The notes under the pieces: model-generated | Told to the model about the DNA's origin: nothing | The model's database searches: none | What the model saw: the letters and a program-made list of their open reading frames with translations, nothing else | Position numbers and translations under genes: made by a program | Shown here: positions 1-64,000 of the stretch, piece after piece | Layout: every line of letters starts with the position of its first letter | Numbering within the stretch: position 1 is the first letter of the stretch | Assembly: GCF_000264945.2 (NCBI RefSeq) | Contig: NZ_CP013070.1 | Coordinates: 310,001 to 374,000 of the forward strand | Source: Sphingobium indicum B90A | Lineage (GTDB): Bacteria > Pseudomonadota > Alphaproteobacteria > Sphingomonadales > Sphingomonadaceae | Reading direction: 5' to 3' | DNA: 64,000 nt

Positions 1-78
1 CACCATCATGTGCAGCAGCCGGGCGACGTCGGCCTCGAAGGAACGGGTTTCAGGTGCGGTGCCGGTCGTGGTGGTCAT
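1..78 (-). CDS. htpG: HtpG (Hsp90) N-terminal fragment, cut by window edge
   Basis: The first 26 codons read leftward from an ATG at 78. After a short threonine-rich leader the peptide contains FEADVARLLHMMV. This matches the start of bacterial Hsp90 (HtpG), where the first helix of the ATPase domain is typically F-x-A-E/D-V-x-x-L-L-x-x-M-I/V. HtpG is a cytosolic ATP-dependent chaperone. Only this stub is visible, so the call rests on the N-terminal signature alone. Confidence 0.7.
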   Translation of the reverse strand, partial: MTTTTGTAPETRSFEADVARLLHMMV

Positions 79-201
79 GGCGGTTTCGAAAGCTCTCCCC
101 AGTTGAATCCGAACCGCCAGATGGCGGGGAAAGGGGCGGCTTTCAAGGCCTGGCGCCCCGCCTTCCCGACATGCGGGGGAAAGCGGGGGCGGGGAATAGG
201 A

Positions 202-366
202 TCAGCCGCGCTGCAATTGCAGGGCCCTGGCCTGATAGCGCACCGCGAGTTCGGCATGGACGGCGATCATCGCGCCATTGTCTCCTCGCTGCTTGGCTTC
301 GCTCGCCTTGCGGATTTCCTCCTTGGCCCGGGCTTCGAAATAGGACGCGTCGTCATGGCGGGACAC
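202..366 (-). CDS. Small conserved-type hypothetical protein, 54 aa
   Basis: I chose a GTG start at 366 because AAGGAGA lies about six bases upstream of it. A longer reading from the ATG at 423 adds a low-complexity basic leader and has no such site. The product is mostly helical and charged (YFEARAKEEIRKASEAKQRG) and ends in GDNGAMIAVHAELAVRYQAR. No domain is recognised. It lies between htpG and the hemerythrin gene on the same strand. Confidence 0.5.
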   Translation of the reverse strand: MSRHDDASYFEARAKEEIRKASEAKQRGDNGAMIAVHAELAVRYQARALQLQRG

Positions 367-509
367 GGGCTGTCTCCTTGTCTTTGCCTTGCGATCATAG
401 CGGGAGCGGGCCGGACCGCCCATCACCCAGGTTAGTCGAAATCGGCCTTGTGGAGGCTGCCGTGCCCCTGGGACTGGCGGGGGAGCGGCGCGGCCAGCCT
501 CCGAACCCG

Positions 510-1022
510 TCAGGCGGGCGTCAGTTGGATGACGCGGGGCTTGGCCGGTGGGAGGGCGCCATTTCCCGCCTCCTTCAACAATTCCTGCTTGCGCGCCAGC
601 ATCGCGTCGCGGAGCTGGATCAGGTCGACGTCGGTCTTGCGGCATTGCGCGAACATGCCCTCGCCGCGCATTTCCTCCTCATGGACATGGTGCTTGATCT
701 CTTCGGACAGCACCTTGACCTTGGCATCGAAGAAATCGTCGGCCGGGTCGCCTTCCTCTATGTCGTTGACCAGCAGCTTGGCGCCGTCATGCTCGACATA
801 GGCCTCGTCCAGCGTATCGTCCTCTATCCTGCCGCGAAAGGCGGGGTAGAAAATCTCCTCCTCGATCAGCGTGTGGATCTTGAGTTCCAGGCAGATTTGC
901 CGCGCCAGAGTCTTCTTGCGCGCCGGCGATCCGGCCTTTTCGAATTGTTCGAACAGATCCTCCACCTTGCGATGGTCGGCTTTCAGAAGGGCGATCGCGT
1001 CGGTGAACTGCGGATTGGCCAT
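510..1022 (-). CDS. Hemerythrin HHE cation-binding domain protein
   Basis: A 170-aa protein with the helical hemerythrin histidine/acid pattern: ADHRKVEDLFEQFE near the N-terminus, then HTLIEEEIFYPAF, EHDGAKLLVNDIE and KHHVHEEE. These are the expected ligands of a di-iron site that binds O2 or NO or senses them. The protein is cytosolic, with no signal peptide. The ATG at 1022 is preceded by a strong AAGGAGGAGG site, which excludes the longer reading from 1070. The exact ligand partner is not determinable from sequence. Confidence 0.85.
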   Translation of the reverse strand: MANPQFTDAIALLKADHRKVEDLFEQFEKAGSPARKKTLARQICLELKIHTLIEEEIFYPAFRGRIEDDTLDEAYVEHDGAKLLVNDIEEGDPADDFFDAKVKVLSEEIKHHVHEEEMRGEGMFAQCRKTDVDLIQLRDAMLARKQELLKEAGNGALPPAKPRVIQLTPA

Positions 1023-1130
1023 GGTCTTCCTCCTCCTTGCACGGTCCTTCCGGTGGAAGTCGCGAGCCATGCGTCGGTTCCAAGCGAACCGTTCGCAAAA
1101 GCGGAATCGGCGGTCGAAGTGCGGATCGGG

Positions 1131-1415
1131 TCAGGTGGAAGGATCGTCCGCCGGTGGTCCGCCGCCTTCCCGCCGGCTCCTGGCGCCGACCTCATCCTGC
1201 CCGGCGCGGCTGTCCCCTTCCTCGCCCCGCCGCGTCATCGTGCGCGGGTCGTAATTGGACGGGATCGCGCCGCCGCTTTGCGGATCGCGCCGCGGTTCGC
1301 GGTCCAGCGTGTCGCTGGGACGGCGGGCCGCGCCTTCCGGCTGGTTCTCCGTCGAGAGGTTCGGGTTGCGTGTATGTTCGGTCGGGCGCGTCCGTATCCT
1401 GCGGGGCTTGTCCAT
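1131..1415 (-). CDS. Hydrophilic hypothetical protein, 94 aa
   Basis: The start at 1415 has a CAGGAGA site about six bases upstream. The protein is highly charged and proline/arginine-rich (MDKPRRIRTRPTEHTRNPN at the N-terminus), with no membrane segment or recognised domain; it is probably disordered. Divergent from the SRPBCC operon at 1594. Low complexity makes the coding call moderate. Confidence 0.45.
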   Translation of the reverse strand: MDKPRRIRTRPTEHTRNPNLSTENQPEGAARRPSDTLDREPRRDPQSGGAIPSNYDPRTMTRRGEEGDSRAGQDEVGARSRREGGGPPADDPST

Positions 1416-1593
1416 GATCTTCTCCTGCGATGGTCCCGCCATGAGAACGAGGGCCGTCGGCAGCCTGTTCCTCCGCTTCCGCCGCGACTTATCCATGTTA
1501 GCGGACCGGCGCTTTGCCCCCTTTTCAGGCGATTGGCAGCGGAACGGCGGAGCGGATGAACTGGTTGCTGTCTGACCGTTCAAGGAGGTCAGC

Positions 1594-2163
1594 ATGAGTG
1601 ACGACGCACCGCTCACCACGGCGAAACAGGACGACGCGGCGGCAAGGGCCGCCGATGGGCTGGCGGAAGCGAAGGGCGACGATCTGAGCGGCAAGACCGT
1701 GACGATCGACCGCCCGCGCGAGGAGCTTTACGCCTTCTGGCGCGAGGTCCGCAATCTTCCGCTGTTTCTGGAGAATGTCGTCGCCGTGGAGCCTTTGGAC
1801 GACCGCCGGTCCCGCTGGGTGGTGAAGGCCCCGGCGGGAAGCACCGTCGAATGGGTGTCCGCGATCACGGAGGATCGTCCGGGAGAAACCATCGCCTGGG
1901 CTTCGGAGGAAGGCGCGGACGTGCCCAATAGCGGGCGCGTCGACTTTCGCGACGCGCCGGGCGGCCGGGGATGCTGGGTGACGGCGACGATCCTCTACGA
2001 TCCGCCCGGCGGCTTCATCGGCAAGGCCATCGCCAAGATGTTCCAGCGCGAACCGGCGATCCAGGCGCGCCGCGACCTGCGCCGTTTCAAGCAATTGATG
2101 GAAACGGGCGAGATCGCGACCGCCGCCCGCAACCGCCGCGAATATGAAGAGGAAGGCTCCTGA
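1594..2163 (+). CDS. SRPBCC-family (START/cyclase-like) protein
   Basis: A 189-aa protein with a START-like helix-grip fold. After a roughly 25-residue acidic/alanine leader comes [17 protein letters not shown], then [16 protein letters not shown], and later the strand [13 protein letters not shown] and a C-terminal helix. This is the pattern of the polyketide cyclase/dehydrase family. The substrate is unknown. The stop overlaps the next gene's ATG (TGATG), so translation is coupled to the alcohol dehydrogenase. An AAGGAGG site precedes the start. Confidence 0.8.
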
Positions 2164-3356
2164 TGCGCGCTCTCACATGGCATGGCAAGCATGACGTCCG
2201 GGTCGATACCGTCGACGATCCGGAAATCGTCAATCCCCGCGACGCCATCATCCGCATCACCTCCACGGCGATCTGCGGGTCGGACCTCCATCTCTATGAC
2301 GGCTATATCCCGACGATGAAGGCGGGGGACATATTGGGCCATGAATTCATGGGCGAAGTTGTGGAGACCGGGTCGGGATCGACCCTGAAGAAGGGGCAGC
2401 GGGTGGTCGTGCCCTTCACCATATCCTGCGGAAGCTGCTTCCATTGCGGCAAGCACCAATATTCGGCCTGCGACAACGGCCTGCCCGCCGACAATCAGGA
2501 CATTGCGCAGACGATCTACGGCCAGCCCATGTCCGGCCTGTTCGGCTACAGCCACATGACGGGCGGCTATGCGGGGGGGCAGGCGGAATATGTCCGCGTG
2601 CCCTTTTCCGATGTCGGTCCCATCGTCGTCCCGGACGGGGTCGACGACGACAGGGTGCTGTTCCTGTCCGATATCCTGCCGACCGGCTGGATGGCCGCCG
2701 AAAATGCCCAGATCGAACCGGGCGACACGGTCGCCGTCTGGGGCTGCGGCCCGGTCGGCCTGTTCGCGGTGCAGTCCGCCTTCCTGATGGGCGCGGAGCG
2801 GGTGATCGCCATCGATCATTTCCCGCGCCGGCTGGAACTCGCCCGCCGTTTCGGCGCGGAGACGATCAACTATGAGGAAAGCAAGACCTATGAGGCGCTG
2901 ATGGAGATGACCGGCGGCATCGGCCCCGACGCCTGCATCGATGCCGTCGGGCTGGAGGCGCATGGCTTCTTCGCGGACAATGTCTGGGACCAGATCAAGG
3001 TGGCGACCTTCATGGGAACCGACCGCGCCCATTCGATCCGGCAGGCGATCCTCGCCTGCCGCAAGGGCGGGCGGGTTTCCATGCCGGCGGTCTATGGCGG
3101 CTTCGTCGACAAATTTCCGCTGGGCGCCTTCATGGAGAAGGGGCTGACGCTGAAGACCGGCCAGACCCATGTGCAGCATTATATGCCGGGCCTGCTGAAC
3201 GCGATCATGGAGGACAAGATCGATACGACCTTCCTGATCAGCCACCGCCTGCCGCTGGAGCAGGCGGCGGAGGGCTATCGCATGTTCCACGACAGGCAGA
3301 ACGAAGTGACCAAGATCGTCCTGAAGCCGGGCATGCAGCCCGCCCGGGACGCCTGA
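2163..3356 (+). CDS. Zinc-dependent alcohol dehydrogenase (formaldehyde dehydrogenase-like)
   Basis: A 397-aa medium-chain dehydrogenase. Catalytic zinc ligands are visible: C38 in AICGSDLH and H60-E61 in GHEFMG. The structural zinc lobe has cysteines at 89, 92, 95 and 103. The NAD(H) Rossmann motif is [12 protein letters not shown]. The length and the insert after the structural zinc lobe ([12 protein letters not shown]) resemble the glutathione-independent formaldehyde dehydrogenase-like branch, so aldehyde or alcohol oxidation is expected; the substrate is unproven. Middle gene of a three-gene operon. Confidence 0.85.
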
Positions 3357-3368
3357 AAGGAGAAGCAT

Positions 3369-4178
3369 ATGGCTTCGCAGAAATTCGCGATCGTGACCGG
3401 TGCGTCGACCGGCATCGGCTTCGAACTTGCGCATCTCGCCGCGCAGGACGGCTATGACCTGCTGGTGGTGGCCGACGAACCGCTGATCCATGCGGCGGCG
3501 GACGACTTTCGGCGTCATGGCGTCGACGTGCAGGCGGTGGAGTCCGACCTTTCCACCATGGAAGGGGTGGACCGCCTGATCACCTGTACCGGCGGGCGGC
3601 GGGTCGACCTGCTTTGCGCCAATGCGGGGCGGGGTTTGGGCCATGCCTTTCTGGAGCAGGACGTGGCCGACTGGCGCCGGGTGATCGACACCAACATCAT
3701 GGGCACCGTTTACCTGCTCCAGCAGATATTGCGGCCGATGGTCGCCCGGAATGCGGGCAAGGTGCTGGTCACCGGATCGATCGCCGGCTTCATGCCCGGC
3801 TCCTTCCAGGCGGTCTATAATGGCACAAAGGCCTTCATCGACAGTTTCGCCGATGCGGTCCGGAACGAGATCAAGGATGCCGATGGCGTCACCATCACCA
3901 ACCTGATGCCCGGCCCGACGGAGACCGAGTTCTTCGACCGCGCCGAGATGCTGGACACCAAGGTCGGCGCGGACGAGAAGGACGATCCGGCCAAGGTCGC
4001 GAGGGATGGCTGGGACGCGCTGATGGACGGGAAGGCGCATATCGTGTCGGGATGGAAGAACAAGCTGCAGGCCGCTGCGGCGCACGTGACGCCGGCGGGC
4101 GTCCTGGCGGAACGGCACCGCAAGATGGCCGAGCCGGGCACCGCCGAAGAGGTGGAGGCGAGCGGCCGATCGGGCTGA
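3369..4178 (+). CDS. Short-chain dehydrogenase/reductase
   Basis: A 269-aa SDR. The N-terminus carries the cofactor motif VTGASTGIGFELA, NAG appears in LLCANAGRG, and the catalytic Tyr-x3-Lys is YNGTK. A classic AAAGGAG site lies just before the ATG, 12 bases after the dehydrogenase stop, so it is the third gene of the SRPBCC operon. It probably reduces or oxidises a carbonyl with NAD(P)H; the substrate is unknown. The last ~35 residues are a charged tail. Convergent with the methyltransferase gene. Confidence 0.85.
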   Translation: MASQKFAIVTGASTGIGFELAHLAAQDGYDLLVVADEPLIHAAADDFRRHGVDVQAVESDLSTMEGVDRLITCTGGRRVDLLCANAGRGLGHAFLEQDVADWRRVIDTNIMGTVYLLQQILRPMVARNAGKVLVTGSIAGFMPGSFQAVYNGTKAFIDSFADAVRNEIKDADGVTITNLMPGPTETEFFDRAEMLDTKVGADEKDDPAKVARDGWDALMDGKAHIVSGWKNKLQAAAAHVTPAGVLAERHRKMAEPGTAEEVEASGRSG

Positions 4179-4199
4179 AGCTCGCCTCTTCCGCCCGAT

Positions 4200-5048
4200 T
4201 CAGCGCTTCGGCTTCAGCGCCTCCGCCAGGGAAACGGTCGCGCTGCCCCGCCGCGCGGGCTGCGCCTGGCTGGGGTCCGCCTTCCACCCGCTGAGATAGA
4301 GGACGGCCATCTGTTCCGCCGTGCGGCCGTCCTCGTCCGCCGCCGCCGCGAAATGCTCGGCCGCCCCGACCAGCGCGTCGCGTCGCAGCGCGGGGGGCCG
4401 CGAAGCCAGAACATTGCCGGCGCCCATGCCCCGCAAGTCGTGCATCAGCCGCAGCATATCGCCATAGCGCACCGTCAGCACATCGCCGTCCGCGACCGGC
4501 ATGGTGAAGCCCGCCCGCGCCAGCAGGTCGCCCGCCGAGCGCACGTCGACCTGCGGATGGACATGCTGCCCGGCCCGGTCCCCTTCGCCCGCCATCAGCG
4601 CGGCGCGCAGCCGGGGCAGCGAACCCGCCCCCGCGAAGGCCGCCAGCATCAGCCCGTCGGGCCGCAATATCCGCCGCATCAGGATCAGCGCGCCGGGCAG
4701 GTCGTTGACGCTGTCCAGCGTGCCGCAGGCGATCACCAGGTCGAAACTGTCATCGGCAAAGGGCAGGGCGTCCTCGTCGGCCTGCACGCCGCCCTGCGCC
4801 CTGGCCGCCGCAAAGCCGGGATCGACGCAGACGACGCTCTTTCCCATCGCCTCCAGCGCCGTCCTGGCGCTGCCGTCCGGGCAGCCGATCACCAGCGCTT
4901 CCTTCAACTCGCGCTGCACGTCGCCCAGCCGGTCGAGCAGTTCGTCCAGCATCATGCGGTAGAGGAAGTCATGCTCGGCAAAGCGCGCCATCATCCGGTC
5001 GCGCCGCCTGGCGCGCAAGGCTCGGTCGAAGATGTCGGGACTGGTCAT
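4200..5048 (-). CDS. SAM-dependent methyltransferase (BioC-like fold)
   Basis: About 282 aa from an ATG at 5048 with AAGG five bases upstream. The N-terminus (FDRALRARRRDRMMARFAEHDFLYRMM) resembles the BioC/NDUFAF5-type methyltransferases that start with a helix before the SAM fold. Motif I is degenerate (ALVIGCPDG). Acidic residues follow in VVCVDPGF, and DLVIACGTLDSVNDLPGAL is the class I post-I region. Probable substrates are a biotin precursor or a complex I subunit; this cannot be settled here. Divergent from comF. Confidence 0.75.
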   Translation of the reverse strand: MTSPDIFDRALRARRRDRMMARFAEHDFLYRMMLDELLDRLGDVQRELKEALVIGCPDGSARTALEAMGKSVVCVDPGFAAARAQGGVQADEDALPFADDSFDLVIACGTLDSVNDLPGALILMRRILRPDGLMLAAFAGAGSLPRLRAALMAGEGDRAGQHVHPQVDVRSAGDLLARAGFTMPVADGDVLTVRYGDMLRLMHDLRGMGAGNVLASRPPALRRDALVGAAEHFAAAADEDGRTAEQMAVLYLSGWKADPSQAQPARRGSATVSLAEALKPKR

Positions 5049-5091
5049 GGGGGCCTTGTGCATGGGCGAAGGAGCGGGAACAAGGGAGATG

Positions 5092-5847
5092 ATGTCCCGC
5101 CTCCTCCTTCACAAGAGCGTTCCGCTGCTCAAGGCCGCGCTTCGCCCGTTGGCCGATTACGCCCTGCCGCCGCGCTGCCCCGGCTGCGGCGAGATCGTGG
5201 ATGCCGACCATGCCTTCTGCCTGGCCTGCTGGAGCGGGATGCGGTTCCTGGGCGAACCCTGCTGCGCCCGTTGCGGCCTGCCGTTCGAATATGATCGCGG
5301 GGACGGCGCGGAATGCGGCGCCTGTCTGGCCGATCCGCCGCCCTATGACAGCGCGCGGGCGGTGCTGGCCTATGGCGATGTCGCCCGCGCCGTGGCGTTG
5401 CGGCTGAAATATGGACGGCGCATCGGCCTTTCCCGGCTGATCGCGAAGCAGATGGCGCGGCAGGTGCCGGCCATCGGAAATGCCGTCATCGTGCCGGTGC
5501 CCTTGCACCGTTGGCGCTTGTGGTGGCGCGGCTTCAACCAGTCGGCGCTGATCGCCCGCCACCTGGCGCGGCTGACCGGCCTGCGGGCGGACAATCACGC
5601 CTTGCTTCGCATCCGCCGGACCCAGCCCCTGCGCGGAATGACCCCGAAGGCGCGGGCGCGGGCTGTCCGCGGCGCATTCGCCCTTAGTCCGGGCCATGAG
5701 CTCAAGGGGTGCGCCGTTCTGCTGATCGACGACGTGCACACCAGCGGCGCGACGGCCGCCGCCTGCGCCCGGGCGCTGAAACGCGGCGGCGCGGCGAGCG
5801 TTCATCTGCTGTGCTGGGCGCGGGTGCTGCCGGACGGCGGCGATTGA
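5092..5847 (+). CDS. comF: ComF-family phosphoribosyltransferase-like protein
   Basis: About 251 aa. It has an N-terminal four-cysteine zinc module (CPGCGEIV and CCARCG, then CGAC) and a C-terminal PRTase motif (VLLIDDVHTSGATAAAC), the ComF layout. In naturally competent bacteria ComF acts in DNA uptake; in alphaproteobacteria its role is uncertain. Two adjacent ATGs at 5089 and 5092 follow GGGAG closely, and upstream ATGs at 5047 and 5062 are also possible, so the start is uncertain by up to 15 residues. Confidence 0.85.
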   Translation: MSRLLLHKSVPLLKAALRPLADYALPPRCPGCGEIVDADHAFCLACWSGMRFLGEPCCARCGLPFEYDRGDGAECGACLADPPPYDSARAVLAYGDVARAVALRLKYGRRIGLSRLIAKQMARQVPAIGNAVIVPVPLHRWRLWWRGFNQSALIARHLARLTGLRADNHALLRIRRTQPLRGMTPKARARAVRGAFALSPGHELKGCAVLLIDDVHTSGATAAACARALKRGGAASVHLLCWARVLPDGGD

Positions 5848-5891
5848 CAAACAGGCGCCGAACCACAATTTCGGCGATCGAGGAGTAAGAC

Positions 5892-6149
5892 ATGGCGAAG
5901 GTCGAAATCTATACCAAGGCCTGGTGCGGCTATTGCGCGCGGGCAAAGGCTCTGCTGAACGAGAAGGGCGTGGCGTTCGAGGAATATGACGTCACCATGG
6001 GCGGTCCGAAGCGGCAGGAAATGCTGGACCGCGCCAATGGCGGGACGACCGTGCCGCAAATCTTCATCGACGGCCGCCATGTCGGCGGCAGCGACGACCT
6101 GGCGGCGCTCGACCGGCAGGGCAAGCTCGACGCCTTGCTGGGGGCATAG
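5892..6149 (+). CDS. grxC: Glutaredoxin 3
   Basis: An 85-aa dithiol glutaredoxin with the CGYC active site (positions 12-15), the cis-proline motif TTVPQIFIDG and the glutathione-binding GGSDDL. It reduces protein disulfides and glutathione mixed disulfides in the cytosol. GAGGAG sits about eight bases before the ATG. It is followed by the C-N hydrolase five bases after the stop, so the two are probably co-transcribed with DUF1178. Confidence 0.93.
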   Translation: MAKVEIYTKAWCGYCARAKALLNEKGVAFEEYDVTMGGPKRQEMLDRANGGTTVPQIFIDGRHVGGSDDLAALDRQGKLDALLGA

Positions 6150-6154
6150 GCCGG

Positions 6155-6985
6155 ATGCGCGCCGCCATCTTCCAGATGACCAGCGGGATCGATCCCGCCG
6201 CCAATGCCGCCGCCATCGCGGACATGGCCGCGCGCGCCAGGGGGGAGGGGGCGGACATGCTCTTTACGCCGGAAATGGCCGGCTATCTGGACCGCGACCG
6301 GCAAAGGGCGGCGGCGACCCTGCGGTCGGAGGCGGACGACCCCGTCCTCGCCGCCCTAAGGGAGGCGGCGGCCAAGCAGGGCCTGTGGGTGCATCTCGGC
6401 TCCACGCCGCTCAAGGATGAGCGCAGCGACGGTCGGTGGGCCAATCGCAGCTTCATGATCGACGACAGAGGAGAGATTCGCGCCCGTTACGACAAGATCC
6501 ACCTGTTCGACGTCGATCTGGCGACGGGCGAAAGCTGGCGCGAATCGTCGGTCTACGGGCCTGGCGAACAGGTTGTCGCGGTCGATACGCCCTGGGCGCG
6601 CATGGGATTGTCGGTCTGTTACGACATGCGCTTTCCCGATCTCTACCGGGCGCTCACCAATGCCGGCGCGACGGTGTTGCTGATGCCGGCCGCCTTCACC
6701 GTGCCGACGGGGAAGGCGCATTGGCACATATTGCTGCGGGCGCGGGCGATAGAGGCGGGCTGCTTCGTCATCGCCGCCGCGCAGACGGGCCATCATGCGG
6801 ACGGCCGCGACACCTATGGGCACAGCCTGGTCGTCGACCCATGGGGGGACCTGGTGCTCGACATGGGCGAGCAGGCGGGCCTTGCCCTTGCGGAGGTCGA
6901 CCTGTCGCGCATAGAGGACGTGCGCGGGCGGGTGCCCGCGCTCGCCAACCGGCGATCCCTGCCCATGGATGTGACGCTATCGTGA
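6155..6985 (+). CDS. Carbon-nitrogen hydrolase (Nit1/Nit2-like amidase)
   Basis: A 276-aa nitrilase-superfamily protein. The catalytic triad is visible: Glu in FTPEMAGYL, Lys in RYDKIHLFD and Cys in LSVCYDMRFPDLYR. This subgroup includes omega-amidase and deaminated-glutathione amidase; the neighbouring glutaredoxin gene makes the latter attractive but unproven. The stop overlaps the next GTG start (GTGA), giving coupled translation with DUF1178. Confidence 0.88.
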   Translation: MRAAIFQMTSGIDPAANAAAIADMAARARGEGADMLFTPEMAGYLDRDRQRAAATLRSEADDPVLAALREAAAKQGLWVHLGSTPLKDERSDGRWANRSFMIDDRGEIRARYDKIHLFDVDLATGESWRESSVYGPGEQVVAVDTPWARMGLSVCYDMRFPDLYRALTNAGATVLLMPAAFTVPTGKAHWHILLRARAIEAGCFVIAAAQTGHHADGRDTYGHSLVVDPWGDLVLDMGEQAGLALAEVDLSRIEDVRGRVPALANRRSLPMDVTLS

Positions 6986-7464
6986 TCGTTTTCGACCTCA
7001 AATGCGAATCCCAAGGCCATGTGTTCGAGGCGTGGTTCGGTTCCAGCGCCGATTATGAGGACCAGAAGGCGCGGGGGCTGATCGCCTGCCCCCTTTGCGG
7101 CGACGAGCATGTCGGCAAGGCGGTGATGGCCCCGGCCGTCGCGCCCAAGGGCAACAGCCGCCCGGAACCCATGCCGCAAGTCGCATCATCGGGCGACGCG
7201 TCCATCGTCATGGGCGCGGGCGAGGAAGCGAAGATGCGCGAACTGGTGCTGGCGCTGGCGAAGGCGCAGCAGAAGGCGCTGGAGGATTCGACCTGGGTCG
7301 GGCGCGATTTCGCCGAACAGGCCCGCGCCATGCATTATGGCGAGCAGGACCGCGCCAGCATCCATGGCGAGGTCGCGCTCAGCGAGGCGCGGGCCTTGAT
7401 CGCGGAGGGGGTGGAGGTGGCGCCTCTGCCATTTCCGGTCATTCCCCCTGACGCGAAGAATTGA
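6982..7464 (+). CDS. DUF1178 family protein
   Basis: About 160 aa starting at a GTG that overlaps the upstream stop. The N-terminus IVFDLKCESQGHVFEAWF and the zinc-ribbon-like pair in IACPLCGDEHV match the DUF1178 family, which is widespread next to nitrilase and glutaredoxin genes in alphaproteobacteria. The C-terminal half (LVLALAKAQQKALEDSTWVG) is helical. Function unknown. It is the last protein gene before the tRNA. Confidence 0.85.
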   Translation: MIVFDLKCESQGHVFEAWFGSSADYEDQKARGLIACPLCGDEHVGKAVMAPAVAPKGNSRPEPMPQVASSGDASIVMGAGEEAKMRELVLALAKAQQKALEDSTWVGRDFAEQARAMHYGEQDRASIHGEVALSEARALIAEGVEVAPLPFPVIPPDAKN

Positions 7465-7498
7465 CCGCGCCGCTCTCCCGCAATAGAGCCGTCACCGG

Positions 7499-7575
7499 GC
7501 ACCCGTAGCTCAGCAGGATAGAGCATCAGATTCCTAATCTGAGGGCCACAGGTTCGAATCCTGTCGGGTGCACCA
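7499..7575 (+). tRNA. tRNA-Arg (anticodon CCU)
   Basis: A 77-nt cloverleaf with an encoded CCA end. The acceptor GCACCCG pairs with CGGGTGC, the anticodon stem is TCAGA/TCTGA with loop TTCCTAA (anticodon CCT), and the T-arm is CAGGTTCGAATCCTG. Sequence character changes directly downstream of its 3' end, making it a likely island insertion point. No second copy of the tRNA 3' end was noticed in the window. Confidence 0.96.
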
Positions 7576-8094
7576 TTTTCCGCTCCGGTGTTGGGACCAC
7601 CTAACCGTGACCCTATGGCAACCATACGCTGACCGTGGCCCATTTTTCGGTAAGCGCCGGCGGCCGCTGTAGATAGGATCAGTCGCGGACGCACAATCGG
7701 GAATGCGGTAGCTAACTGCCGTCCCGTTTGGTGAAACTGAACGTCCCAAAGGGCGAAACGCACTCCGAGATCAAACGTCTTCTGTCGATCGTCGATGCTT
7801 TTATGCGGTACCGTTTCGGCCGCAGCTTACACGAAAAGTCGCTTTGACCCTGTGACATACTCGACTGGCCTCTCAGCGATCCTGGTAGCAGGCGCCGCTG
7901 GTATCTGGATGGCCTCTGAGGGCGACGAGAAGTGAGCTCCTTAGCAGTTGTAGGCCGCACACGCCCTAAAGGGCTGATCACCTTCGTAGGAGGGGCATCG
8001 ATGGGCCTGCGGCGTCCAAGCATCGGGTGCTTGCGTCGCAGGAACTCTCGGGTCTTTCCTCTCCCGATAGACCTTTATTGCGGCCCTCCAGGCC
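7576..8094. other. Gene-free stretch after tRNA-Arg; paired short repeats
   Basis: No convincing coding frame. It opens with TTTTCCGCTCCGG and then TGTTGGGACC at 7590. Two related 11-mers lie 28 bases apart: AACCGTGACCC at 7603 and GACCGTGGCCC at 7631 (9 of 11 identical). Repeats at this spacing next to a tRNA could belong to the end of a homing element, but no inverted partner was found elsewhere. Confidence 0.4.
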
Positions 8095-8406
8095 TCAACC
8101 TCCATCCGACGCGCTCCCGGTCCATCCTTCGGTCTTCAGGGCTTCTTTGATCCACGGCGCCACGACGCCAGCAGGTCCGGACATATACCAGTCCAGGTAG
8201 GAACTGCGATCGCGTCTGATGCCTGCCACGACAGAACCGGACTCGCGCCACGAGTATGAGGCCTCTTCTCCTGCAGGACCTTTCCACACCACGTTCGCGA
8301 GTGCTGACCACAGTGCAACGCCTGCGGCCTCGCCCTGCCGGACCCGATCCCCAACGGCGCGTTCCATCGCTTGCTCGAAGGTATCCTTGGCATTCTCAGT
8401 GATCAT
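8095..8406 (-). CDS. Hypothetical protein, 103 aa, coupled to upstream gene
   Basis: The ATG at 8406 overlaps the stop of the preceding gene as ATGA, which fixes the start against a longer reading from 8454. The protein begins MITENAKDTFEQAMERAVGD and has a tryptophan-containing middle (GVALWSALANVVWKGPAGEE). No domain recognised and no membrane segment. It forms the downstream half of a two-gene unit in the accessory cassette behind tRNA-Arg. Confidence 0.5.
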   Translation of the reverse strand: MITENAKDTFEQAMERAVGDRVRQGEAAGVALWSALANVVWKGPAGEEASYSWRESGSVVAGIRRDRSSYLDWYMSGPAGVVAPWIKEALKTEGWTGSASDGG

Positions 8407-8612
8407 GCCTTCCGAACCCGCTTTGACCAGCATGGAACCCTGCGGTCTGGCCACTGAGCAATCTCAGATTCTGGATAGCCGTTGGCCAGAAGCCAGGCGG
8501 TCACGTCGTCCCCGAAGGACCGATCAAATTTCTTGGGGAACCCCCAGGCGTGGCCACCTGGCGGATCTAGAAAAACGTCGAAGTCCTCCTGCGGCTCGGA
8601 AAAATCGGTCAT
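8403..8612 (-). CDS. Hypothetical protein, 69 aa
   Basis: Starts at an ATG at 8612 with GAGGT about six bases upstream. Acidic N-terminus (MTDFSEPQEDFDVFLDPPGG) followed by FPKKFDRSFGDDVTAWLLANG and a short basic tail. The composition looks coding, and ATGA coupling with the next gene supports a real operon. Function unknown. Confidence 0.5.
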   Translation of the reverse strand: MTDFSEPQEDFDVFLDPPGGHAWGFPKKFDRSFGDDVTAWLLANGYPESEIAQWPDRRVPCWSKRVRKA

Positions 8613-8791
8613 CTCAACCTCATAAAGTATGCGATCATGCCCTTCCAGATTACCACCAGCTCCTGGGCTGCGTGTCCTGGGCTTGCCGTTACCTGTGCAG
8701 TTCACGCGGCTCTCCTATGGATCCAGATGGCCCGCCTGGACGCTCTGAGATCGCGATGCGTGGTCAGGCCATTCAGCTTCAGTCGGATCCA

Positions 8792-9490
8792 TCATCCGGC
8801 AAATCGTTGTTCGATATGAAGGTCGAGGCCCGTCGCCAGAGCGCTCGTTGGATAGGCATCTACCATCACGAGCATATCCGCAGTAGCTGCTGAGACTAAG
8901 ACGTTGGCTAGAGGCGCGCTCCAATCGAAACCCAAACGAACGTTGGCAGCGTCCTCGAGGCGCGCTCCATGACGCTTCCGTAAGCGAGAGCGTACTTCCT
9001 CGAAGGTTGGTGCAATCATCGCAAAAAATATTTGGACGGTATGGGTGGCTTCAACTGAGCAGATGTCGCCGGTGAAAAGGCAAGCCGGCATCGTGTCCTC
9101 ATTGGCTCCCAGGCTGCCATTTCGACTATCGTCACTGCCACTGAAGCCGAAGTCAGTAAAAAATGCATTCGCAGGAATGTCGTCTAACAATCGCGGATCT
9201 GCATCGTGGTCCAGTCCCAAGGAATGGAAGGCAATAGCGCGGCGGAAACCTTCAGGGCGCCGGCACGCTTCAAATGCAGACTGGCCGTCGAAAAGTTCTT
9301 TAGGCTCCATGAGCCAAGCAAAAGGATCACGGTAGCTTCGCTCTCGGACGAACCGGCTTGCCGTTTCGCTAGCGACATAGCAGAGTCGGGCGACAGCTCG
9401 ATCGAACTGCTTTTTTCGCCCGCCTTTCTCGAGTTCGCGAAGCTGCTCCGAGTCTTGCTGAATCTCCCCGCGCTGAATGTTATCTGTCAT
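8792..9490 (-). CDS. Hypothetical protein with MbcA/ParS-like segment
   Basis: 232 aa from the ATG at 9490. The segment PFAWLMEPKELFDGQSAFEA followed by RAIAFHSLGLDHDADP resembles, by eye, the MbcA/ParS/Xre (DUF2384) toxin-binding module, where W-L-x-x-P-x-x-x-F-x-G and a following helix are typical. The C-terminal half (GFDWSAPLANVLVSAATADM) is not recognised. Divergent from the ArsR-type gene across an inverted repeat, so probably controlled by it. The family suggestion is weak. Confidence 0.5.
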   Translation of the reverse strand: MTDNIQRGEIQQDSEQLRELEKGGRKKQFDRAVARLCYVASETASRFVRERSYRDPFAWLMEPKELFDGQSAFEACRRPEGFRRAIAFHSLGLDHDADPRLLDDIPANAFFTDFGFSGSDDSRNGSLGANEDTMPACLFTGDICSVEATHTVQIFFAMIAPTFEEVRSRLRKRHGARLEDAANVRLGFDWSAPLANVLVSAATADMLVMVDAYPTSALATGLDLHIEQRFAG

Positions 9491-9542
9491 ACCACTCTCC
9501 CTTGTCTGCCCCGCCACCTATTTCGCAAACGTTACAATTCGG

Positions 9543-9564
9543 TATATCGCGATTCACCGATATA
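9543..9564. promoter_or_regulatory. Inverted repeat, candidate ArsR-type operator
   Basis: TATATCG, eight bases, then CGATATA: a perfect 7-bp inverted repeat in the divergent intergenic region between the genes at 9490 (-) and 9655 (+). Its position and symmetry fit the operator of the winged-helix regulator encoded at 9655, possibly controlling both directions. Confidence 0.5.
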
Positions 9565-9654
9565 ATCTGGATCCTATTGTGTGGAGCGTCCGGGGATGGC
9601 TATGGTGAGCGCTTGGGATCGTTCCGGGGGGGAAGGTCTCGCGGACTGGGATCG

Positions 9655-9939
9655 ATGGAAAAAATCAACGCTTTGCAAGTGCTTTCGGCACTCTCGGTTG
9701 AGACGCGCTTTGACGCTGTTAAGCTGCTTTCGGTGGTAGGATCGGACGGGTTGCCAGCGGGCGAATTGGCCCGCCGTCTGGGCGTGAGACAAAATACGCT
9801 GAGCGATCATTTGGCCGTTCTCACTAGAAGTGGAATTCTATCGTCAGAACGTCAAAGTCGGTCCATCATCTATAGATTCAATCCGATGGTACTGCAAAGC
9901 TTGAACGCATTTCTTACGCGCGCACTGGCACAAAACTGA
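9655..9939 (+). CDS. ArsR/SmtB-family winged-helix regulator without metal cysteines
   Basis: A 94-aa protein: ALQVLSALSVETRFDAVKLL, then GELARRLGVRQNTLSDHLAV (the recognition helix-turn-helix) and the wing ILSSERQSRSIIYRF. This is the ArsR fold. It contains no cysteine, and the usual ELCVCDL metal site is absent, so it does not look like a metal sensor. The start is uncertain, because no good ribosome site sits directly before the ATG at 9655. Transcribed away from the 8095-9490 genes. Confidence 0.75.
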   Translation: MEKINALQVLSALSVETRFDAVKLLSVVGSDGLPAGELARRLGVRQNTLSDHLAVLTRSGILSSERQSRSIIYRFNPMVLQSLNAFLTRALAQN

Positions 9940-9947
9940 TAAAATCC

Positions 9948-9972
9948 ATTTGGTTTTTCATAGATACCAAAT
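9948..9972 (+). terminator. Hairpin after the ArsR-type gene
   Basis: ATTTGGT, eleven bases, ACCAAAT, starting nine bases after the stop codon. The stem is perfect but no T-run follows, so it is a weak terminator candidate or another operator. Confidence 0.35.
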
Positions 9973-10324
9973 CACCCGGACTCCTTTCAGACCCAGTGAT
10001 TTCACCGAATTTAAGAAAGTTGCAATCCGATGGGCGACAGGTGATCACGCCATTCAGCGCCGGTGACATTTCTCTTCAAATGGAATCTGGTGCCACCACG
10101 CCCGGTATTGAGAGGGGGGCTTTGCCGATGCGCTGTGTCTGAATGCAGAGCGCGCCGCCGTCACATGCTCAATGCAGGAATTGTTTGAGCCTCCTCGGGA
10201 ACCCGGACGCACCGCGCTCAATGCCACGAATTTTCCAATCTGCCTGGCCCAGAATCTGGGCTGACCAGATTATCGTCTTAAGAGGGCGGGATCCTTCGGC
10301 AAGCAACGCCGGAAGGATGAAATT
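9973..10324. other. Gene-free stretch before the TnsB-like pair
   Basis: No coding frame I can support and no obvious promoter. The only notable element is GGAAGG at about 10310, which serves as ribosome site for the TTG start at 10325. Confidence 0.4.
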
Positions 10325-11335
10325 TTGTACGACTGGATTGTTATAGACGAGCTTACAGCGTCGCCACCGCAGAATTGGGATCGGATCTTGCTGCGATGGC
10401 GCATTCTCGCGCCTCATATTTGTCGAAACAATCTGACGAGGCGGGAAGTAGATCGCATTGCTGAAGCCGCGCAAATCTCTCGTCGTCAAGTTTATGCAGA
10501 TCTGCGCAAATACCGGCACTATGTTTCTGGAGATCCGGTTAAGGGGCCTATGACGGGCGTTCATTACCATATTTGCCAAAGGCAAGAACAAATCATCGCC
10601 GAAGTGATCGAAAATATGCGTGGCGGTGCGAAGCTCCACGAAGTTATCAAGGAGATCGGCCGTATATGCGCGCGCCGCCAAGTGACTATACCTTCGGCAA
10701 CTGCGATCGGAACGCGATTTGGCAAAGTTAGTGCCGCAGTAAACCTCAAAGGCAGGCTGATCACGAGGTGTGACGCGGTCCTTGATATCTGTGGGTTGCC
10801 AGTAGAGAGCCGTGATCATGACGGAAATGTGAGATCACTTCACCTGCTCACAATATTGGACACTCAAGATGGAGCCGTTCTGAATTATCGACTGTCGGTA
10901 GGTTTTCCTCCGCCGCGCGAAGTGCAAAATCTGATTGCTGCCTACGCAAAGGAAAGCCCGTCGTCGATCAGATTGCTCCTGACGAAGGCATTCGTCGACA
11001 GCGTGAAAATCCTCATCGCAGGCATCCCCGCTGGTGTGGTTCTAGATTATAGTCGGAATATCCGGGCGGGTAGGGCAATCAAGGCAGCGCTGGGCTCCCG
11101 TTTAGGCCGCGTCAAGTTGCGAATTGATCAGAAAACGTGGGCACATGGTTCTGTAATGCCGCCAGTTGACTTTAGCATGGCCGATGCCGTCATTCGCCGC
11201 CTTTTGAACCCGAAGACGGGCTCAAATAGCACCAATTCAATATCTGGCCCTTCATTGCATCAACTCACCCTAACAGATGTGGCCCAACTGACGGGCGAAC
11301 GAATCGGGTTTCCACTGCATCCAGAACCGGGTTGA
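10325..11335 (+). CDS. TnsB/TniA-like protein with defective DDE site (A)
   Basis: 336 aa from a TTG start with GGAAGG seven bases upstream. The order of parts follows TnsB/Mu transposases: an N-terminal helix-turn-helix (EAAQISRRQVYADLRKYR), a second DNA-binding segment (VTIPSATAIGTRF), then an RNase H-like core. The core shows VLDICGLPV (first Asp), LLTILD...VLNYRLSVGFPPP and VVLDYSRN (second Asp). The K-G-x-V-E-R position reads HGSVMPP, so the catalytic Glu is missing. The C-terminal beta-barrel is absent (336 aa against 773 for the neighbouring TnsB). It overlaps protein B's gene tail to tail by 71 bp. I infer a DNA-binding regulator or accessory factor rather than an active transposase. 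Confidence 0.65.
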   Translation: MYDWIVIDELTASPPQNWDRILLRWRILAPHICRNNLTRREVDRIAEAAQISRRQVYADLRKYRHYVSGDPVKGPMTGVHYHICQRQEQIIAEVIENMRGGAKLHEVIKEIGRICARRQVTIPSATAIGTRFGKVSAAVNLKGRLITRCDAVLDICGLPVESRDHDGNVRSLHLLTILDTQDGAVLNYRLSVGFPPPREVQNLIAAYAKESPSSIRLLLTKAFVDSVKILIAGIPAGVVLDYSRNIRAGRAIKAALGSRLGRVKLRIDQKTWAHGSVMPPVDFSMADAVIRRLLNPKTGSNSTNSISGPSLHQLTLTDVAQLTGERIGFPLHPEPG

Positions 11336-12431
11336 AGATGCTCTCGAGCTCGTCAGCCAATGCCGCTAGCTGGCCGGGCCTATCTTCTGATATATTCCCG
11401 GGGCTGGTGCCTCCACGATCTGCGTTATAGCTTTCAACAGCGCTGCCGATCAGACGGTGGGCCAGTTCTATATCGATCCCCGGCGATGCTGAGATTGGAG
11501 GATCTTGGTCCAGTCGGGATAGGCGTTTAAATCGAAACCTGCCAATTCGATCACCTACGAGTCGCATGATCGCTTCTCCATGCCGTCGCGGGCCACCTCC
11601 TACAAGTTTGATGATCGGCTTCGTTTCGCATGGAGATGAGCCCTCAAAGATCGAGTTGGCTAGTTCTTCGAGACCGGGCGGGATGACCCATAGGATTTCT
11701 TCGATGCCGGGTGCGATAAATTCGTCCGACAACCCAGCCATAGCTCGTTGGCTGAAATTGCTGAGGGCAAGCGTCAGACCCAAGCCAATGCCATCGCCCA
11801 TCGTTAGTCCATATCCCAGGATCCGCCGCGACTGCCTGTCTATGATGAGGGTCAACACTGCGTAACGGTCTGAACCAAGCGCAGACACCGCAAGCTCGAG
11901 ACAAATCTGATCTATAAGGATCTCAGCGCCGATCCGGGGTTGTGAGTGGGCAAAGGGCTGCTGCCTTCTGAGAATATGGACTCTACGCCTTATCGCCGAT
12001 GCTCCAGGATAGTCGATGTTGTGGGTTGCGCACGCTGCGCGAACGAAGCCTTCCACCGTCGCCAACCGCGCATCGTGCTTGTGTCGCAAAAAGGACTGCA
12101 AAAGCTCTTCGACCTGAGGCTTCAGTCCATCTCTCGTGGGTGCCGCGCGCGCGACATTACGGTAGCCCGGCAGCAAGGCGCGAGAAGGCCCGAATTCCCG
12201 GACTTTTGCAATTAGGGCGTAGAATTGTCTTCCTGAAATTCCGATCTCATGTGCGATTGCCTCAGCATCCACTCGCATGCGGTCCGACTTGGATAAGAAG
12301 CGATCGATCGCCTCAAGTCGGGTCCGAACGATCTCTTGCTTTTCCCTGCTGTGCCCAGCCAACACCCCGAGTTCATCCTCGATGGTCCCAGACGGGGTCA
12401 GATAACGTGCAATTAGTGCTTCAAAACTCAC
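11265..12431 (-). CDS. TnsB/TniA-like protein with defective DDE site (B)
   Basis: 388 aa from a GTG start. It shares protein A's layout: a helix-turn-helix (IAHEIGISGRQFYALIAKVR), a second segment (DYPGASAIRRRVHIL), and a core with ILIDQICLEL (first Asp) and LTLIIDRQSRRILGYGLTMG. The second-Asp motif, usually V-D-N-G-x-E-F, reads IPPGLEE, and the Glu region reads HGEAIMRL, so at least the second Asp is lost. SAVESYNADRGGTSP matches the TnsB Y-N-x-x-x-H-x-x-x-x-S-P segment. It is transcribed away from tnsA across a region with 16-bp repeats. An active transposase seems unlikely. Confidence 0.65.
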   Translation of the reverse strand: MSFEALIARYLTPSGTIEDELGVLAGHSREKQEIVRTRLEAIDRFLSKSDRMRVDAEAIAHEIGISGRQFYALIAKVREFGPSRALLPGYRNVARAAPTRDGLKPQVEELLQSFLRHKHDARLATVEGFVRAACATHNIDYPGASAIRRRVHILRRQQPFAHSQPRIGAEILIDQICLELAVSALGSDRYAVLTLIIDRQSRRILGYGLTMGDGIGLGLTLALSNFSQRAMAGLSDEFIAPGIEEILWVIPPGLEELANSIFEGSSPCETKPIIKLVGGGPRRHGEAIMRLVGDRIGRFRFKRLSRLDQDPPISASPGIDIELAHRLIGSAVESYNADRGGTSPGNISEDRPGQLAALADELESIFNPVLDAVETRFVRPSVGPHLLG

Positions 12432-12473
12432 CCAAGGACCGCCTCTCAGAAAATTTCACCGAAGGTGAGATGG

Positions 12474-12546
12474 AGTGCTGTACTAACTGATGCAGATTCA
12501 TGTTGCAAGCGCTGCAGCACCGGGATATCCAGTGCAGCACTAACTG
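12474..12546. repeat. 16-bp direct repeats between TnsB-like B and tnsA
   Basis: AGTGCTGTACTAACTG at 12474-12489 and AGTGCAGCACTAACTG at 12531-12546 differ at two of 16 positions and are 57 bp apart. A partial copy (GCTGCAGCAC) lies at 12511. They may be TnsB sites of a Tn7-like end, since tnsA normally sits beside an end. They may instead be operators for the TnsB-like proteins in this divergent promoter. No clear inverted partner was found elsewhere. Confidence 0.55.
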
Positions 12547-12662
12547 CTTCTCATAAAGCGGTTCTCATTTTTGCCAGGCCCGTCTGGTATTGCTGAGGTC
12601 CGGGTTCCGAGAAGCTGATGGGAGTGTAAAGCGTCGCTTTAACGAGCGCAGGGGGGTGTTCA

Positions 12663-13523
12663 ATGAGCTTGATTACGTCGGTTAAGAATAATTCGTATCT
12701 ATCGGTTCCTGATCCGCTAGCTTGTCTTCCCGCCCGGGCAGGTGAGTCCGGAGGACTATACCGTTACCATCCAAGTTGGACCGCATTTGGGGAACCGTAC
12801 ACGTCTTTGGCTGACCTGGCCTATCTGGGTAAGCCAACGTTGCGTTCGGTAAATTCGGCTAACTCGTACAAGATCACGCATCGCAGCAGCGGCAGCACCT
12901 TCGCGTATCTCAGTGTGAAAAACGGCCGAACGCAAACTGGGGAATCGCATTACGAATTGCAGTGGGCTCAGGAACTGGAAGTTGACCCTAATTATGTCGA
13001 TTACCAGCTTCACGGCATGGAGGTGAACTGGAAACGCGGGGATCACACGGCCCGGTATACGCCTGACGCTGTAGCGCTTACGGTCGATGCGAAGGTCGAA
13101 GGTCATGAGGTCAAAGCGACCCGCAGCTATTTCCAGATGGGAACTTATTCCAAACTCATCGACAAAGTTGATCGAGACCTTGCCAGCTACGGTATCGCAT
13201 TCAGGAAGGTGACTGGGGCGGACATCGAAGCAAATCGTCGGCGTCATCACAATATCACTACCGCCTTCCAGGAGCGATTTACCCACTTCAGCCTCCGACA
13301 GGAGGATGCAGTTCGAAATCTTCTGGAGCGCAACTCAGAGCAATCGTTCGCCCGCGTCTTGGAGGCGATCGATCGAGAGGCGCGTCGAGCTCGACCGATA
13401 GTCAGCGCGATGTTGTGCCGACGTAAGCTCGCTTACGATCTGAACCAGCAAATCACCAGCGAAACAGTCATTCGTTCGGTCGATCCAGTCGCGAGCTGCC
13501 CGCCAGACATTCGCGCTCTCTGA
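12663..13523 (+). CDS. tnsA: TnsA-like endonuclease of a Tn7-like transposon
   Basis: 286 aa. TnsA cuts the 5' ends of the transposon so that it leaves the donor cleanly. Restriction-endonuclease-fold residues are visible: E98 in GESHYELQW, D135 in RYTPDAV and E149-x-K151 in GHEVKATRSYF, matching the TnsA E/D/(Q/E)-x-K pattern. A basic helical C-terminal part follows, where TnsA contacts TnsC. GGGGGTG lies seven bases before the ATG. First gene of a four-gene set transcribed rightward, in Tn7 order. Confidence 0.85.
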   Translation: MSLITSVKNNSYLSVPDPLACLPARAGESGGLYRYHPSWTAFGEPYTSLADLAYLGKPTLRSVNSANSYKITHRSSGSTFAYLSVKNGRTQTGESHYELQWAQELEVDPNYVDYQLHGMEVNWKRGDHTARYTPDAVALTVDAKVEGHEVKATRSYFQMGTYSKLIDKVDRDLASYGIAFRKVTGADIEANRRRHHNITTAFQERFTHFSLRQEDAVRNLLERNSEQSFARVLEAIDREARRARPIVSAMLCRRKLAYDLNQQITSETVIRSVDPVASCPPDIRAL

Positions 13524-13575
13524 GACGCTGCGGGCCCAAAAGGCCAACTAAGCCCCAGTTATCGAAGCCCCGTCG

Positions 13576-15897
13576 GTGCATGATGCATCGGCGGCGGTAC
13601 CTTCACGAGTATTAGCCATGCAATATCAATCGGAAACATTTCTACAACCCGTATCTGGGGCCGAGGCAGAGTTGTTGAACCAGGCGGCGGGCACTTGCTT
13701 TCGCGCCGGAAATAGAATGGTGCGCTTTGAGAAGGTGAATGAGGCTGGGACTGTCGAACTCCGCGACCTTAAGACTCTCAAGCTGCTACAGGTGTTTGAC
13801 GATCAGGCAGGATCAAAAACCGAAATAACGCCTGAATGGCTTCGCGCCGCATATGCGCAGGGGCTGCTCCAGCCAGTTCATGAGCCCAAGAATGCATCCG
13901 AGCGCCAGAAGCGAAACCTACTTCTTGATCCCGAACTCGCCGATCAGAAAGACGCTAAGGCTCGGTGGAGGTACTCGCTGTGCTGGCGTATCATCGAAAG
14001 CGATGTCTTAAAAACTGACGAGGCATATTCGGAATGGCTCGCGAAGCACTATGGCGATTGCCCTCTCGATCAAAAATTCCCTTGCCCTTCGGCGAGTAGC
14101 GTACGGCGCTGGGTCCGCCGATTGGAGGGATGTAAGCGCGTTGGGGCGCTGGCCTCGTCTGCAGGGCGTCCACGCGGGCATTCTCAGCTGGCGCCGGAGA
14201 TCGATGCTCTGACGACGGAGGCAGCGCTCCGATATTACGAGCCGGGGGCCAAAATCGTCGCGGTCCAGAGCTGGCTGCATAAAAAAATTGACGAGCTCAA
14301 CGCCTGCCGTTTGAACACATCCGGCAAAGCCGCTACCTTCGCGTATCCTTCCAAAGAGACTTTGCGCAAACGTGTCCATCAATTTAGGTGTCATGAGACG
14401 GTAAAGGCGAAATCGGGCACTGTTGCCGCTGATATCATGTTTCGCGGCTCAGGGGAGCCGATGCGAACCACGCGTCCGCTCGAACTTTGTTTCATGGACG
14501 CCACGACGCTCGAACAGACCGTCGTAATGGGTGATGATTGGGCGCTTCCCTCCAATAAGGCAAAGATTACATTACTTATGTGTAGCTTTACTCATGCTAT
14601 AGTGGGTGGATCCGTATATGTGGGTCCGAACAGGCATGAAACGTCAGTGAATGCTATACTAGATTGCATGCTGCCAAGCTTCGTTCCGGAAGCAATGTTG
14701 AACGATTTTCCGGAGCTTGCCAATATCTTCGGCAGACCTGCTGCGATACTGCCCGACAATGAACAGGCTCTCATCGGCCCGAGCATGATTCCAGCTCTCA
14801 ATGAGGCTGGTATCACGGTCATGTTGCCGCCGCGGAATACGCCTACAGCCAAGGCCGTCCTGGAGCGTGCTTTTCGCTCGATTAAGGAAAAGCTGGAAAC
14901 GGTGCCGGGCACCATTTTGGGCCCTGGGCGCCACCAGAACTCCGATGATGACGGCATAGCGTCTGCTACCCTCAATCTAAACCAGCTGCGTGTACTGGTG
15001 TCTCAAATTATTGCGGAGCATAATGTAAGTTCATCGAAAGGCTTGGGGGGACGATCTCCTCTTCAGGTCTGGATGAGTAGCGCCAACCGGTTCGCTACCC
15101 CGATGTTCGAAGACATCAATCACATTCGACGCGTGCTTGGGCGAACTACGACTGCTCTTTTGACACGAGACGGGATCGAACATGACGGCATTCGTTACCG
15201 TGATTCACAGAAGGTAACCGGATTGCTCGAGAGCCTGGGCCGATTGCCGAGAGCGAAGGAACGGAAGGATGGATCTCGTGTCATTCGAGTCAAAATCCGT
15301 CGCTATGACGGGAACCTCGACACCATTGATGTGTATGACGAGAATACGGGACAGTATGTTACTCTCCCGTCTACACAGCCAGAATATACTCACAATCTAA
15401 CGGCGTGGGATCATCAATACTTACAGCGCGAAGCTAAGAATAGCGGAAAGGCGTTCAAGAGCCAGAACGACCGCTTGAATGCAAGGGCGCATACCCTGCA
15501 AATGATAGATCAATTGGCGCCCAAGCTGGCGTTTCAGCGGCGGCGCAACATGCAAGCCTTTTATGAATCGTCAAAGCTCCAGAATTTGACAGGTCGTGCC
15601 TTGATCCCGTTTCCTAGCGACGCAATCACTTCACCGCAGGGAACCTTTGAAAGCCAGCGAATGGATGATGGCCTTCCGCCAGAAGTCATAAAAGGGCCGA
15701 TGCCGGGGATCCAAACGAAATATCGGGCTCCGGCCCGATCTGACGACTACGGCCGTGTCAACTCAGCTGTCCGAGCCGACGAGCTGGATTGGGGTAGTGT
15801 GCAGATCGAAGATATGACTGGAGACCCCGAAACCGGCTTGATGAGTGTGGACGACTATATCGATGAGGATGATGCCTTCCGTGATGGGGATGTATGA
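13576..15897 (+). CDS. tnsB: TnsB DDE transposase of a Tn7-like transposon
   Basis: Up to 773 aa; an ATG at 13618 would shorten it by 14, and neither start has a clear ribosome site. TnsB binds the transposon ends and joins 3' ends to target DNA. The Mu/Tn7 integrase core has an intact triad: D308 (LELCFMDATTL), D394 (AILPDNEQAL) and E430 (KAVLERAFRS). N-terminal DNA-binding domains include SASSVRRWVRRLEG. The C-terminal domain is long and ends in an acidic tail (DDYIDEDDAFRDGD), as expected for contact with TnsC. Its stop overlaps tnsC. Confidence 0.9.
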   Translation: MHDASAAVPSRVLAMQYQSETFLQPVSGAEAELLNQAAGTCFRAGNRMVRFEKVNEAGTVELRDLKTLKLLQVFDDQAGSKTEITPEWLRAAYAQGLLQPVHEPKNASERQKRNLLLDPELADQKDAKARWRYSLCWRIIESDVLKTDEAYSEWLAKHYGDCPLDQKFPCPSASSVRRWVRRLEGCKRVGALASSAGRPRGHSQLAPEIDALTTEAALRYYEPGAKIVAVQSWLHKKIDELNACRLNTSGKAATFAYPSKETLRKRVHQFRCHETVKAKSGTVAADIMFRGSGEPMRTTRPLELCFMDATTLEQTVVMGDDWALPSNKAKITLLMCSFTHAIVGGSVYVGPNRHETSVNAILDCMLPSFVPEAMLNDFPELANIFGRPAAILPDNEQALIGPSMIPALNEAGITVMLPPRNTPTAKAVLERAFRSIKEKLETVPGTILGPGRHQNSDDDGIASATLNLNQLRVLVSQIIAEHNVSSSKGLGGRSPLQVWMSSANRFATPMFEDINHIRRVLGRTTTALLTRDGIEHDGIRYRDSQKVTGLLESLGRLPRAKERKDGSRVIRVKIRRYDGNLDTIDVYDENTGQYVTLPSTQPEYTHNLTAWDHQYLQREAKNSGKAFKSQNDRLNARAHTLQMIDQLAPKLAFQRRRNMQAFYESSKLQNLTGRALIPFPSDAITSPQGTFESQRMDDGLPPEVIKGPMPGIQTKYRAPARSDDYGRVNSAVRADELDWGSVQIEDMTGDPETGLMSVDDYIDEDDAFRDGDV

Positions 15898-16877
15898 TGT
15901 CTGACCGACCAGAGGCAGAGGGTGGCTACTCCGTCCGCCCAACCACGGGACATTTGTTGCCTCAATGGGATGATGCTGGCACTGCGCGCGAGAGCTTCGC
16001 CCAAAAGGCGTATGGCGAGATCTACGTGCCCTATCCACCCCAGACCGCTATCATGCAACGCATTGAAGCACTCAGAAGCTCATCGCTGGGCCGCCGAGGT
16101 CAACCGCTTCCCGGACTCCGCTTGTCGGAAGTCTCCCAAGCCGGAAAAAGCGCGACGCTACAGCGTTACATGTTTGACCTTCATGAGAAATCTCGGGCTG
16201 ACGGCGACTACAACCCGAACAGAGTCATCTATGTCGGACTGAAGCGACGCATTACATGTAAAATGTTGTACCAACATATCCTAAAAACCTTAGGAGATCC
16301 CAATGCGGATCGAGGTAACCTCGAAATTTTGTCACAACGCATGGAAGAATTTCTTCCTCGATTGGGCGTCGAGCTGCTCATCGTGGATGAAGTCCAGCAT
16401 CTGGCGAATAATCGTGCGGACAGCAGTCAGGTTACGGATGAACTGAAATCCTTTTTGGACGCGGGTCTTGTACCTGTTGTGTTTGCAGGCAACGATGAAT
16501 CGCTCAGATTCTTTGAGGAAAATAATCAGCTCTCTGCTCGTCTAGGCATACCGCTCGAACTTTCGCCTGTAAGCGTAAAGAGCAAATCTCAGACCTCCGC
16601 CTTCAAAACATTCGTGGCGAAGCTTGACCGAGCGGTTCATGCTGCCTGTGGGATGCGTCAGTTGTCGAGATTTGACGATGCCGGCATTGTGAAGGGGCTA
16701 TACCTTGCTTCTGGGGGCCACATCGGGCGTGTTTGCCGCATTGTTGGTGCAGCACTCAGCTTTGCATCTCGACGCGATGCTGACTGCATCGAGGTCCATG
16801 ATCTCTCCCTCGCTGTTCGCGGGTTGGCGGTTCCATCTAAATGGACTCAGGATGACCCATTCGACAAAGGCCGCTGA
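15894..16877 (+). CDS. tnsC: TnsC/TniB AAA+ ATPase of a Tn7-like transposon
   Basis: A 327-aa AAA+ regulator that links target selection (TniQ) to TnsA/TnsB. The Walker A region reads SEVSQAGKSATL (79-89): GKS is kept, but the first glycine of G-x4-GKS is a glutamate. Walker B is LLIVDEVQHL (161-170). FAGNDESL is a sensor-1-like strand and ARLGIPLELSPVS resembles the arginine-finger region. The start overlaps the tnsB stop (ATGATG across TGA), so the two are coupled. ATPase activity is likely. Confidence 0.9.
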   Translation: MMSDRPEAEGGYSVRPTTGHLLPQWDDAGTARESFAQKAYGEIYVPYPPQTAIMQRIEALRSSSLGRRGQPLPGLRLSEVSQAGKSATLQRYMFDLHEKSRADGDYNPNRVIYVGLKRRITCKMLYQHILKTLGDPNADRGNLEILSQRMEEFLPRLGVELLIVDEVQHLANNRADSSQVTDELKSFLDAGLVPVVFAGNDESLRFFEENNQLSARLGIPLELSPVSVKSKSQTSAFKTFVAKLDRAVHAACGMRQLSRFDDAGIVKGLYLASGGHIGRVCRIVGAALSFASRRDADCIEVHDLSLAVRGLAVPSKWTQDDPFDKGR

Positions 16878-16878
16878 C

Positions 16879-18780
16879 ATGGTGAGCAGCAGGTCAAAAC
16901 CGATGTGGGCCAAAGAACTCGGATCAGCGGAACCCCTCGCGATTTCGCTCAAGCCGACCGCCGGGGAGAGCCTTATAGGGATGATCGCGCGGGCAACCCG
17001 TGAGAATGTTTTGTGGGCAACGAGGATCATTTTGGGCCGGTCTGGTTATTCTGCCGGCCCTGGTGCCGTTGGGATGAAGGGAATTGATCATGCGTCGCTG
17101 ATCGCGCTGCAGCTTGGATGTTCGGTTGATGACGTGCGACTGCGGTGCCATCCCTACCTGCTTGAAGGTGCGCGGTCGGTGATTAAATGGGGCGGTTTTG
17201 GGCTCTATCGGGGCCAACTTATCGTTAAAACAAGGCGTGTTTCTCCTGCTTCTCTAGAAGCAGCCGATCACCATAGGGCGGATTGGATGAATGCTTTGCT
17301 GCCCTATTGCCCTGAGAGCTTAGAGCGACTCATTGATACATGTGTCTTCTGTGGGTCGCTCCAACGATGGCGCAACAGCTGGGGCATTGGATATTGCGAT
17401 CAGTGGAGTTGCCGCAAAAGGCTTGAGCATCCCACGGGCGAAATTCTGAGCGGCTCAGACGCCCATCAATATCGCAGGTTTGCCGCGCTCGTGGCGGCTG
17501 ATCCGAAAGTGAGGCGTGCCGCAATCGACCGCCTTCCTCCGGCGTTGAAGCATATCCCCTCAGCGGCGTTGGCGAATTTCATTCCCAGACTGGGAATGGT
17601 TTTTCGTTCGACGAGTGATTGTGCAAATATGAAGTTTCTCAATCAGATACCTCCGGCTGAGCTTGCTGCAGGCGCGGCTATGGGGATGGCTCTCATCGAC
17701 GATTGGCCTCGAGGCCTTAGAACGTTCACCAGCGATGAGTTTGCAAAACGCGAGCGTAATGGCAATGCGGCGACGAAAGCGTTCCGTGATAACTTTCGCG
17801 AGCTAGGTCGCGCCTGGGTGCCTGAACAAGCGAAGGCCATTCGGGACGCCGTACCCGAAATTTATAGTTATAGAGGCGGGAAATGGATTGCGATGCGCGA
17901 CCCCGTCATGTCCTCCAAGGCAGCGAGCGCGTTTTTGCGCATGTCCATCAGGGACCTGGTCAAACTGCGGGAAGCGGATCTGATTAAAAATCGGTCCACC
18001 GGACCAAAGAGCAGACTTCTCACCCTCTATGACCGCTCTGCCGTTGAGGAGCTCGCTCGAAAGCGAAATGCTTCAGCAATTGCCGCAAGTGTAGCTGAAC
18101 GCCTCGGCGTTCCTTTCTATGCCGTAGAGCAGCTCGCTTGCCTTCGCTTTCTGGAGGAGGAGCGGGATCCGTGTATCAAGTTGCTGAATCCGACATTGCG
18201 GATAGTCACGCGAAGTGTGGATGAGCTTCTTCATAACCTTCGAGAGGTATCGGCTGGGGGAACCCCGCCCAGAGATGCAGTTCCCCTTCGAACTGCTTTG
18301 AAGGTGGTGGGAGGATGTTTCAAACCTTGGGGGCCAATCGTCGACGTTCTTCAACAAGGATTATTGCCGTTTTGGTTTGATGGTAAAAAACGATTTGCAG
18401 ATTCTGTTCGAGTCATGTTGTCGGATTTCGTTAAGTTTAGACAAGTATCTTTCGATTATACCGAATATCCCGAATTTCTTTTCAAGGGTGGTCTCTCCCA
18501 ACGTGACGTGATCGAAGTGTGGAACATTTCAGCTCCCAAGATGATGCATCTCATGAAAACGGACGTGCTGAAATGGAGACGTGTAGGTCTTGCGCTTGAA
18601 GCGGACAGCACTGCTGTTTTGGAAGTGGCTCGAAAAGTGATCTCATACGGCGAAATCGCGTTGAAAATGGGCGTTATGCCAACGTCGGCGAGAGCGCGAG
18701 TGAACCGAAAGAAAATTCCACGAGTGCTGTTTGGTGTTTCTCGAGAGAAATTCGATTTAGAATTTCCAGAATACCTGTAG
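16879..18780 (+). CDS. tniQ: TniQ/TnsD-type target-site selector, long form
   Basis: About 633 aa from the ATG at 16879, one base after the tnsC stop, with AAAGG upstream; an ATG at 16852 is an alternative. The TniQ N-terminus is seen in LAISLKPTAGESLIGMIARA. A zinc module follows with C155-x2-C158 and C173-x4-C178 (CVFCGSLQ, YCDQWSC). The long C-terminus has helix-turn-helix-like segments such as SVAERLGVPFYAVEQLACL and GEIALKMGVMPTSARARV. Long TniQ proteins like Tn7 TnsD recognise a fixed attachment site; the site is unknown here, though tRNA-Arg lies upstream. Confidence 0.85.
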   Translation: MVSSRSKPMWAKELGSAEPLAISLKPTAGESLIGMIARATRENVLWATRIILGRSGYSAGPGAVGMKGIDHASLIALQLGCSVDDVRLRCHPYLLEGARSVIKWGGFGLYRGQLIVKTRRVSPASLEAADHHRADWMNALLPYCPESLERLIDTCVFCGSLQRWRNSWGIGYCDQWSCRKRLEHPTGEILSGSDAHQYRRFAALVAADPKVRRAAIDRLPPALKHIPSAALANFIPRLGMVFRSTSDCANMKFLNQIPPAELAAGAAMGMALIDDWPRGLRTFTSDEFAKRERNGNAATKAFRDNFRELGRAWVPEQAKAIRDAVPEIYSYRGGKWIAMRDPVMSSKAASAFLRMSIRDLVKLREADLIKNRSTGPKSRLLTLYDRSAVEELARKRNASAIAASVAERLGVPFYAVEQLACLRFLEEERDPCIKLLNPTLRIVTRSVDELLHNLREVSAGGTPPRDAVPLRTALKVVGGCFKPWGPIVDVLQQGLLPFWFDGKKRFADSVRVMLSDFVKFRQVSFDYTEYPEFLFKGGLSQRDVIEVWNISAPKMMHLMKTDVLKWRRVGLALEADSTAVLEVARKVISYGEIALKMGVMPTSARARVNRKKIPRVLFGVSREKFDLEFPEYL

Positions 18781-18979
18781 TTTAGCGTGCGCGCGGGATT
18801 TTTCGAATAGACGGAGAAATGGACTGCGCTGATCGAGCCGACGCGCAACGAAGCTGACTATTATCGGGGCTAGCTGGGCCTACCAGCGGTAGAGGTGTGC
18901 GTGTGCGATCCCCATTTGCGCGCTTTGGGCAACCAGCTGACGCCGGATAAATGTTTGCAACTGATCTACGCAGAATGTT
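18781..18979. other. Decayed DNA downstream of tniQ
   Basis: No intact gene. A broken plus-strand frame reads EKWTALIEPTRNEADYYRG, a stop, then VCDPHLRALGNQLTPDKCLQ; I do not recognise it. The stretch probably marks rearranged material at or near the far side of the transposon genes. Confidence 0.35.
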
Positions 18980-19144
18980 TCAATGCCGCTTGCAACGGGA
19001 GAGCCGTTCATAAAGATAATAAGTCTGCTCGCTGACCCCCATCCGGCGGCACGCCTCAGCGGTCCACGCCCGCTGCGCCAGCACAATCTCAACTTCACAC
19101 ACCTTGCCGATGATCTCTTCCAGCTTGTCCTTCTTGCTTGGCAT
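18980..19144 (-). pseudogene. IS3-family OrfA stub
   Basis: From an ATG at 19144 the frame reads MPSKKDKLEEIIGKVCEVEI, then AWTAEACRRMGVSEQTYY. This is the N-terminus of an IS3-group OrfA (helix-turn-helix part), where TAEACRRIGVSEQTYYRWR is typical. After YYLYE the similarity ends and the frame stops at 54 aa, so only the first half of orfA remains. Bases to 19200 may contain the element's end, but no terminal repeat could be confirmed. Confidence 0.7.
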
Positions 19145-19400
19145 TCAATATCCCCTCCGTGGTCCAGATTATCATAGTGTCTGGGCCACTCAGCGGGGCA
19201 GATTCAATAGTAATCCGTTCCCGTTTGGATCGCAGTCATGCCGCGCGACGGCCCTTCGTGAACGCGGCCGATTCTCCCGCAATATTTTGCGGTCTGCCCT
19301 GAAAAACATTCGTTTGCGACGCGAATGGAGACCGACCAACTAAGAGAACCCATCATAGTCAGTCTTGTGGATTTGCAACCCGGATAGGAGAGGATTACCC

Positions 19401-19619
19401 ATGAAGGCTCGGCGATCGAACCAAGCACGCGCAAGTGTCCCTTTCCCTTGGAGCGGCGTGCTATGGACCTTCATTATCGCGGCCGCCTTTTTTGCGCTTC
19501 ATTATCTGTTTCGTCATGGAGTCATGACGGAAGAGCAAATCATGCTGCTGACCTACGCCGCAGTTCCCATTGCCACCTTCCTCCTGTCTGGGCGAGGGCA
19601 GGGTCGGCTTCCAGGCTAG
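19401..19619 (+). CDS. Small two-helix membrane protein, 72 aa
   Basis: GGAGAGG lies about seven bases before the ATG. After a basic N-terminus come two hydrophobic segments (SGVLWTFIIAAAFFALHYLF and IMLLTYAAVPIATFLL) and a short polar tail. No family recognised. Isolated between the IS3 stub and an efflux-porin fragment. Confidence 0.55.
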   Translation: MKARRSNQARASVPFPWSGVLWTFIIAAAFFALHYLFRHGVMTEEQIMLLTYAAVPIATFLLSGRGQGRLPG

Positions 19620-19793
19620 ACGACTGCGACGCATACGCAGACATCTGCGCGAACTGAATGTTCGGGTTGGTATAGGTCGGCTTGCCGGCTAATCATCCGA
19701 ACGGCCACAAATTCGCACTGTTGTATTCACCTCAAGAACTTTGCGTATCAGCTCCAAAAATTTGATTTATGGCGCGTCTAAGTTTGCCGCTAG

Positions 19794-20093
19794 GCACCGG
19801 CGAAATTGCAGGCGGCCAGAGGGCAGATCGACGCCGCCCCAGCCAGGCTGATCTCCGCAAGCCTTGACGAAGCGGAGGCGAATGCTCTGCGTGAGGCGGA
19901 GACTGCATTGACCTCCTATTCTGCAGGACTGGACCAGCAACGGGCGCTCGAGCGCGCGCGCCAAAACGCGGCGCTCGTCGCGAAGCGCACGGCACAACTA
20001 CGGCTCGGGGGCAAGATTGCCGAACTTCCCGCACTGAAGCAGAGCGTGACCCGATCGCGGAAGAACAGGACGCTGGCAGAGGCGAGGGGGTGA
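19794..20093 (+). pseudogene. Fragment of RND-efflux outer-membrane channel (TolC/OprM type)
   Basis: The open frame follows a TAG and reads KLQAARGQIDAAPARL, then ANALREAETALTSYSAGLDQ. The A-L-x-E-x-E-x-A-L-x-x-Y pattern is typical of the coiled helices of the outer-membrane component of RND pumps (NodT/OprM). The rest of the protein, including the signal peptide and barrel, is missing, so this is a remnant of about 95 codons. The family call rests on this helix alone. Confidence 0.5.
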
Positions 20094-20163
20094 TGAATGA
20101 TGATCAGATCACGCTCTTCCTGGCTTGGGAGGCGGATGGTCCCAGGCGCGTAGTGACAATGCG

Positions 20164-20550
20164 TCAGCGCTCGTCGACCTCGCGATCAAGGACGAGCGAA
20201 GTTGCACTTCCGTCTTGCAGGCGTATGCAGACCTCCCAGACAGCGTCGGCCGGATGATAATCGTTGATGGTGATCCGCTCGGAATAGGTGCAGTGGGCAA
20301 GGCTTGGATCGTGAATGTCGCCGACGCACTGTGCCCCAGCCGCCTTGAGTATGTCGAGCGCAGTCCAGAAGGAGGTGCCAGGCGGGATGGCCTGCGTGAG
20401 CGCTGCCTTGGCGCTGTCCGTGTCGCCGGTCCACTGGTAGCCTCTCTCGAGCTTCTCGAACGACAGCGGATCGCTTACCGCGAGCGCGGCGGATGACACG
20501 GACGTCGCGGCACACACTGCGGCGGTCATCATGAACATACCGAACCTCAT
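20164..20550 (-). CDS. Exported hypothetical protein, 128 aa
   Basis: The N-terminus has a hydrophobic signal-like segment (MFMMTAAVCAATSVSSAALA), so the mature protein is probably periplasmic. The mature part is acidic with three cysteines (GAQCVG, AHCTYSE, WEVCIRL). Its ATG overlaps the upstream stop as ATGA, so it is translationally coupled to the 20547-20915 gene and is the last gene of a four-gene unit headed by a peroxiredoxin. No family recognised. Confidence 0.65.
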   Translation of the reverse strand: MRFGMFMMTAAVCAATSVSSAALAVSDPLSFEKLERGYQWTGDTDSAKAALTQAIPPGTSFWTALDILKAAGAQCVGDIHDPSLAHCTYSERITINDYHPADAVWEVCIRLQDGSATSLVLDREVDER

Positions 20551-20915
20551 ATAGACAATGGGTCCTTTTCGGCCGCGCGCGCTCGCAAGGCGGCGATACA
20601 GATAGCGATGGCTTCAATGCGATGGATCCCGATCCATTCTCCCGACCGGCCATACACATGAACTGCTGCTTTGCCTGTCTCCAACCAGCAGCCAGGAGGT
20701 ACAAGAGTGATGGCGGCCGATCGAGATGCCGAATAGCGGAGCGCCCGCACGTGCGTTCCGTCCTCCTGACGCCAAACGCCTTGGTCAATCGCCGCCAATT
20801 CACCAAGCCCCGGGAAGACAGCGAGCGCGATCTGGACGTCGAGGCTGCGATCCGCAGCACCAGCTTGCTGGCACACTTCGATGGCGGACTTCAACCTTCT
20901 CTGTGCGACATTCAT
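20547..20915 (-). CDS. Hypothetical protein, 122 aa
   Basis: An ATG at 20915 with AAGG seven bases upstream. Begins MNVAQRRLKSAIEVCQQAGA; the remainder alternates short strands (SAAITLVPPGCWLE, AVHVYGRSGEWIGIHR), suggesting a compact alpha/beta protein. Fifty bases after the carbonic anhydrase stop and coupled to the exported protein gene. Function unknown. Confidence 0.6.
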   Translation of the reverse strand: MNVAQRRLKSAIEVCQQAGAADRSLDVQIALAVFPGLGELAAIDQGVWRQEDGTHVRALRYSASRSAAITLVPPGCWLETGKAAVHVYGRSGEWIGIHRIEAIAICIAALRARAAEKDPLSI

Positions 20916-20965
20916 ATGAGGCCTTCAGGAAATGCGATCACTCGGCTCTCGATAAATGGGGCGCG

Positions 20966-21583
20966 TCATAATGGATTGGTTATCGGTCCACATATCGTTC
21001 TGAGCAGCCCGTCGCCGATCGCATATACCCATCCGTGAAGAGTCAATCTGGCCCCACGCTTCCAGGCTCCGCACACGATCGGATTTCTGGCAAGCGCTGA
21101 AACCTGGGCGATGATATTCCGCTCGCACAATTGGTGGGCATCGGCGGGGTCGTGATCGAGGGAGCGGACTGGCGCAAGCCATTCGCCGACCGCATCATGC
21201 GTTTCTGGCGCCATGGCAGCTTGTATCCCACCGCACCCATAATGACCGACCACAAGGACATGCTGCACCTGAAGAACATCGACGGCAAAAAGCAGGGCAG
21301 CTGCGAAGTTCGGATCATCGGCCACAGCGAGGTTCGCAATATTCCGGTGAACGAACATCTCTCCTGGATCAAGATCCACGATTTCCGTAGCTGGAACGCG
21401 GCTGTCCGAGCAACCGATCCAGAAATAACGGGGATGTTGCTGCCCAACAAGGCGGCTGAAGAAATTCGGGTCGTCCTTCGTCTTAGAGCTTGCCCATTCA
21501 CGATTGCGCGCAAGCAGGCACGAGAGGTCGTCGCCTTCCTGCTTGATCTCGGAGGAAGGATCTTTCACGTCATGCCGCATCAC
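20966..21583 (-). CDS. can: Beta-class carbonic anhydrase
   Basis: A 205-aa enzyme interconverting CO2 and bicarbonate. Zinc and catalytic residues are in place: C58-x-D60-x-R in IGCSDSRVP, and H114 with C117 in VVGHYGCGGI. The N-terminus has the usual LLARNREWA helix. The ATG overlaps the peroxiredoxin stop (ATGA), so the two are coupled; a bicarbonate link to peroxide chemistry is possible but inferred. Confidence 0.93.
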   Translation of the reverse strand: MMRHDVKDPSSEIKQEGDDLSCLLARNREWASSKTKDDPNFFSRLVGQQHPRYFWIGCSDSRVPATEIVDLDPGEMFVHRNIANLAVADDPNFAAALLFAVDVLQVQHVLVVGHYGCGGIQAAMAPETHDAVGEWLAPVRSLDHDPADAHQLCERNIIAQVSALARNPIVCGAWKRGARLTLHGWVYAIGDGLLRTICGPITNPL

Positions 21584-22227
21584 TGCCCATTTCCACTCGG
21601 CTGGAGATCAACGATCCGCAAATAGGGCTTGAGCGTCTTGTACCCTTGCGGAAACTGGCGCGAGGCTTCTTCGTCAGACATTTTGGGGGAGATAACCACG
21701 GGTTCTCCCGGCTTCCAGTTGACCGGCGTCGCAATGCTGCGGGCATCGGTAAGCTGCAGGCTGTCGATCGCGCGAAGAATCTCGTAGAAATTGCGGCCAG
21801 TACTCGGAGGATAAGTCAGGATCAATCTCACCTTCTTAGCCGGATCGATCACGAAAACGGATCTTACGGTCACTGTAGGATCGCTTTGTGGGTGGACCAT
21901 GCCATAAAGTGAGGACACCTTCTCGTCCGGATCGGCGATCATCGGGAAATCAAGGGAGGCGCCCTGAGTTTCCTCAATGTCCCGCTCCCATTTGTAATGG
22001 GCAAAGACCGGATCGACGGACAGGCCAATCGGCTTGACGTCGCGCTTTTCCCATTCCGAGCGAAGCTTGGCGACCTCCCCCAGTTCAGTGGTGCAGACGG
22101 GCGTGAAATTCTTCGGATGACTGAACAGCACGCCCCAACTCGCCCCGAGCCAATCGTGAAAATGAATTCGGCCTTGCGTCGTGTCCTGCTCGAAATCTGG
22201 GGCAGTCTGCCCGAGCTGAATCGTCAT
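21580..22227 (-). CDS. 1-Cys peroxiredoxin (Prx6 type)
   Basis: A 215-aa peroxiredoxin. The peroxidatic C45 lies in FTPVCTTELG, and H37 in LFSHPKNF, with the long C-terminal dimerisation domain typical of Prx6 (VNWKPGEPVVISP). It reduces H2O2, organic peroxides and peroxynitrite. It is first in the operon prx-can-20915-20550. An inverted repeat lies 40-70 bp upstream of the start and may be the regulatory site. Confidence 0.93.
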   Translation of the reverse strand: MTIQLGQTAPDFEQDTTQGRIHFHDWLGASWGVLFSHPKNFTPVCTTELGEVAKLRSEWEKRDVKPIGLSVDPVFAHYKWERDIEETQGASLDFPMIADPDEKVSSLYGMVHPQSDPTVTVRSVFVIDPAKKVRLILTYPPSTGRNFYEILRAIDSLQLTDARSIATPVNWKPGEPVVISPKMSDEEASRQFPQGYKTLKPYLRIVDLQPSGNGQ

Positions 22228-22266
22228 AGCGCCTCCTAGGTAGAAGCGAACAATGACGCAGAAAAT

Positions 22267-22296
22267 ACAGGAATGACAAACGAATGTTATTCCTGT
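22267..22296 (-). promoter_or_regulatory. Inverted repeat upstream of peroxiredoxin operon
   Basis: ACAGGAAT, fourteen bases, ATTCCTGT; the symmetry extends inward as AC and GT after one mismatched base. It lies 40-69 bp upstream of the peroxiredoxin ATG in an AT-rich stretch, so it is a good operator candidate. The cognate regulator is not identifiable by sequence. Confidence 0.5.
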
Positions 22297-22602
22297 TTAG
22301 AAGCAAAATATTTGATCTGTTGGACCCTGGATGCGATGCAATTGCGTGATTTCAGCGTGGTCGAAGCCGACGAGAAGCGCGTCGTCTATCAAGCCGGAGG
22401 GGCCAGCGATCCTTAACGTGGTCGTGCCTCGGCGCCAGCGCGACGACGACTGACGTTGGTTGTTCGGAGGAAACGAAACCGACTCCCCCACTGCGGATTG
22501 GTTGCCGAAGAAAGCGTTACCTTCGGAAAGTGGACCCATGATCGGATTGTCGATGACAATCCTGCCGCCAGTTAGAATTCTGAAACGTCGAAACTCGGTC
22601 GG
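22297..22602. other. Intergenic stretch, no supported gene
   Basis: A short plus-strand frame (MQLRDFSVVEADEKRVVYQA) and a minus-strand frame of about 80 codons exist, but neither has a ribosome site or a recognisable product. Confidence 0.3.
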
Positions 22603-22842
22603 TTATGAGACTTGCATGTCCGCTCTACCTGATCTGGAGGCTTCGCGAGGGTAGCAGATCTCGGCTCCTTTGGCGCGGTGCGCGAGCCCGTGCTCGGCTG
22701 CGCCCTTGACTAGTCGAAGAGGATCGACGCCGAAGTGGGGCAGCGGATCGAGCAAAAGGTTCGCATGATGCGCGCCACAGTCAGCAGCCGCCTTCGTCTG
22801 CGCCCACTGGAGGCGCAGGCTTGCAAGCTCAAGGCGCGTCAT
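22603..22842 (-). CDS. Possible hypothetical protein, 79 aa
   Basis: Begins at an ATG at 22842, overlapping the end of the Xre-type gene by 14 bp. It reads MTRLELASLRLQWAQTKAAA and later HHANLLLDPLPHFGVDPLRL; the composition looks coding, but the ribosome site is weak. No family recognised. Confidence 0.35.
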   Translation of the reverse strand: MTRLELASLRLQWAQTKAAADCGAHHANLLLDPLPHFGVDPLRLVKGAAEHGLAHRAKGAEICYPREASRSGRADMQVS

Positions 22843-23152
22843 CAGAGCCGATGATCCCGCCTTCGCTTTCCAAGCGCGCAATCTGCCGCACGTCCTGGCG
22901 TGTGAACTTCAGCCTGACTCCGGCCCCCATGCCGTCCGCTTCTTCAATAATTACCACACCGAAGTGTTCCAGGCCGCGGTGCACCGCCTCGGCATCCGGA
23001 TTCGACTGGATCCAAGCGCTGCCTCCTCGCTCGATCAGCTGCAGCACTTCGACAGATATCCCTGCCGCTGCCGCGAAGTCCGACTGGCTGACGCCTACCA
23101 GAGCACGGGCTGCCGCGAGCAAACGGCCGGTGAGTCGAATTCTGTCATTCAT
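22829..23152 (-). CDS. Xre-family helix-turn-helix regulator
   Basis: A 107-aa protein with an N-terminal Cro/CI HTH (ARALVGVSQSDFAAAAGISV, then LQLIERGGSA). A small domain follows that includes LEHFGVVIIEEADGMGAGVR, a layout common in short alphaproteobacterial Xre regulators. It may regulate the neighbouring sigma factor or its own operon. Same orientation as the downstream peroxiredoxin operon but separated from it by about 600 bp. Confidence 0.75.
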   Translation of the reverse strand: MNDRIRLTGRLLAAARALVGVSQSDFAAAAGISVEVLQLIERGGSAWIQSNPDAEAVHRGLEHFGVVIIEEADGMGAGVRLKFTRQDVRQIARLESEGGIIGSDDAP

Positions 23153-23354
23153 GATCGCGGCGCCTTTCTTTCAGGAATCAATCGGCCCGGTTGCTCATTC
23201 TATCGTAGCGGCCAGCACCGCGATAGGATGACTGAAAGTGCAGCGGACCACTAAGATCTTGGGAAGGGCAGGCGGGCGTATTCCAGAGAAGTGACCCAAG
23301 TTGAACGCCCCCGCCGCAGGTCGCGTGTTGCAATGACGCCACTGCGGTTCTGGC

Positions 23355-24062
23355 TTACGCTGACCGCGCCCAGGCCTCGAACCAATTGCCGTGTATCGCA
23401 GCGCGAGTGGCTGATCGCTCACGCGCTTCGCTGGCGAACGGGAAGATGTCTGCCAGCATATTGCCGAGCTTAGGGGCTAGTGTGCGCTGAAGTCTCCGCT
23501 TCGCGCGCAAATGCCGGGTCTTAACGGTTGCCGCATTGATGCCGAGCGTTTCGGCGACCTCGCCAACATCGAGCTCCTCAATCTGTCGTAAGACAAAGAC
23601 CGTGCGGAACTGGGTTGGCAGCTGATCGATCGCGTCATCGATCATCTGCTTGATTTGGCGACGCGCTAGCGCGCACTCGGGAGAGCCCGGCATCGATCCG
23701 CGCATCAGGTGTTCGCTGTAGTCTTCCTGCTTGGAGGTTGGATTCTCTTCGAGCCATGCTCGCTGCCGGCGGACACCGCGGGAATGCGCATGCGCCGCGT
23801 TGGTGACGATGCGGGTCAGCCAGGTCGAGAGCGTCGATCTTCCCGCGAAGCCGCTGATTCCTGCAAATGCGTTGAGATAGGCGCTTTGCACCGCATCTTC
23901 GGCGTCTTCGCGATTTCGCAAAATCCGCCATGCGGTCCGAAGGAGGCGCTGATCATTATGTCTCATGACGAGGCGCAGCGCCTCAGGATCACGCCGCGCG
24001 ACCCGTGCGGCCAACGTAAGGTCAGAGCGGTTTTGATGGCAAGGTTCGATTCCTGTAGTCAT
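23355..24062 (-). CDS. ECF-type RNA polymerase sigma factor (copy 1)
   Basis: 235 aa from the ATG at 24062, with CGGAGG upstream. Region 2 is NREDAEDAVQSAYLNAFAGI, followed by STWLTRIVTNAAH; region 4 is LDVGEVAETLGINAATVKTR. About 30 extra residues follow region 4 (DIFPFASEARERSATRAAIH). It resembles the factor at 30051-30785 in both domains and in the tail (PFA/PFAGE), so the two are paralogs. No anti-sigma gene is adjacent, which is unusual for ECF factors. Confidence 0.88.
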   Translation of the reverse strand: MTTGIEPCHQNRSDLTLAARVARRDPEALRLVMRHNDQRLLRTAWRILRNREDAEDAVQSAYLNAFAGISGFAGRSTLSTWLTRIVTNAAHAHSRGVRRQRAWLEENPTSKQEDYSEHLMRGSMPGSPECALARRQIKQMIDDAIDQLPTQFRTVFVLRQIEELDVGEVAETLGINAATVKTRHLRAKRRLQRTLAPKLGNMLADIFPFASEARERSATRAAIHGNWFEAWARSA

Positions 24063-24249
24063 GCAAAGCCTCCGAGCGGCACGGTGGACCAAGCGGTTGT
24101 CAGTGCATGGGGAAGGAGTTGGCCCTTCCGACTTTGGAAAGCGCAAATACAACAAGAATGGAGGTAGCCGCTGGGGCGACATGTCGTCGAACGAATGATC
24201 CTATGATGAGGCTCAAGGGCAAAACAATCGATCACGACTGCCTCCATTA

Positions 24250-24281
24250 AAGCGCGCCTCCCATGGGGGATTGGCGCGCTT
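24250..24281. repeat. Inverted repeat AAGCGCGCC / GGCGCGCTT
   Basis: A perfect 9-bp inverted repeat separated by 14 bases, in the gene-free region between sigma factor copy 1 and the phosphoglucomutase relic. It could form a hairpin; no T-run follows. Confidence 0.5.
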
Positions 24282-24341
24282 CCCGATCGGCCGCACCAGG
24301 CACAGAACCGGGCGCGCAACCTTCATTGAAGAGCAAATTGT

Positions 24342-24367
24342 CGCGTCAGATCGGGCGATCTGACGCG
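24342..24367. repeat. 26-bp near-perfect palindrome
   Basis: CGCGTCAGATCG, GG, CGATCTGACGCG: twelve-base arms around two central bases, fully symmetric. It is too compact for an ordinary terminator with a loop. A dimeric protein-binding site or a cruciform-forming element is possible. The rest of the gene-free stretch 24063-24700 holds only the other hairpin and the box at 24598. Confidence 0.55.
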
Positions 24368-24597
24368 GCGGCGACTAGAGCTCTGGACCGTTCTGTCGCT
24401 TTACCGACGCCGCGACCCAGAGCACGGAGGCGTGCCGTGCTGCTGCCTGGATGTATTCCAAGGCGTCGAACAGTTTGGAAACTGGCCATCGCACTTTCAA
24501 CATTGTTCCGATCGCTCGATTTTCAGCGAGGCGTCTACTCCGGTGAAGCCAAAAACCTTTCTTGCAGTTCCCATCATCTGCCTGCTATTCAAATCGA

Positions 24598-24615
24598 GCA
24601 AATGAATATTATTGC
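24598..24615. promoter_or_regulatory. Candidate LysR box, identical to that at 34752
   Basis: GCAAATGAATATTATTGC, an exact 18-bp match to the sequence in front of the LysR gene at 34795. Here it lies about 100 bp before the phosphoglucomutase relic, so it looks like a leftover promoter site of that gene. Confidence 0.6.
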
Positions 24616-24699
24616 CAATTAAGATGAAAATGCTTGATATTATCGAACACGGCGGAACCCTGCGTGCGATCGTGTCGTGACCGGCGGCGCTCGCATCGA

Positions 24700-25340
24700 T
24701 CCGGCTGCGGGGTAAATTGCTCGACGACGCTCAGCTGATCAATCCCGCGGATCTGGTCGAAGCTTATTTTACGGGTGTTCCGGAACCATCGCAAGCGTAG
24801 CAGCGCTTCCATTTCGGCACCTCCGGTCACCGTGGCTCCGCGTTGCGCAAGTCGTTCAATGAGTCGCATATCCTCGCCGTCGCCCAAGGGATCTGTCGCC
24901 ATCGCGAGCGGTGCGGCGTCCACGGCCCGCTCTTCCTCGGCATCGCCCGCTCGGCGGAGCTAGCGTCCGTTACTGGACAGAAATCGTCGACCGGTACGGG
25001 ATCAATGGTCATGTCGTCGAGACACCATCGACCCCACATTCCGCTTCATGACCGCCAATTGGGAGGGAAAGATCCGGATGGATTGCTCCTCACCACATGC
25101 CATGTCCCGCCTGATTGGCATGCGCGACCGCTTTGATCTGTGTTTGCTGGCGGTCAAATCAAAGCGCCAATGGGATACGATCCTGACCAGATCTATGAGG
25201 AGGTGACCCACGAGTTCGGCCAGTGCTGGCACGCGCGGATCGACGCGCCGGCGGCACAGCAATTGGATCTGTTGCGCGGCGTCACCGCCGACAAAGCACA
25301 CTGTGGCGCCGGACATCTGCGCGCGATCCAGCGCGATGAT
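24700..25340 (+). pseudogene. pgm: Degraded phosphoglucomutase gene
   Basis: Three blocks of the alpha-phosphohexomutase Pgm are readable in order. Block 1 (about 24705-24960): INPADLVEAYFTGVPEPSQA, a TAG at 24798, then HFGTSGHRGSALRKSFNESH. Block 2 (about 24955-25140, different frame): GGASVRYWTEIVDRYGINGH, then DPTFRFMTANWEGKIRMDCS. Block 3 (about 25140-25320, different frame): YDPDQIYEEVTHEFGQ and RIDAPA. The segment with the phosphoserine loop and the substrate domains has been deleted. With a nonsense codon, two large deletions and frame changes, this is certainly non-functional. Confidence 0.8.
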
Positions 25341-25409
25341 CAGAAGATCGTCGAAGAACTGTTCGGCCAGGGCGGGAGCGCCAGCACTCGAACCAACTGC
25401 GAGGCGGGC

Positions 25410-25955
25410 TCAATCCGCGGCAATAGCGGGGTAGACGAGACCGCCCGCGCCAACCCGTGCAGCATCGCTCATGACCGCCGGTTCGATGCGTGAGGTCCCC
25501 AAGAGATGGAAGACGTCCTGCTTCATGTGAAGTAGATAGTCAGCCACGATCCGACGATGGCATCGCCACCAGACCGCCTCTGCACACATGATCGCGCAGC
25601 GGCGGCCGGCGGCAAGTTCGAGCAGGCGATCCAGCCCCGCGCGAAACTCGGCCGACAATGCGTAGTCGGCATAATTATGGAAGCTCTGGTTGATCCAAAA
25701 GCCGTTGACCTCGCACGGAATGGTCTTAGACTTCTTGCGCAGGCCGCCTAACTCCAGGATATGCTCGTACCCGATTTGGTAGGACGCCAGTGCAGCGGGC
25801 AGCGTATCGCGATTATATTCGGGATTGGCTCGGGAGCGGGAGATGCTGCGAATATCCACCACGAACTGCACTGTGCCGACCCCCAGCAGTTCGGTGAAGC
25901 CCGCTATCGATCTCGTCGAATGCCCGACGGTGTAGATGGGATTCGTTGCGGACAT
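25410..25955 (-). CDS. DUF488 family protein
   Basis: A 181-aa protein with the DUF488 signatures IYTVGHSTRSIAGFTELL, VVDIRSISRSRANPEYNRD and CAEAVWWRCHRRIVADYLL. The family is of unsettled function, often linked to DNA-related or stress loci; the conserved Cys/His/Arg of WRCHR may be a catalytic or metal site. It lies eight bases downstream of the uracil-DNA glycosylase gene, in one operon with it. Confidence 0.88.
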   Translation of the reverse strand: MSATNPIYTVGHSTRSIAGFTELLGVGTVQFVVDIRSISRSRANPEYNRDTLPAALASYQIGYEHILELGGLRKKSKTIPCEVNGFWINQSFHNYADYALSAEFRAGLDRLLELAAGRRCAIMCAEAVWWRCHRRIVADYLLHMKQDVFHLLGTSRIEPAVMSDAARVGAGGLVYPAIAAD

Positions 25956-25962
25956 CGAATAA

Positions 25963-26586
25963 TCAGCGGCCGGCAGTCACCGCGCCGGCGCGATGCTGCT
26001 CCAATTCTCCCAGTTCAGGCCAGGACTGCCGGATCACTCTGCGCAGTTCCGGAAGGACCTCCTCATCGAACCAGGGGTGTTTTCGCGCCCAGATTGTCAC
26101 GCGCCACGACGGGTGCGGAAGGGGAAAGCATGTCGGCAGATAGGACGCGAAATCGCGGACCCGTTCGGTAACCGAGCCGGGGCCCAGAACGTGATTTTGC
26201 GCATGGCTTCCCACCAATAGGGTCAAGCATAGCCGGGGCATGGCTGCGAGCAGCCGGTCCCTCCACAGCCGCGCGCATTCCGGGCGCGGCGGTGCATCGC
26301 CATTTGCGGCACGCCCCGGGTAGCAAAGACCCATAGGAACGATGGCGATATTCGTCGCGTCATAGAACTGATCCTGGGAAACTCCCATCCATTCGCGCAA
26401 TCGATCGCCCGACAGGTCAGAAAAGGGAACGCCGCTTGCGTGAACCCTGATACCGGGGGCCTGGCTTGCGACCAGGATGCGCGCGGTCGCGGACATCTGT
26501 AAGACCGGCCTCGGTCCGAGCGGCAGTACGTTGCCGCATGCGCGGCAGACCCGGACCTCTGCCAACAACTGGTCCAGATCGCTCAT
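25963..26586 (-). CDS. Uracil-DNA glycosylase family protein
   Basis: 207 aa from the ATG at 26586, overlapping the upstream stop (ATGA). Glycosylase motif 1 is ILVASQAPGIRVHASG, with FSDLSGDRLREWMGV following, and motif 2 is PLPHPSWRV. The N-terminal CRAC pair resembles half of the iron-sulfur ligand set of family 4/5 enzymes, but the other cysteines are not evident. Likely excises uracil or deaminated bases from DNA. Placed between a stress-type membrane protein and DUF488. Confidence 0.82.
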   Translation of the reverse strand: MSDLDQLLAEVRVCRACGNVLPLGPRPVLQMSATARILVASQAPGIRVHASGVPFSDLSGDRLREWMGVSQDQFYDATNIAIVPMGLCYPGRAANGDAPPRPECARLWRDRLLAAMPRLCLTLLVGSHAQNHVLGPGSVTERVRDFASYLPTCFPLPHPSWRVTIWARKHPWFDEEVLPELRRVIRQSWPELGELEQHRAGAVTAGR

Positions 26587-27158
26587 GCGTCTAGCGCCGT
26601 GAGAGACATGCCGTGAACATGGACTTTGTCCGCCGAATGTTTCCTGAGAATTCCGATGGCACGTTCTTCGGCGGCGGGCTCCCGCGTTCGCACCCATAAC
26701 AACAGGCCGCCGCGTACAATCTGCTCCTGAAGGTAATGCGCATGATGATCTCCTAGCCGTTGGGCGAGCATAGACCCGACGAGCCCGCTGGCACCTCCCG
26801 CGAGTGCCGCACCCGTGATCATTGCAAGCAGCGTTCCCCCCGAAGCGACGATGGCGCCCACCGTCGCAAGCGCCCCCACATAAACGAGTGCTCCAATGAT
26901 TCCCCCTTCCGCGTCGCCAATCGCTTCGGTCGATACAAAGGCGGCGCGGGGCACTTCCGGGTCGTCGGCGAGAACGTCTACTCGGGAAAAGCGATGGCCC
27001 AGCTTCTCCTCGACCGCGCGTTCGCTTGCTAGCAGGCTGAGATCGGACCGATGGAATCCCGAACTGAGGAGTTCGTGAACGGCGCCCTCCAGCCCTTGCG
27101 AACTATGAAAAATGCCGACCGCTTCTCGCGAAAAGTCGGCGGAGTGATCGATCGCCAT
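26583..27158 (-). CDS. General-stress-type protein with glycine-rich membrane hairpin
   Basis: 191 aa; GGAGG precedes the ATG at a good distance. The N-terminal part (GIFHSSQGLEGAVHELLSSG) resembles the small domain of general stress proteins. The centre is a long glycine/alanine hydrophobic stretch (IIGALVYVGALATVGAIVAS, then AMITGAALAGGASGLVGSML), followed by a helical tail. This layout is common in stress-induced alphaproteobacterial proteins of unknown role. Coupled to the glycosylase gene. Confidence 0.65.
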   Translation of the reverse strand: MAIDHSADFSREAVGIFHSSQGLEGAVHELLSSGFHRSDLSLLASERAVEEKLGHRFSRVDVLADDPEVPRAAFVSTEAIGDAEGGIIGALVYVGALATVGAIVASGGTLLAMITGAALAGGASGLVGSMLAQRLGDHHAHYLQEQIVRGGLLLWVRTREPAAEERAIGILRKHSADKVHVHGMSLTALDA

Positions 27159-27229
27159 GAAGTTCCTCCATAACCGTGGGTGTCGGCACAGTGGCCAGAA
27201 AGAGATTGGGCGTCATGTCTGCCGTTCTT

Positions 27230-28813
27230 TCAATCCTTCGACGACAGCAGGGTCCGAGCACCGACGACGTTCTCCTTTTTTTGCCGAACAGCCGATCTTT
27301 CAAATTCGAGCTCGGCTCGCAGACCGTCGAGATCGCGGTGGAGCAAAGCAACCGCCATCTTCGTGCCGCCGCGCCGATAAATGACCGAGCAGTTCCGCGC
27401 CTCGAGATCACCTTCCACCAGGATCTCATCCCAGTCTGCTCCATGTCCCACATAGGCGATCCCGAGATCATATTGCTCGGTCCAGAAGAATGGGATGGTC
27501 GCAAATCGTTCATGGCGGCCGAGGATGTTGCGAGCGGCGGTTTCGCCTTGGCGCTCGGCAACGACGAAATGCTCGACGCGGATCCGCTCGCCGGTGAAGG
27601 GATCGGGCCAGCGTGCAATGTCGCCTGCGGCGAACACATTGGGCGCGCTCGTTTCTAGGTATTCGTTCACCGACACGCCACGATCCATCGTAAGTCCAGC
27701 TTTCTCGGCGAGCGTCGTCTCGGCGCGCACGCCGACGCCTATGACGACCATGTCGGCCTCGATCGTTACCCCGTTCGCCAGCGTCACCTGGACACTATCT
27801 ATCTCGGCAGCTGTCGTCCCCAGATGGAACGTGACGCCGTGGCCTTCGTGCAAGGTTTGGAGAAACCTTCCAATCTGGGGCCCTAGGACGGTTTCCATCA
27901 AAGTGGTCTCCCGCCCGATCACATGCACGTCGATCTCTCGGGCGCGGAGCGAGGAGGCGACCTCGAGACCAATAAAGCTTGCACCGATAACGACAGCGCG
28001 CTTCGCTGCCTTTGCAGTCTCGACGAGATTGCGGCTGTCGGTAAACGTGCGCAGGTAATGTACATGCGGGAGCGAGGCGCCGGGTATATCGAGGTGCACG
28101 GGCTGGGCCCCGGTAGCAAGAAGCAGGGCGTCATAGGAAAGGCGGCTGCTGTCTGCCAAAATGACCTGTTGTGCTACCAGATCGAGCGCGATCACCGGCG
28201 CGTTCAGGCGCACATCGATTTCATGCTCTTGGTAGAATTCAATCGAGCGGAGGGGGATCCAATCCTCTGGGGCCGTGCCGGCCAGATAGTTCTTGGAAAG
28301 ATTTGGCCGGTCGCACGGCAGGGCATCGTCGGCACTCAGCAGTGTGATGCGACCAGCATAGCCTTCCCTGCGAAGCGTTTCTGCTGCGGCGTTGCCTGCC
28401 GCGCCGCCGCCGACAATGACAACCGTTGCCGGCACCGAATTGCGGTCGGCGAGTACAGGAGTAATCGGCTCATCCAGCTTTTCGCGAATATAAACGATCC
28501 CGCGCGCCTCCTCCACGCGCCACCGTGCCAGCGGATCTCGCGCTGGGGCGCGGATCACGTTGCCCGTGCGCAAGTCGAAACAGGCATGATGCCAGGGACA
28601 TCTGATTGTCTCATTTACAAGGAGCCCTCCGGAAAGGGGGGCGCCATAATGTGTGCAAAACGCGCCGACTGCAAACAGCCGATCGGCACGTCGAACCAGC
28701 AGAATGGCTTCACCGCCCGCATGGCCTTGCAGCATCGCTCCTTCCGGCAGAGACGAGAGTGGAATGCCAAGGCTAAGGTCCGGCCCGGATAGTGCTGACG
28801 TTTCATTGGTCAT
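27230..28813 (-). CDS. Rieske-type FAD/NAD(P) oxidoreductase
   Basis: About 527 aa from the ATG at 28813, with GAGGAG upstream. An N-terminal Rieske [2Fe-2S] domain (C-x-H in FCTHYGAP, C-x2-H in CPWHHACFD) is fused to a pyridine nucleotide-disulfide reductase. The FAD motif is VVIVGGGAAGNAAAETL, the NAD motif VVIGASFIGLEVASSL, and the second FAD contact VFAAGDIARWPD. This is the AIF-like/ferredoxin reductase group, moving electrons from NAD(P)H to a partner protein. The partner is unknown. It heads the run of genes down to DUF488. Confidence 0.88.
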   Translation of the reverse strand: MTNETSALSGPDLSLGIPLSSLPEGAMLQGHAGGEAILLVRRADRLFAVGAFCTHYGAPLSGGLLVNETIRCPWHHACFDLRTGNVIRAPARDPLARWRVEEARGIVYIREKLDEPITPVLADRNSVPATVVIVGGGAAGNAAAETLRREGYAGRITLLSADDALPCDRPNLSKNYLAGTAPEDWIPLRSIEFYQEHEIDVRLNAPVIALDLVAQQVILADSSRLSYDALLLATGAQPVHLDIPGASLPHVHYLRTFTDSRNLVETAKAAKRAVVIGASFIGLEVASSLRAREIDVHVIGRETTLMETVLGPQIGRFLQTLHEGHGVTFHLGTTAAEIDSVQVTLANGVTIEADMVVIGVGVRAETTLAEKAGLTMDRGVSVNEYLETSAPNVFAAGDIARWPDPFTGERIRVEHFVVAERQGETAARNILGRHERFATIPFFWTEQYDLGIAYVGHGADWDEILVEGDLEARNCSVIYRRGGTKMAVALLHRDLDGLRAELEFERSAVRQKKENVVGARTLLSSKD

Positions 28814-29066
28814 GCGATGCTCCTCGCGTTGTTGGCGCGCTCGCCCGATTGCCCCAATCATGCAGCGGTTTTGATTGCACACCTTTCTACTATTGATAGC
28901 ACCCGATTGGATTCCCGATTATTGCCGTTCAGTCGGATATCCGTGGCTAGTTATGATGAAACTGGCGAGTCCCAGTTAGTTTAGTCGCGCTTCGGCGGCT
29001 CTGCCTCGAGCCTTGCAACATTCCTCAGTTTTTACCCTCCCGCGCTTCATCCTCATCGCTGTTAGC

Positions 29067-29489
29067 TCACGGGCGGCTTGCTTGAGCTGGTCGAGTTGGG
29101 TTTTTCGCGAGGTATGTGATGACATCAGCTCGATCTTGTGGCGACCCAAGGCGAAATCCCATCAAGGTTCCCGGCACCATGAGCGTCGGTGCGGTTAGCC
29201 AACGATCGAGATTGGTCGGCGTCCAGACGATCCGCGACGCGCTCAGCGCCTTTGAATAGTGAAAGCCGGGAGCGCTTCCGGCCCGCCGCCCGACGACACC
29301 GCGATGCAGAGGCCCGACACGGTTGCTGTCAAGCGAGTGGCAGCCTCCACATTTGGTCTGATACACCTCGGCCCCACGAGCCGGGTCCCCACGGGACGAC
29401 CCGGGACTTGCGAGCAGCGCACCGCCGAAGGTCATTGTTATCCCGACAGCGAGTGCGCGTCCTACCGTTCGGAGAGCGAAGGGACCCAT
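29067..29489 (-). CDS. Exported c-type cytochrome, class I
   Basis: A 140-aa protein with a signal peptide (VGRALAVGITMTFGGALLAS) and one heme site (CGGCHS). The axial Met is probably in APTLMVPGTLMGF, as in small cytochromes c. It works in the periplasm as an electron carrier. Five bases downstream of the ferritin-like gene and in the same operon as sigma factor copy 2, which suggests co-regulated periplasmic redox or iron chemistry. Confidence 0.88.
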   Translation of the reverse strand: MGPFALRTVGRALAVGITMTFGGALLASPGSSRGDPARGAEVYQTKCGGCHSLDSNRVGPLHRGVVGRRAGSAPGFHYSKALSASRIVWTPTNLDRWLTAPTLMVPGTLMGFRLGSPQDRADVITYLAKNPTRPAQASRP

Positions 29490-29494
29490 GCGCC

Positions 29495-30070
29495 TTATCC
29501 GAAAATCGGTGCCTTTTGCGGTATCGGCTCGTTCAAGACATTCCCGAGTATCGCTGCGTGGAATGCCTCGTCGCCGGCGATCCGGGCAGATAGCAGATGG
29601 AACTCGGTCGCCGCGAGCGACGGTATGAGGCCCAGATAGGCATTTGTGGCGCCGCGCTCGAGCTGCAGCGCCAACTTGAGGACGTCAGTCTGGTTTTTCA
29701 AAGCGGCAGCGCCAAGCGCAGCAGCGTATTCAGCCGTGGGCTTGCTGACGGCGGCTTGGCCGCCCAGGCGCCGGATCGCCGCTGCCAGATCGTCGCGATG
29801 CATCTTGTGGTGGCTCTGAAAGGTGATGCCCACCTTGAGGACATCCGGTGAAAGCAGCCCGCTCTCCGCGGCAACCTGGTAGGCTGCTATGCCTTCATGT
29901 TCTAGGGCCAGGGCGGCATTGAGCAGCTGCACGTCCTGTCCGGGCCGGTCGGACTGCTTGGCCTCCGCTGGGATGCTGCCGCCCAACAAGGCGACCAGCC
30001 CGGCCGCGGATAGCGTGGTGATGCCACCGGTCAGGATTGAGCGGCGGCTGTTACTTGGCAACTCGGTCAT
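29495..30070 (-). CDS. Tat-exported ferritin-like protein
   Basis: A 191-aa protein with a twin-arginine signal (SRRSILTGGITTLSAAGLVA) and a four-helix ferritin-like domain. ALALEHEGIAAYQ and KMHRDDLAAAIRRLG supply E/H residues, followed by LQLERGATNAYLG and GDEAFHAAIL. The ExxH-type pairs suggest a di-iron site in the periplasm. Its gene overlaps the end of sigma factor copy 2 by 20 bp, so expression is tied to it. Confidence 0.85.
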   Translation of the reverse strand: MTELPSNSRRSILTGGITTLSAAGLVALLGGSIPAEAKQSDRPGQDVQLLNAALALEHEGIAAYQVAAESGLLSPDVLKVGITFQSHHKMHRDDLAAAIRRLGGQAAVSKPTAEYAAALGAAALKNQTDVLKLALQLERGATNAYLGLIPSLAATEFHLLSARIAGDEAFHAAILGNVLNEPIPQKAPIFG

Positions 30071-30785
30071 CTTCCTGTCTCTCCATTGCGATCAGTTGGG
30101 GGTTCGTTCGGAACTGCTGCATCAAGCGCGCGGTGAGCGCCTGGCAATCTTCGCCGGCAAAAGGGAAGGTTCCCTGCAACGCGGTGCGGATTTCCGGGTC
30201 GAGCAATTTTTGGAGCCGCCGCCGTGCGCGTAGATGCCGGGTCTTCACCGTTGCCTGCGGAACCTCGAGCGCGGCTGCGGCCTCTTCGATGCTCAGGCCT
30301 TCGATATCCCTCAGGACAAAGACCAGGCGAAAATCGAGGGGGAGGGCGGCGATCGCCGATTCCAGTATCTGGCGCAGCTGCTGGTGTGCCAGAACGTATT
30401 CGGGTGATCCTCCGGCCGTGGAGCCGCGCATGAGCTTGTCCCTATACTCATCGAGGACCAGTACGGAGTTGCCGTCAAAACAAGCCTTTCGCCGCCGGGC
30501 TGCCCGCAACCGACCGAGCGCTTCGTTGATCACGATGCGGGTTAGCCATGTGGAAAGGGATGATCGTCCGCCGAACTCGGCCATCCCGGCGAAAGCGCGA
30601 ACATAGGCGCTTTGCAGGGCATCTTCGGCCTCGCTGCGATTGGATAGAATGCTCAGCGCTGCCCTAAAGAGGCGCTGGTTGTTTCGCTGAACGACGATCG
30701 TAGCTGCGTAGACATCGCCGATGACGATCCGGGCAGCCAAGGCCACATCGGTTAACGTGTCCAGATCAACTTTCGGTCGACCCAT
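30051..30785 (-). CDS. ECF-type RNA polymerase sigma factor (copy 2)
   Basis: 244 aa, starting at the ATG at 30785 with GGAG upstream; an ATG at 30809 lacks a site. Region 2 is NRSEAEDALQSAYVRAFAGM and STWLTRIVINEAL; region 4 is LSIEEAAAALEVPQATVKTR. It is a paralog of the 23355 factor. It heads an operon with the ferritin-like protein and cytochrome c. No anti-sigma gene is visible, so control may be transcriptional or by the extra C-terminal tail. Confidence 0.88.
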   Translation of the reverse strand: MGRPKVDLDTLTDVALAARIVIGDVYAATIVVQRNNQRLFRAALSILSNRSEAEDALQSAYVRAFAGMAEFGGRSSLSTWLTRIVINEALGRLRAARRRKACFDGNSVLVLDEYRDKLMRGSTAGGSPEYVLAHQQLRQILESAIAALPLDFRLVFVLRDIEGLSIEEAAAALEVPQATVKTRHLRARRRLQKLLDPEIRTALQGTFPFAGEDCQALTARLMQQFRTNPQLIAMERQEDDRVAK

Positions 30786-30809
30786 GATTGCCGTCTCCAT
30801 TTCGTGCAT

Positions 30810-31179
30810 TTGATGACTTTAGTTGCGAAAGGTTCCCGTCGCGGTGGAGGATTATTGAAGCCCGCCGCAAAGTGCGGCTGGGGCGTCGCGACCTTGGTGA
30901 AATAACTGGTAGAACGGACCGGTTATCGCCGGTCGGCGGGCCATATTCCGGGGCGAGGCATGGTCGGCGCGATCGGATGGCGCAGGGCGGCATTTGGGGA
31001 ATGAGAACTGATGGGACTTGGGCGACCAGTTGGCGAAGGATTGCCTCATATGATGAACAAAGTTGCTATCAAATGACAATAATATTCCCTCGACTTCTGT
31101 TCAACCGAGGCGCATCCTCCGCGTGATAGATTGGCTGCCCAATTGACGCTGGGCATCCAGGCCGGGGAGGGATCCTGGT
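30810..31179. other. Divergent intergenic region
   Basis: 370 bases between sigma factor copy 2 and the histidine kinase. It must hold both promoters. A small hairpin (ACCGG, six bases, CCGGT) lies near 30915. No gene is supported. Confidence 0.4.
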
Positions 31180-32028
31180 ATGCCGCTTGAATCTCCTGTG
31201 AGCCCTTCGCGCGAATGCGATCCTCCAGACCGTTCGTGCGCGCTTTCGATGGCGAACAATAGCGAGCTTAATCCTCAAGAGTTGAGCTCGCCTGCCATTC
31301 AGCGAATGTTCGCCTTGGGACAGATGAGCCGAAGCTTTGTGCACGATTTTAGGAACATCCTCGCCGTGATCTCAGCAGGACTGAACTTGGCAAAACGGCA
31401 TGAGTCCGATGTCGCCTTGTCAAGCAGGTTTCTTGCGGGAGCCCAAGAGGGAGTGGACCGCGGGTTGAGGATGACGGCGCGGTTGCTTGATTTTGCGAGT
31501 GGGCACGACTGTGAGGTCCAAGCGGCAAACGTAAATGACGCCTTGCGGCAATTGCAAACGCTGCTGCGATATGCTGTGGGTCCCGATATACGCATTGTGC
31601 TGCAGTTCGATCAGGATGTTCCGAATTTTGATTTCGATCTTCCTCAATTCAATGCAGCGATTATGAATCTCGTTGTCAACGCTCGAGACGCGATGCCGGA
31701 TGGAGGGAGCATTCACATCAGCACCGGTCTAGTCTTTCAGGCAGCCTCGCAAGGCCCAACATCGAGGTCTTATGTCCGAGTTCGCGTGAGAGATGACGGT
31801 ATGGGCATGACTGCAGACGTCAGGCGCAGGATCTTGGACCCCTTCTTCACCACGAAGGCTGGAACCGGCACTGGATTAGGCCTCCCGCAGGTGGACAATT
31901 TCGTGAGACAGGCTGGCGGTTTCATGAGAATCGACACAGCACTCGGCGTAGGCAGCACTTTTGATCTGTTCTTTCCTTATGATGCAATCCCGCGGGAGGA
32001 GCGCAAGACCATCAGTCATTTGCTTTGA
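31180..32028 (+). CDS. Orphan sensor histidine kinase
   Basis: A 282-aa kinase. The phosphoacceptor helix is SFVHDFRNILAVISAGLNLA; the ATPase domain has an N-box (MNLVVNARDAMPDGG), a G1 box (RDDGMGM), PFFTTK and GTGTGLGLPQV. There is no membrane segment or recognisable sensor domain in the short N-terminus, so it is probably cytosolic. No response regulator lies nearby. GGGAGGG precedes the ATG. Confidence 0.88.
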   Translation: MPLESPVSPSRECDPPDRSCALSMANNSELNPQELSSPAIQRMFALGQMSRSFVHDFRNILAVISAGLNLAKRHESDVALSSRFLAGAQEGVDRGLRMTARLLDFASGHDCEVQAANVNDALRQLQTLLRYAVGPDIRIVLQFDQDVPNFDFDLPQFNAAIMNLVVNARDAMPDGGSIHISTGLVFQAASQGPTSRSYVRVRVRDDGMGMTADVRRRILDPFFTTKAGTGTGLGLPQVDNFVRQAGGFMRIDTALGVGSTFDLFFPYDAIPREERKTISHLL

Positions 32029-32168
32029 AAGATGGTAGAAAAGCGCGGCCGCAATCCCTCTTTCGCTGCATTGACCGACCTGCGTCAGCTCAGCGTGTCT
32101 TGGCATTACGATACGAAATTTAGCGTTCCAATCGGTCTTTCGCGGTGGCCCGTCCGAATAAGTGATCG

Positions 32169-33323
32169 TCAGAAATAATTCGTCAGCGTTAGATCGATGT
32201 TGCGTCCACTAGCAAGACCAAGGCGAACCTTGCTACCTGCAGCGCGAAAACCAATGCGTTCGCCAGGAACCGGGTAACCAGCGCTGATTGCGCGGCCATC
32301 GACAGTCACAACCACGTCGTTGAGGCGCAAGCCGGCGTGCCAAGCAGGACTCCATGGTGCGACGTGAGAGATAATAAGTTGCTGTTCTTCTCGGCGGCCC
32401 GAAATCCCCAGCCTGTCTCTCGGGATTTCGGACGTCAGGATGTGTGGGTCCACCTTCGCGTCCAATGACTTCCCACCCAAACTCAGAACCATGCGAAACG
32501 CCTGGAACAGGGGCCATCCTAAAGATATGGGTTCTGCTAGCTTCCAGTTCTCAACTGCCTGAACCGGAACATTATACAACTCGAATGCGCCAATGTTCAC
32601 GCTCCGAAGTGAAAAAACAACATTGGTGAGGGCGCCTTCCAGACTGATGGAAACCGCTGAAGACTGGCGCCGGTTGTCGAGAAAGCCATGTTCCCGGGCA
32701 TAATCCGCCGCCATTGTGATGGGTGTGTTGCTACCTGAGTCAAGCAGGGCTCTTTCTCGCGCCCTTCCTTCCAGTGCCAGATCGATCGATGGAAAGGCCG
32801 CGCGTTCACCGTGCAGGGCGACTGAAAGATCCGCCTGAAAATCTCGCCTTGCTCCCTTCGAAATCCAACGAATGCGATTCCCGACGAAATCGAAGTCCAC
32901 ATCGACCTTCTGAAGCACATCCCGCCCCACGATCAGGGGGATATGTTGCCGCGAAAGCGCCTCTATTTCCGCCATTCCATAGCTATCTATAACGAAATTG
33001 TTCAGAAATGTGCCTGCCAGTTCCATTCGTTCGGTGCGATAGCTGAGACCCGCAACTCTGCGGGTAAAGGATGTCACGGACGCCTCGCCCAGCGGTACAA
33101 GGCCCAACTCCCTCGCCAGGCCGTGATGGATAATGGATCGAGAGGTGCCACTGTCGACGAGAGCAGGTATATTCCGATCATTCAGTTTTACCGGTGCGAA
33201 GATCATGTGACGATGCAATAGATCCATCGGCTCCCATGCATCATCGATCTCATTTCTCGCTCGTGGCGGAACCGTACTCTTGGAAGTCAATGATGATTTA
33301 CCAAAAATCCGAAATAAATTCAT
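32169..33323 (-). CDS. Retropepsin-like aspartyl protease with PDZ domain
   Basis: About 384 aa. Two aspartyl-protease-like halves are visible, each with D-S/T-G: ALVDSGTSRSIIHH near residue 60 and ALLDSGSNTPITM near 210. Each is followed by the hydrophobic strands of a pepsin-like lobe, so one chain could form the full active site. A PDZ domain follows (GISGRREEQQLIISHVAPWS, then AGLRLNDVVVTVDGR). No signal peptide is evident, which is unusual for this group. The ATG at 33323 is preferred; a TTG lies three codons upstream. Confidence 0.78.
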   Translation of the reverse strand: MNLFRIFGKSSLTSKSTVPPRARNEIDDAWEPMDLLHRHMIFAPVKLNDRNIPALVDSGTSRSIIHHGLARELGLVPLGEASVTSFTRRVAGLSYRTERMELAGTFLNNFVIDSYGMAEIEALSRQHIPLIVGRDVLQKVDVDFDFVGNRIRWISKGARRDFQADLSVALHGERAAFPSIDLALEGRARERALLDSGSNTPITMAADYAREHGFLDNRRQSSAVSISLEGALTNVVFSLRSVNIGAFELYNVPVQAVENWKLAEPISLGWPLFQAFRMVLSLGGKSLDAKVDPHILTSEIPRDRLGISGRREEQQLIISHVAPWSPAWHAGLRLNDVVVTVDGRAISAGYPVPGERIGFRAAGSKVRLGLASGRNIDLTLTNYF

Positions 33324-33332
33324 CACTGACAA

Positions 33333-33862
33333 CTTTATCCTGATATATGGTGTAAATTCTCGTGTAAATTGTTATCGAAAATAAAAGAAGTTTATCACGT
33401 TATCTTTTATAAATGTTTGTTAAATTCGTCTTCACAGGCATGTTGAATGTTATGGAATTTTTGCTTCCGATATATCTGCACCTTATAAGTAGATCGCCAT
33501 CGACACGCTCGGAAAAGCTAGTGCGCATGTTCGGGGGTAGCCGTTGAGTGCCGTTTCCACTTGGAAGCGCTTTGACGATGCCCATAAAGACTTGAAGATC
33601 GGTATTGCTAGCGCTCACGAAAATCGACCCCGCTTTAATGGAAACTCCGCCAAACTGCGCCACTTTCTCGGCCTGTGAGAAACTGGCCCGGCAGATTCAT
33701 CCTTTAATGACGCTGTTCAATTCAGACGTCTTGCGTTGATGTAGAGGGCACTTCCGCATTGCTTCGGCTGTTGTTTGGAGCGTTGGAGAGCTGGTTCCTG
33801 TACTTCTCGATTTGAGGAGCTTCGAAAAGTCGCTGAATTTTCAGTTTGAGCACAGGCGTGGG
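33333..33862. other. AT-rich intergenic stretch with one doubtful frame
   Basis: Markedly AT-rich between 33330 and 33470. A minus-strand frame 33400-33663 (from a GTG, 87 codons) ends in a lysine/asparagine-rich tail and has no ribosome site, so I do not call it a gene. Nothing else is recognisable. Confidence 0.35.
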
Positions 33863-34120
33863 CTAGATCGCTTCTTGAACCCGGTCATGAACTGGAAATG
33901 GGGGTTCCCCGTGCTTAGGCGTCGCAATCTGATCGCTAATCAGAATGGCGAATTTAGCACCAGCATAGCAATTGCTCGGCTGATGCCATGCACGCGTGAC
34001 GACTCTGATCTTGCCATCGATTTCTACCTGCTCTCCTGGAGTAGGAGAGCGCGCAAAATGGAAGCATCCGGCGGGTGTGGCATTCTTATGGTCGCGACCA
34101 TCGAAAACATCTATTAGCAT
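33863..34120 (-). CDS. Hypothetical protein, 85 aa
   Basis: The ATG at 34120 has GAGGAAG five bases upstream. The protein starts MLIDVFDGRDHKN and contains FHFARSPTPGEQVEIDGKIR and WHQPSNCYAGAKFAILI, a small beta-rich pattern that looks like a real compact domain. No family name recognised. Isolated between AT-rich DNA and the two-helix membrane protein gene. Confidence 0.6.
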   Translation of the reverse strand: MLIDVFDGRDHKNATPAGCFHFARSPTPGEQVEIDGKIRVVTRAWHQPSNCYAGAKFAILISDQIATPKHGEPPFPVHDRVQEAI

Positions 34121-34285
34121 CTTGCTTCCTCTTCAGTCGACCGAAACAGTTGACGGCGCCCGGGTATCAGCTGCAATATCGACGAATTGATATCCTGTAG
34201 TCTACGAATGGCGCCTCTCCAGTGCAGCCGGGATGGAGCGCAAGCCTGCTGTTACAAGCACAAATGCGTCCCTCCCGATCTTTTG

Positions 34286-34654
34286 TCATCGTCTCAACCT
34301 GCTTCCCTGCTTTTCGTTCGGCCTCAGTTGGTCCTTCCTGACCGCAGACTTAAATGAGTCGGAAGCGGGCGGCCAAACGGAATATATGTCAAAGGGTGGG
34401 GGAATCTCACGCGTTCTGGCGCCCGTCCTTCGCTGTGTTGACCATTCAATGGTCAATCCGACGACAATGCCGATGCAAACGGCAGCGGTGAACGTCATCG
34501 CAGCGATAGAGAGCTCTATGCCAAGAAACCCCCGATCATGAAAATAGAGGATGGCGAACCCTACACCCAGCAGGAAAGAAAGCGTGCCAAGGGCCATGTA
34601 CAGCTCGAATTTTCTCGCGGGGCGCCCGGGTTTGAATGGTTCAGGGTGTCTCAC
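34286..34654 (-). CDS. Two-helix membrane protein, 122 aa
   Basis: Starts at a GTG at 34654 (an ATG at 34597 is possible). Two hydrophobic segments (YMALGTLSFLLGVGFAILYF and IAAMTFTAAVCIGIVVGLTI) are joined by a short loop and followed by a basic cytosolic tail. No family recognised. Divergent from the first LysR gene. Confidence 0.55.
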   Translation of the reverse strand: MRHPEPFKPGRPARKFELYMALGTLSFLLGVGFAILYFHDRGFLGIELSIAAMTFTAAVCIGIVVGLTIEWSTQRRTGARTREIPPPFDIYSVWPPASDSFKSAVRKDQLRPNEKQGSRLRR

Positions 34655-34751
34655 TGTGCGTTGTACCCAAGCGTCGCTGCTCTTTTAGTGTTGTTGCATG
34701 GACGAATGTCTCGCCTTGCGCTCGCATCATCGATCCATTAGCATCTATAAA

Positions 34752-34769
34752 GCAAATGAATATTATTGC
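34752..34769. promoter_or_regulatory. Candidate LysR box in front of LysR copy 1
   Basis: GCAAATGAATATTATTGC ends 25 bp before the ATG of the LysR gene at 34795 and contains a T-N11-A pattern. Identical to the site at 24598. This position fits autoregulation. Confidence 0.6.
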
Positions 34770-34794
34770 ACGTTGGGTGTAAGGAATTTGCTGT

Positions 34795-35643
34795 ATGGAC
34801 ATCAGCGCGGCCCGGACCTTCCTGGAAGTTGTCAAGACAGGCAGCTTTGTTAGCGCGGCGGCCAATCTCCATTTGACTCAAACGGCTATCAGTGCCCGGA
34901 TCCGGGTGCTGGAGGAGCAGCTCGATCGACCGCTGTTCGTCCGCAACAAGGCAGGTGCCAAACTCACAGATGCTGGAGAGCAGTTCCTGCGATTTGCAAC
35001 CACCTTGGTTCAGGTTTGGGCGCGGGCGCAACGCGCGGTCGCATTGCCGCCCGGTCGGGAAACGATCGTGACCGTGGGGGTCGAACTTAGTCTATGGAGC
35101 CCTCTTTTGCGACACTGGCTGCTTTGGATGCGGCGTGAATGCCCAGAAATAGCCGTAAGTACGCGAATTGATGGCTCGGAGCGACTTATGGAGCAGGTGC
35201 AATCAGGTTCGCTGGACGTCGCGGTGCTCTACGCGGCGCCGAGGCGGCCCGGGATCATCGCGGAACTCCTATTTGAAGAGAAGCTGATCCTGGTTCGCAC
35301 GACACCGACGAACCGGCCTCGCGCGCGCGAGGACCATGTGCAAGTGGATTGGGGCGAGGAATTCGCGGCAAGCCACCAGTCAGCCTTTCCCGACGAAACC
35401 AACGCCGTGGTGTCGATCAGCTATGGCCCCTTGGCTCTTGACTATATCTTTGCCACAGGCGGAAGTGGCTATTTCCGCCAGGGTTTCATCCGGTCTTATC
35501 TTGACGAGGGGCGTCTCGCGGTCGTCCCGAACAGCCCGGAATTCTCTTACTCCGCCTATGTGGTTCATTCGACTAAGGCCGACCAAGAGGTGATGAACCG
35601 CATACGGGCGGGCCTTCGTGAGGCTGCGGCGCTTTCGGTGTGA
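34795..35643 (+). CDS. LysR-type regulator, copy 1
   Basis: A 282-aa LTTR. The N-terminal HTH is FLEVVKTGSFVSAAANLHLT and TAISARIRVLEEQL; the rest is the periplasmic-binding-like effector domain (VTVGVELSLWSPLLRHWLLW). It is about 85 percent identical by eye to the protein at 36355, so the pair arose by duplication. Effector unknown. Located next to DUF6306 and a matching DNA box; sites of the same type near cysJ suggest targets beyond its own gene. Confidence 0.9.
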   Translation: MDISAARTFLEVVKTGSFVSAAANLHLTQTAISARIRVLEEQLDRPLFVRNKAGAKLTDAGEQFLRFATTLVQVWARAQRAVALPPGRETIVTVGVELSLWSPLLRHWLLWMRRECPEIAVSTRIDGSERLMEQVQSGSLDVAVLYAAPRRPGIIAELLFEEKLILVRTTPTNRPRAREDHVQVDWGEEFAASHQSAFPDETNAVVSISYGPLALDYIFATGGSGYFRQGFIRSYLDEGRLAVVPNSPEFSYSAYVVHSTKADQEVMNRIRAGLREAAALSV

Positions 35644-35653
35644 GAGGTGATCC

Positions 35654-36148
35654 ATGATATCAGACGAGCCTTCTTCTCCGGTTTGCTTCATTTCCGAGGC
35701 CGACGACGTCTATATGGGCTATGCTGGCCGTGACGAACTTCTCAAGAACCTTAACGAGTTGCTCGAGGCCGAGCGAGCGGGAGCAAAGGTAGCGCTAGCC
35801 AGCAGCAGGATTCCCGCCACGCCTGCGTATTCCGCGCTCATGCTCAGAGTTCGCGCCGATGAAGCGCGCTGGTGCGCGATGCTTGCCGAGCAGATTGGGC
35901 GCCTTAAGGCGACACCGTCGCGCAAGACGGGAGCGTTTCGGGAAAAGGCGCTTGCGATAGTTGATCCATATGATCGCCTGAATTTCCTCAATCGTGGCCA
36001 AGCCTGGGTCGTTCGAAGGCTGGAAGAGATGTTACCGCGGGTCCGAGATGAGCATCTGCACGGCGCTCTTAAAGAGATGTTGGAAAGCCATAGGAGCAAT
36101 ATCCAGAAAGCGGCCGACCTCCTTGACGCTGACTCGGTCACGCGTTGA
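35654..36148 (+). CDS. DUF6306-type ferritin-like helical protein
   Basis: A 164-aa helical protein starting ten bases after the LysR stop, with GAGAGG upstream. The segment VYMGYAGRDELLKNLNELLE, AERAGAKVAL and LRVRADEARWCAMLAEQIG have the E/D-rich helix pattern of DUF6306/ferritin-like proteins. Metal binding is possible. Co-transcription with LysR copy 1 is likely. Confidence 0.7.
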   Translation: MISDEPSSPVCFISEADDVYMGYAGRDELLKNLNELLEAERAGAKVALASSRIPATPAYSALMLRVRADEARWCAMLAEQIGRLKATPSRKTGAFREKALAIVDPYDRLNFLNRGQAWVVRRLEEMLPRVRDEHLHGALKEMLESHRSNIQKAADLLDADSVTR

Positions 36149-36315
36149 GTCCCGAATGACACGCTGATTTCGCCTGCGCGATGCTCCCCAGTGCCGTGAA
36201 AAGGCAGGATTTTCGCAGCGGGTCTAATGCTCGGTGAGCCAGAACTTAGGTATCCCGATCACTGCATTGTGGCCTTGAGTGAGCGCTTATCCTGCGTTAG
36301 TGGCCATCAAATTTT

Positions 36316-36329
36316 GCGAATATAAATGC
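36316..36329. promoter_or_regulatory. Diverged LysR box in front of LysR copy 2
   Basis: GCGAATATAAATGC, part of TTGC-N10-GCAA, lies 26-39 bp before the ATG at 36355, the same distance as the box before copy 1. It shares GAATAT.A.TGCA with that box (11 of 13). Confidence 0.5.
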
Positions 36330-36354
36330 AAGTTAAGGACAGGGAAATTGTAGC

Positions 36355-37203
36355 ATGGACATCGCGATCGCGCGAACCTTTCTCGAGGTTGTGAAGACAG
36401 GCAGCTTTGTGGGTGCCGCCGCCAATCTCAATCTCACTCAAACCGCGGTCAGCGCCCGCATCCGGGTTTTGGAGGAACAGCTCGACTGTCCGGTATTCAT
36501 CCGCAACAAGGCCGGAGCCAAACTGACGCCTGCCGGGGAGCAATTCCTCCGGTTCGCGACGACGCTTGTGCAAGTCTGGGCCCGTGCCAGACGCGCGGTC
36601 GCTCTGCCACCAGGACGCGAGACGGTGGTTACCGTGGGAGCGGAGCTCAGCCTCTGGAATCCGCTCCTGCGCCACTGGCTCCTTTGGATGCGGCGCGAAT
36701 GTTCCGAAATTGCCGTTCGCACACAAATCGATACAGCCGAGAACCTGATGGAGCAGGTCCAAGATGGATCGCTCGATGTCGCGATTCTCTATGCCGCGCC
36801 GCATCGGCCCGGTGTGGTGGCCGAGTTGCTGTTTGAGGAAAAGCTAGTGATGGTGAGAACCACACCCACCACTGTTCCTCTGTCGTCGCAAGACCATGTC
36901 CAGATTGATTGGGGTGATGAGTTTGCGGCGAGTTTCCAAGCCGCATTCCCCGAGCATCCCAATGCCGTCGTTTCAATCAGCTATGGTCCTTTGGCGTTGG
37001 AATACATTCTGGCGACGGGCGGGAGCGGCTATTTCCGAAAAGGCTTCATCCGGTCCTATCTCGAGGAGAACCGGCTTGCCCTGGTCCCCAGCAGCCCAGA
37101 GTTCTCTTATTCCGCTTATGCTGTGCACTCCACCAAGGCCGATCCGGGCGTAATGAACCGTATTCGCGAAGGGCTTCGCGTCGCCGCCAAGATCGCTGTT
37201 TGA
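36355..37203 (+). CDS. LysR-type regulator, copy 2
   Basis: 282 aa, collinear with copy 1 along its full length (FLEVVKTGSFVGAAANLNLT, ISYGPLALEYILATGGSGYF), with differences scattered rather than clustered. Both copies look intact, so both have been kept by selection or duplication is recent. The upstream box is related but not identical, so the two may have partly separate targets. Convergent with the CLC channel gene. Confidence 0.9.
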   Translation: MDIAIARTFLEVVKTGSFVGAAANLNLTQTAVSARIRVLEEQLDCPVFIRNKAGAKLTPAGEQFLRFATTLVQVWARARRAVALPPGRETVVTVGAELSLWNPLLRHWLLWMRRECSEIAVRTQIDTAENLMEQVQDGSLDVAILYAAPHRPGVVAELLFEEKLVMVRTTPTTVPLSSQDHVQIDWGDEFAASFQAAFPEHPNAVVSISYGPLALEYILATGGSGYFRKGFIRSYLEENRLALVPSSPEFSYSAYAVHSTKADPGVMNRIREGLRVAAKIAV

Positions 37204-37291
37204 TCGCCAAGATTGCCCAGCGAGGCGCTTGGGGTTGAGCAGGCGCGGATGAACGGATTGCGGTACATGTGAGCCCGCTGGGCTGCTATCC

Positions 37292-39070
37292 TCAGGACGC
37301 GGGATTGGTTCGGAAGACAAATCGGTTACGGCCGGTTTCGGCAAGCCGATTTGTACTGCGCGCCTTGAGGAGATCCTGACGCGACAAGATCCCGAGCACC
37401 TTGCGGGTTTCGCGATCGACGATGGGAATCCGGCCGATTCCTGTTTCGATGATCAGATCGGCCACGACGCCGCTGGGCGTGTCGGGATAGGCGACGGGTT
37501 GTGTTGAATCGGAAATGGCATCGGAGAGCAGGGTCTTCGCGAGGCTGTGGTCGATCTGCCAGCGCAGCGCATCGGTTCGGGACACGAGACCGATCAGCCG
37601 CCCCCCGGCATCCACGACCGGATAGCTTCGATGTTCGGCCTGGGTCGTGAAAAAGGTGAGCGTCTGCTCGATCGTCAGGCCGCCGGAGAGCGTCTGCGGA
37701 TGTGGGGTCATAAGCTGGGCTGCCTGCAGGAGATCGAGCGGATCGACAGTATATTCTTGAAGGATATGGCGTCCGCGCCGCGCGATCTTTTCGGTGAGGA
37801 TCGACCGGCGCATCAGCAAGACGCTGATTGCGTAGGCGGCTCCGGCGGCGGTGATGGTGTAGGGGATCGCTTCGAAATGCCCGGTGAGTTCGACGGCGAA
37901 CAGCGCGCCGGTCATCGGCGCGCGCATCGCGCCGCTCATGATACCGGCCATGCCGATCATCGCCCAGAAGCTTGCGTCGCCGGGGAGGAACTGACCGATG
38001 AGAAAGCCGGCCGCGCCGCCGAGGATGAGGAGCGGCGCAAGAACGCCGCCTGACGTTCCCGAGCCCAGCGCGACGAGCCAGACCACCGCCTTCACGGCGA
38101 GGAGCGCGACGACGACCTTGAGAGCCAGCGAACCCGTCAGCAGCGCTTCGATGCTCGCATAGCCCGCACCCAGGACATGGGCGTCGATCAGGCCGCCCAG
38201 ACCAACGACGATCGCGCCAATCGCCGGCCACCACATCCAATGGACCGGCAATTTGTGAAACAGATCTTCGATCCGGTACAGCGACGTCGACAGCAGCATC
38301 GCCTCGAAGCCGACCAGAAGGCCGATGCCGGCGGCGGCGAGCAGGCTCCAGCCTGAATCGGGCACGGTCGCGGTCATCGGAAACATCGATCCCGAGCCAA
38401 GGAAAAGGGGCCGCCATGCCAAAGAAACGATCGTCGCGACGACAACGGGTACGAAGCTGCGCGGTTTCAATTCGAACAGGAGCACCTCGACCGCCAGGAG
38501 AATGGCCGCGAGCGGGGTGCCGAAGATCGCGGTCATGCCTGCGGCGGCGCCCGCGACGAGCAGCGTCTTTCGTTCGGCGGCGCTCAGATGGAAACATTGG
38601 GCAAAGAGCGACCCTATGGCGCCGCCGGTCATAATGATCGGTCCTTCGGCGCCAAAAGGCCCACCGCTGCCGATGGAAATCGCCGAAGAGAGCGGTTTGA
38701 GCAGGGCGACCTTAAGCGAGAGCCGGCTCTCGCCGAACAGGATCGTCTCGATCGCTTCGGGAATGCCATGCCCTCGGATCTTGTCGGACCCAAATCGCGC
38801 CATCAATCCGACGAGTAGGCTGCCGATCACCGGGATAACCACTACCAGCAGGCCGACATTGCTGTCCATGATGACCGAATGGGCCGCCGAGAGCCGTCCG
38901 AACCAGAACAGGTTGGTTGCAATCGCGATCAGCTTCACGAGCACCCACGCGCCTACCGCGCCGCCGGTTCCCACAACCAAAGCCATGAGCGCCAGCAGCG
39001 GCATCCGCAGATCGACGGAATGGTCTGCCAGTTGATGGGTCTCAACGACTCGCGTCGGCGTTAGGGACAT
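37292..39070 (-). CDS. CLC-family chloride channel/antiporter with CBS pair
   Basis: A 592-aa inner-membrane protein. CLC signatures: GHGIPEAIETILFGE, the gating-glutamate loop GPFGAEGP and SGGVLAPLLILGGAAG. About ten membrane segments are followed by two cytosolic CBS domains (LMTPHPQTLSGGLTIEQTLT and GRIPIVDRETRKVLGILSRQ). The conserved gating Glu suggests H+/Cl- exchange or a gated channel. Divergent from the MarR gene, whose palindrome lies 33-54 bp upstream of this start, so MarR may control it. Confidence 0.9.
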   Translation of the reverse strand: MSLTPTRVVETHQLADHSVDLRMPLLALMALVVGTGGAVGAWVLVKLIAIATNLFWFGRLSAAHSVIMDSNVGLLVVVIPVIGSLLVGLMARFGSDKIRGHGIPEAIETILFGESRLSLKVALLKPLSSAISIGSGGPFGAEGPIIMTGGAIGSLFAQCFHLSAAERKTLLVAGAAAGMTAIFGTPLAAILLAVEVLLFELKPRSFVPVVVATIVSLAWRPLFLGSGSMFPMTATVPDSGWSLLAAAGIGLLVGFEAMLLSTSLYRIEDLFHKLPVHWMWWPAIGAIVVGLGGLIDAHVLGAGYASIEALLTGSLALKVVVALLAVKAVVWLVALGSGTSGGVLAPLLILGGAAGFLIGQFLPGDASFWAMIGMAGIMSGAMRAPMTGALFAVELTGHFEAIPYTITAAGAAYAISVLLMRRSILTEKIARRGRHILQEYTVDPLDLLQAAQLMTPHPQTLSGGLTIEQTLTFFTTQAEHRSYPVVDAGGRLIGLVSRTDALRWQIDHSLAKTLLSDAISDSTQPVAYPDTPSGVVADLIIETGIGRIPIVDRETRKVLGILSRQDLLKARSTNRLAETGRNRFVFRTNPAS

Positions 39071-39102
39071 AAGCGGGCATAACCTCTTGCTGTTGGAGGG
39101 GT

Positions 39103-39124
39103 CGCATTATATCGTAATGCGATA
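39103..39124. promoter_or_regulatory. Nested inverted repeats, candidate MarR operator
   Basis: CGCATTA-TATCG-TAATGCG (39103-39121) overlaps TATCG-TAATG-CGATA (39110-39124), so the same bases form two symmetric elements. They lie between the CLC and MarR starts and cover the ATG at 39117, an arrangement expected for an autorepressor. Confidence 0.55.
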
Positions 39125-39560
39125 TGATTCAATGCGGAGAATGGTTGTGCGCGCAAAGGACGCATTATTGGCCGATGAAGATTATCGTGCTTTGGCGGCG
39201 TTTCGGCATGAGATCCGGCGCTTCCAGGCGTTTAGCGAGGCGCATGCGGGCATGCTCGGGCTGACCCCGCAACAGCATCAGGCCTTGCTTGCTATTCGCG
39301 CTGCCAATGCTAACCAGGCGACTGTCGGCTATATCGCCGAGCGGCTGGTCCTGAAGGCGCATAGCGCGACGGGCCTGGTCGACCGCCTCGATGCATTGGG
39401 TCTGATCGTCCGGGAGGTGTCACCGGACGATCGTCGTCGTTCGCTCCTGCGGTTGACCGCCAAGGCTTATGACATTCTCGCCTCGCTTTCGACCATGCAT
39501 CGCGAGGAAATCCGGCGGCTGCGGCCGTTGCTTCTCGAGATATTCGACAAACTCGATTGA
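39117..39560 (+). CDS. MarR-family regulator
   Basis: About 147 aa. The winged helix is GLTPQQHQALLAIRA, VGYIAERLVLKAHSATGLVD and the wing REVSPDDRRRSLLRLT; dimerisation helices flank it. The start is uncertain: ATGs at 39117, 39132 and 39141 all lack a well-spaced ribosome site, and the first lies inside the operator-like repeat. Probably represses itself and the divergent CLC gene. Confidence 0.85.
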   Translation: MRYDSMRRMVVRAKDALLADEDYRALAAFRHEIRRFQAFSEAHAGMLGLTPQQHQALLAIRAANANQATVGYIAERLVLKAHSATGLVDRLDALGLIVREVSPDDRRRSLLRLTAKAYDILASLSTMHREEIRRLRPLLLEIFDKLD

Positions 39561-39583
39561 ACCGGCAGATCGGGTGATACGAT

Positions 39584-39878
39584 CAGGCGGGGAGTGCCGG
39601 ATCGAAGACAGGCTTGCGCTTTTGAAAAAAAGGCATCGATGCCTTCGGGTCCCTCCGGTCCCGCGAAGCCGATCACCGAGCGCCAGCGAGGCATCGAAGA
39701 TCGGGGTGGCTTGGCGCAGCCAATGATTCAGCGTGTGTTTTGTCCAGCGCAGCGCGGCGGGCGGACGATCGGCAAGCTGGGCCGCCACTGCCACGGCTTT
39801 GCCCTCCACTGCCTCGTCCGGCACCGACATCGAGACGAGACCCATCGCGTCTGCTTCCTCGCCGCTGAATGTATCAGC
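39584..39878 (-). pseudogene. Enoyl-CoA hydratase/isomerase C-terminal fragment
   Basis: The minus strand reads DTFSGEEADAMGLVSMSVPD and ALRWTKHTLNHWLRQATPIF, then FAGPEGPEGIDAFF after one frame change. After a second change at a run of seven T it reads QKRKPVFDPALPA and a stop. This is the C-terminal third of a crotonase-family hydratase. The N-terminal two thirds are missing and the sequence upstream to 40098 is unrelated, so it is a dead remnant. Confidence 0.75.
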
Positions 39879-40098
39879 GACACGAACCAGGGGCCGAGCG
39901 CCAGCATGACGTTGCCGAGCAGCAAACCCGTCAGATGACGTCCGTTCCAGTGGGAGGCTGGAACGGTATGGGCATGGAAGCGGAACTCATGCCCGGCAAT
40001 ATAGACGCCACCGAGAGGTTGGGCAGCGGCAATTCGCGCAACGACCCTTGCGCTGCGCGCCGCACGTCCATGAAAAGCCCATACGGTCGAAAGCCTGG

Positions 40099-40473
40099 TC
40101 AGGCATCCTGCTCGAAATGCGGCCCTTGCCCGGCAAGAAATTCCGCGAGGACGACCGCCTGGTTCGCACGCCTATCGTGCGCGCCATAAAGCAGGGTGGT
40201 GTCGTGGGCTTTGGCGATGTCACGAAGCTGGTCGACCGCCTCGACATTGGTCTTCAGCTCCGAGCGGTACCGCGTCGCAAACTCGTCGAACCGGGCGGGG
40301 TCGTGGCCGAACCATTCCCGCAGTTCCGCTGACGGTGCAATCTCCTTGAGCCAGAGATCGAGGGCCGCCTCTGCCTTGGACACACCTCTGGGCCAAAGCC
40401 GGTCGACCAGAACACGAAAGCCGTCACTCGGCAGCGGGGGCTCATAGATGCGCTTGATACGCAGCGTACCCAT
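40099..40473 (-). CDS. DUF488 protein, YeaO type
   Basis: 124 aa from the ATG at 40473, which overlaps the upstream stop. Signatures: IKRIYEPPLPSDGFRVLVDR, LWPRGVSKAEAALDLWLKEI, and LLYGAHDRRANQAVVL. The usual AKD of this family is AHD. Function unknown. A distant relative of the DUF488 protein at 25410. Confidence 0.85.
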   Translation of the reverse strand: MGTLRIKRIYEPPLPSDGFRVLVDRLWPRGVSKAEAALDLWLKEIAPSAELREWFGHDPARFDEFATRYRSELKTNVEAVDQLRDIAKAHDTTLLYGAHDRRANQAVVLAEFLAGQGPHFEQDA

Positions 40474-40802
40474 CAGGTGTCTCCAGGCGGTCTGTGCCCG
40501 ATCCATGCGGGCGGGTCACTGGCGGGAAAGGACTCGATCGATGCTTCGTCAATGGCGTCGATGACGGTCCCGCTTGCGAGCAGGAGTCGGACCTGGCGGC
40601 AGATCTCGATGACGCGATCCGTATTAGCGGGACTTGTGCGATCGTTTTCGTCCGGCATCAGGCGAGTGCGGAAGCGCTCATGGACGACCTCTTCTGCCAG
40701 CACTTCGAGCGGACGATCCTCAGCGCGGTGGCGTTGCGCAATGTAGCGGACGGCATCGGCCAGTTCGCCGGGATCGATCGAATGATCACAGTGATGGGTC
40801 AT
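40473..40802 (-). CDS. Hypothetical protein with SFPASDPPAW tail
   Basis: A 109-aa helical protein ending in EASIESFPASDPPAWIG, a motif found at the end of many short proteins of unknown role in alphaproteobacteria. It overlaps the redoxin gene by 17 bp at its start and DUF488 at its stop, so the three are one operon. Confidence 0.65.
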   Translation of the reverse strand: MTHHCDHSIDPGELADAVRYIAQRHRAEDRPLEVLAEEVVHERFRTRLMPDENDRTSPANTDRVIEICRQVRLLLASGTVIDAIDEASIESFPASDPPAWIGHRPPGDT

Positions 40803-41286
40803 TGGACAGCTCCCGTTCTGCTAGGAGAATGGCGATATCGGCCCCGACGCGCATGTCGTCCTCTGTCCCGAACGCATGTTTGCGCAGGCGGCCGCGGCGG
40901 TCGATCAGGATCAGCGTCGGCGTCCCCTGCATAGCATAAGCGGACATAGTCTGCGGGATCGGACCCGCAGGTCCAGGGAGATCGACACCGATGGGAAAGG
41001 TCAGCTGGAACTCGCGAATGAACACGGCGAGAGCCTGAGGCGTCATGACATCATGATGCTCGAACACCGTATGTATGCCAATGACGGCGAGCTGGGCGGG
41101 GTTGAAGGCGCGTGCGATCCGCTGAACTTGTGGGATGCTGGTCGTTACGCAGCCGGGACACAGCATCTGGAAGGCGTGAAGAGCGACGACCTTGCCGCGC
41201 AGGTTCTCGATGGCAAGCGGGCTCGAGCTATTGAACCACTGCGCCACGTGCCAGTCCGGGGCGAGCGAGGCGGCTGCGTTTTCCAT
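40786..41286 (-). CDS. Thioredoxin-fold redoxin (peroxiredoxin/TlpA-like)
   Basis: A 166-aa thioredoxin-fold protein with the active site MLCPGCVTTSIPQ (CPGC), GKVVALHAFQ before it, the strand VIGIHTVFEHHD and the cis-Pro loop QGTPTLILIDRRG. No signal peptide, so cytosolic. Members act as thiol oxidoreductases or peroxidases. First in an operon with the small protein and DUF488. Confidence 0.85.
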   Translation of the reverse strand: MENAAASLAPDWHVAQWFNSSSPLAIENLRGKVVALHAFQMLCPGCVTTSIPQVQRIARAFNPAQLAVIGIHTVFEHHDVMTPQALAVFIREFQLTFPIGVDLPGPAGPIPQTMSAYAMQGTPTLILIDRRGRLRKHAFGTEDDMRVGADIAILLAERELSNDPSL

Positions 41287-41311
41287 CGAGATGTCCTTCC
41301 ATGGTCGGGGG

Positions 41312-41563
41312 CTATAGTTGGGCCAGATTGAACAAGGTCACCATTCCACCGATAGCGATACCGAAGATCATCAGCATGACACCGGCGATACGCAGGACGT
41401 AGGTTATCGGCTCCTCATCCCTGTTCGCTGCGACGAGCGGGGATGTCGGTGGCGGTGGTCGACCTATGAGGCGCCTGACGAACGACTGGCGAAAAGCCAT
41501 TGAAAAGCCTGTGATCGCTAGGATGACGGCGAAAATATCGACTAAGAATACATATCCGGGCAT
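41312..41563 (-). CDS. Two-helix membrane protein, 83 aa
   Basis: Hydrophobic segments at both ends (FLVDIFAVILAITGFSMAF and YVLRIAGVMLMIFGIAIGGM), separated by a proline-rich basic loop. No family recognised. Twenty-five bases upstream of the redoxin gene, in the same direction. Confidence 0.6.
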   Translation of the reverse strand: MPGYVFLVDIFAVILAITGFSMAFRQSFVRRLIGRPPPPTSPLVAANRDEEPITYVLRIAGVMLMIFGIAIGGMVTLFNLAQL

Positions 41564-41599
41564 CGTTCCTGTTCCTTCACTGTCGGGCTGTCGGATCCA

Positions 41600-42772
41600 T
41601 CATTCGCTGCAGGCCGAAAGGCCTTCCTCGAGGCCGGCGATCAGATCCCGTTCGGCCTCTAAACCAACGGAAAGCCGTAACAGGCTGTCACTAATGCCTG
41701 CGACGGCGCGCGCTTCCTCGCCCATGTCAGCGTGCGTCATCGTAGCCGGATGGGCCACAAGGCTTTCAACGCCGCCGAGCGACTCCGCGAGCGTAAAGAA
41801 CCGCACGGCGCTGATGAACTTGCGAACGGAGGCAACGCCGGCGTGCAACTCGAAGCTCAGCATCGCGCCGAAGCCGTGCTGCTGCCGCGAGGCAATCGCA
41901 TGGCTGGGATGCAACGGCAGGCCTGGGTAGTGAACCTTTACCACAGCAGGATGTTTCTCGAGGAAACGGGCAACCGCCATGGCGTTGATCTCCTGCTGCT
42001 CCATGCGCGGGAAGAGCGTGCGCAGGCCGCGCAATGTCAGCCACGCATCGAATGGAGCGCCAGCACTTCCGACAACATTCGCCCAATACCGCAGTTGCTC
42101 AACCTGCACTGGATCGGCTGCGACTACCGCCCCGCCGATCACGTCTGAATGACCATTGAGATACTTGGTCGTGGAGTGAATTACATAATCCGCACCGAGT
42201 TCGATCGGACGCTGGTTGGCGGGCGACAGGAAGGTATTGTCGACAGCAACCGCGGCGCCGGCCGTGTGTGCTTTGCGCGAGAGTGCAGCAATATCGACGA
42301 CTCGCATTAACGGGTTGCTTGGGGATTCGATCAGAACCAGCGCTGGCGCTTCCTCCAGTGCGGCTTCGAATGCGCCCATGTTAGTTTGATCGACGAATCG
42401 CACGCTGCAGTGACCAAGATCTGCACGCGCCTTGAGAAGCCGCATGGTGCCGCCATAGCAGTCATGCGGGGCGAGGATCAGATCGCCTGCCCGGTGCCTG
42501 CCGACGAGGAGATCGAGCGCGGACATTCCGCTAGACGTGATGACGGCTCCGCCCCCCCCTTCAAGCTTGGCGAGGGCATCGCCAAGCAGTTCGCGGTTCG
42601 GATTTCCGGCGCGACCATAGTCATAGATGCGCGGTTCGTCATACCCGGCGAACTCGTAGGTGCTCGAGAGGTAGAGCGGCGGCGCCACGGCGCCGAATGC
42701 GGTATCGCTGGCCACACCATAGGCGGCGGTGATGGTCTGCGGCCGCGGAAGGCCGTCTGTGGGTTCAGTCAT
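41600..42772 (-). CDS. metB: Cystathionine gamma-synthase/lyase (PLP enzyme)
   Basis: A 390-aa member of the Cys/Met metabolism PLP family. The PLP lysine is in HSTTKYLNGHSDVIGG; YDYGRAGNPNRELLGDAL and GGGAVITSSGMSALDL line the cofactor site; SLGGVESLVAHPATMTH is the C-terminal signature. It either makes cystathionine or performs sulfhydrylation with sulfide. Its start overlaps the cysI stop by eight bases, placing it at the end of a sulfite-to-organic-sulfur operon. MetB against MetC/MetZ cannot be decided by eye. Confidence 0.85.
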   Translation of the reverse strand: MTEPTDGLPRPQTITAAYGVASDTAFGAVAPPLYLSSTYEFAGYDEPRIYDYGRAGNPNRELLGDALAKLEGGGGAVITSSGMSALDLLVGRHRAGDLILAPHDCYGGTMRLLKARADLGHCSVRFVDQTNMGAFEAALEEAPALVLIESPSNPLMRVVDIAALSRKAHTAGAAVAVDNTFLSPANQRPIELGADYVIHSTTKYLNGHSDVIGGAVVAADPVQVEQLRYWANVVGSAGAPFDAWLTLRGLRTLFPRMEQQEINAMAVARFLEKHPAVVKVHYPGLPLHPSHAIASRQQHGFGAMLSFELHAGVASVRKFISAVRFFTLAESLGGVESLVAHPATMTHADMGEEARAVAGISDSLLRLSVGLEAERDLIAGLEEGLSACSE

Positions 42773-44483
42773 TGAAAAAGCGCCCTGCGGTTACCTCGCG
42801 GACGATGCCGGCGCGAATAGTGAAATCTCCAAAATGCTCGCCGGGCTGTCGCTCGCGGGCATAGCGGGCGAGGGCTTCAGCCAGCACCTCCAGGATCGTC
42901 GCTTCTCCGACATTCTCCCGGACCATGCGGTTCAGGCGCTCGCCATGGAAACCACCGCCAAGATAGAGATTATACTTGCCGGGCGCCCGTCCTGTCAGCC
43001 CGATCTCGGCGATATAGGGCCGCGAGCAGCCGTTCGGGCAACCGCTCATGCGCACCGTGATCGGTTCGTCGGAAAGGCCGCTTTCGGCGAGGATTTCCTC
43101 GATCTTGTCGAGCAGCGATGGCAAATAGCGCTCGCTTTCCGCCATCGCGAGGCCGCAGGTCGGTAGGGCGACGCAGGCGATCGCATTGCGCCGCAGGATC
43201 GAGAAGTGATCGATGTCCGGAAAGTGCTCGGCCAGGATGGCATCGATCGCCGCGCGATCCTCCGCCTGTACGCCGGCGACGATGAGGTTCTGGTTGGCTG
43301 TCAGTCGGAAAGTCCCGCGATGGACGCGGGCGATATCCCGAAGCGCGTCGAGCAGCTTGAGATTGAGGCGTCCGTTCTCGATGATGAGTGTGCGATGGTG
43401 GCGACCGTCAGGGGTTATGTTCCAGCCATAGCTGTCGCCGTTCGATGTGAACTCGAAGGCGCGCGCGCTTTCGAACGGGACGTCCATGCGCTGCTCGATC
43501 TCGGCCTTGATCCAGTCGAGACCCTTGTCGTCGATCGTATATTTGAAGCGCGCGCGCTGGCGATCCTTGCGGTCACCATAGTCGCGCTGGACGGCCATGA
43601 CCGCATCGGCACAGGCAATGACGCGGTCGGCGGACACGAATCCAATTATGCTGGCGAGCCGCGGATAGGTCTCTGGAGCCTGATCGGTGCGGCCCATCCC
43701 GCCGCCGATCGCCACGTTGAACCCGGCCAGTCCCTCTTTGTCGGCAATCGCGATGAACCCGAGATCCTGGGCATAGACATCGATGTCATTAGAGGGCGGC
43801 AATGCGAAGCCGATCTTGAATTTTCGCGGGAGATAGGTTCGGCCGTAGAAGGGTTCTTCAGGCTCTGAAGTGGCGACCCGCTCGGTGCCGTACCAGATCT
43901 CGTGATAGGCTCGGGTCTTGGGAATGACATGATCACTGACGCTCTTCGCTAGGGTGGCGACCTCCGCATGGAAGCGTGAGCTTTGCGGATCGACCGTGCA
44001 CATCACACCTCGGCTGTCGTCGCCGCACGCTGCGATCGTGTCGAGCAACGTGTCGTGCAATCCTTGAATGATGGGGCGCAGACTGTCCTTCAGGACCCAA
44101 TGGAACTGAAAGGTCTGGCGGGTGGTGATGCGTAGCGTTTCGCCACCGTGCGCCCGTGCGAGCTCGTCGAGCTTGAGCCATTGCGCGGGCGTGCAGACTC
44201 CGCCCGGTAGTCGGACCCGGATCATGAACTGATAGGCCGGCTCGAGTTTCTGACGTCGGCGTTCGTCGCGCAGGTCCCGATCGTCCTGCTGGTAGATCCC
44301 GTGAAACTTCATCAGCTTTACATCATCGGCAGAGGGAACCGCACCGGTGATCTGGTCGAGCAGGCCACCGGCAATGGTGCCGCGCAGGTAGTCGCTGCGG
44401 TCCTTCATGCTCTCGTCCGGACCAAGCCGTTCGAGTGGCTGCGACAGGTCGCGCGTTCGGTCGATGACAGTCGCGTCGGTCAT
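42765..44483 (-). CDS. cysI: Sulfite reductase hemoprotein (beta subunit)
   Basis: About 572 aa from the ATG at 44483 with GAAGGGG upstream. It reduces sulfite to sulfide using siroheme and a [4Fe-4S] cluster. The cluster cysteines are C-x5-C in ACVALPTCGLA and C-x3-C in GCPNGCSRPY. Substrate arginines lie in RVRLPGG and LRITTRQTFQFH. Electrons come from the CysJ subunit encoded just upstream (11-bp gap). Confidence 0.93.
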   Translation of the reverse strand: MTDATVIDRTRDLSQPLERLGPDESMKDRSDYLRGTIAGGLLDQITGAVPSADDVKLMKFHGIYQQDDRDLRDERRRQKLEPAYQFMIRVRLPGGVCTPAQWLKLDELARAHGGETLRITTRQTFQFHWVLKDSLRPIIQGLHDTLLDTIAACGDDSRGVMCTVDPQSSRFHAEVATLAKSVSDHVIPKTRAYHEIWYGTERVATSEPEEPFYGRTYLPRKFKIGFALPPSNDIDVYAQDLGFIAIADKEGLAGFNVAIGGGMGRTDQAPETYPRLASIIGFVSADRVIACADAVMAVQRDYGDRKDRQRARFKYTIDDKGLDWIKAEIEQRMDVPFESARAFEFTSNGDSYGWNITPDGRHHRTLIIENGRLNLKLLDALRDIARVHRGTFRLTANQNLIVAGVQAEDRAAIDAILAEHFPDIDHFSILRRNAIACVALPTCGLAMAESERYLPSLLDKIEEILAESGLSDEPITVRMSGCPNGCSRPYIAEIGLTGRAPGKYNLYLGGGFHGERLNRMVRENVGEATILEVLAEALARYARERQPGEHFGDFTIRAGIVREVTAGRFFND

Positions 44484-44494
44484 TTCAAGCCCCT

Positions 44495-46291
44495 TCAATA
44501 AACATCTCGCTGGTAGCGACGGTCGGCCTGGAGAGAGCGGACATAGTCCTCCGCTGCCTCGCGTCCGGTATGCGCTTCATGTGCCACGATATCGATCAGG
44601 GCTTCGTGGACGTCCGGTGCGAGATTGGCGGCATCGCCGCAGACATAAACATGCGCACCCTCTTCCAGCCAGGCGAAGATGTCGCGGCTCTGCGCCCTCA
44701 TCCGGTGCTGCACATAGACTTTGTCGGCGCGGTCGCGCGAGAAGGCGACGTCCATGCGCGTCAGCATGCCGTCCTTGAGCCAGTCCTGCCATTCGCTTTG
44801 ATAGAGAAAATCGGTGCGAAAGTTCCGCTCGCCGAAGAACAGCCAACTCTTACCAGAAGCGGCCTTCGCCTCGCGATCCTGCAGGAAAGCCCGGTAGGGC
44901 GCGACCCCGGTACCGGCTCCGATCATCAGGATCGGCGCATCGGTTGCCGGGAGCCTGAAATGCTGGTTGCTCTGGATGTAAACCGGCAGAACGGTGTCGA
45001 TATCCGCGCGGTCTGCAAGGAGGCCGGAGGCAACCCCGCTGCGGGGTGTGCCGTGAAGGGTGTATCGCAGCGGCGCGACCGTGAGATGCGCTTCGTCGGG
45101 TGCTGCGCTCAGGCTCGACGCTAGCGAATAAAGCCGTGGCTGGAGTGGCCTCAAAGCCGAAACGAAGCTTTGTGGCTTGATGTGCCGCACGGGAAAGCGG
45201 CGGACGATGTCAATTAGGTGATGCGTGCGCAGGAACACCGAACGCTCGCCGGCGCGGTCCTCCTCCTGCAGTTGCTTGAGTAGCGCGACATCACTGACGA
45301 GCGTCCAATAGTCGAGGAAACGCGGCGTTGCAGCCGTTACTTCGAAGCGATAGGTAAGGGCCTCGCCGAGGGAGCATTGGTTGCCTTTGATCTCGAGATC
45401 GATCTCCGGCGCAAGTCCGAGGGCGTCCAGCAGTTCGGCTACGACAGCGGGATCGTTTGGGGTGGCGATGCCGAGTGCGTCGCCTGGTTCATAGGTGAGG
45501 CCCGACCCTGCAAGCGAGAATTCGACATGCCGGGTTTCCTTAGTGGAGCCGCGGCCAACAATAGCGACGTTCTCGATGATCGTGGCCGGAAAAGGATTGC
45601 GCTTGTCATGGACAGGCGCTGGAGCGCTAGCGGAAGAGCTAAGTGGGGCCGCGCTCGGCGGGTGATTCATTACTACGTCGGTCGCGAGTGCATCTGCAAT
45701 CGACGCGATCCAGTCTTGAGCAGGTTCCTCATAGTCCACATCGCAATCAACGCGGGCGGCAAGGCGCTGAGCACCGAGTTCCTCGAAACGCTGATCGAGG
45801 CGCTTTCCAGCATGACAAAAATATTCATAGGTTGAATCGCCAAGTGCCAGCACGGCGAAGCGCACGCCTTCGAGTTTCGGCGCCTTGCGACCCTCGGCAA
45901 ATTCGAAAAAGCCAGTTGCAGGTTGAGGCGGTTCGCCTTCGCCATAAGTGCTGACGATGATCAGTAAATCCTGCTCCTGGGCGAGCTGCCGAATTTTATA
46001 GTCGGCCATGTCTTGGAGATTGCAGTTCAGCCCTCTTTGCTTAATGGTGGCGTCGAGCATTCGGGCGAGTTCGGCGGCGTTACCGGTTTCGGTGCCATAG
46101 AGAATGGTGAGCGTGCGCGCCGCGGTAAACGACGCCGGCTGCGAAGGGGGCAATCGCAATCCGGCGTCGAGTCCGGCGAAATAGCCGCTGAGCCAACGTA
46201 TCTGCATTGCGTCGAGTGACCACGTCAGTCCTTCGACCTGTCGCCATTGTTCCAGGGGCAGGGGATTCCCTGAAAGCTCAGATGCAGACAT
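44495..46291 (-). CDS. cysJ: Sulfite reductase flavoprotein (alpha subunit)
   Basis: A 598-aa diflavin reductase. The FMN flavodoxin domain carries ILYGTETGNAAELA and VSTYGEGEPP; the FAD domain has PRLYSLASSLSAAPDE; the NADPH site shows ILMIGAGTGVAPYRAF, and the C-terminus ends in RYQRDVY as in CysJ. It passes electrons from NADPH to CysI. Three GCAA...TTGC boxes lie in its upstream region, suggesting LysR-type control. Confidence 0.93.
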   Translation of the reverse strand: MSASELSGNPLPLEQWRQVEGLTWSLDAMQIRWLSGYFAGLDAGLRLPPSQPASFTAARTLTILYGTETGNAAELARMLDATIKQRGLNCNLQDMADYKIRQLAQEQDLLIIVSTYGEGEPPQPATGFFEFAEGRKAPKLEGVRFAVLALGDSTYEYFCHAGKRLDQRFEELGAQRLAARVDCDVDYEEPAQDWIASIADALATDVVMNHPPSAAPLSSSASAPAPVHDKRNPFPATIIENVAIVGRGSTKETRHVEFSLAGSGLTYEPGDALGIATPNDPAVVAELLDALGLAPEIDLEIKGNQCSLGEALTYRFEVTAATPRFLDYWTLVSDVALLKQLQEEDRAGERSVFLRTHHLIDIVRRFPVRHIKPQSFVSALRPLQPRLYSLASSLSAAPDEAHLTVAPLRYTLHGTPRSGVASGLLADRADIDTVLPVYIQSNQHFRLPATDAPILMIGAGTGVAPYRAFLQDREAKAASGKSWLFFGERNFRTDFLYQSEWQDWLKDGMLTRMDVAFSRDRADKVYVQHRMRAQSRDIFAWLEEGAHVYVCGDAANLAPDVHEALIDIVAHEAHTGREAAEDYVRSLQADRRYQRDVY

Positions 46292-46416
46292 TCATTTGGT
46301 TCCTCGGCGCAACTTCCTGTTTTGGCGTCCATTTGATCCATCGGATCATCCTGTGCGCGTTCGCTGGGAAGCGTCTTTCGCTCAGGAACTCACTGTGGTC
46401 TGTCACCACAGATAAG

Positions 46417-46536
46417 GCAAATGATGATTATTGGTAATTCAGCGCAAATATATTGCTGCATCTGGCGTGAATGGTCTCGTGGAGGGAGCGGGTTTGACGC
46501 TCATCTTTTTAGATCAGGATAGAGCAAATAAGTTGC
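46417..46536. promoter_or_regulatory. Cluster of three LysR-type boxes between cysJ and usp
   Basis: GCAAATGATGATTATTGG at 46417, GCAAATATATTGC at 46444 and GCAAATAAGTTGC at 46524 resemble the box before LysR copy 1 (the first keeps 13 of 18 bases without gaps). They lie 126-245 bp upstream of cysJ and 133-252 bp upstream of the universal stress gene. No gene is present in 46292-46668. Confidence 0.5.
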
Positions 46537-46668
46537 TGCTAATGTACAATAGCATTCGCTTGTCTGCCTTCAAATTTGGTCCATTATGAATGCGGCACCG
46601 TTGCATGACACGCGCAGTCAGATTGACCTTGTAAGTGGATGTTGGCGCGGATGTTCGGAGGAGCTGTG

Positions 46669-47481
46669 ATGGCTTGGACCAATATTCTCGTACCGGTGTT
46701 AGGTACCTCCGAAGACGCTCAATCGCTCTCCGTGGCAAAGGCGCTCGCTGCGCCGTTCGATGCCACCCTCTCCGTAGTGTTTGCTGCACCATCACCGAGC
46801 AGTTTGTTCAACTGGGTTATGGAGGGCGGGGTTAGTGTGACGGACGTTGCCATAACGGCGATCGAGGAGGAGACGGCTCGCGCGCGCATTCGCTGCCGCG
46901 ATCTTCTGGCGGACTTGGATTATCCCCAGACCATGTTTGAGCAGGTGACCACGGACGACTGGCTAGGGCTGAGGTCCGCCACCCGTTTGGCTGACGTCGT
47001 GATCTGGGATCGATCGGCTGCGGGGGGCGATGGCTTCTTTGCTGGCGCATTCCAGCAGATTCTGCTTGACGAACGCCGGCCCGCCTTCCTCGCTGACAAA
47101 CCACCCGTCATGGGTGGGACGATCGCGGTCGCATGGGACGGCGGACGGGAAGCCTCGCGCGCCCTGCGGCGTTCGGTTCCGCTGCTCAAACAGGCCGATC
47201 GTGTGATCCTGGTGATAGTGCCTCATGGGATGGGGCGATCGTGCGATGGTGTGCGCGCAATCCGATATCTTAAAGATCAGGGTATTCGCGCCGATACGCA
47301 AGTCGTGTATACGCCGGGCGATGCCAGCTCGGCAATTGTCGATGCAGTCACGAAGATGGATGCGAATATCCTAGTCGCTGGTGCCTTTGGGCACCCACGA
47401 CTCCACCGATTCATCTTCGGCGGCACGACGCAGTATCTGCTGGAAAGCAAGCGTCGCCCGCCATTATTTCTGTCGCACTGA
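46669..47481 (+). CDS. Tandem universal stress protein (UspA family)
   Basis: 270 aa from the ATG at 46669, with GGAGGAG upstream. Two Usp domains: the first starts ILVPVLGTSEDAQSLSVAKA, the second TIAVAWDGGREASRALRRSV and ends with ILVAGAFGHPRLHRFIFGGT, which retains the ATP-loop glycines. Cytosolic stress protein of unsettled biochemical role. Shares its upstream region with cysJ. Confidence 0.88.
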   Translation: MAWTNILVPVLGTSEDAQSLSVAKALAAPFDATLSVVFAAPSPSSLFNWVMEGGVSVTDVAITAIEEETARARIRCRDLLADLDYPQTMFEQVTTDDWLGLRSATRLADVVIWDRSAAGGDGFFAGAFQQILLDERRPAFLADKPPVMGGTIAVAWDGGREASRALRRSVPLLKQADRVILVIVPHGMGRSCDGVRAIRYLKDQGIRADTQVVYTPGDASSAIVDAVTKMDANILVAGAFGHPRLHRFIFGGTTQYLLESKRRPPLFLSH

Positions 47482-48030
47482 GGGGGGGCATCACCTGCAC
47501 TCACACATCTGCTAATAGCCAGAAGCTGCTATTTTTCGGCATCGATGGATGGGGCTGCGCTCTATGTCCACCGTCGAATGGTGTCGGGATCAAGTCGAGC
47601 ATATATCGTAGTTCGAATTAAATATGTGAGTAGGTGTCGTTCTGCCCGAAAGGAGGAGGAAATGGCAAACCGAGATCCGCGTCTCGAGACGGTTGCAGGG
47701 CGATGCTCATGTTGACCGCCGTTCTCAAGTCTCTTGGTTTGTTTGCCGGAAGTATTGTAGCAACCGTTGGCGATTTGTTGGACCGGTTATATGTCGTTCC
47801 GCTTGGTTCGGCATCCCCAATGGGACGCTCGCCGCCGTGATGATGCTGCTCCTGTTCTTCCCGAATAGTTTCCAGGAACAGCGAGTTGGTGTGAACCGCC
47901 ATCACATTCGCCAGCGTCGCGACGGTTGCACTTCGCTTGGTGGGAGTGACACGCCGACACCAAGGAAGTCTGCGCCCGATCGATTCGCGGGTGGGAAGAA
48001 TTTTCAAACTCGGCCAGAGAGGAGAAGATC
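47482..48030. other. Intergenic stretch with possible tiny reading frames
   Basis: A strong AAAGGAGGAGG site precedes an ATG at 47661, but that frame stops after about 17 codons. A second frame at 47703-47840 would give a 45-aa peptide with a hydrophobic start (MLMLTAVLKSLGLFAGSIVA). The two frames may be the pieces of one broken small gene. Otherwise nothing recognisable. Confidence 0.35.
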
Positions 48031-48249
48031 ATGTCGCTCAATCCGCTTCGCCTGAGATATCCCGTACTCATTAGGTGCATGGGCGAAGGCAGGCGCCCCA
48101 GTGTCCGCGAGGTCAAATCGGTCGCAAAGCGCATTTTGCGCGAAGCATTTCCGGAGCGCGAAGCACGTCGGCAGAGCGACACGCGGCTTTATCGAAACAT
48201 GCTGCGCATGGCCCGCGCCATCTTGGGATCGGAACCCGATAAACAGTGA
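48031..48249 (+). CDS. Small basic protein, 72 aa
   Basis: AGAGGAG lies about six bases before the ATG. The protein is arginine-rich (MSLNPLRLRYPVLIRCMGEG, then SVREVKSVAKRILREAF) and predicted helical. No family recognised. Stands alone downstream of the universal stress gene. Confidence 0.55.
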   Translation: MSLNPLRLRYPVLIRCMGEGRRPSVREVKSVAKRILREAFPEREARRQSDTRLYRNMLRMARAILGSEPDKQ

Positions 48250-48264
48250 ACGGGAGCGGGTGGT

Positions 48265-48378
48265 ATGATTACCAGTTCGGCTGTATGCGTGCTCCTCATC
48301 ACCTGCGGCTTGGTTCTAGAACGCATTGTCCCCCAAAATCGGGCCGCCCACAACGAGCGCGAACATCACCGATTGTGA
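48265..48378 (+). CDS. Possible 37-aa single-helix peptide
   Basis: GGGAG lies about eight bases before the ATG. The sequence MITSSAVCVLLITCGLVLER is a membrane helix with a charged tail. A second frame continuing to about 48497 (LETACMDFAREQDKSLVEMS) also looks coding, so this may be a longer gene broken by a frameshift. Low certainty. Confidence 0.3.
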   Translation: MITSSAVCVLLITCGLVLERIVPQNRAAHNEREHHRL

Positions 48379-48578
48379 TCTGCGGCTCCTTTGTAACGTT
48401 CGCATCCGTCTGGAGACGGCCTGCATGGACTTCGCGCGGGAGCAGGACAAATCCCTTGTCGAGATGTCGCAGATCGCGCGACGATCCATCAGGTGATCAC
48501 CGCGTCGATCAGTTACGCATCTTCCTGATCCAACTTTCTCGCATTCAGGACAAGCGAAAGCGGAAGGGGGCACGCCGG

Positions 48579-48788
48579 CTACCCACGATGGCAGATCCAG
48601 ATCAATCCCGTCATAAGCATGAGAGCGACTGCGGCGGTCGTCCACCAGCGTCGATTGGCAGGCTCAGTGAGCGCGAACATCACGGAATAGAGCATGACGA
48701 CAGCCAAGATGACCAGCCATCCTAAGATCTCATCAAGGTGAAGGTCCAGCAGGTAAAAGCCGTGCGGCCCGGATTGAGCATGGGTCAT
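48579..48788 (-). CDS. Small membrane protein, 69 aa
   Basis: AAGGGC precedes the ATG at 48788. Two hydrophobic segments (GWLVILAVVMLYSVMFALTE and WWTTAAVALMLMTGLIWICH) make a two-helix inner-membrane protein. It is seven bases downstream of the next gene on the same strand and probably shares its mRNA. Confidence 0.55.
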   Translation of the reverse strand: MTHAQSGPHGFYLLDLHLDEILGWLVILAVVMLYSVMFALTEPANRRWWTTAAVALMLMTGLIWICHRG

Positions 48789-48795
48789 GTGCCCT

Positions 48796-49371
48796 TCATC
48801 GGTGCTCTGCTGCTGCCAGGTCGTGAAGCCGCGTGACCATGGTTGCCATGATGCGGCGTACCGGGACCGGAGCGCCTAGCCTAGGATCGCACCACAGGTC
48901 TGCATAAAGGTCCGCATAGGTGCGGAGAAAGGCCAATTTGTCACGTTTGAGGGACAGGTCTTCGCCTTCGATTAATGCATCGACGGCATTCGCAGCGGCC
49001 ATCACGGGCAATCCCGAACGCGGTAAATCTGCCATGACGACACGGCGCTGGGCTTCAATCGCAAAGCTCGGAAGACCCGTTTTGAACAATTGAATCATGT
49101 CCTCCCTCAGGTCCGTTCCTTCAAGCTGGCCCGCTCGCCTGAAGGCCAGCGCGAGCAACTGGTCATCAGCCAGCGGCGACAATTCCAGCCTTTCAATCCT
49201 GCTCAAGCCATCGTCCTCTAAGCGCTTTGCGATCAGGATACCCGAGGGCAGGCGCAACACATCATGTGCGCGCCGCGCAGCCTGATCGATCAGGCCGAGC
49301 AGGAGGCCAGCCTGGCACGCGGTATTACTTGACAATTTCTTCTCCCGGATGGGCTCAAACTGAAGATTCAC
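48796..49371 (-). CDS. Hypothetical protein, 191 aa
   Basis: Starts at a GTG that overlaps the stop of the small gene upstream (GTGA). Mostly helical (CQAGLLLGLIDQAARRAHDV, SPLADDQLLALAFRRAGQLE), with no membrane segment and no recognised domain. Its place between the 53-aa gene and the membrane protein gene makes a three-gene unit. Confidence 0.55.
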   Translation of the reverse strand: MNLQFEPIREKKLSSNTACQAGLLLGLIDQAARRAHDVLRLPSGILIAKRLEDDGLSRIERLELSPLADDQLLALAFRRAGQLEGTDLREDMIQLFKTGLPSFAIEAQRRVVMADLPRSGLPVMAAANAVDALIEGEDLSLKRDKLAFLRTYADLYADLWCDPRLGAPVPVRRIMATMVTRLHDLAAAEHR

Positions 49372-49529
49372 GCCGCTGATGGCGGATCAGGGTTCGCTTC
49401 ATCCTGGATAGGTGGGGAGGGTCTGCGTCGGGACGCGAAGGGCACGACAACCCTGTCATCCGAGGTCTGCGTCTTCTCGTTGCGCATCTCGGCTTTCGCG
49501 GAATCCACGTTTTGTCGATCGCTATTCAT
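49368..49529 (-). CDS. Small acidic/basic hypothetical protein, 53 aa
   Basis: AGGAG lies six bases before the ATG at 49529. Hydrophilic and proline-rich (MNSDRQNVDSAKAEMRNEKT ... SRRRPSPPIQDE), probably disordered. The stop overlaps the GTG start of the 191-aa gene, good evidence that this short frame is translated. Confidence 0.5.
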   Translation of the reverse strand: MNSDRQNVDSAKAEMRNEKTQTSDDRVVVPFASRRRPSPPIQDEANPDPPSAA

Positions 49530-49954
49530 GTAATGCTCCTGGCGGCGAGCACCGCCTCCATTTACCTGTGGGAGAGTTGTGGCCCCGAGCCCCTCAATGG
49601 ACTCGGGGAAGCTAGCCTCGGAGCTGGCGGCCCGCGTGGTGCGTCAAGCGCTCGATGAATACGACATTAGACATAGCACCGCTCAGGATGGACCAAATGA
49701 CGTGAATGTCAATCCGCCGGCTGGCCTGATCTTGATAAACACTGCTGGGATACCAATGTCCTTGCCATGAGCAGCTTTCTTTCCCGACGCTCTCGTGAGC
49801 TTCACGCCGGCAGCATCGTCGCAGGCTCCTGAGCCCCGGCCTGTGCTGGCCTTCGCTGGTATGACCGGGGCCCACTCTGTCCCTTGATGTAAAGCCGCCC
49901 GCTGCTCGTTCCTCTCAACCGACCTGCCGCCGACGGCACAGACCGGAGGTAAGA
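49530..49954. other. Intergenic stretch without a supported gene
   Basis: Opposing frames exist on both strands around 49580-49880 (plus: ARVVRQALDEYDIRHSTAQD; minus: KLTRASGKKAAHGKDIGIPA). Neither has a convincing ribosome site or family. One may be a remnant. Confidence 0.3.
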
Positions 49955-50167
49955 ATGTCGGACTCTTTTGTTGTTGAAGCCAATCGCCGCGTTGTAGGCA
50001 TCGCGATCCGATGTCGTGGTGGCTATAAGTTTCATGCCTCAGAGCCGGAGTTCCGGCCACTCGAGAAGCGGACATACCGTCGCGCAAAAAGCCTAGCGCA
50101 CAGCGTGGGGGAGTTTGCCCGGACGCTGTTAGAAGCGAGCGGTTCAAATAGGCGCCTTCTCCATTGA
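49955..50167 (+). CDS. Small hypothetical protein, 70 aa
   Basis: CGGAGGTAAG stands directly before the ATG. The protein starts MSDSFVVEANRRVVGIAIRC, contains RGGYKFHASEPEFRPLEKRT and a helical tail. It looks like a small beta-alpha domain found in accessory DNA of alphaproteobacteria; no name recognised. Confidence 0.55.
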   Translation: MSDSFVVEANRRVVGIAIRCRGGYKFHASEPEFRPLEKRTYRRAKSLAHSVGEFARTLLEASGSNRRLLH

Positions 50168-50544
50168 CTGCACCTCTTTGGTCACGGCTTCGTCGGAGCT
50201 GCGTGCTTGTGCATTCGGCTCCGGCTCACCGACGGGCTTCCATGTCACAGTCCAGATCGAATGTGGCCGCCCATCCATCCCGAAGGGCAAACGCCGCCAC
50301 GGACGTCGGGTGACCGCCAGCCTACCGCATGTTCGGCTTGCGCGCGGGCCTAAACCACCGGACTTGCCAAGATGGGCCGCGTCAGAACCCGCCACTGCAA
50401 AGGCTGATCGGATCGGGCGCACGCATGAAGGAGACAATATGGCTCTCCGACGACAAGCGAAAATGGCTGCGGCCATTGAAAATCGAGACCCGGCAACCAC
50501 CGCTCTTCGCTGATCGGTTATCCTGAAGGCAGCACGCTCTGCCA
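50168..50544. other. Intergenic stretch with doubtful micro-frames
   Basis: AAGGAGACAAT precedes an ATG at 50439 (24 codons), and an overlapping frame from the ATG at 50425 would give 33 residues (MKETIWLSDDKRKWLRPLKI). I cannot decide whether either is real. No promoter or repeat stands out. Confidence 0.3.
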
Positions 50545-51279
50545 TCAAGCGTGTGCTTTGCCACTCGGCAGGGGGTACCCGCCATCGCCGCCGACCAGTG
50601 CAATCAAGGCGTTTTCCGTCGGATATTGCGCCACCAGCACCTGTCCCCCCGCTACCGCGCTGATCGGCTGGGCCGCCGCGCGGGATATGCAAAAGATGGT
50701 GCCGTGCCAAAGATTTTCGTATTCCAGAAGGAATCGGGCCAAACGGCGTCCAGCTTTTGGGGAATGCACCAGAACGCCATCGAGCCAGGGGAGCGCGGCA
50801 CCAACTGGACGGAGCGTGTCGCTTGGCACGTCCAGACTTTCGTAAACGGGGATATGCCGCGCGGCAAATCCTTGGCTGACAAGTTTGCAAGTAAGGTCGC
50901 CGGCAGGTTCGGCAGCGCCAAGATGAACGACGGACGATCCTCGTGCCACACGGGATGCGAGGAGATCCTGTAGATCGCTGACGTTGCCATCGGCTGAGGT
51001 GACGTTGCGATAGCCTGCATCTCGTGCCGTCCGCGCGGTTCGTTGGCCCACGGCAAAAACCCGCACCTCAGCCATTTCCGGATCAAAGTGATAATTAGTG
51101 ACGCCGTGCGTGCTAGTAAAGACTAGGGCGTCCGGCATCTTGGAGAGGGGGGCATAGGACACTGGCCGAATGTTGAGAACCGGCGCGATCAGCGGTTTGT
51201 GCCCGGCAGAGCGCAAATGATGACCCGTTAGGAAAGCATAGGGCGAGGACCGGGTAACCCAGAGAAACTGCGACGACAT
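50545..51279 (-). CDS. hemD: Uroporphyrinogen-III synthase-like protein
   Basis: 244 aa from the ATG at 51279 with GGGAG seven bases upstream. HemD cyclises hydroxymethylbilane on the way to heme and siroheme. Family features: WVTRSSPYAFLTGHHLRSAG at the N-terminus, LVFTSTHGVTNYH, VFAVGQRTARTARDAGYRNV and LVHSPKAGRRLARFL. Sequence divergence in this family is high, so the call rests on fold pattern. Placed downstream of a divergent globin and on the same strand; siroheme supply for CysI is a possible link. Confidence 0.8.
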   Translation of the reverse strand: MSSQFLWVTRSSPYAFLTGHHLRSAGHKPLIAPVLNIRPVSYAPLSKMPDALVFTSTHGVTNYHFDPEMAEVRVFAVGQRTARTARDAGYRNVTSADGNVSDLQDLLASRVARGSSVVHLGAAEPAGDLTCKLVSQGFAARHIPVYESLDVPSDTLRPVGAALPWLDGVLVHSPKAGRRLARFLLEYENLWHGTIFCISRAAAQPISAVAGGQVLVAQYPTENALIALVGGDGGYPLPSGKAHA

Positions 51280-51316
51280 GTTCGGCTCCCGACAACGAAT
51301 AGCGCGAGACAATCGT

Positions 51317-51329
51317 GGGGGGGGGGGGG
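51317..51329. repeat. Run of 13 G in the hemD leader
   Basis: An uninterrupted 13-G homopolymer 38-50 bases upstream of the hemD ATG, between hemD and the globin gene. Such runs change length readily in replication or sequencing. Confidence 0.8.
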
Positions 51330-51366
51330 CGTCCCGCACGAAATATGCACCGACGGCAGCAGCCGG

Positions 51367-51774
51367 TTAGGCAGCCTGGCTGAGCGGCGCGGCAAGATCC
51401 CAGTAGACGTCCCCCCAAGCTGCACAGAGATGGTCAGTTGCATCGGCTCCTAGCACATCCTGGAAAACTGGCTTTAGAACGTCTCCGGCAATCGCATAGC
51501 CTGAACGATGCATGTTGAAGCTGCCGAGCTGATCGGAAAGTCGTTCCTTGGCATCCGGGGCACCGATATTGCACGCGATGTCGCGAACAAATGTTGCGAT
51601 GTTTGCAACACAGTGGGATTTCAAAGCCGCGTCTTCGTCATGGGTTGCGTTCGCCTCAGCAGATCTTTGCTTTAGTTGGTTGTAAATACCGAGTGCGATT
51701 TCATGGGCGGCATAAGTCACGAGGTGTGCGGAGTCGATGATTGTCGCGATGGTAGCTTCATTAAATTGTTTCAC
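51367..51774 (-). CDS. Divergent globin-like protein
   Basis: 135 aa from a GTG start with GAGGAG upstream. The C-terminal half (YAIAGDVLKPVFQDVLGADA, then TDHLCAAWGDVYWDLA) aligns with the end of the flavohemoglobin globin domain encoded at 55061 (AEALLGAIKAVLGDAATDDI, LGAWGEAYWFLA). The N-terminal half is less clear. The flavohemoglobin proximal-histidine position (KHVGLQ) falls in LGSFNMHRS, so heme ligation through a shifted His is possible but unproven. It may bind heme or NO, or be a ligand-free sensor. Upstream of hemD. Confidence 0.6.
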   Translation of the reverse strand: MKQFNEATIATIIDSAHLVTYAAHEIALGIYNQLKQRSAEANATHDEDAALKSHCVANIATFVRDIACNIGAPDAKERLSDQLGSFNMHRSGYAIAGDVLKPVFQDVLGADATDHLCAAWGDVYWDLAAPLSQAA

Positions 51775-51854
51775 GATAGGCTCCTCACGGGCACCGCGCC
51801 GAAAAGCATCGGCGGTGGCATCCTCGAAAAGACGGAGAAAAGAGACGATGCTGG

Positions 51855-51876
51855 CCCTGACGGTACGCCGTCAGGG
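51855..51876. terminator. Hairpin CCCTGACGG-TACG-CCGTCAGGG
   Basis: A perfect 9-bp stem with a four-base loop, directly after the 42-aa gene (minus strand) and followed on that strand by TCTCTTTTCTCC. It probably terminates the small-gene unit and separates it from the globin gene. Confidence 0.6.
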
Positions 51877-51880
51877 CGAA

Positions 51881-52009
51881 TTAGCGCGCTAGCGCGCTGC
51901 TGCCGCGATGGAAGGTTTGACGGAAGCTGTGAACATCCTGAGCCATGCTCACACCATAGCGTTGCGCGTTTCGATAGACAAGGCGGTGAATCGTCCGCAG
52001 GTCGACCAT
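51881..52009 (-). CDS. Small hypothetical protein, 42 aa
   Basis: Reads MVDLRTIHRLVYRNAQRYGV, then SMAQDVHSFRQTFHRGSSALAR and a stop just before the hairpin. The composition (helical, Arg/His-rich) and its position one base after the preceding stop suggest a genuine gene. No family recognised. Confidence 0.5.
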   Translation of the reverse strand: MVDLRTIHRLVYRNAQRYGVSMAQDVHSFRQTFHRGSSALAR

Positions 52010-52010
52010 G

Positions 52011-52214
52011 CTAGATGATTCCCTGCAGGTTGACGATCAAGTCCTCGAGTTCTTCCTCGCCGGTCCGAGTTATCGCCTGCTGCGTTGAACCATCGCAATC
52101 GCCGTTCGGATCGCTCCGGTCAGCTTGCAATTGCTTTACGAGCCGTATGGGAAAGACCCTTAACTCAGAAGACTCGTCACCCGCTCCCGGTCGCTTGCCA
52201 TAGTGCGAAGCCAT
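52011..52214 (-). CDS. Possible small protein, 67 aa
   Basis: Reads MASHYGKRPGAGDESSELRV and ends EEELEDLIVNLQGII. It lies one base before the 42-aa gene and overlaps the gene at 52160 by 55 bp, so the exact start is doubtful. No domain recognised. Confidence 0.4.
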   Translation of the reverse strand: MASHYGKRPGAGDESSELRVFPIRLVKQLQADRSDPNGDCDGSTQQAITRTGEEELEDLIVNLQGII

Positions 52215-52369
52215 GGTGTCGGCATGAGGGTTGATGACTGCTCCTCAAGGGCTTCGATTGCGGCCGCCTGAGACATCCATGCCCCGGATGGCCAGCCTTT
52301 GGGGCGACCCACCGGGTTCGCCCCGACATAGTGAAGGATTTCAACTTCGCTGCCGCCGTCCACACGCAT
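52160..52369 (-). CDS. Possible small protein, 69 aa
   Basis: Begins MRVDGGSEVEILHYVGANPV and continues with GWPSGAWMSQAAAIEALEEQ. No ribosome site is clear and it overlaps the next small gene by 55 bp, so only one of the two may be right as drawn. Confidence 0.35.
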   Translation of the reverse strand: MRVDGGSEVEILHYVGANPVGRPKGWPSGAWMSQAAAIEALEEQSSTLMPTPWLRTMASDRERVTSLLS

Positions 52370-53028
52370 AGGTGAATCGGGAAATTAAGGTGCGGTCGGC
52401 TGATGTTAGGGACGAAATTCAAAGATCTTCAATCATTCGACAGTCTAGCGCGGCCCAAGCTTTCGAAAGAATGATAGCTCGAACAAAAACTGAAAGGCGT
52501 GCGAAATTCCCAGAACCCACATCGGAGGGCGTTCAACTAGCTACGTGCCTGAACGCGCGCTTAACTCTCTCGTCATTGTGGTCGGCGAACCCGTGTTAGC
52601 GCCGCGCTTGACTTACGCAGAATATATGGCATCATTTAACCATCATGAAAAATCACCGTACCATGCGAGCAGTTTTGCCAAAAAAGAAACCCATCTTCGG
52701 CTTTTGAGCCCTATTCGGCGGTCGCGCCGATTAGGGCATCGCATGATTTACTGCCGATCCAAGATTTAAATTCGGTACAAGTAAATTGGCTTCAATACGA
52801 AGTGCAGGTCGTTTTTCAACATTCTTGCTATCTCTCTCGTCGGTTAACGTGATGTGCGCGTTGCGCCGGTTGCCGGGGCGATAGCCGAGCAGGCCTCTCT
52901 TATGACGTTCGTCCCGTATTTCAGGATTCCCCCCGAACCAGTTTCTCAGCCCTGATCGAACGGCTGTGTTCGATCAGGTGCGTAAATGGGACAATCACCG
53001 TGAAGTGATCATGGTAAGGAGCATAGTC
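52370..53028. other. Gene-free AT-richer stretch
   Basis: About 660 bases with no supported gene. It is less GC-rich than its surroundings, with several short broken frames and no clear repeats. Confidence 0.4.
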
Positions 53029-53160
53029 ATGGGTAAGAAGAAAATGTCTGGGAACCGCGAGCCCCGCAAGCCGAAAAAAGAGAAGCTTCAGGAAGCGTCC
53101 GCAAGCACTGTCAGCAATGTTTTGAATGGAGAAAAGGCGTCAGCAAAGACGGCAAATTAA
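53029..53160 (+). CDS. Small lysine-rich protein, 43 aa
   Basis: AAGGAG lies seven bases before the ATG. The product MGKKKMSGNREPRKPKKEKL with an alanine/serine tail matches a widespread kind of short basic proteobacterial protein (M-G/S-K-x-K-x-S-G-N-R-E-x-x-K-P-K). Function unknown; nucleic-acid binding is plausible. Followed by a DUF465 gene. Confidence 0.65.
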   Translation: MGKKKMSGNREPRKPKKEKLQEASASTVSNVLNGEKASAKTAN

Positions 53161-53202
53161 TAGCCTCATTCCATTCGTTCCATTCCAAGAAAGGAGGAGC
53201 AT

Positions 53203-53376
53203 ATGTCTGCTCGTTTTCTCGGGCGATTGAAGGCGGCTCATGACAGGATCAGCAAACAGATCGAGTCCGAGAGCAGAGTTCTGCAGCCTGATGAGGCTCG
53301 GTTAAGCAAGTTGAAGAAGATCAAACTTTCGCTGAAGGATCGCATGACTCGCATCTCCGGGAGTCTGCCCACCTGA
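53203..53376 (+). CDS. DUF465/YdcH-type small protein
   Basis: 57 aa with AAAGGAGGAG before the ATG. The sequence MSARFLGRLKAAHDRISKQI and RLSKLKKIKLSLKDRM has the helix-turn-helix coiled-coil pattern of DUF465, where a C-terminal L-K-K-x-K-L-x-x-K-D is diagnostic. Small cytosolic protein of unknown role. Probably co-transcribed with the lysine-rich peptide 42 bases upstream. Confidence 0.75.
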   Translation: MSARFLGRLKAAHDRISKQIESESRVLQPDEARLSKLKKIKLSLKDRMTRISGSLPT

Positions 53377-53528
53377 CACGAGGCGAAGGCGGGCGACCAT
53401 GTCGCCTGCCTTCGCATATCATATTCGATGGCGCCTGCCAGTGCGCCTGTTGGCGCCGTCACTCGGTGCACCCACACGGGAGCGCTCGGTCCTGCGCCGA
53501 AGTTGGCGTTCGCTACGTGGAGAGCGCC

Positions 53529-53690
53529 ATGAGCAAGGCTGCCCGTCCGTTCAGATCACAAGTCATCAGAGTTCTTCACCGACCATTGGCACGCCTATTT
53601 ACTTCCTGGCGTGTTGCATGGCCGGAACTAGTCCGACCTACAAATGCGGTCTCGGTAAATTCGAACCCCACAACGCCTAATTCCCTGTAG
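53529..53690 (+). CDS. Possible small basic protein, 53 aa
   Basis: GGAGAG precedes the ATG at 53529. Basic sequence MSKAARPFRSQVIRVLHRPL, no recognised family. It follows the DUF465 gene by about 150 bases. Confidence 0.35.
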   Translation: MSKAARPFRSQVIRVLHRPLARLFTSWRVAWPELVRPTNAVSVNSNPTTPNSL

Positions 53691-53779
53691 ATAGCGTCTT
53701 ATAATGTTACGTTTCAGAACCCTACCGAATATGTGAAGTCATCGAGCCGAATTATCATCGTTATCAGGCACGCACGCAG

Positions 53780-54220
53780 TCATGTGGGCATGTTATCGTT
53801 ACCAAGTGCGTAAAAAAGCCCTTCGATCTGGCTAGGATCGGTCGCGAGTTCCGCGAGCGAATAGCGATCGAGGACAGAAAGGAAAGCTCCCAAGGCTTCC
53901 TTCAGGACTCCGGTCAACCGACAGGCTGGCGCGACGATACAACTCCCGCAGTCCACAAGATCGAATCCTCCTTCGGTGTGTCGCACTAATTCGCCAAGAT
54001 TGATGTCGGCTGGATTTCTCCCGAGCCGGATCCCTCCTCCGCGTCCCCTGAGGGTTTCGATATAGCCCGTTCGCGCTAAATCGTTCACGACCTTCATCAG
54101 GTGGTTCTGCGATATGTTATAGGCTTGGGCCACCTCCGCGATCGACGACAGGCGGTCGGGTCGTGCAGCGAGATAGAGCAACACGCGCATGGAATAGTCG
54201 GTGAACAGCGTCAGCTTCAT
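53780..54220 (-). CDS. nsrR: NsrR-like Rrf2-family [Fe-S] regulator
   Basis: 146 aa from the ATG at 54220. The Rrf2 winged helix (MKLTLFTDYSMRVLLYLAAR; NISQNHLMKVVNDLARTGYI) is followed by a cysteine cluster C91-x2-C94-x5-C100 (DCGSCIVAPACRL), the cluster ligands of NsrR/IscR-type proteins. NsrR represses NO-detoxification genes and is relieved when NO damages its cluster. Divergent from the hemoglobin operon, with NsrR-like sites between, which makes NsrR a better fit than IscR or RirA. Confidence 0.85.
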   Translation of the reverse strand: MKLTLFTDYSMRVLLYLAARPDRLSSIAEVAQAYNISQNHLMKVVNDLARTGYIETLRGRGGGIRLGRNPADINLGELVRHTEGGFDLVDCGSCIVAPACRLTGVLKEALGAFLSVLDRYSLAELATDPSQIEGLFYALGNDNMPT

Positions 54221-54270
54221 AACCGATTCGGCCCGTTCCCAGTCATGCCGAGATAATAGGTATTCTTGTT

Positions 54271-54313
54271 GCATCTTTCAAATGCGGCTTATAGATATAT
54301 TTGGAATGCATGA
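54271..54313. promoter_or_regulatory. Candidate NsrR sites
   Basis: AGATATATTTGGAATGCATG at 54293 fits the NsrR consensus AAGATRYATTT-n-AAATRYATCTT well on both halves. GCATCTTTCAAATGC at 54271 is a second, partial site. They lie in the 107 bp between nsrR and the truncated hemoglobin gene, so one region can control both directions. No such site is seen before hmp, so hmp is probably read from this promoter. Confidence 0.6.
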
Positions 54314-54327
54314 TTGGAGCATGAGTC

Positions 54328-54750
54328 GTGAATGACGTCTCACCTATCGATGAAGCCGATTTGGCAGGCCTAGTTGAAGCTTTCTATGCTCGTGTCCGGA
54401 CTGACACCCAACTTGGCCCGGTTTTCAACGATGCCGTGAATGACTGGCCGGAACATCTGGAGAAATTGACCGCCTTTTGGTCGTCGGTGATGCTCGCGAG
54501 TGGACGCTACAAAGGTCAGCCCGTTGCCGCCCATCTAAGTCACAAGGCACGGATTTCTCCGGAACTTTTCGATCGGTGGCTTTCAATTTGGCGGCAGACA
54601 ACGAATGAGATGATGGACGCGGACGCTGCCGCGGCCCTTCAAGCCAAGGCGGCACAGATCGCTGAGAGTTTGCAACTTGCCATATTCTTCCGGCTACCGC
54701 GCAATCCTGGGGGAGGAATGGCGGCAGAAAGGACAACGCGCGATGGCTGA
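54328..54750 (+). CDS. Group III truncated hemoglobin
   Basis: A 140-aa 2-on-2 globin: DLAGLVEAFYARVRTDTQLG, WPEHLEKLTAFWSSVMLASG and the proximal-His helix VAAHLSHKARISPELFDRWL are group III signatures. Binds heme and small ligands such as NO or O2. Its end overlaps the DUF1971 gene by eight bases. GAGC is the only weak ribosome-site candidate before the GTG/ATG start region. Confidence 0.87.
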   Translation: MNDVSPIDEADLAGLVEAFYARVRTDTQLGPVFNDAVNDWPEHLEKLTAFWSSVMLASGRYKGQPVAAHLSHKARISPELFDRWLSIWRQTTNEMMDADAAAALQAKAAQIAESLQLAIFFRLPRNPGGGMAAERTTRDG

Positions 54751-55018
54751 TATCCAACCTTATCGGTCCACGCCTATCTTCGATCAGGACACACTGCCTG
54801 CTGCTCTGCGCGCGCGACATGACACAAAGGCAGGTGTATGGGGGGTGATCCGGGTTCTGGAGGGACGCCTTCAGCTTACCTGTCTGAATCCGTTATCGGA
54901 ATCTGTCCTGACGTCGGACAACCCGGGCATAGTAATGCCCCAGCAGCCACATTTCGTGACGCCTCTCGGCGCCATGAGAATGCAGATCGATTTCTATGAT
55001 CAGGCTCCGTTTTCCTGA
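54743..55018 (+). CDS. DUF1971 (TehB-N/cupin-like) protein
   Basis: A 91-aa small cupin: LPAALRARHDTKAGVWGVIR and GIVMPQQPHFVTPLGAMRMQ with the terminal strand IDFYDQAPF are the DUF1971 signature, also seen fused to tellurite-resistance TehB. It commonly sits next to NO-responsive globin genes. Overlaps the hemoglobin gene and precedes hmp. Confidence 0.85.
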   Translation: MADIQPYRSTPIFDQDTLPAALRARHDTKAGVWGVIRVLEGRLQLTCLNPLSESVLTSDNPGIVMPQQPHFVTPLGAMRMQIDFYDQAPFS

Positions 55019-55060
55019 CTATTTCCCCCCTTAAAGTAAACCGCAGCAAAGGAGATATCG

Positions 55061-56272
55061 ATGTCGCAGCCTCTCAGCGAGCAGACCATTGCCCTTGTCA
55101 AAGCCACGGTACCCGCCTTGGAAGCCCACGGTCTCGACATCGTGCACGAGATGTATTCGCGCATGTTCGAGAACCCGCAGATTCGCGACCTGTTCAATCA
55201 GTCGCATCATGGCGATGCCGGTTCTCAGCCCCGGGCGCTGACGGGAGCCATTCTGGCCTATGCCAGCAACATCGACAACCTCGGCGCGCTCGCGCCTGCC
55301 GTCGAGCGGATCGCGCAGAAGCACGTGGGCTTGCAGATCCTGCCGGAACATTATCCCCATGTGGCTGAAGCATTGTTGGGTGCAATAAAGGCGGTGCTCG
55401 GCGACGCGGCGACGGACGATATTCTTGGCGCTTGGGGAGAGGCATATTGGTTTCTTGCCAATATCCTGATCGCCCGCGAAGGACGCGTCTACACTGAGCA
55501 GAAGGAGACGATCGGTGGCTGGAATGGCTGGCGCGATTTCCGCGTGGTGGAGGTTGTGCCCGAGAGCAGTGTGATCAAATCGTTCGTGCTGCGTCCCGTT
55601 GATGGCAAGCCGGTGATGGCGCACATACCGGGGCAATATCTCACCTTCTGGCTTGAGATACCCGGCCACCCGCCTGTCAAGCGCAACTATTCCATCTCGG
55701 CGGCTCCCAATGGCCGGACCTATCGGATTTCGGTCAAGCGCGAGCCACTGGGCCTCGCCTCCGGCTGGCTCCACGACGAAGCGGAAGCCGGAACTATTCT
55801 TAAGGTCGCTGCACCTGCCGGCGAATTCTTCCTGGCCGACCACGTCGAACGGCCAGTGGTGCTGCTGTCGGGCGGCGTCGGTCTGACACCGATGGTTGCC
55901 ATGCTCGAGGCGCTGGTCGCGAGCGGGACGGACATTGCCGTTCATTATATACATGGCACCCACGACCGGGACACGCACGCGATGCGCGATCATGTCCGTG
56001 CTGTCGCCGCACGAGGCAAGGCAGTCAAGGTGACGGACTTCCACCAGACACCGCTCGCGGACGAGATCGAAGGCCGCGACTATGATGCGGCTGGTATCAT
56101 CACCGACGAATGGCTGGTCGCCAACACGCCGGTAGCTGACGCTGATTATTACATCTGCGGACCACGTCCGTTCCTGCGTCATGCCGTCTCGACGCTTTCG
56201 CTGGCCGGTGTGGCATCAGCAAGAATCCACTATGAATTCTTCGGTCCCGCTGACGAACTGCTGGCGGCCTGA
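55061..56272 (+). CDS. hmp: Flavohemoglobin (nitric oxide dioxygenase)
   Basis: A 403-aa enzyme converting NO and O2 to nitrate with NAD(P)H. The globin domain spans about 1-140 (Y32 in MYSRMF, proximal H88 in IAQKHVGLQ). The FAD domain includes RNYSISAAPNGRTYRIS, and the NAD domain VVLLSGGVGLTPMVAMLEAL with CGPRPFL near the C-terminus. AAAGGAG precedes the ATG. Third gene of the NsrR-controlled operon. Confidence 0.95.
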   Translation: MSQPLSEQTIALVKATVPALEAHGLDIVHEMYSRMFENPQIRDLFNQSHHGDAGSQPRALTGAILAYASNIDNLGALAPAVERIAQKHVGLQILPEHYPHVAEALLGAIKAVLGDAATDDILGAWGEAYWFLANILIAREGRVYTEQKETIGGWNGWRDFRVVEVVPESSVIKSFVLRPVDGKPVMAHIPGQYLTFWLEIPGHPPVKRNYSISAAPNGRTYRISVKREPLGLASGWLHDEAEAGTILKVAAPAGEFFLADHVERPVVLLSGGVGLTPMVAMLEALVASGTDIAVHYIHGTHDRDTHAMRDHVRAVAARGKAVKVTDFHQTPLADEIEGRDYDAAGIITDEWLVANTPVADADYYICGPRPFLRHAVSTLSLAGVASARIHYEFFGPADELLAA

Positions 56273-56282
56273 TCGGACGACG

Positions 56283-56758
56283 ATGGACGACATCACCATA
56301 GCGCGGGCTGTTCACGTCCTCGCGGTCTTGTTTTGGGCGTCGCATTCGTCACGCTCTTGGTGATGCCGTCCATCGATGGTAGCAATCCATTGGAGGAACG
56401 GCTCAGTGCCTCGCACCGGCTGGAGGAGCGCCATGCAGGCGCGATCTGGGTCTCGCTCGCCGGAGGCAGCGGCTTGGATGGCCTATCCTAGTGGTGGATG
56501 CATGCCATGACGGGTGTTGGCTCCTCTTCACTGCGATGCTGTTCGTGATCGAGCCGCTGTTTTTGCTGCACCGCATGCGGCGATCCAACAGCCATCAGCC
56601 GATTTCACGCGTATGGAGGGAATACATCTACTGCCACTCTCTTCGGGATCATCACCCTGGTTGATGCAGTCGCGGGCGTGGCGATCACGACCGGAATGTC
56701 TATCTGGGTCATGTATCGTTTCAACACCAACATGATGCCGACGGCTGCCAAGGTATGA
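56283..56758 (+). pseudogene. Frameshifted membrane protein (CopD/DUF2269-like)
   Basis: The first frame reads MDDITIARAVHVLAVLFWAS and ends. A shifted frame continues GVAFVTLLVMPSIDGSNPLE to a stop, and later pieces read MLFVIEPLFLLHRM and FGIITLVDAVAGVAITTGMS. Together they resemble a four-helix inner-membrane protein of the CopD/DUF2269 kind that often follows NO-detoxification genes. At least two frame changes and a stop make it non-functional unless the sequence has errors. Confidence 0.6.
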
Positions 56759-56821
56759 AGCCAACGACCAGATCGCCGGGTTCACTAGGGGATTAACGGC
56801 GCCGTCACCACCGCCCAGTCA

Positions 56822-58132
56822 TCAGAAGGGAAAAACCGCGGTGGTCGCCGTGATCGCGACGGCGAAGGTGATGAAGTTCAGCGGTAGCCCGATGCGCACG
56901 AAGTCCATATAGCGATAGCCGCCCATTTGATAGACGATAACGTTGGTCTGATAACCGAAGGGCGTTGCGAATGCCGCGCTCGCGGCCATCATCACCGCAA
57001 CAAGAAAGGGACGGGGGCTTACTCCGAGGCTAGCCGCCAGTGCCACCGCTACCGGCGTGACGAGGACCGCGACGGTGGCGTTGGACAGAAGTTCTGTTAG
57101 GATCATCGTCAGCAGGTAGAGGACAATCAGCGCGGCGAGAGGGCTCAGCCCGTTCACGCTCCGGATCAGCATTGCGGAGGCTTCAGCAGCGAGTCCGCTC
57201 TGCTCCATGGCGATGCCTATCACCACCATACCGGCTATCAGGATCAGTATCTGCGGCCGCAGACCGCTATAGGCCTCGTCCGCGCTGATGATCCGAAGCA
57301 GGATGAGGAGTACGGCGCCGGAAAAGGCCGTTGCCGCGATCGGCGCGACATTGAGGGTCGCCAGCGCCACGGCGGCCACGAACACGGCAAGAGCAATGAT
57401 AGCCTTGCCCGGTTGAAGCGACCTGGGCTCGGCGAACAGCGAGGGGTCGCCGACCTGCGCGCTGTTGATCCGTGCCTGCTCATTGAGGTCAGCGGGCGCA
57501 TCGGACTGTTCCGTTTCGTGCCGCCCGCCCAGCAGCTTTCCGCTGAAGAAGAAGAGATAGATGCCGCCGGCGAGTGCCATGGGAATGCCAACTGGCGTGA
57601 TCTCGAAAATGCCAAATCGCGGCTGGCCCGCCACCCGCGCCATGTCATCGACCAGCAAGTTGGTCGAGGTGCCGATCAGGGTGCAACAGCCGGTCAGGAT
57701 GGTGATGTAGGATAGCGGTATCAGAAAGCGCTTTGGCGATAGATTGAGGGCCGTCGCGACATCGCGCACTACCGGGGCGCCGAGCACTACGATCGGCGTC
57801 GAATTAAGAAAGCAGGACACGGCGCCGATCATCGAGAGCAGCAGCCACACGCCGGCTGTGCCCATGCGCCGACACATGGACACAGCCATCGCGATCGCGC
57901 GGTCTAGAAGTCCCGACAGTTCGAGCGCGTAGGCGATCACGAACAGGGAAGCGAGCGTGATGATCGCCGGGCTGGCAAAGGCTCCCTGAACATCCACGGG
58001 TCGCACCACGCCACTCATGAGCAGCACGGCAGCGCCGCTGAGCGCTATTATGTCAGCGCGCACTCGGTCCCAGATCAACGCGGAGACCACGCCGGCCAGG
58101 ACGAGTAACGTCAGGATTTGGTCGAAGTTCAT
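56822..58132 (-). CDS. SLC13/ArsB-superfamily anion permease
   Basis: A 436-aa inner-membrane protein with about eleven hydrophobic segments. The paired hairpin motifs CFLNSTPIVVLGAPVVRDVA and ELLSNATVAVLVTPVAVALA (N-T/A-P/V), plus LIGTSTNLLV and FATPFGYQTNVIVYQMGG, are those of divalent-anion:Na+ symporters. The two TrkA-C domains found in many relatives are missing. Substrate could be sulfate, dicarboxylate or another anion; sulfate would suit the cys genes but is only a guess. Confidence 0.85.
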   Translation of the reverse strand: MNFDQILTLLVLAGVVSALIWDRVRADIIALSGAAVLLMSGVVRPVDVQGAFASPAIITLASLFVIAYALELSGLLDRAIAMAVSMCRRMGTAGVWLLLSMIGAVSCFLNSTPIVVLGAPVVRDVATALNLSPKRFLIPLSYITILTGCCTLIGTSTNLLVDDMARVAGQPRFGIFEITPVGIPMALAGGIYLFFFSGKLLGGRHETEQSDAPADLNEQARINSAQVGDPSLFAEPRSLQPGKAIIALAVFVAAVALATLNVAPIAATAFSGAVLLILLRIISADEAYSGLRPQILILIAGMVVIGIAMEQSGLAAEASAMLIRSVNGLSPLAALIVLYLLTMILTELLSNATVAVLVTPVAVALAASLGVSPRPFLVAVMMAASAAFATPFGYQTNVIVYQMGGYRYMDFVRIGLPLNFITFAVAITATTAVFPF

Positions 58133-58231
58133 GGCTTTGCCTCGTCTGCCGGCGCTGGACTGTCAACGCTGCTCGCTCGGCGAAGCTCTATTGGGAGTGG
58201 AGTGGAAGAGCATTTTTGCTATCAGGTTCTG

Positions 58232-59098
58232 ATGCGGGAACCAAGCGTCAGGTCGAGCCGGCTTGCCATTGCGGCGGGGCTGGCCTTAATCATCCTTGTG
58301 GGTGGAGGAGGTTTCCTGCTCGGGCGGGCTACAGCACCGAGATCGCAGCCTTCGGAAGCTCGGCCGAAGGTCGTGAAGGTCATTTCTCCGCCGCCGGTCT
58401 ATGAGAATGTCCGTATTCTGGGCAGAGCCGACTTGCTCCAACTGGCCGCACGAGGCGCGGATGCCTACGCCTCCGCCCAGCCATGGCCGAGCGAGGTCGC
58501 CGAGGCGTCCGGCAAGCGGTTCATCCTGTCCCTGCCATTCGGCTGCTCTGGACCCGCGCCGGAGGACAGCGCCGATCCGATGCGGTGGCGATTTGAAGAG
58601 AAGGAGGGCGTCCTACGCGCTCAGGCGATGCCAACGCTGTGGACGGCAGAGGATTGGCGACTCCCTGACGAGAGAAAGGTGAGCGAGATTGCTGGCTTCT
58701 GGATTGAGCGACCGTGGTCATCCAGCGAGAGTTGCCCGCCCTCAAAGGTGACAGCGTCATTAGCCGCGACCGGCCATGAACCGGACCTGTCGGTTGCCAT
58801 TGCGCGGTTCCGATCGAAGGAAGAGCAGGAGCGACCCGTTCGGAAGACAAGCGGATTTGAAATAGTACGGCGTATTGATGGCGATGAACTGGACGGCAGC
58901 CGTGGATTTCGCCTTCAGCTGACCGGCCGTCTCGGCGGGGGCGACGATCCGCTCCATTGCACGCAAACGGCTGGCCCCGATGAACGACCCAAATGCGTGT
59001 GGGCCGCGACCTTCGATGAAATCCGCTTGGAAAATGGCGCTACAGGAGCGGTGCTCGCCGTGTGGGACAGCCGGTCGGGCAGCGATCCTCTGCATTGA
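58232..59098 (+). CDS. Membrane-anchored hypothetical protein, 288 aa
   Basis: One N-terminal membrane helix (LAIAAGLALIILVGGGGFLL) follows a short basic leader, then a proline-rich linker and an extracytoplasmic domain with cysteines (PFGCSGPAPEDS, ESCPPSK, PLHCTQTAGPDERPKCVW). No family recognised. Weak AGG upstream; the frame is open further upstream to 58118 but the leader there looks non-coding. Confidence 0.65.
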   Translation: MREPSVRSSRLAIAAGLALIILVGGGGFLLGRATAPRSQPSEARPKVVKVISPPPVYENVRILGRADLLQLAARGADAYASAQPWPSEVAEASGKRFILSLPFGCSGPAPEDSADPMRWRFEEKEGVLRAQAMPTLWTAEDWRLPDERKVSEIAGFWIERPWSSSESCPPSKVTASLAATGHEPDLSVAIARFRSKEEQERPVRKTSGFEIVRRIDGDELDGSRGFRLQLTGRLGGGDDPLHCTQTAGPDERPKCVWAATFDEIRLENGATGAVLAVWDSRSGSDPLH

Positions 59099-59116
59099 GG
59101 GATCGCGGACGCGTGA

Positions 59117-59476
59117 TCAGGCGCGCTTGTCGGGCTCGTCTTGTGGCGTCCGCGCGCGCTGCTCTTCGCGTTCACGGTGAAGCGCCGCGCGTGCGAGCAG
59201 CATGAAGGCTACCGGGGTGGTGGAGGTCAGGAACAGGGCGATCAAAATCTCATGCACCGATATGCGGGAACGGAGCACAGAAAAGCAGGTGATGGACGAG
59301 GCGACGATCAGCCCCATGCCCAGCGTGCTTCCCAGCGTCGGCGGATGAACGCGCTCGTAGAAGCTTTGCAGTCGGAGCAGCCCGAGCGATCCGATCAGCG
59401 TCATCACCGCGCCGGACAGCACCAGCAGGCCGACAAGGAAGGCTGCCCAGCCCGGCAGGTCTGGTGCCTGGATCAT
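59117..59476 (-). CDS. mnhG: Mrp/Mnh antiporter subunit G
   Basis: 119 aa, three membrane helices. GSLGLLRLQSFYERVHPPTL and TLGMGLIVASSITCF are the MnhG/PhaG signature. Part of the multi-subunit Na+(K+)/H+ antiporter in the inner membrane. Its ATG overlaps the mnhF stop (ATGA). Last gene of the operon, with a charged tail (REREEQRARTPQDEPDKRA). Confidence 0.9.
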   Translation of the reverse strand: MIQAPDLPGWAAFLVGLLVLSGAVMTLIGSLGLLRLQSFYERVHPPTLGSTLGMGLIVASSITCFSVLRSRISVHEILIALFLTSTTPVAFMLLARAALHREREEQRARTPQDEPDKRA

Positions 59477-59754
59477 TCGATCACCTCCCCGCGCATCAGA
59501 AATTTGGCGAAGCCTACGGTGCCGACGAAGCCGATCAGCGCGATGATGAGGGCCGCCTCGAAATAGAGCGCCCTGCCGGTCTGGATGCCGAAGGTGAGCA
59601 GAAGCAGCATGGAGTTGGTGTAGAATGTGTCGAGCCCAAGCACGCGGTCCTGTGCGCGGGGACCCCTGATCATGCGGTAGGCGGCGCATGCGAGCGCGAG
59701 GCCCAGCATCACCTGCGCCAGAGTGATCGACAAGGCGAGCAGCAACGTTGTCAT
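59473..59754 (-). CDS. mnhF: Mrp/Mnh antiporter subunit F
   Basis: 93 aa with three membrane helices. RMIRGPRAQDRVLGLDTFYT is the MnhF signature, followed by ALYFEAALIIALIGFVGTV. Overlaps its neighbours by four bases on both sides, so translation is coupled along the operon. Confidence 0.9.
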   Translation of the reverse strand: MTTLLLALSITLAQVMLGLALACAAYRMIRGPRAQDRVLGLDTFYTNSMLLLLTFGIQTGRALYFEAALIIALIGFVGTVGFAKFLMRGEVIE

Positions 59755-60239
59755 CGGCCAAATATCTCCAGCAACAACGTCTCGTAGCGATGTTTGATGA
59801 GACGCACCCACTGATCCTCATCGACAAGGTCGAGAACATGGATGAGCACGCTGCTGCGATTGCGGTCGAACTCGACCCACAAGCTGCCCGGGGTGGCGGT
59901 GATGATCACGCCCAGGATGGCGAGGCCATGCGGATTGGTCAGCTCAAGGGGGAGGTCGACGAACCCAGATATACGTTCGCGGCGGCGGAACAGGATAATC
60001 GATGCGACGGCGAAGTTCGAGCGGATGATGTCGGCGATGACGATCCCGGTCAGCTTGAGGATGGCGGTCGGCCGCCCGATCGTCACTGGGCCAGGGCGCA
60101 GCGCCGCCATTGCGTGGGTGGCGATCAGCGCGACTACAAGGCCGAGGACGATCTGCCCCGGGGAGGCGGATTGGGTCAGGAGTAGCCAGACCGCGAAGAG
60201 CGCCAGAGCAAGCAAGGGATGGGGCAGCCAGCGCCTCAT
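59751..60239 (-). CDS. mnhE: Mrp/Mnh antiporter subunit E
   Basis: 162 aa. Two N-terminal helices (LLALALFAVWLLLTQSASPG, QIVLGLVVALIATHA), then VIADIIRSNFAVASIIL and the conserved ITATPGSLWVEF with LIHVLDLVDEDQW, the MnhE pattern. Coupled by ATGA overlaps to mnhD and mnhF. Confidence 0.9.
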   Translation of the reverse strand: MRRWLPHPLLALALFAVWLLLTQSASPGQIVLGLVVALIATHAMAALRPGPVTIGRPTAILKLTGIVIADIIRSNFAVASIILFRRRERISGFVDLPLELTNPHGLAILGVIITATPGSLWVEFDRNRSSVLIHVLDLVDEDQWVRLIKHRYETLLLEIFGR

Positions 60240-61852
60240 TCTGCCACCACCCCCCGTTTCTGCCCAAGGACAGCCACGATATAGCCCTGTCGGTCGCTGA
60301 GGGACTGTCCTGTCCGCTCCATGTAGCGCATCGCCGGCCCGGCGAAGATGGTGAGCGCAAGGCAGATCGCCAGCAGCATGCCGACGGGGAGGGCTTCGGC
60401 GACGCGCAACACCGGTTGCGGCTTGTCCGAGGGCGCCCAGATCAGGTCGATTCCCGCGCGGGTCGTGGAGATCAGTATCGCCAACCCGGATCCGATGAGA
60501 AGGGCGATGAGGCCCCAGACCGGCGAGGCGATCCTGTCCTGCAGCCCAAGCAGCCCGTCGATCATAGCGAATTTCGCGATAAAGCCCGACAGCGGCGGCA
60601 AGCCTGCGATGAGCAGGACGCAGAAGGCGAAGCCCCCGCCCAAAAGGGCGATGGTGGCAGGAATGGTAACGCCTACCTCGTCGTCGGGCTCCTCGACCGG
60701 CGCGCCAGTATATTCGTCGTCGAAAACGGGCTCCCCGACGCTGGATGGGGGGGCGTCCCGCCGTTCGACCAGTTCGATGAGCAGGTAGAATGCACTGACC
60801 GCCAGTGTTGAGCTCACAAGGTAGAAGAGCGCCCCGGCAAGCACATCTCCTGCGCCCGCGCCGATGGCCGCGACCAGCGTGCCGGCGGAGATGATCAGCG
60901 AATAGCCGGCGACACGCGACAATGTGCGCACGGCCAGCACGCCGACAGAGCCGAAGGTCATGGTCGCCATGCCCCCGATCAGCAGCCATTCCTCGCCATA
61001 ATTGCCGGTCCAGCCGAGATCGCGGCCGAACAGCAGCAGATAGACGCGCAGCACCGCATAGACGCCAACCTTGCTGAGGATGGCGAAGAGCGCCGCAACG
61101 GGAGGCGCTGCCGCCGCATAGGTCCGCGGCAGCCAGAAGCCGAGCGGCCACATGCCGGCCTTTACCAGGAAAGCGATGCCCAAGATCGCCATGCCGCTCT
61201 GCATCAGTGCGGCGTCGGTGCCGGAAACCGCAGGGATGCGCAGCACCAGGTCCGCCATGTTGAGCGTGCCCGTCACGCCGTAGATCAGCGAAGCGCCGAT
61301 CAGGAAGAGGAGCGAAGTGGCGACATTCAACGAGACATAGTGCAGCGCCGCCTTCACGCGGGGCTGGCCCGAGCCGTGCAGCAGCAGCCCGAAGGAGGCG
61401 GCGAGCAGCACCTCGAAGAACACGAACAGGTTGAACAGGTCGCCCGTCAGAAAGGCGCCGTTGAGGCCCATCAACTGGAGCAGGAACAAGGTATGGAAGC
61501 GCGGACCCGCCCGATCCCACCGCGCCAGCGCATAAATGAGCGAGGTCAGCCCGAGAACGGACGTCAACACCAGCATCAGCGCCGATAGCCAGTCGAGCAC
61601 CAGCACGATGCCGAAGGGAGCGGCCCAGTTGCCCACGAGATAAGCGGTCGTGGCCCGCTCACCGCTGAACCCGGCTGCCGCTACCGATCGCAGCAGGATG
61701 ATCGATATCGCCAGCAGCGTCCCTGTGGAGGCCAGGGCGATGATCCGCTTCGCCAGCATCCGTCGCTCGTTCAGGAGCAGCATGGCGGAGGCCGCGATGA
61801 GCGGCAGCAGGATGGGCGCTACGATCAGGTGATGCATCCCATGCACGGTCAT
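60236..61852 (-). CDS. mnhD: Mrp/Mnh antiporter subunit D (NuoN/NuoM-like)
   Basis: 538 aa with about 14 membrane segments, related to the complex I proton pumps. Typical motifs: DLFNLFVFFEVLLAASFGLL with the conserved Glu, and FLVKAGMWPLGFWLPRTYAA with the conserved Lys. An unusual insert of about 40 acidic residues (EYTGAPVEEPDDEVGVTI) separates two helices near residue 370-410. The ATG at 61852 overlaps the mnhC stop. Confidence 0.92.
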   Translation of the reverse strand: MTVHGMHHLIVAPILLPLIAASAMLLLNERRMLAKRIIALASTGTLLAISIILLRSVAAAGFSGERATTAYLVGNWAAPFGIVLVLDWLSALMLVLTSVLGLTSLIYALARWDRAGPRFHTLFLLQLMGLNGAFLTGDLFNLFVFFEVLLAASFGLLLHGSGQPRVKAALHYVSLNVATSLLFLIGASLIYGVTGTLNMADLVLRIPAVSGTDAALMQSGMAILGIAFLVKAGMWPLGFWLPRTYAAAAPPVAALFAILSKVGVYAVLRVYLLLFGRDLGWTGNYGEEWLLIGGMATMTFGSVGVLAVRTLSRVAGYSLIISAGTLVAAIGAGAGDVLAGALFYLVSSTLAVSAFYLLIELVERRDAPPSSVGEPVFDDEYTGAPVEEPDDEVGVTIPATIALLGGGFAFCVLLIAGLPPLSGFIAKFAMIDGLLGLQDRIASPVWGLIALLIGSGLAILISTTRAGIDLIWAPSDKPQPVLRVAEALPVGMLLAICLALTIFAGPAMRYMERTGQSLSDRQGYIVAVLGQKRGVVAE

Positions 61853-62190
61853 TCGCCGTCTTCCCCGTCGACATGGTCGGTGCCGGTCAGGCCGCGCGAG
61901 GCGAGCAGGACCACGAGCAGCAGCGCGGTCATGGCAAAGGATATGACGATGGCGGTGAGAACCAGCGCCTGCGGCAGAGGATCGTCGTAGAGCGCTGGAT
62001 CGGGCGCTGTCGATCCGACCAGCGGCGGAGCATCCACATGCATTCGGCCCATGGCGTAAATGAAGAGATTGACTGCATAGGACAGGAGCGACAGCCCCAG
62101 GATGACCTGGAAGGTACGCGGCCGCAGGATCAACCAGACACCCGATGCGACGAGAACGCCGATGCCAAGTGCGAGAACCAGTTCCATCAA
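61849..62190 (-). CDS. mnhC: Mrp/Mnh antiporter subunit C (NuoK-like)
   Basis: 113 aa with three membrane helices. LRPRTFQVILGLSLLSYAVN and PLPQALVLTAIVISFAMTAL are the MnhC/NuoK motifs, with an acidic tail. The ATG overlaps the stop of the A/B gene upstream. Confidence 0.92.
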   Translation of the reverse strand: MMELVLALGIGVLVASGVWLILRPRTFQVILGLSLLSYAVNLFIYAMGRMHVDAPPLVGSTAPDPALYDDPLPQALVLTAIVISFAMTALLLVVLLASRGLTGTDHVDGEDGE

Positions 62191-64000
62191 GCCTGCTCCC
62201 CCGCCGCGCCAGGCAAGCCATCGGGTTGCCGACGTGCGGCCGTTCGGATCGACTGATGCGCGATCGCGATCAGGATCAGCGCCGTCGTCCCGACGACCAG
62301 CAGGAACACCCCCAGATCGAACAGCAGGGCGCTAGCGATTGGCACCTGCCCGATCAATGGCACGTCCAGATAGCGGAAGAAGGACGTCAGAAAGGGATAG
62401 CCGAAGAAGAGTGCCCCCATCCCCGTGGTGACGGAGAGGAGCAATCCGACACCCATCCAATTGAGCGGCTTGATGCGCAACCTTGCCTCGATGCTTCGCG
62501 TTCCAGAGGCCATATATTGAAGGATGAGCGCAATGGACATGGTAACGCCCGCGGCAAATCCCCCGCCCGGAAGGTCATGCCCCCTAATCAGCAGGTAGAG
62601 TGCCAGCACCGTGATGAAAGGAAACAACCATTCCATGATGACGCGAGGCACGAGCAGATAGTCGGTCAGGGTATCCCCTGGCGAACGGCCATCCCTTCGC
62701 TCATCGGACGCATCCTGCTGTCGCTGCTGAAGGGGGCTGCGGACGCTTTCGCCCGCCGGCCGGAAACGGCGCAGCAGCGAGAAGACGGTCAGGGCCACGA
62801 TGGCCAGCACAGTGATCTCGCCCAGAGTGTCGAAAGCGCGGAAGTCGACGAGGATGACGTTGACGACATTTTTTCCGCCGCCCTCCGGGTAGGAGCGCTC
62901 GATAAAGAAGCGCGAGATGGTGTCCGGCAGCGGCCGCGTCATGACGGCGAAGGAAAGCATCGCCATTCCAAATCCCGCCGCTATTGCGATCGCAAGATCC
63001 GCGCCGCGGCGCAGCCGGACCCTGGCGGGGGTGCGGTCCTCCGGCCAGACATCAGGGCGGCGCTGGGGTAACCATCTAAGGCTCAGCAGCAGCAGGATGG
63101 TGGTCACCGTTTCGACCAGAAGCTGCGTCAGCGCAAGATCGGGCGCGGAAAGCCACACGAAGCTGACGCAGCTGACGAGGCCAGCGCCTGAAACCAGCAC
63201 CACCGCCGCAAGCCGGTGATATTTCGCCTGCCAGGCAGCCGCGACCGCGCAGGCGCATCCCACCAGCCAGATCGCGCCGAAGCCAGGATCAAGCGGAGTC
63301 GCGCCGTCCGGACCGATTATGTAGCCATGTCGCAGGAAGGGGAGGAGTCCGGCCAAGCCGCCGATGACGACGAGAACCCGCAATTGGGCTTGCAACCGTT
63401 CCGTTCCCAACAGAGTCAAGAGTCGTCGAGCGCCGCTGATCAAGACTGACAGGACTGTTTCGAACATTCGCCGGCCCTTGAGACGACCGAGGACCGGCGC
63501 GGAACTGACGGCGTTCAGCCGGCGCGCGGACAGAACATACCCCGCCGTTCCCAAGCCCAGCGCCACAAGGCTGAACGCGAATGGGCGTGTGAAGCCATGC
63601 CAGATGGCAAGGCTGTAGGATGGCATTTCCTGCGCGCCCAGCGCGGAACGCGCCGCCGTCTCGAGAAAGGGGCCGATCGTCGCAGTTGGAAACACGCCGA
63701 CGACAAGACAGGTCACAACCAGCACTTCGATGGGTGCCCGCATCCAACGCGGCGCTTCATGGGGCTGTTGCGGTAGGCCACGGGGAAGCGGGCCGAAGAA
63801 GCTCTGGTGAATGAAGCGCAGCGAATAAAGGACGCTGAAGGCTAGCCCGATCGTGGCGAGATAAGGCAGCGCCTGATCGAGCCAGCTATCGTTATAATCC
63901 TCCAGCACTTCGGCCAGCAGCATTTCTTTCGACAGGAATCCGTTGAGCAGCGGCACGCCCGCCATGGCGGCCGCCGCCACCATCGCCAGCGTCGCGGTGA
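62187..64000 (-). CDS. mnhA: Mrp/Mnh antiporter fused subunit A/B, cut by window edge
   Basis: At least 603 residues are visible and the frame stays open to the edge, so the N-terminus is missing. The visible part starts in the NuoL-like region (GVPLLNGFLSKEMLLAEVLE), passes through the MnhA C-terminal domain (DLALTQLLVETVTTILLLLS; FRAFDTLGEITVLAIVALTV) and ends in an MnhB domain (PFITVLALYLLIRGHDLPGG, FAAGVTMSIALILQYMASG). A and B are therefore one protein, as in PhaA/B-type systems. Main proton/cation path of the complex. Confidence 0.9.
   Translation of the reverse strand, partial: TATLAMVAAAAMAGVPLLNGFLSKEMLLAEVLEDYNDSWLDQALPYLATIGLAFSVLYSLRFIHQSFFGPLPRGLPQQPHEAPRWMRAPIEVLVVTCLVVGVFPTATIGPFLETAARSALGAQEMPSYSLAIWHGFTRPFAFSLVALGLGTAGYVLSARRLNAVSSAPVLGRLKGRRMFETVLSVLISGARRLLTLLGTERLQAQLRVLVVIGGLAGLLPFLRHGYIIGPDGATPLDPGFGAIWLVGCACAVAAAWQAKYHRLAAVVLVSGAGLVSCVSFVWLSAPDLALTQLLVETVTTILLLLSLRWLPQRRPDVWPEDRTPARVRLRRGADLAIAIAAGFGMAMLSFAVMTRPLPDTISRFFIERSYPEGGGKNVVNVILVDFRAFDTLGEITVLAIVALTVFSLLRRFRPAGESVRSPLQQRQQDASDERRDGRSPGDTLTDYLLVPRVIMEWLFPFITVLALYLLIRGHDLPGGGFAAGVTMSIALILQYMASGTRSIEARLRIKPLNWMGVGLLLSVTTGMGALFFGYPFLTSFFRYLDVPLIGQVPIASALLFDLGVFLLVVGTTALILIAIAHQSIRTAARRQPDGLPGAAGEQA

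Follow-up and report, generated by a model that had tools for sequence, protein, structure and literature searches.

The locus examined here, in Sphingobium indicum B90A, raises the question of what two genes related to the transposase gene tnsB, called A and B, do directly beside a complete set of Tn7-like transposition genes. The window, that is the whole stretch of DNA analysed, has a length of 64,000 nucleotides. The genes of the locus are the following, in window coordinates.

10325-11335, + strand: gene A, 336 aa, TTG start
11265-12431, - strand: gene B, 388 aa, GTG start
11265-11335, no strand: tail-to-tail overlap of A and B, 71 bp
12663-13523, + strand: tnsA, NF033179 match below cut-off
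13576-15897, + strand: tnsB, 773 aa, full length, D308-D394-E430 intact
15894-16877, + strand: tnsC (TniB/AAA+), PF05621 match with E 3.8e-22
16870-18780, + strand: tniQ/tnsD-like gene, frame open from 16705, start not fixed

Gene content of the locus and descent of A and B

The tnsA-tnsB-tnsC-tniQ genes beside A and B are intact and all lie on the + strand, and the window TnsB matches solved TnsB proteins. The tniQ/tnsD-like gene (16870-18780) has no Pfam TniQ match and was named from its position and from the homologues that occupy the same slot in relatives. A first description of the locus, made from the DNA letters and here called the sequence-only reading, had reported A and B as open frames with usable start codons adjoining a complete tnsA-tnsB-tnsC-tniQ set, and this description stands. 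The 71-bp overlap (11265-11335) that it pointed out is also present, but is partly peculiar to the window copy, as P0001, a relative of A with 95% identity, ends before it. By eye, the first usable start of the window A is the TTG at 10325, with AAGGA 7 bases ahead. The start in P0001 lies eight codons further upstream, and window positions 10301-10327 do not contain it.

Pfam, NCBIfam and PADLOC gave no match of meaningful score for A or B. Sub-threshold matches of B were to HTH_28 (E 0.091) and to a transposase PHROG (E 0.036), and a member-by-member family scan (27 B and 15 A proteins) gave weak HTH matches, in at most four members each, plus one DUF match. Comparison of profiles revealed homology between A and B (hhalign probability 99.8, E 2.5e-28, 294 columns) and between each of them and TnsB (A, probability 94.9, E 4.8e-8; B, probability 95.8, E 7.5e-9). 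Both correspond to the middle part of TnsB; their alignments stop at residue 486 of 773, the end of the RNase H-like core, and both lack the C-terminal part. The A profile also matches TnsB structures (E 1.2e-6). Its matches to dTor, which are designed repeat proteins, were judged spurious.

The structural model of B shows an RNase H-like core preceded by two helical segments, and the top Foldseek matches of this model are TnsB, MuA and IstA (TnsB 7pik with E 1.2e-11; 4fcy was also matched). The AlphaFold model of A has a mean pLDDT of 47, with a good N-terminal helical segment and an unusable core; the core and the second segment, which is related to that of TnsB, were assigned from the profile comparison. 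The TnsB-like order that had been proposed for both proteins is borne out for B by model and Foldseek, and for A by the model in the N-terminal segment and by profile only in the core. In TnsB of Tn7 and CAST elements (7pik, 8aa5, 7svw, 9bw1), too, helical DNA-binding segments precede an RNase H-like core, and the homology of these proteins to A and B is detectable by profile and fold. A and B belong to the TnsB family by descent, for A via the sequence profile alone, and their designation as degenerate relatives of TnsB agrees with the profile and fold evidence.

All three D-D-E positions are kept in 24 of 24 full-length TnsB proteins of these elements. In the B family the first Asp is present in 27 of 27 members and the Glu in none of the 27. 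An Asp adjoins the D2 position in 18 of 27, not including the window B, and an Asn near the end of the core is invariant (27 of 27; N336 in the window). The window B keeps its first Asp (D174) and lacks the second Asp and the Glu; the sequence-only reading had noticed the loss of the second Asp, and the Glu is missing as well. In the A family, where the columns are less sure, the first Asp is present in 11 of 27 members and absent in 16. The window A keeps it as D154 and lacks the Glu, with I246 opposite TnsB E430 in the profile alignment, while TnsB D394 falls opposite a gap. Of the motifs formerly ascribed to A, the first Asp and the absence of the Glu hold, but the second Asp of TnsB lies opposite a gap and HGSVMPP is not the Glu position. 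This stretch reads GSELPP in P0001 and ESELPP in P0002, and GSVMPP was dropped as a mutated catalytic Glu, given that E430 aligns with I246. Compared with active TnsB, A and B lack a complete D-D-E and the C-terminal part, have half its length, and occur as a pair beside the active tnsB; from their residues, both are predicted to be catalytically dead.

Distribution and exchange of the pair

The window TnsC was used as query in 396 genomes of the host order, which gave 40 rows corresponding to 38 loci in 34 genomes, and genes at these loci were called with profiles for all six proteins (A, B, TnsA, TnsB, TnsC and TniQ). A and B both adjoin tnsA in 25 of the 38 TnsC loci, and all 25 are in the host family. 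The other loci comprise one with A and without B (L087), two with neither gene (L094 and L095), three at contig ends (L086, L102 and G223, the surroundings of the last being outside the data) and seven distant Tn7-like loci without the pair. In the usual arrangement the tails of A and B face each other and B is divergent from tnsA: the pair is convergent in 22 of 25 loci and tandem in three (L088, L090 and L091), and the tails of the convergent pairs overlap in 12 and are separated by 2-269 bp in 10. In a midpoint-rooted TnsC tree the pair-bearing cores fall on one side, together with L094, L095, L087, L086 and L102. The exception is L045 (3952-10234), where A and B lie beside a deeply different TnsC that groups with the distant ones.

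Some of these loci have peculiar gene contents. L045 possesses a short TnsA, and TniQ was not detected at the locus. Three tandem A-like genes and one B are found in L088 (623-4611), and in L095 two genes that look ParB-like by eye (4874-6657) occupy the place of A and B.

A profile of close relatives of B had matches in 23 of the 396 host-order genomes (E 1e-5), some of them longer transposase ORFs. Among 385 genomes of the class and 398 of the phylum, strong B matches were present in the host family only (2 and 4 genomes), and the remaining matches were ORFs of 572-660 aa, taken as TniA-like transposases. Two plasmids matched the window TnsC. Both genes are found on plasmids of S. parapaucimobilis, where they are annotated as 'hypothetical protein', and of Novosphingobium sp. 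THN1, whose record has no annotation. A plasmid search with the window B or P0014 as query gave no match, and neither did a search of viral contigs. A relative of B is present in Novosphingobium sp. ST904, where the contig ends soon after, and a relative of A in Qipengyuania sediminis.

The closely related pairs of L040 and L085 have pN/pS values of 0.24 for A and 0.18 for B. Further comparisons of A or B gave 0.40-0.79, with synonymous sites mostly saturated, and a value of 0.88 in one comparison was discarded as an alignment artefact of 5 codons only. Damaged copies of A occur in L038 (232 aa), L035 (internal stop) and L049 (core not alignable). The presence of both genes in 25 of 38 loci and the pN/pS of 0.18-0.24 in one close pair are in agreement with the earlier statement that the pair is maintained. 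A search for the same pair beside tnsA in other genomes had been proposed as a check, with random relics as the reading if conservation were lacking; the pair was found in those 25 loci.

Co-variation was analysed with Mantel tests on 27 elements, namely the 25 pair-bearing loci plus L128, from the S. parapaucimobilis plasmid, and L129. TnsB of L040, L044 and L046 and TnsA of L049, which are in pieces, were omitted, and L045, L003 and L087 were unused. A and B correlate with each other (rho 0.67, p 0.002, the permutation floor), as do TnsA, TnsB, TnsC and TniQ among themselves (rho 0.56-0.80, p 0.002, again the floor). Correlations of A or B with any Tns protein range from -0.07 to 0.08 (p 0.19-0.80), with A at -0.05 and B at -0.07 against TniQ, and 0.03 and 0.02 against TnsC. 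That A and B co-vary with each other and with none of TnsA, TnsB, TnsC and TniQ is a new observation. Many similarities of A and B are near noise, therefore the zero correlations are weaker and single cases count more.

The clearest single case is that of L040 and L085, which are 74% identical in A and 81% in B, and 22% in TnsA and 23% in TnsC. One block of 3.2 kb with 75% DNA identity spans A, B and the gap upstream of B, and ends 21 bases inside the L085 tnsA and about 190 bases before the L040 tnsA. Related cores with different pairs are found in L050 and L098 (normalised scores of 0.70 for TnsB, 0.17 for A and 0.15 for B) and in L030 and L032 (0.67, 0.06 and 0.13, respectively). L088 and L090 share 90.8% DNA identity over 7.8 kb of the core and have normalised scores of 0.97 for TnsB and 0.17 for B, which has no DNA match. 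The L090 A is 90% identical in DNA to the outermost of the three A genes of L088 (a value of 39% for A belongs to another of the three), so only B was exchanged there, and an exchange of A between these two loci was rejected. The pair is inherited together and exchanged between elements independently of tnsABC-tniQ.

Truncated forms of TnsB are also present in these elements. In L040 (13085-15483) and L046 (4561-6989) tnsB is divided between two ORFs, with the junction near profile position 474. The first tnsB ORF of L003 (6018-8216) ends at 498, which may be a plain break. In all three loci the parting point roughly coincides with the position at which A and B terminate, close to where the RNase H-like core ends. 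Between B and tnsA, L038 (8971-9600) and L128 (10946-11467) have small ORFs homologous to the N-terminal part of TnsB, which make up a third kind of truncated derivative.

Repeated sites upstream of B and possible roles of the pair

Repeats had been placed in 12474-12546, in the gap between B and tnsA. They are present, and the exact sites are corrected as follows.

12474-12489, + strand: repeated site 1, AGTGCTGTACTAACTG, putative operator, pair p 0.02
12531-12546, + strand: repeated site 2, AGTGCAGCACTAACTG, putative operator, 57 bp from site 1

A pair of 16-bp repeated sites upstream of B was found at p<=0.05 in 9 of 27 elements (Fisher p 2.3e-5), counting L040 and L085 separately though they are not independent, and no significant pair in the other 18. 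The control regions gave 2 of 26 upstream of A (p 0.74), 5 of 27 after tniQ (p 0.15) and 0 of 27 before tniQ (p 1). This better-controlled test replaces an earlier count of gap repeats (97 pairs vs 51.6 expected). The sequences of the repeated sites vary from element to element. When the motif of each element's own gap was scanned in 10 loci, with up to 1-4 mismatches, the good matches were in the gap. Matches outside it were three with 3 mismatches in the window, one in L085, and one in L034 that is a single palindrome within the 5' end of B.

Upstream of B, the DNA is similar above all shuffles in L040/L085 (124) and L040/L046 (37; shuffle maximum 29), and equals the shuffle maximum in L046/L085. 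L040 and L046 are related in both pair and core and thus do not discriminate; the cores of L040 and L085 are unrelated. Only in L040/L085 does the upstream DNA clearly travel with the pair and not with the core. In L088 and L090 about 1 kb upstream of tnsA follows the core, therefore the pair there need not own the tns promoter. A sigma-70 consensus scan of the B-tnsA gap in the window found no promoter. Read by eye, TTGCAA-17-TATCCA lies between the two repeated sites.

Our preferred explanation, with moderate confidence, is that A and B are two catalytically dead TnsB paralogues that form a dedicated, exchangeable, DNA-binding regulatory ('immunity') module, comparable to phage immunity. A and B, singly or as a heteromer, would bind to the repeated sites between B and tnsA, and the divergent tns promoter would thereby be repressed or gated and the transposase kept low. 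An incoming element with the same operators would be shut down, as by a prophage repressor. A TnsB-like scaffold that binds DNA and oligomerises could serve as a sequence-specific repressor after the loss of catalysis, which would account for the retention of the fold. The independent exchange of regulator genes is a feature of prophage-type immunity that the pair displays, and its behaviour resembles that of repressor and operator because a conserved pair is exchanged apart from the transpososome proteins, with the upstream sites along in the clearest case. The sequence-only reading had suggested regulators or immunity factors, with which the modular inheritance and the repeated sites are consistent; the role itself we infer. 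A more specific version is tentative, namely that a heteromeric repressor of two dead transposase paralogues defines immunity groups, that pair and operators are exchanged in the manner of the immunity regions of lambdoid phages, and that a transpososome-like looped complex on two operators possibly silences tnsABC.

Unlikely, and next in order, is that A and B serve the transpososome as accessory subunits, either end-binding or architectural, in which case dead TnsB protomers would take up part of the TnsB sites and help to pair the ends without cutting. TnsB and MuA assemblies normally contain non-catalytic protomers, A and B retain regions related to the TnsB DNA-binding segment and the RNase H-like scaffold, and 7pik and 4fcy are fold matches of B. 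However, the lack of co-variation between the pair and TnsB disfavours this role; the pair does not co-vary with TnsC either, and one same pair lies beside unrelated cores. The sites are in the B-tnsA gap, with no good matches elsewhere in 10 loci, L034 apart.

A little less probable again is inhibition by protein contact, with A and B as dominant-negative TnsB subunits that poison transposase assembly. Truncated transposase inhibitors exist in other elements: Tn5 Inh and the P-element KP protein are truncated, catalytically dead brakes made from the transposase gene itself. A and B are likewise truncated, dead and TnsB-like, and further truncated TnsB pieces exist in these elements (the small ORFs of L038 and L128). 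Nonetheless, Tn5 Inh and KP act on their own transposase, and an inhibitor of this type would be expected to follow the TnsB of its own element; A and B are separate genes that do not, and the TnsB C-terminal part is missing from both.

More doubtful still is that A and B direct insertion together with TniQ and TnsC, as selectors of the target or as factors of target immunity. The contacts of TnsB with TnsC lie in its C-terminal part, which A and B do not have, and co-variation is absent with TniQ (-0.05 for A, -0.07 for B) and with TnsC (0.03 and 0.02). The pair lies on the far side of tnsA, outside the tniQ operon, and unlike a Tn7-like target selector is neither co-operonic nor co-evolving with tniQ. 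Tn7-like elements do co-opt dead recombinases, as described for TnsF of Tn6022-like elements in the accessible text of PMC10293859. TnsF, a recombinase without catalytic activity that the element retains as a dedicated component, parallels A and B in this respect, but it has a tyrosine recombinase fold, is in a putative operon with tniQ and is a target selector. Finally, decay from a duplicated transposase or nested element, with A and B as its relics, is very improbable, as conservation of the pair contradicts random relics: although some copies of A are short or broken (232 aa in L038; L049; L035) and the window A lacks, by eye, the upstream start of P0001, 25 of 38 loci keep both genes in place (22 convergent), pN/pS is 0.18-0.24 in the close pair, and D1 and N are invariant in 27 of 27 B.

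For the regulatory module there are partial parallels in known systems. The repressor c of phage Mu is divergent from the transposition operon, has a DNA-binding part related to the transposase, and has operator and enhancer in between; it resembles the pair in its divergence, in its transposase-related DNA-binding part and in the position of the operator, which for the pair is putative, and differs in being a single protein without a dead RNase H core. In lambdoid phages, immunity regions consisting of repressor and operators are exchanged between elements as a block. These are phage systems, and the likeness of A and B to them, by analogy, would rest on the block exchange of genes. In type V-K CAST elements, genes for MerR (CvkR) and Arc-type repressors lie ahead of a core gene and run opposite to it, and CvkR has a conserved binding motif, according to the accessible text of PMC9938897. 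These repressors are like the pair, a putative regulator, in being encoded by the element in reverse orientation ahead of a core gene, but as described there they are single small MerR or ribbon-helix-helix proteins that are not transposase-derived. Membership of B in the CvkR family was rejected, as B models as helical segments and an RNase H-like core and not as a MerR-type fold.

No such pair is described in the accessible text of the Tn7 survey PMC10293859 or of PMC8649781, and dead TnsB paralogues as element components were not found in a literature search made largely without subscription papers. Within that search and those partial texts, the earlier statement that no named Tn7-like component has this arrangement holds. 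With the pair, the known parts of a group of Tn7-like elements are extended by a component of two unannotated genes. If the regulatory module exists as proposed, a transposase would have been duplicated and disarmed twice to become the switch of its own element. Such a module would also offer an answer to how Tn7-like elements keep themselves and one another in check, and programmable transposases could perhaps be given an on/off control derived from it.

Ends of the element and flanking genes

The search for a terminal TGT...ACA pair with a 5-bp duplication in the window gave none above shuffles. In the plasmid locus L128 the best end-pair score was 19, a value without shuffle comparison, and end repeats searched for as exact words in 21 loci did not form a consistent family. 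A tRNA-Arg (CCT) gene is located at 7499-7575 of the window. Among the matches listed from 61 genomes of the genus, none of the left flank extends past about 7590, and most of the long ones stop between 7540 and 7588, which coincides with the 3' end of tRNA-Arg or lies close to it. The island probably starts at the 3' end of this tRNA gene, since the flank matches stop by about 7590. In G198 the island exceeds the stretch examined. Directly after tniQ, the window contains an IS-like stretch (18800-19203, IS3-like by eye) that is multi-copy in the genus.

Genes for other proteins are found on both sides of these loci. Beyond A, the window encodes an ArsR/Csa3-like HTH protein (9502-9939, + strand), with homologues also beyond A in L030, L032, L089 and L098, and a 241-aa protein without family (8792-9517, - strand), with homologues beyond A in L030 and L032. 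After tniQ, the S. parapaucimobilis plasmid locus (L128, 18334-22241) possesses TIR, S8 peptidase and caspase-family genes, a defence-like cargo.
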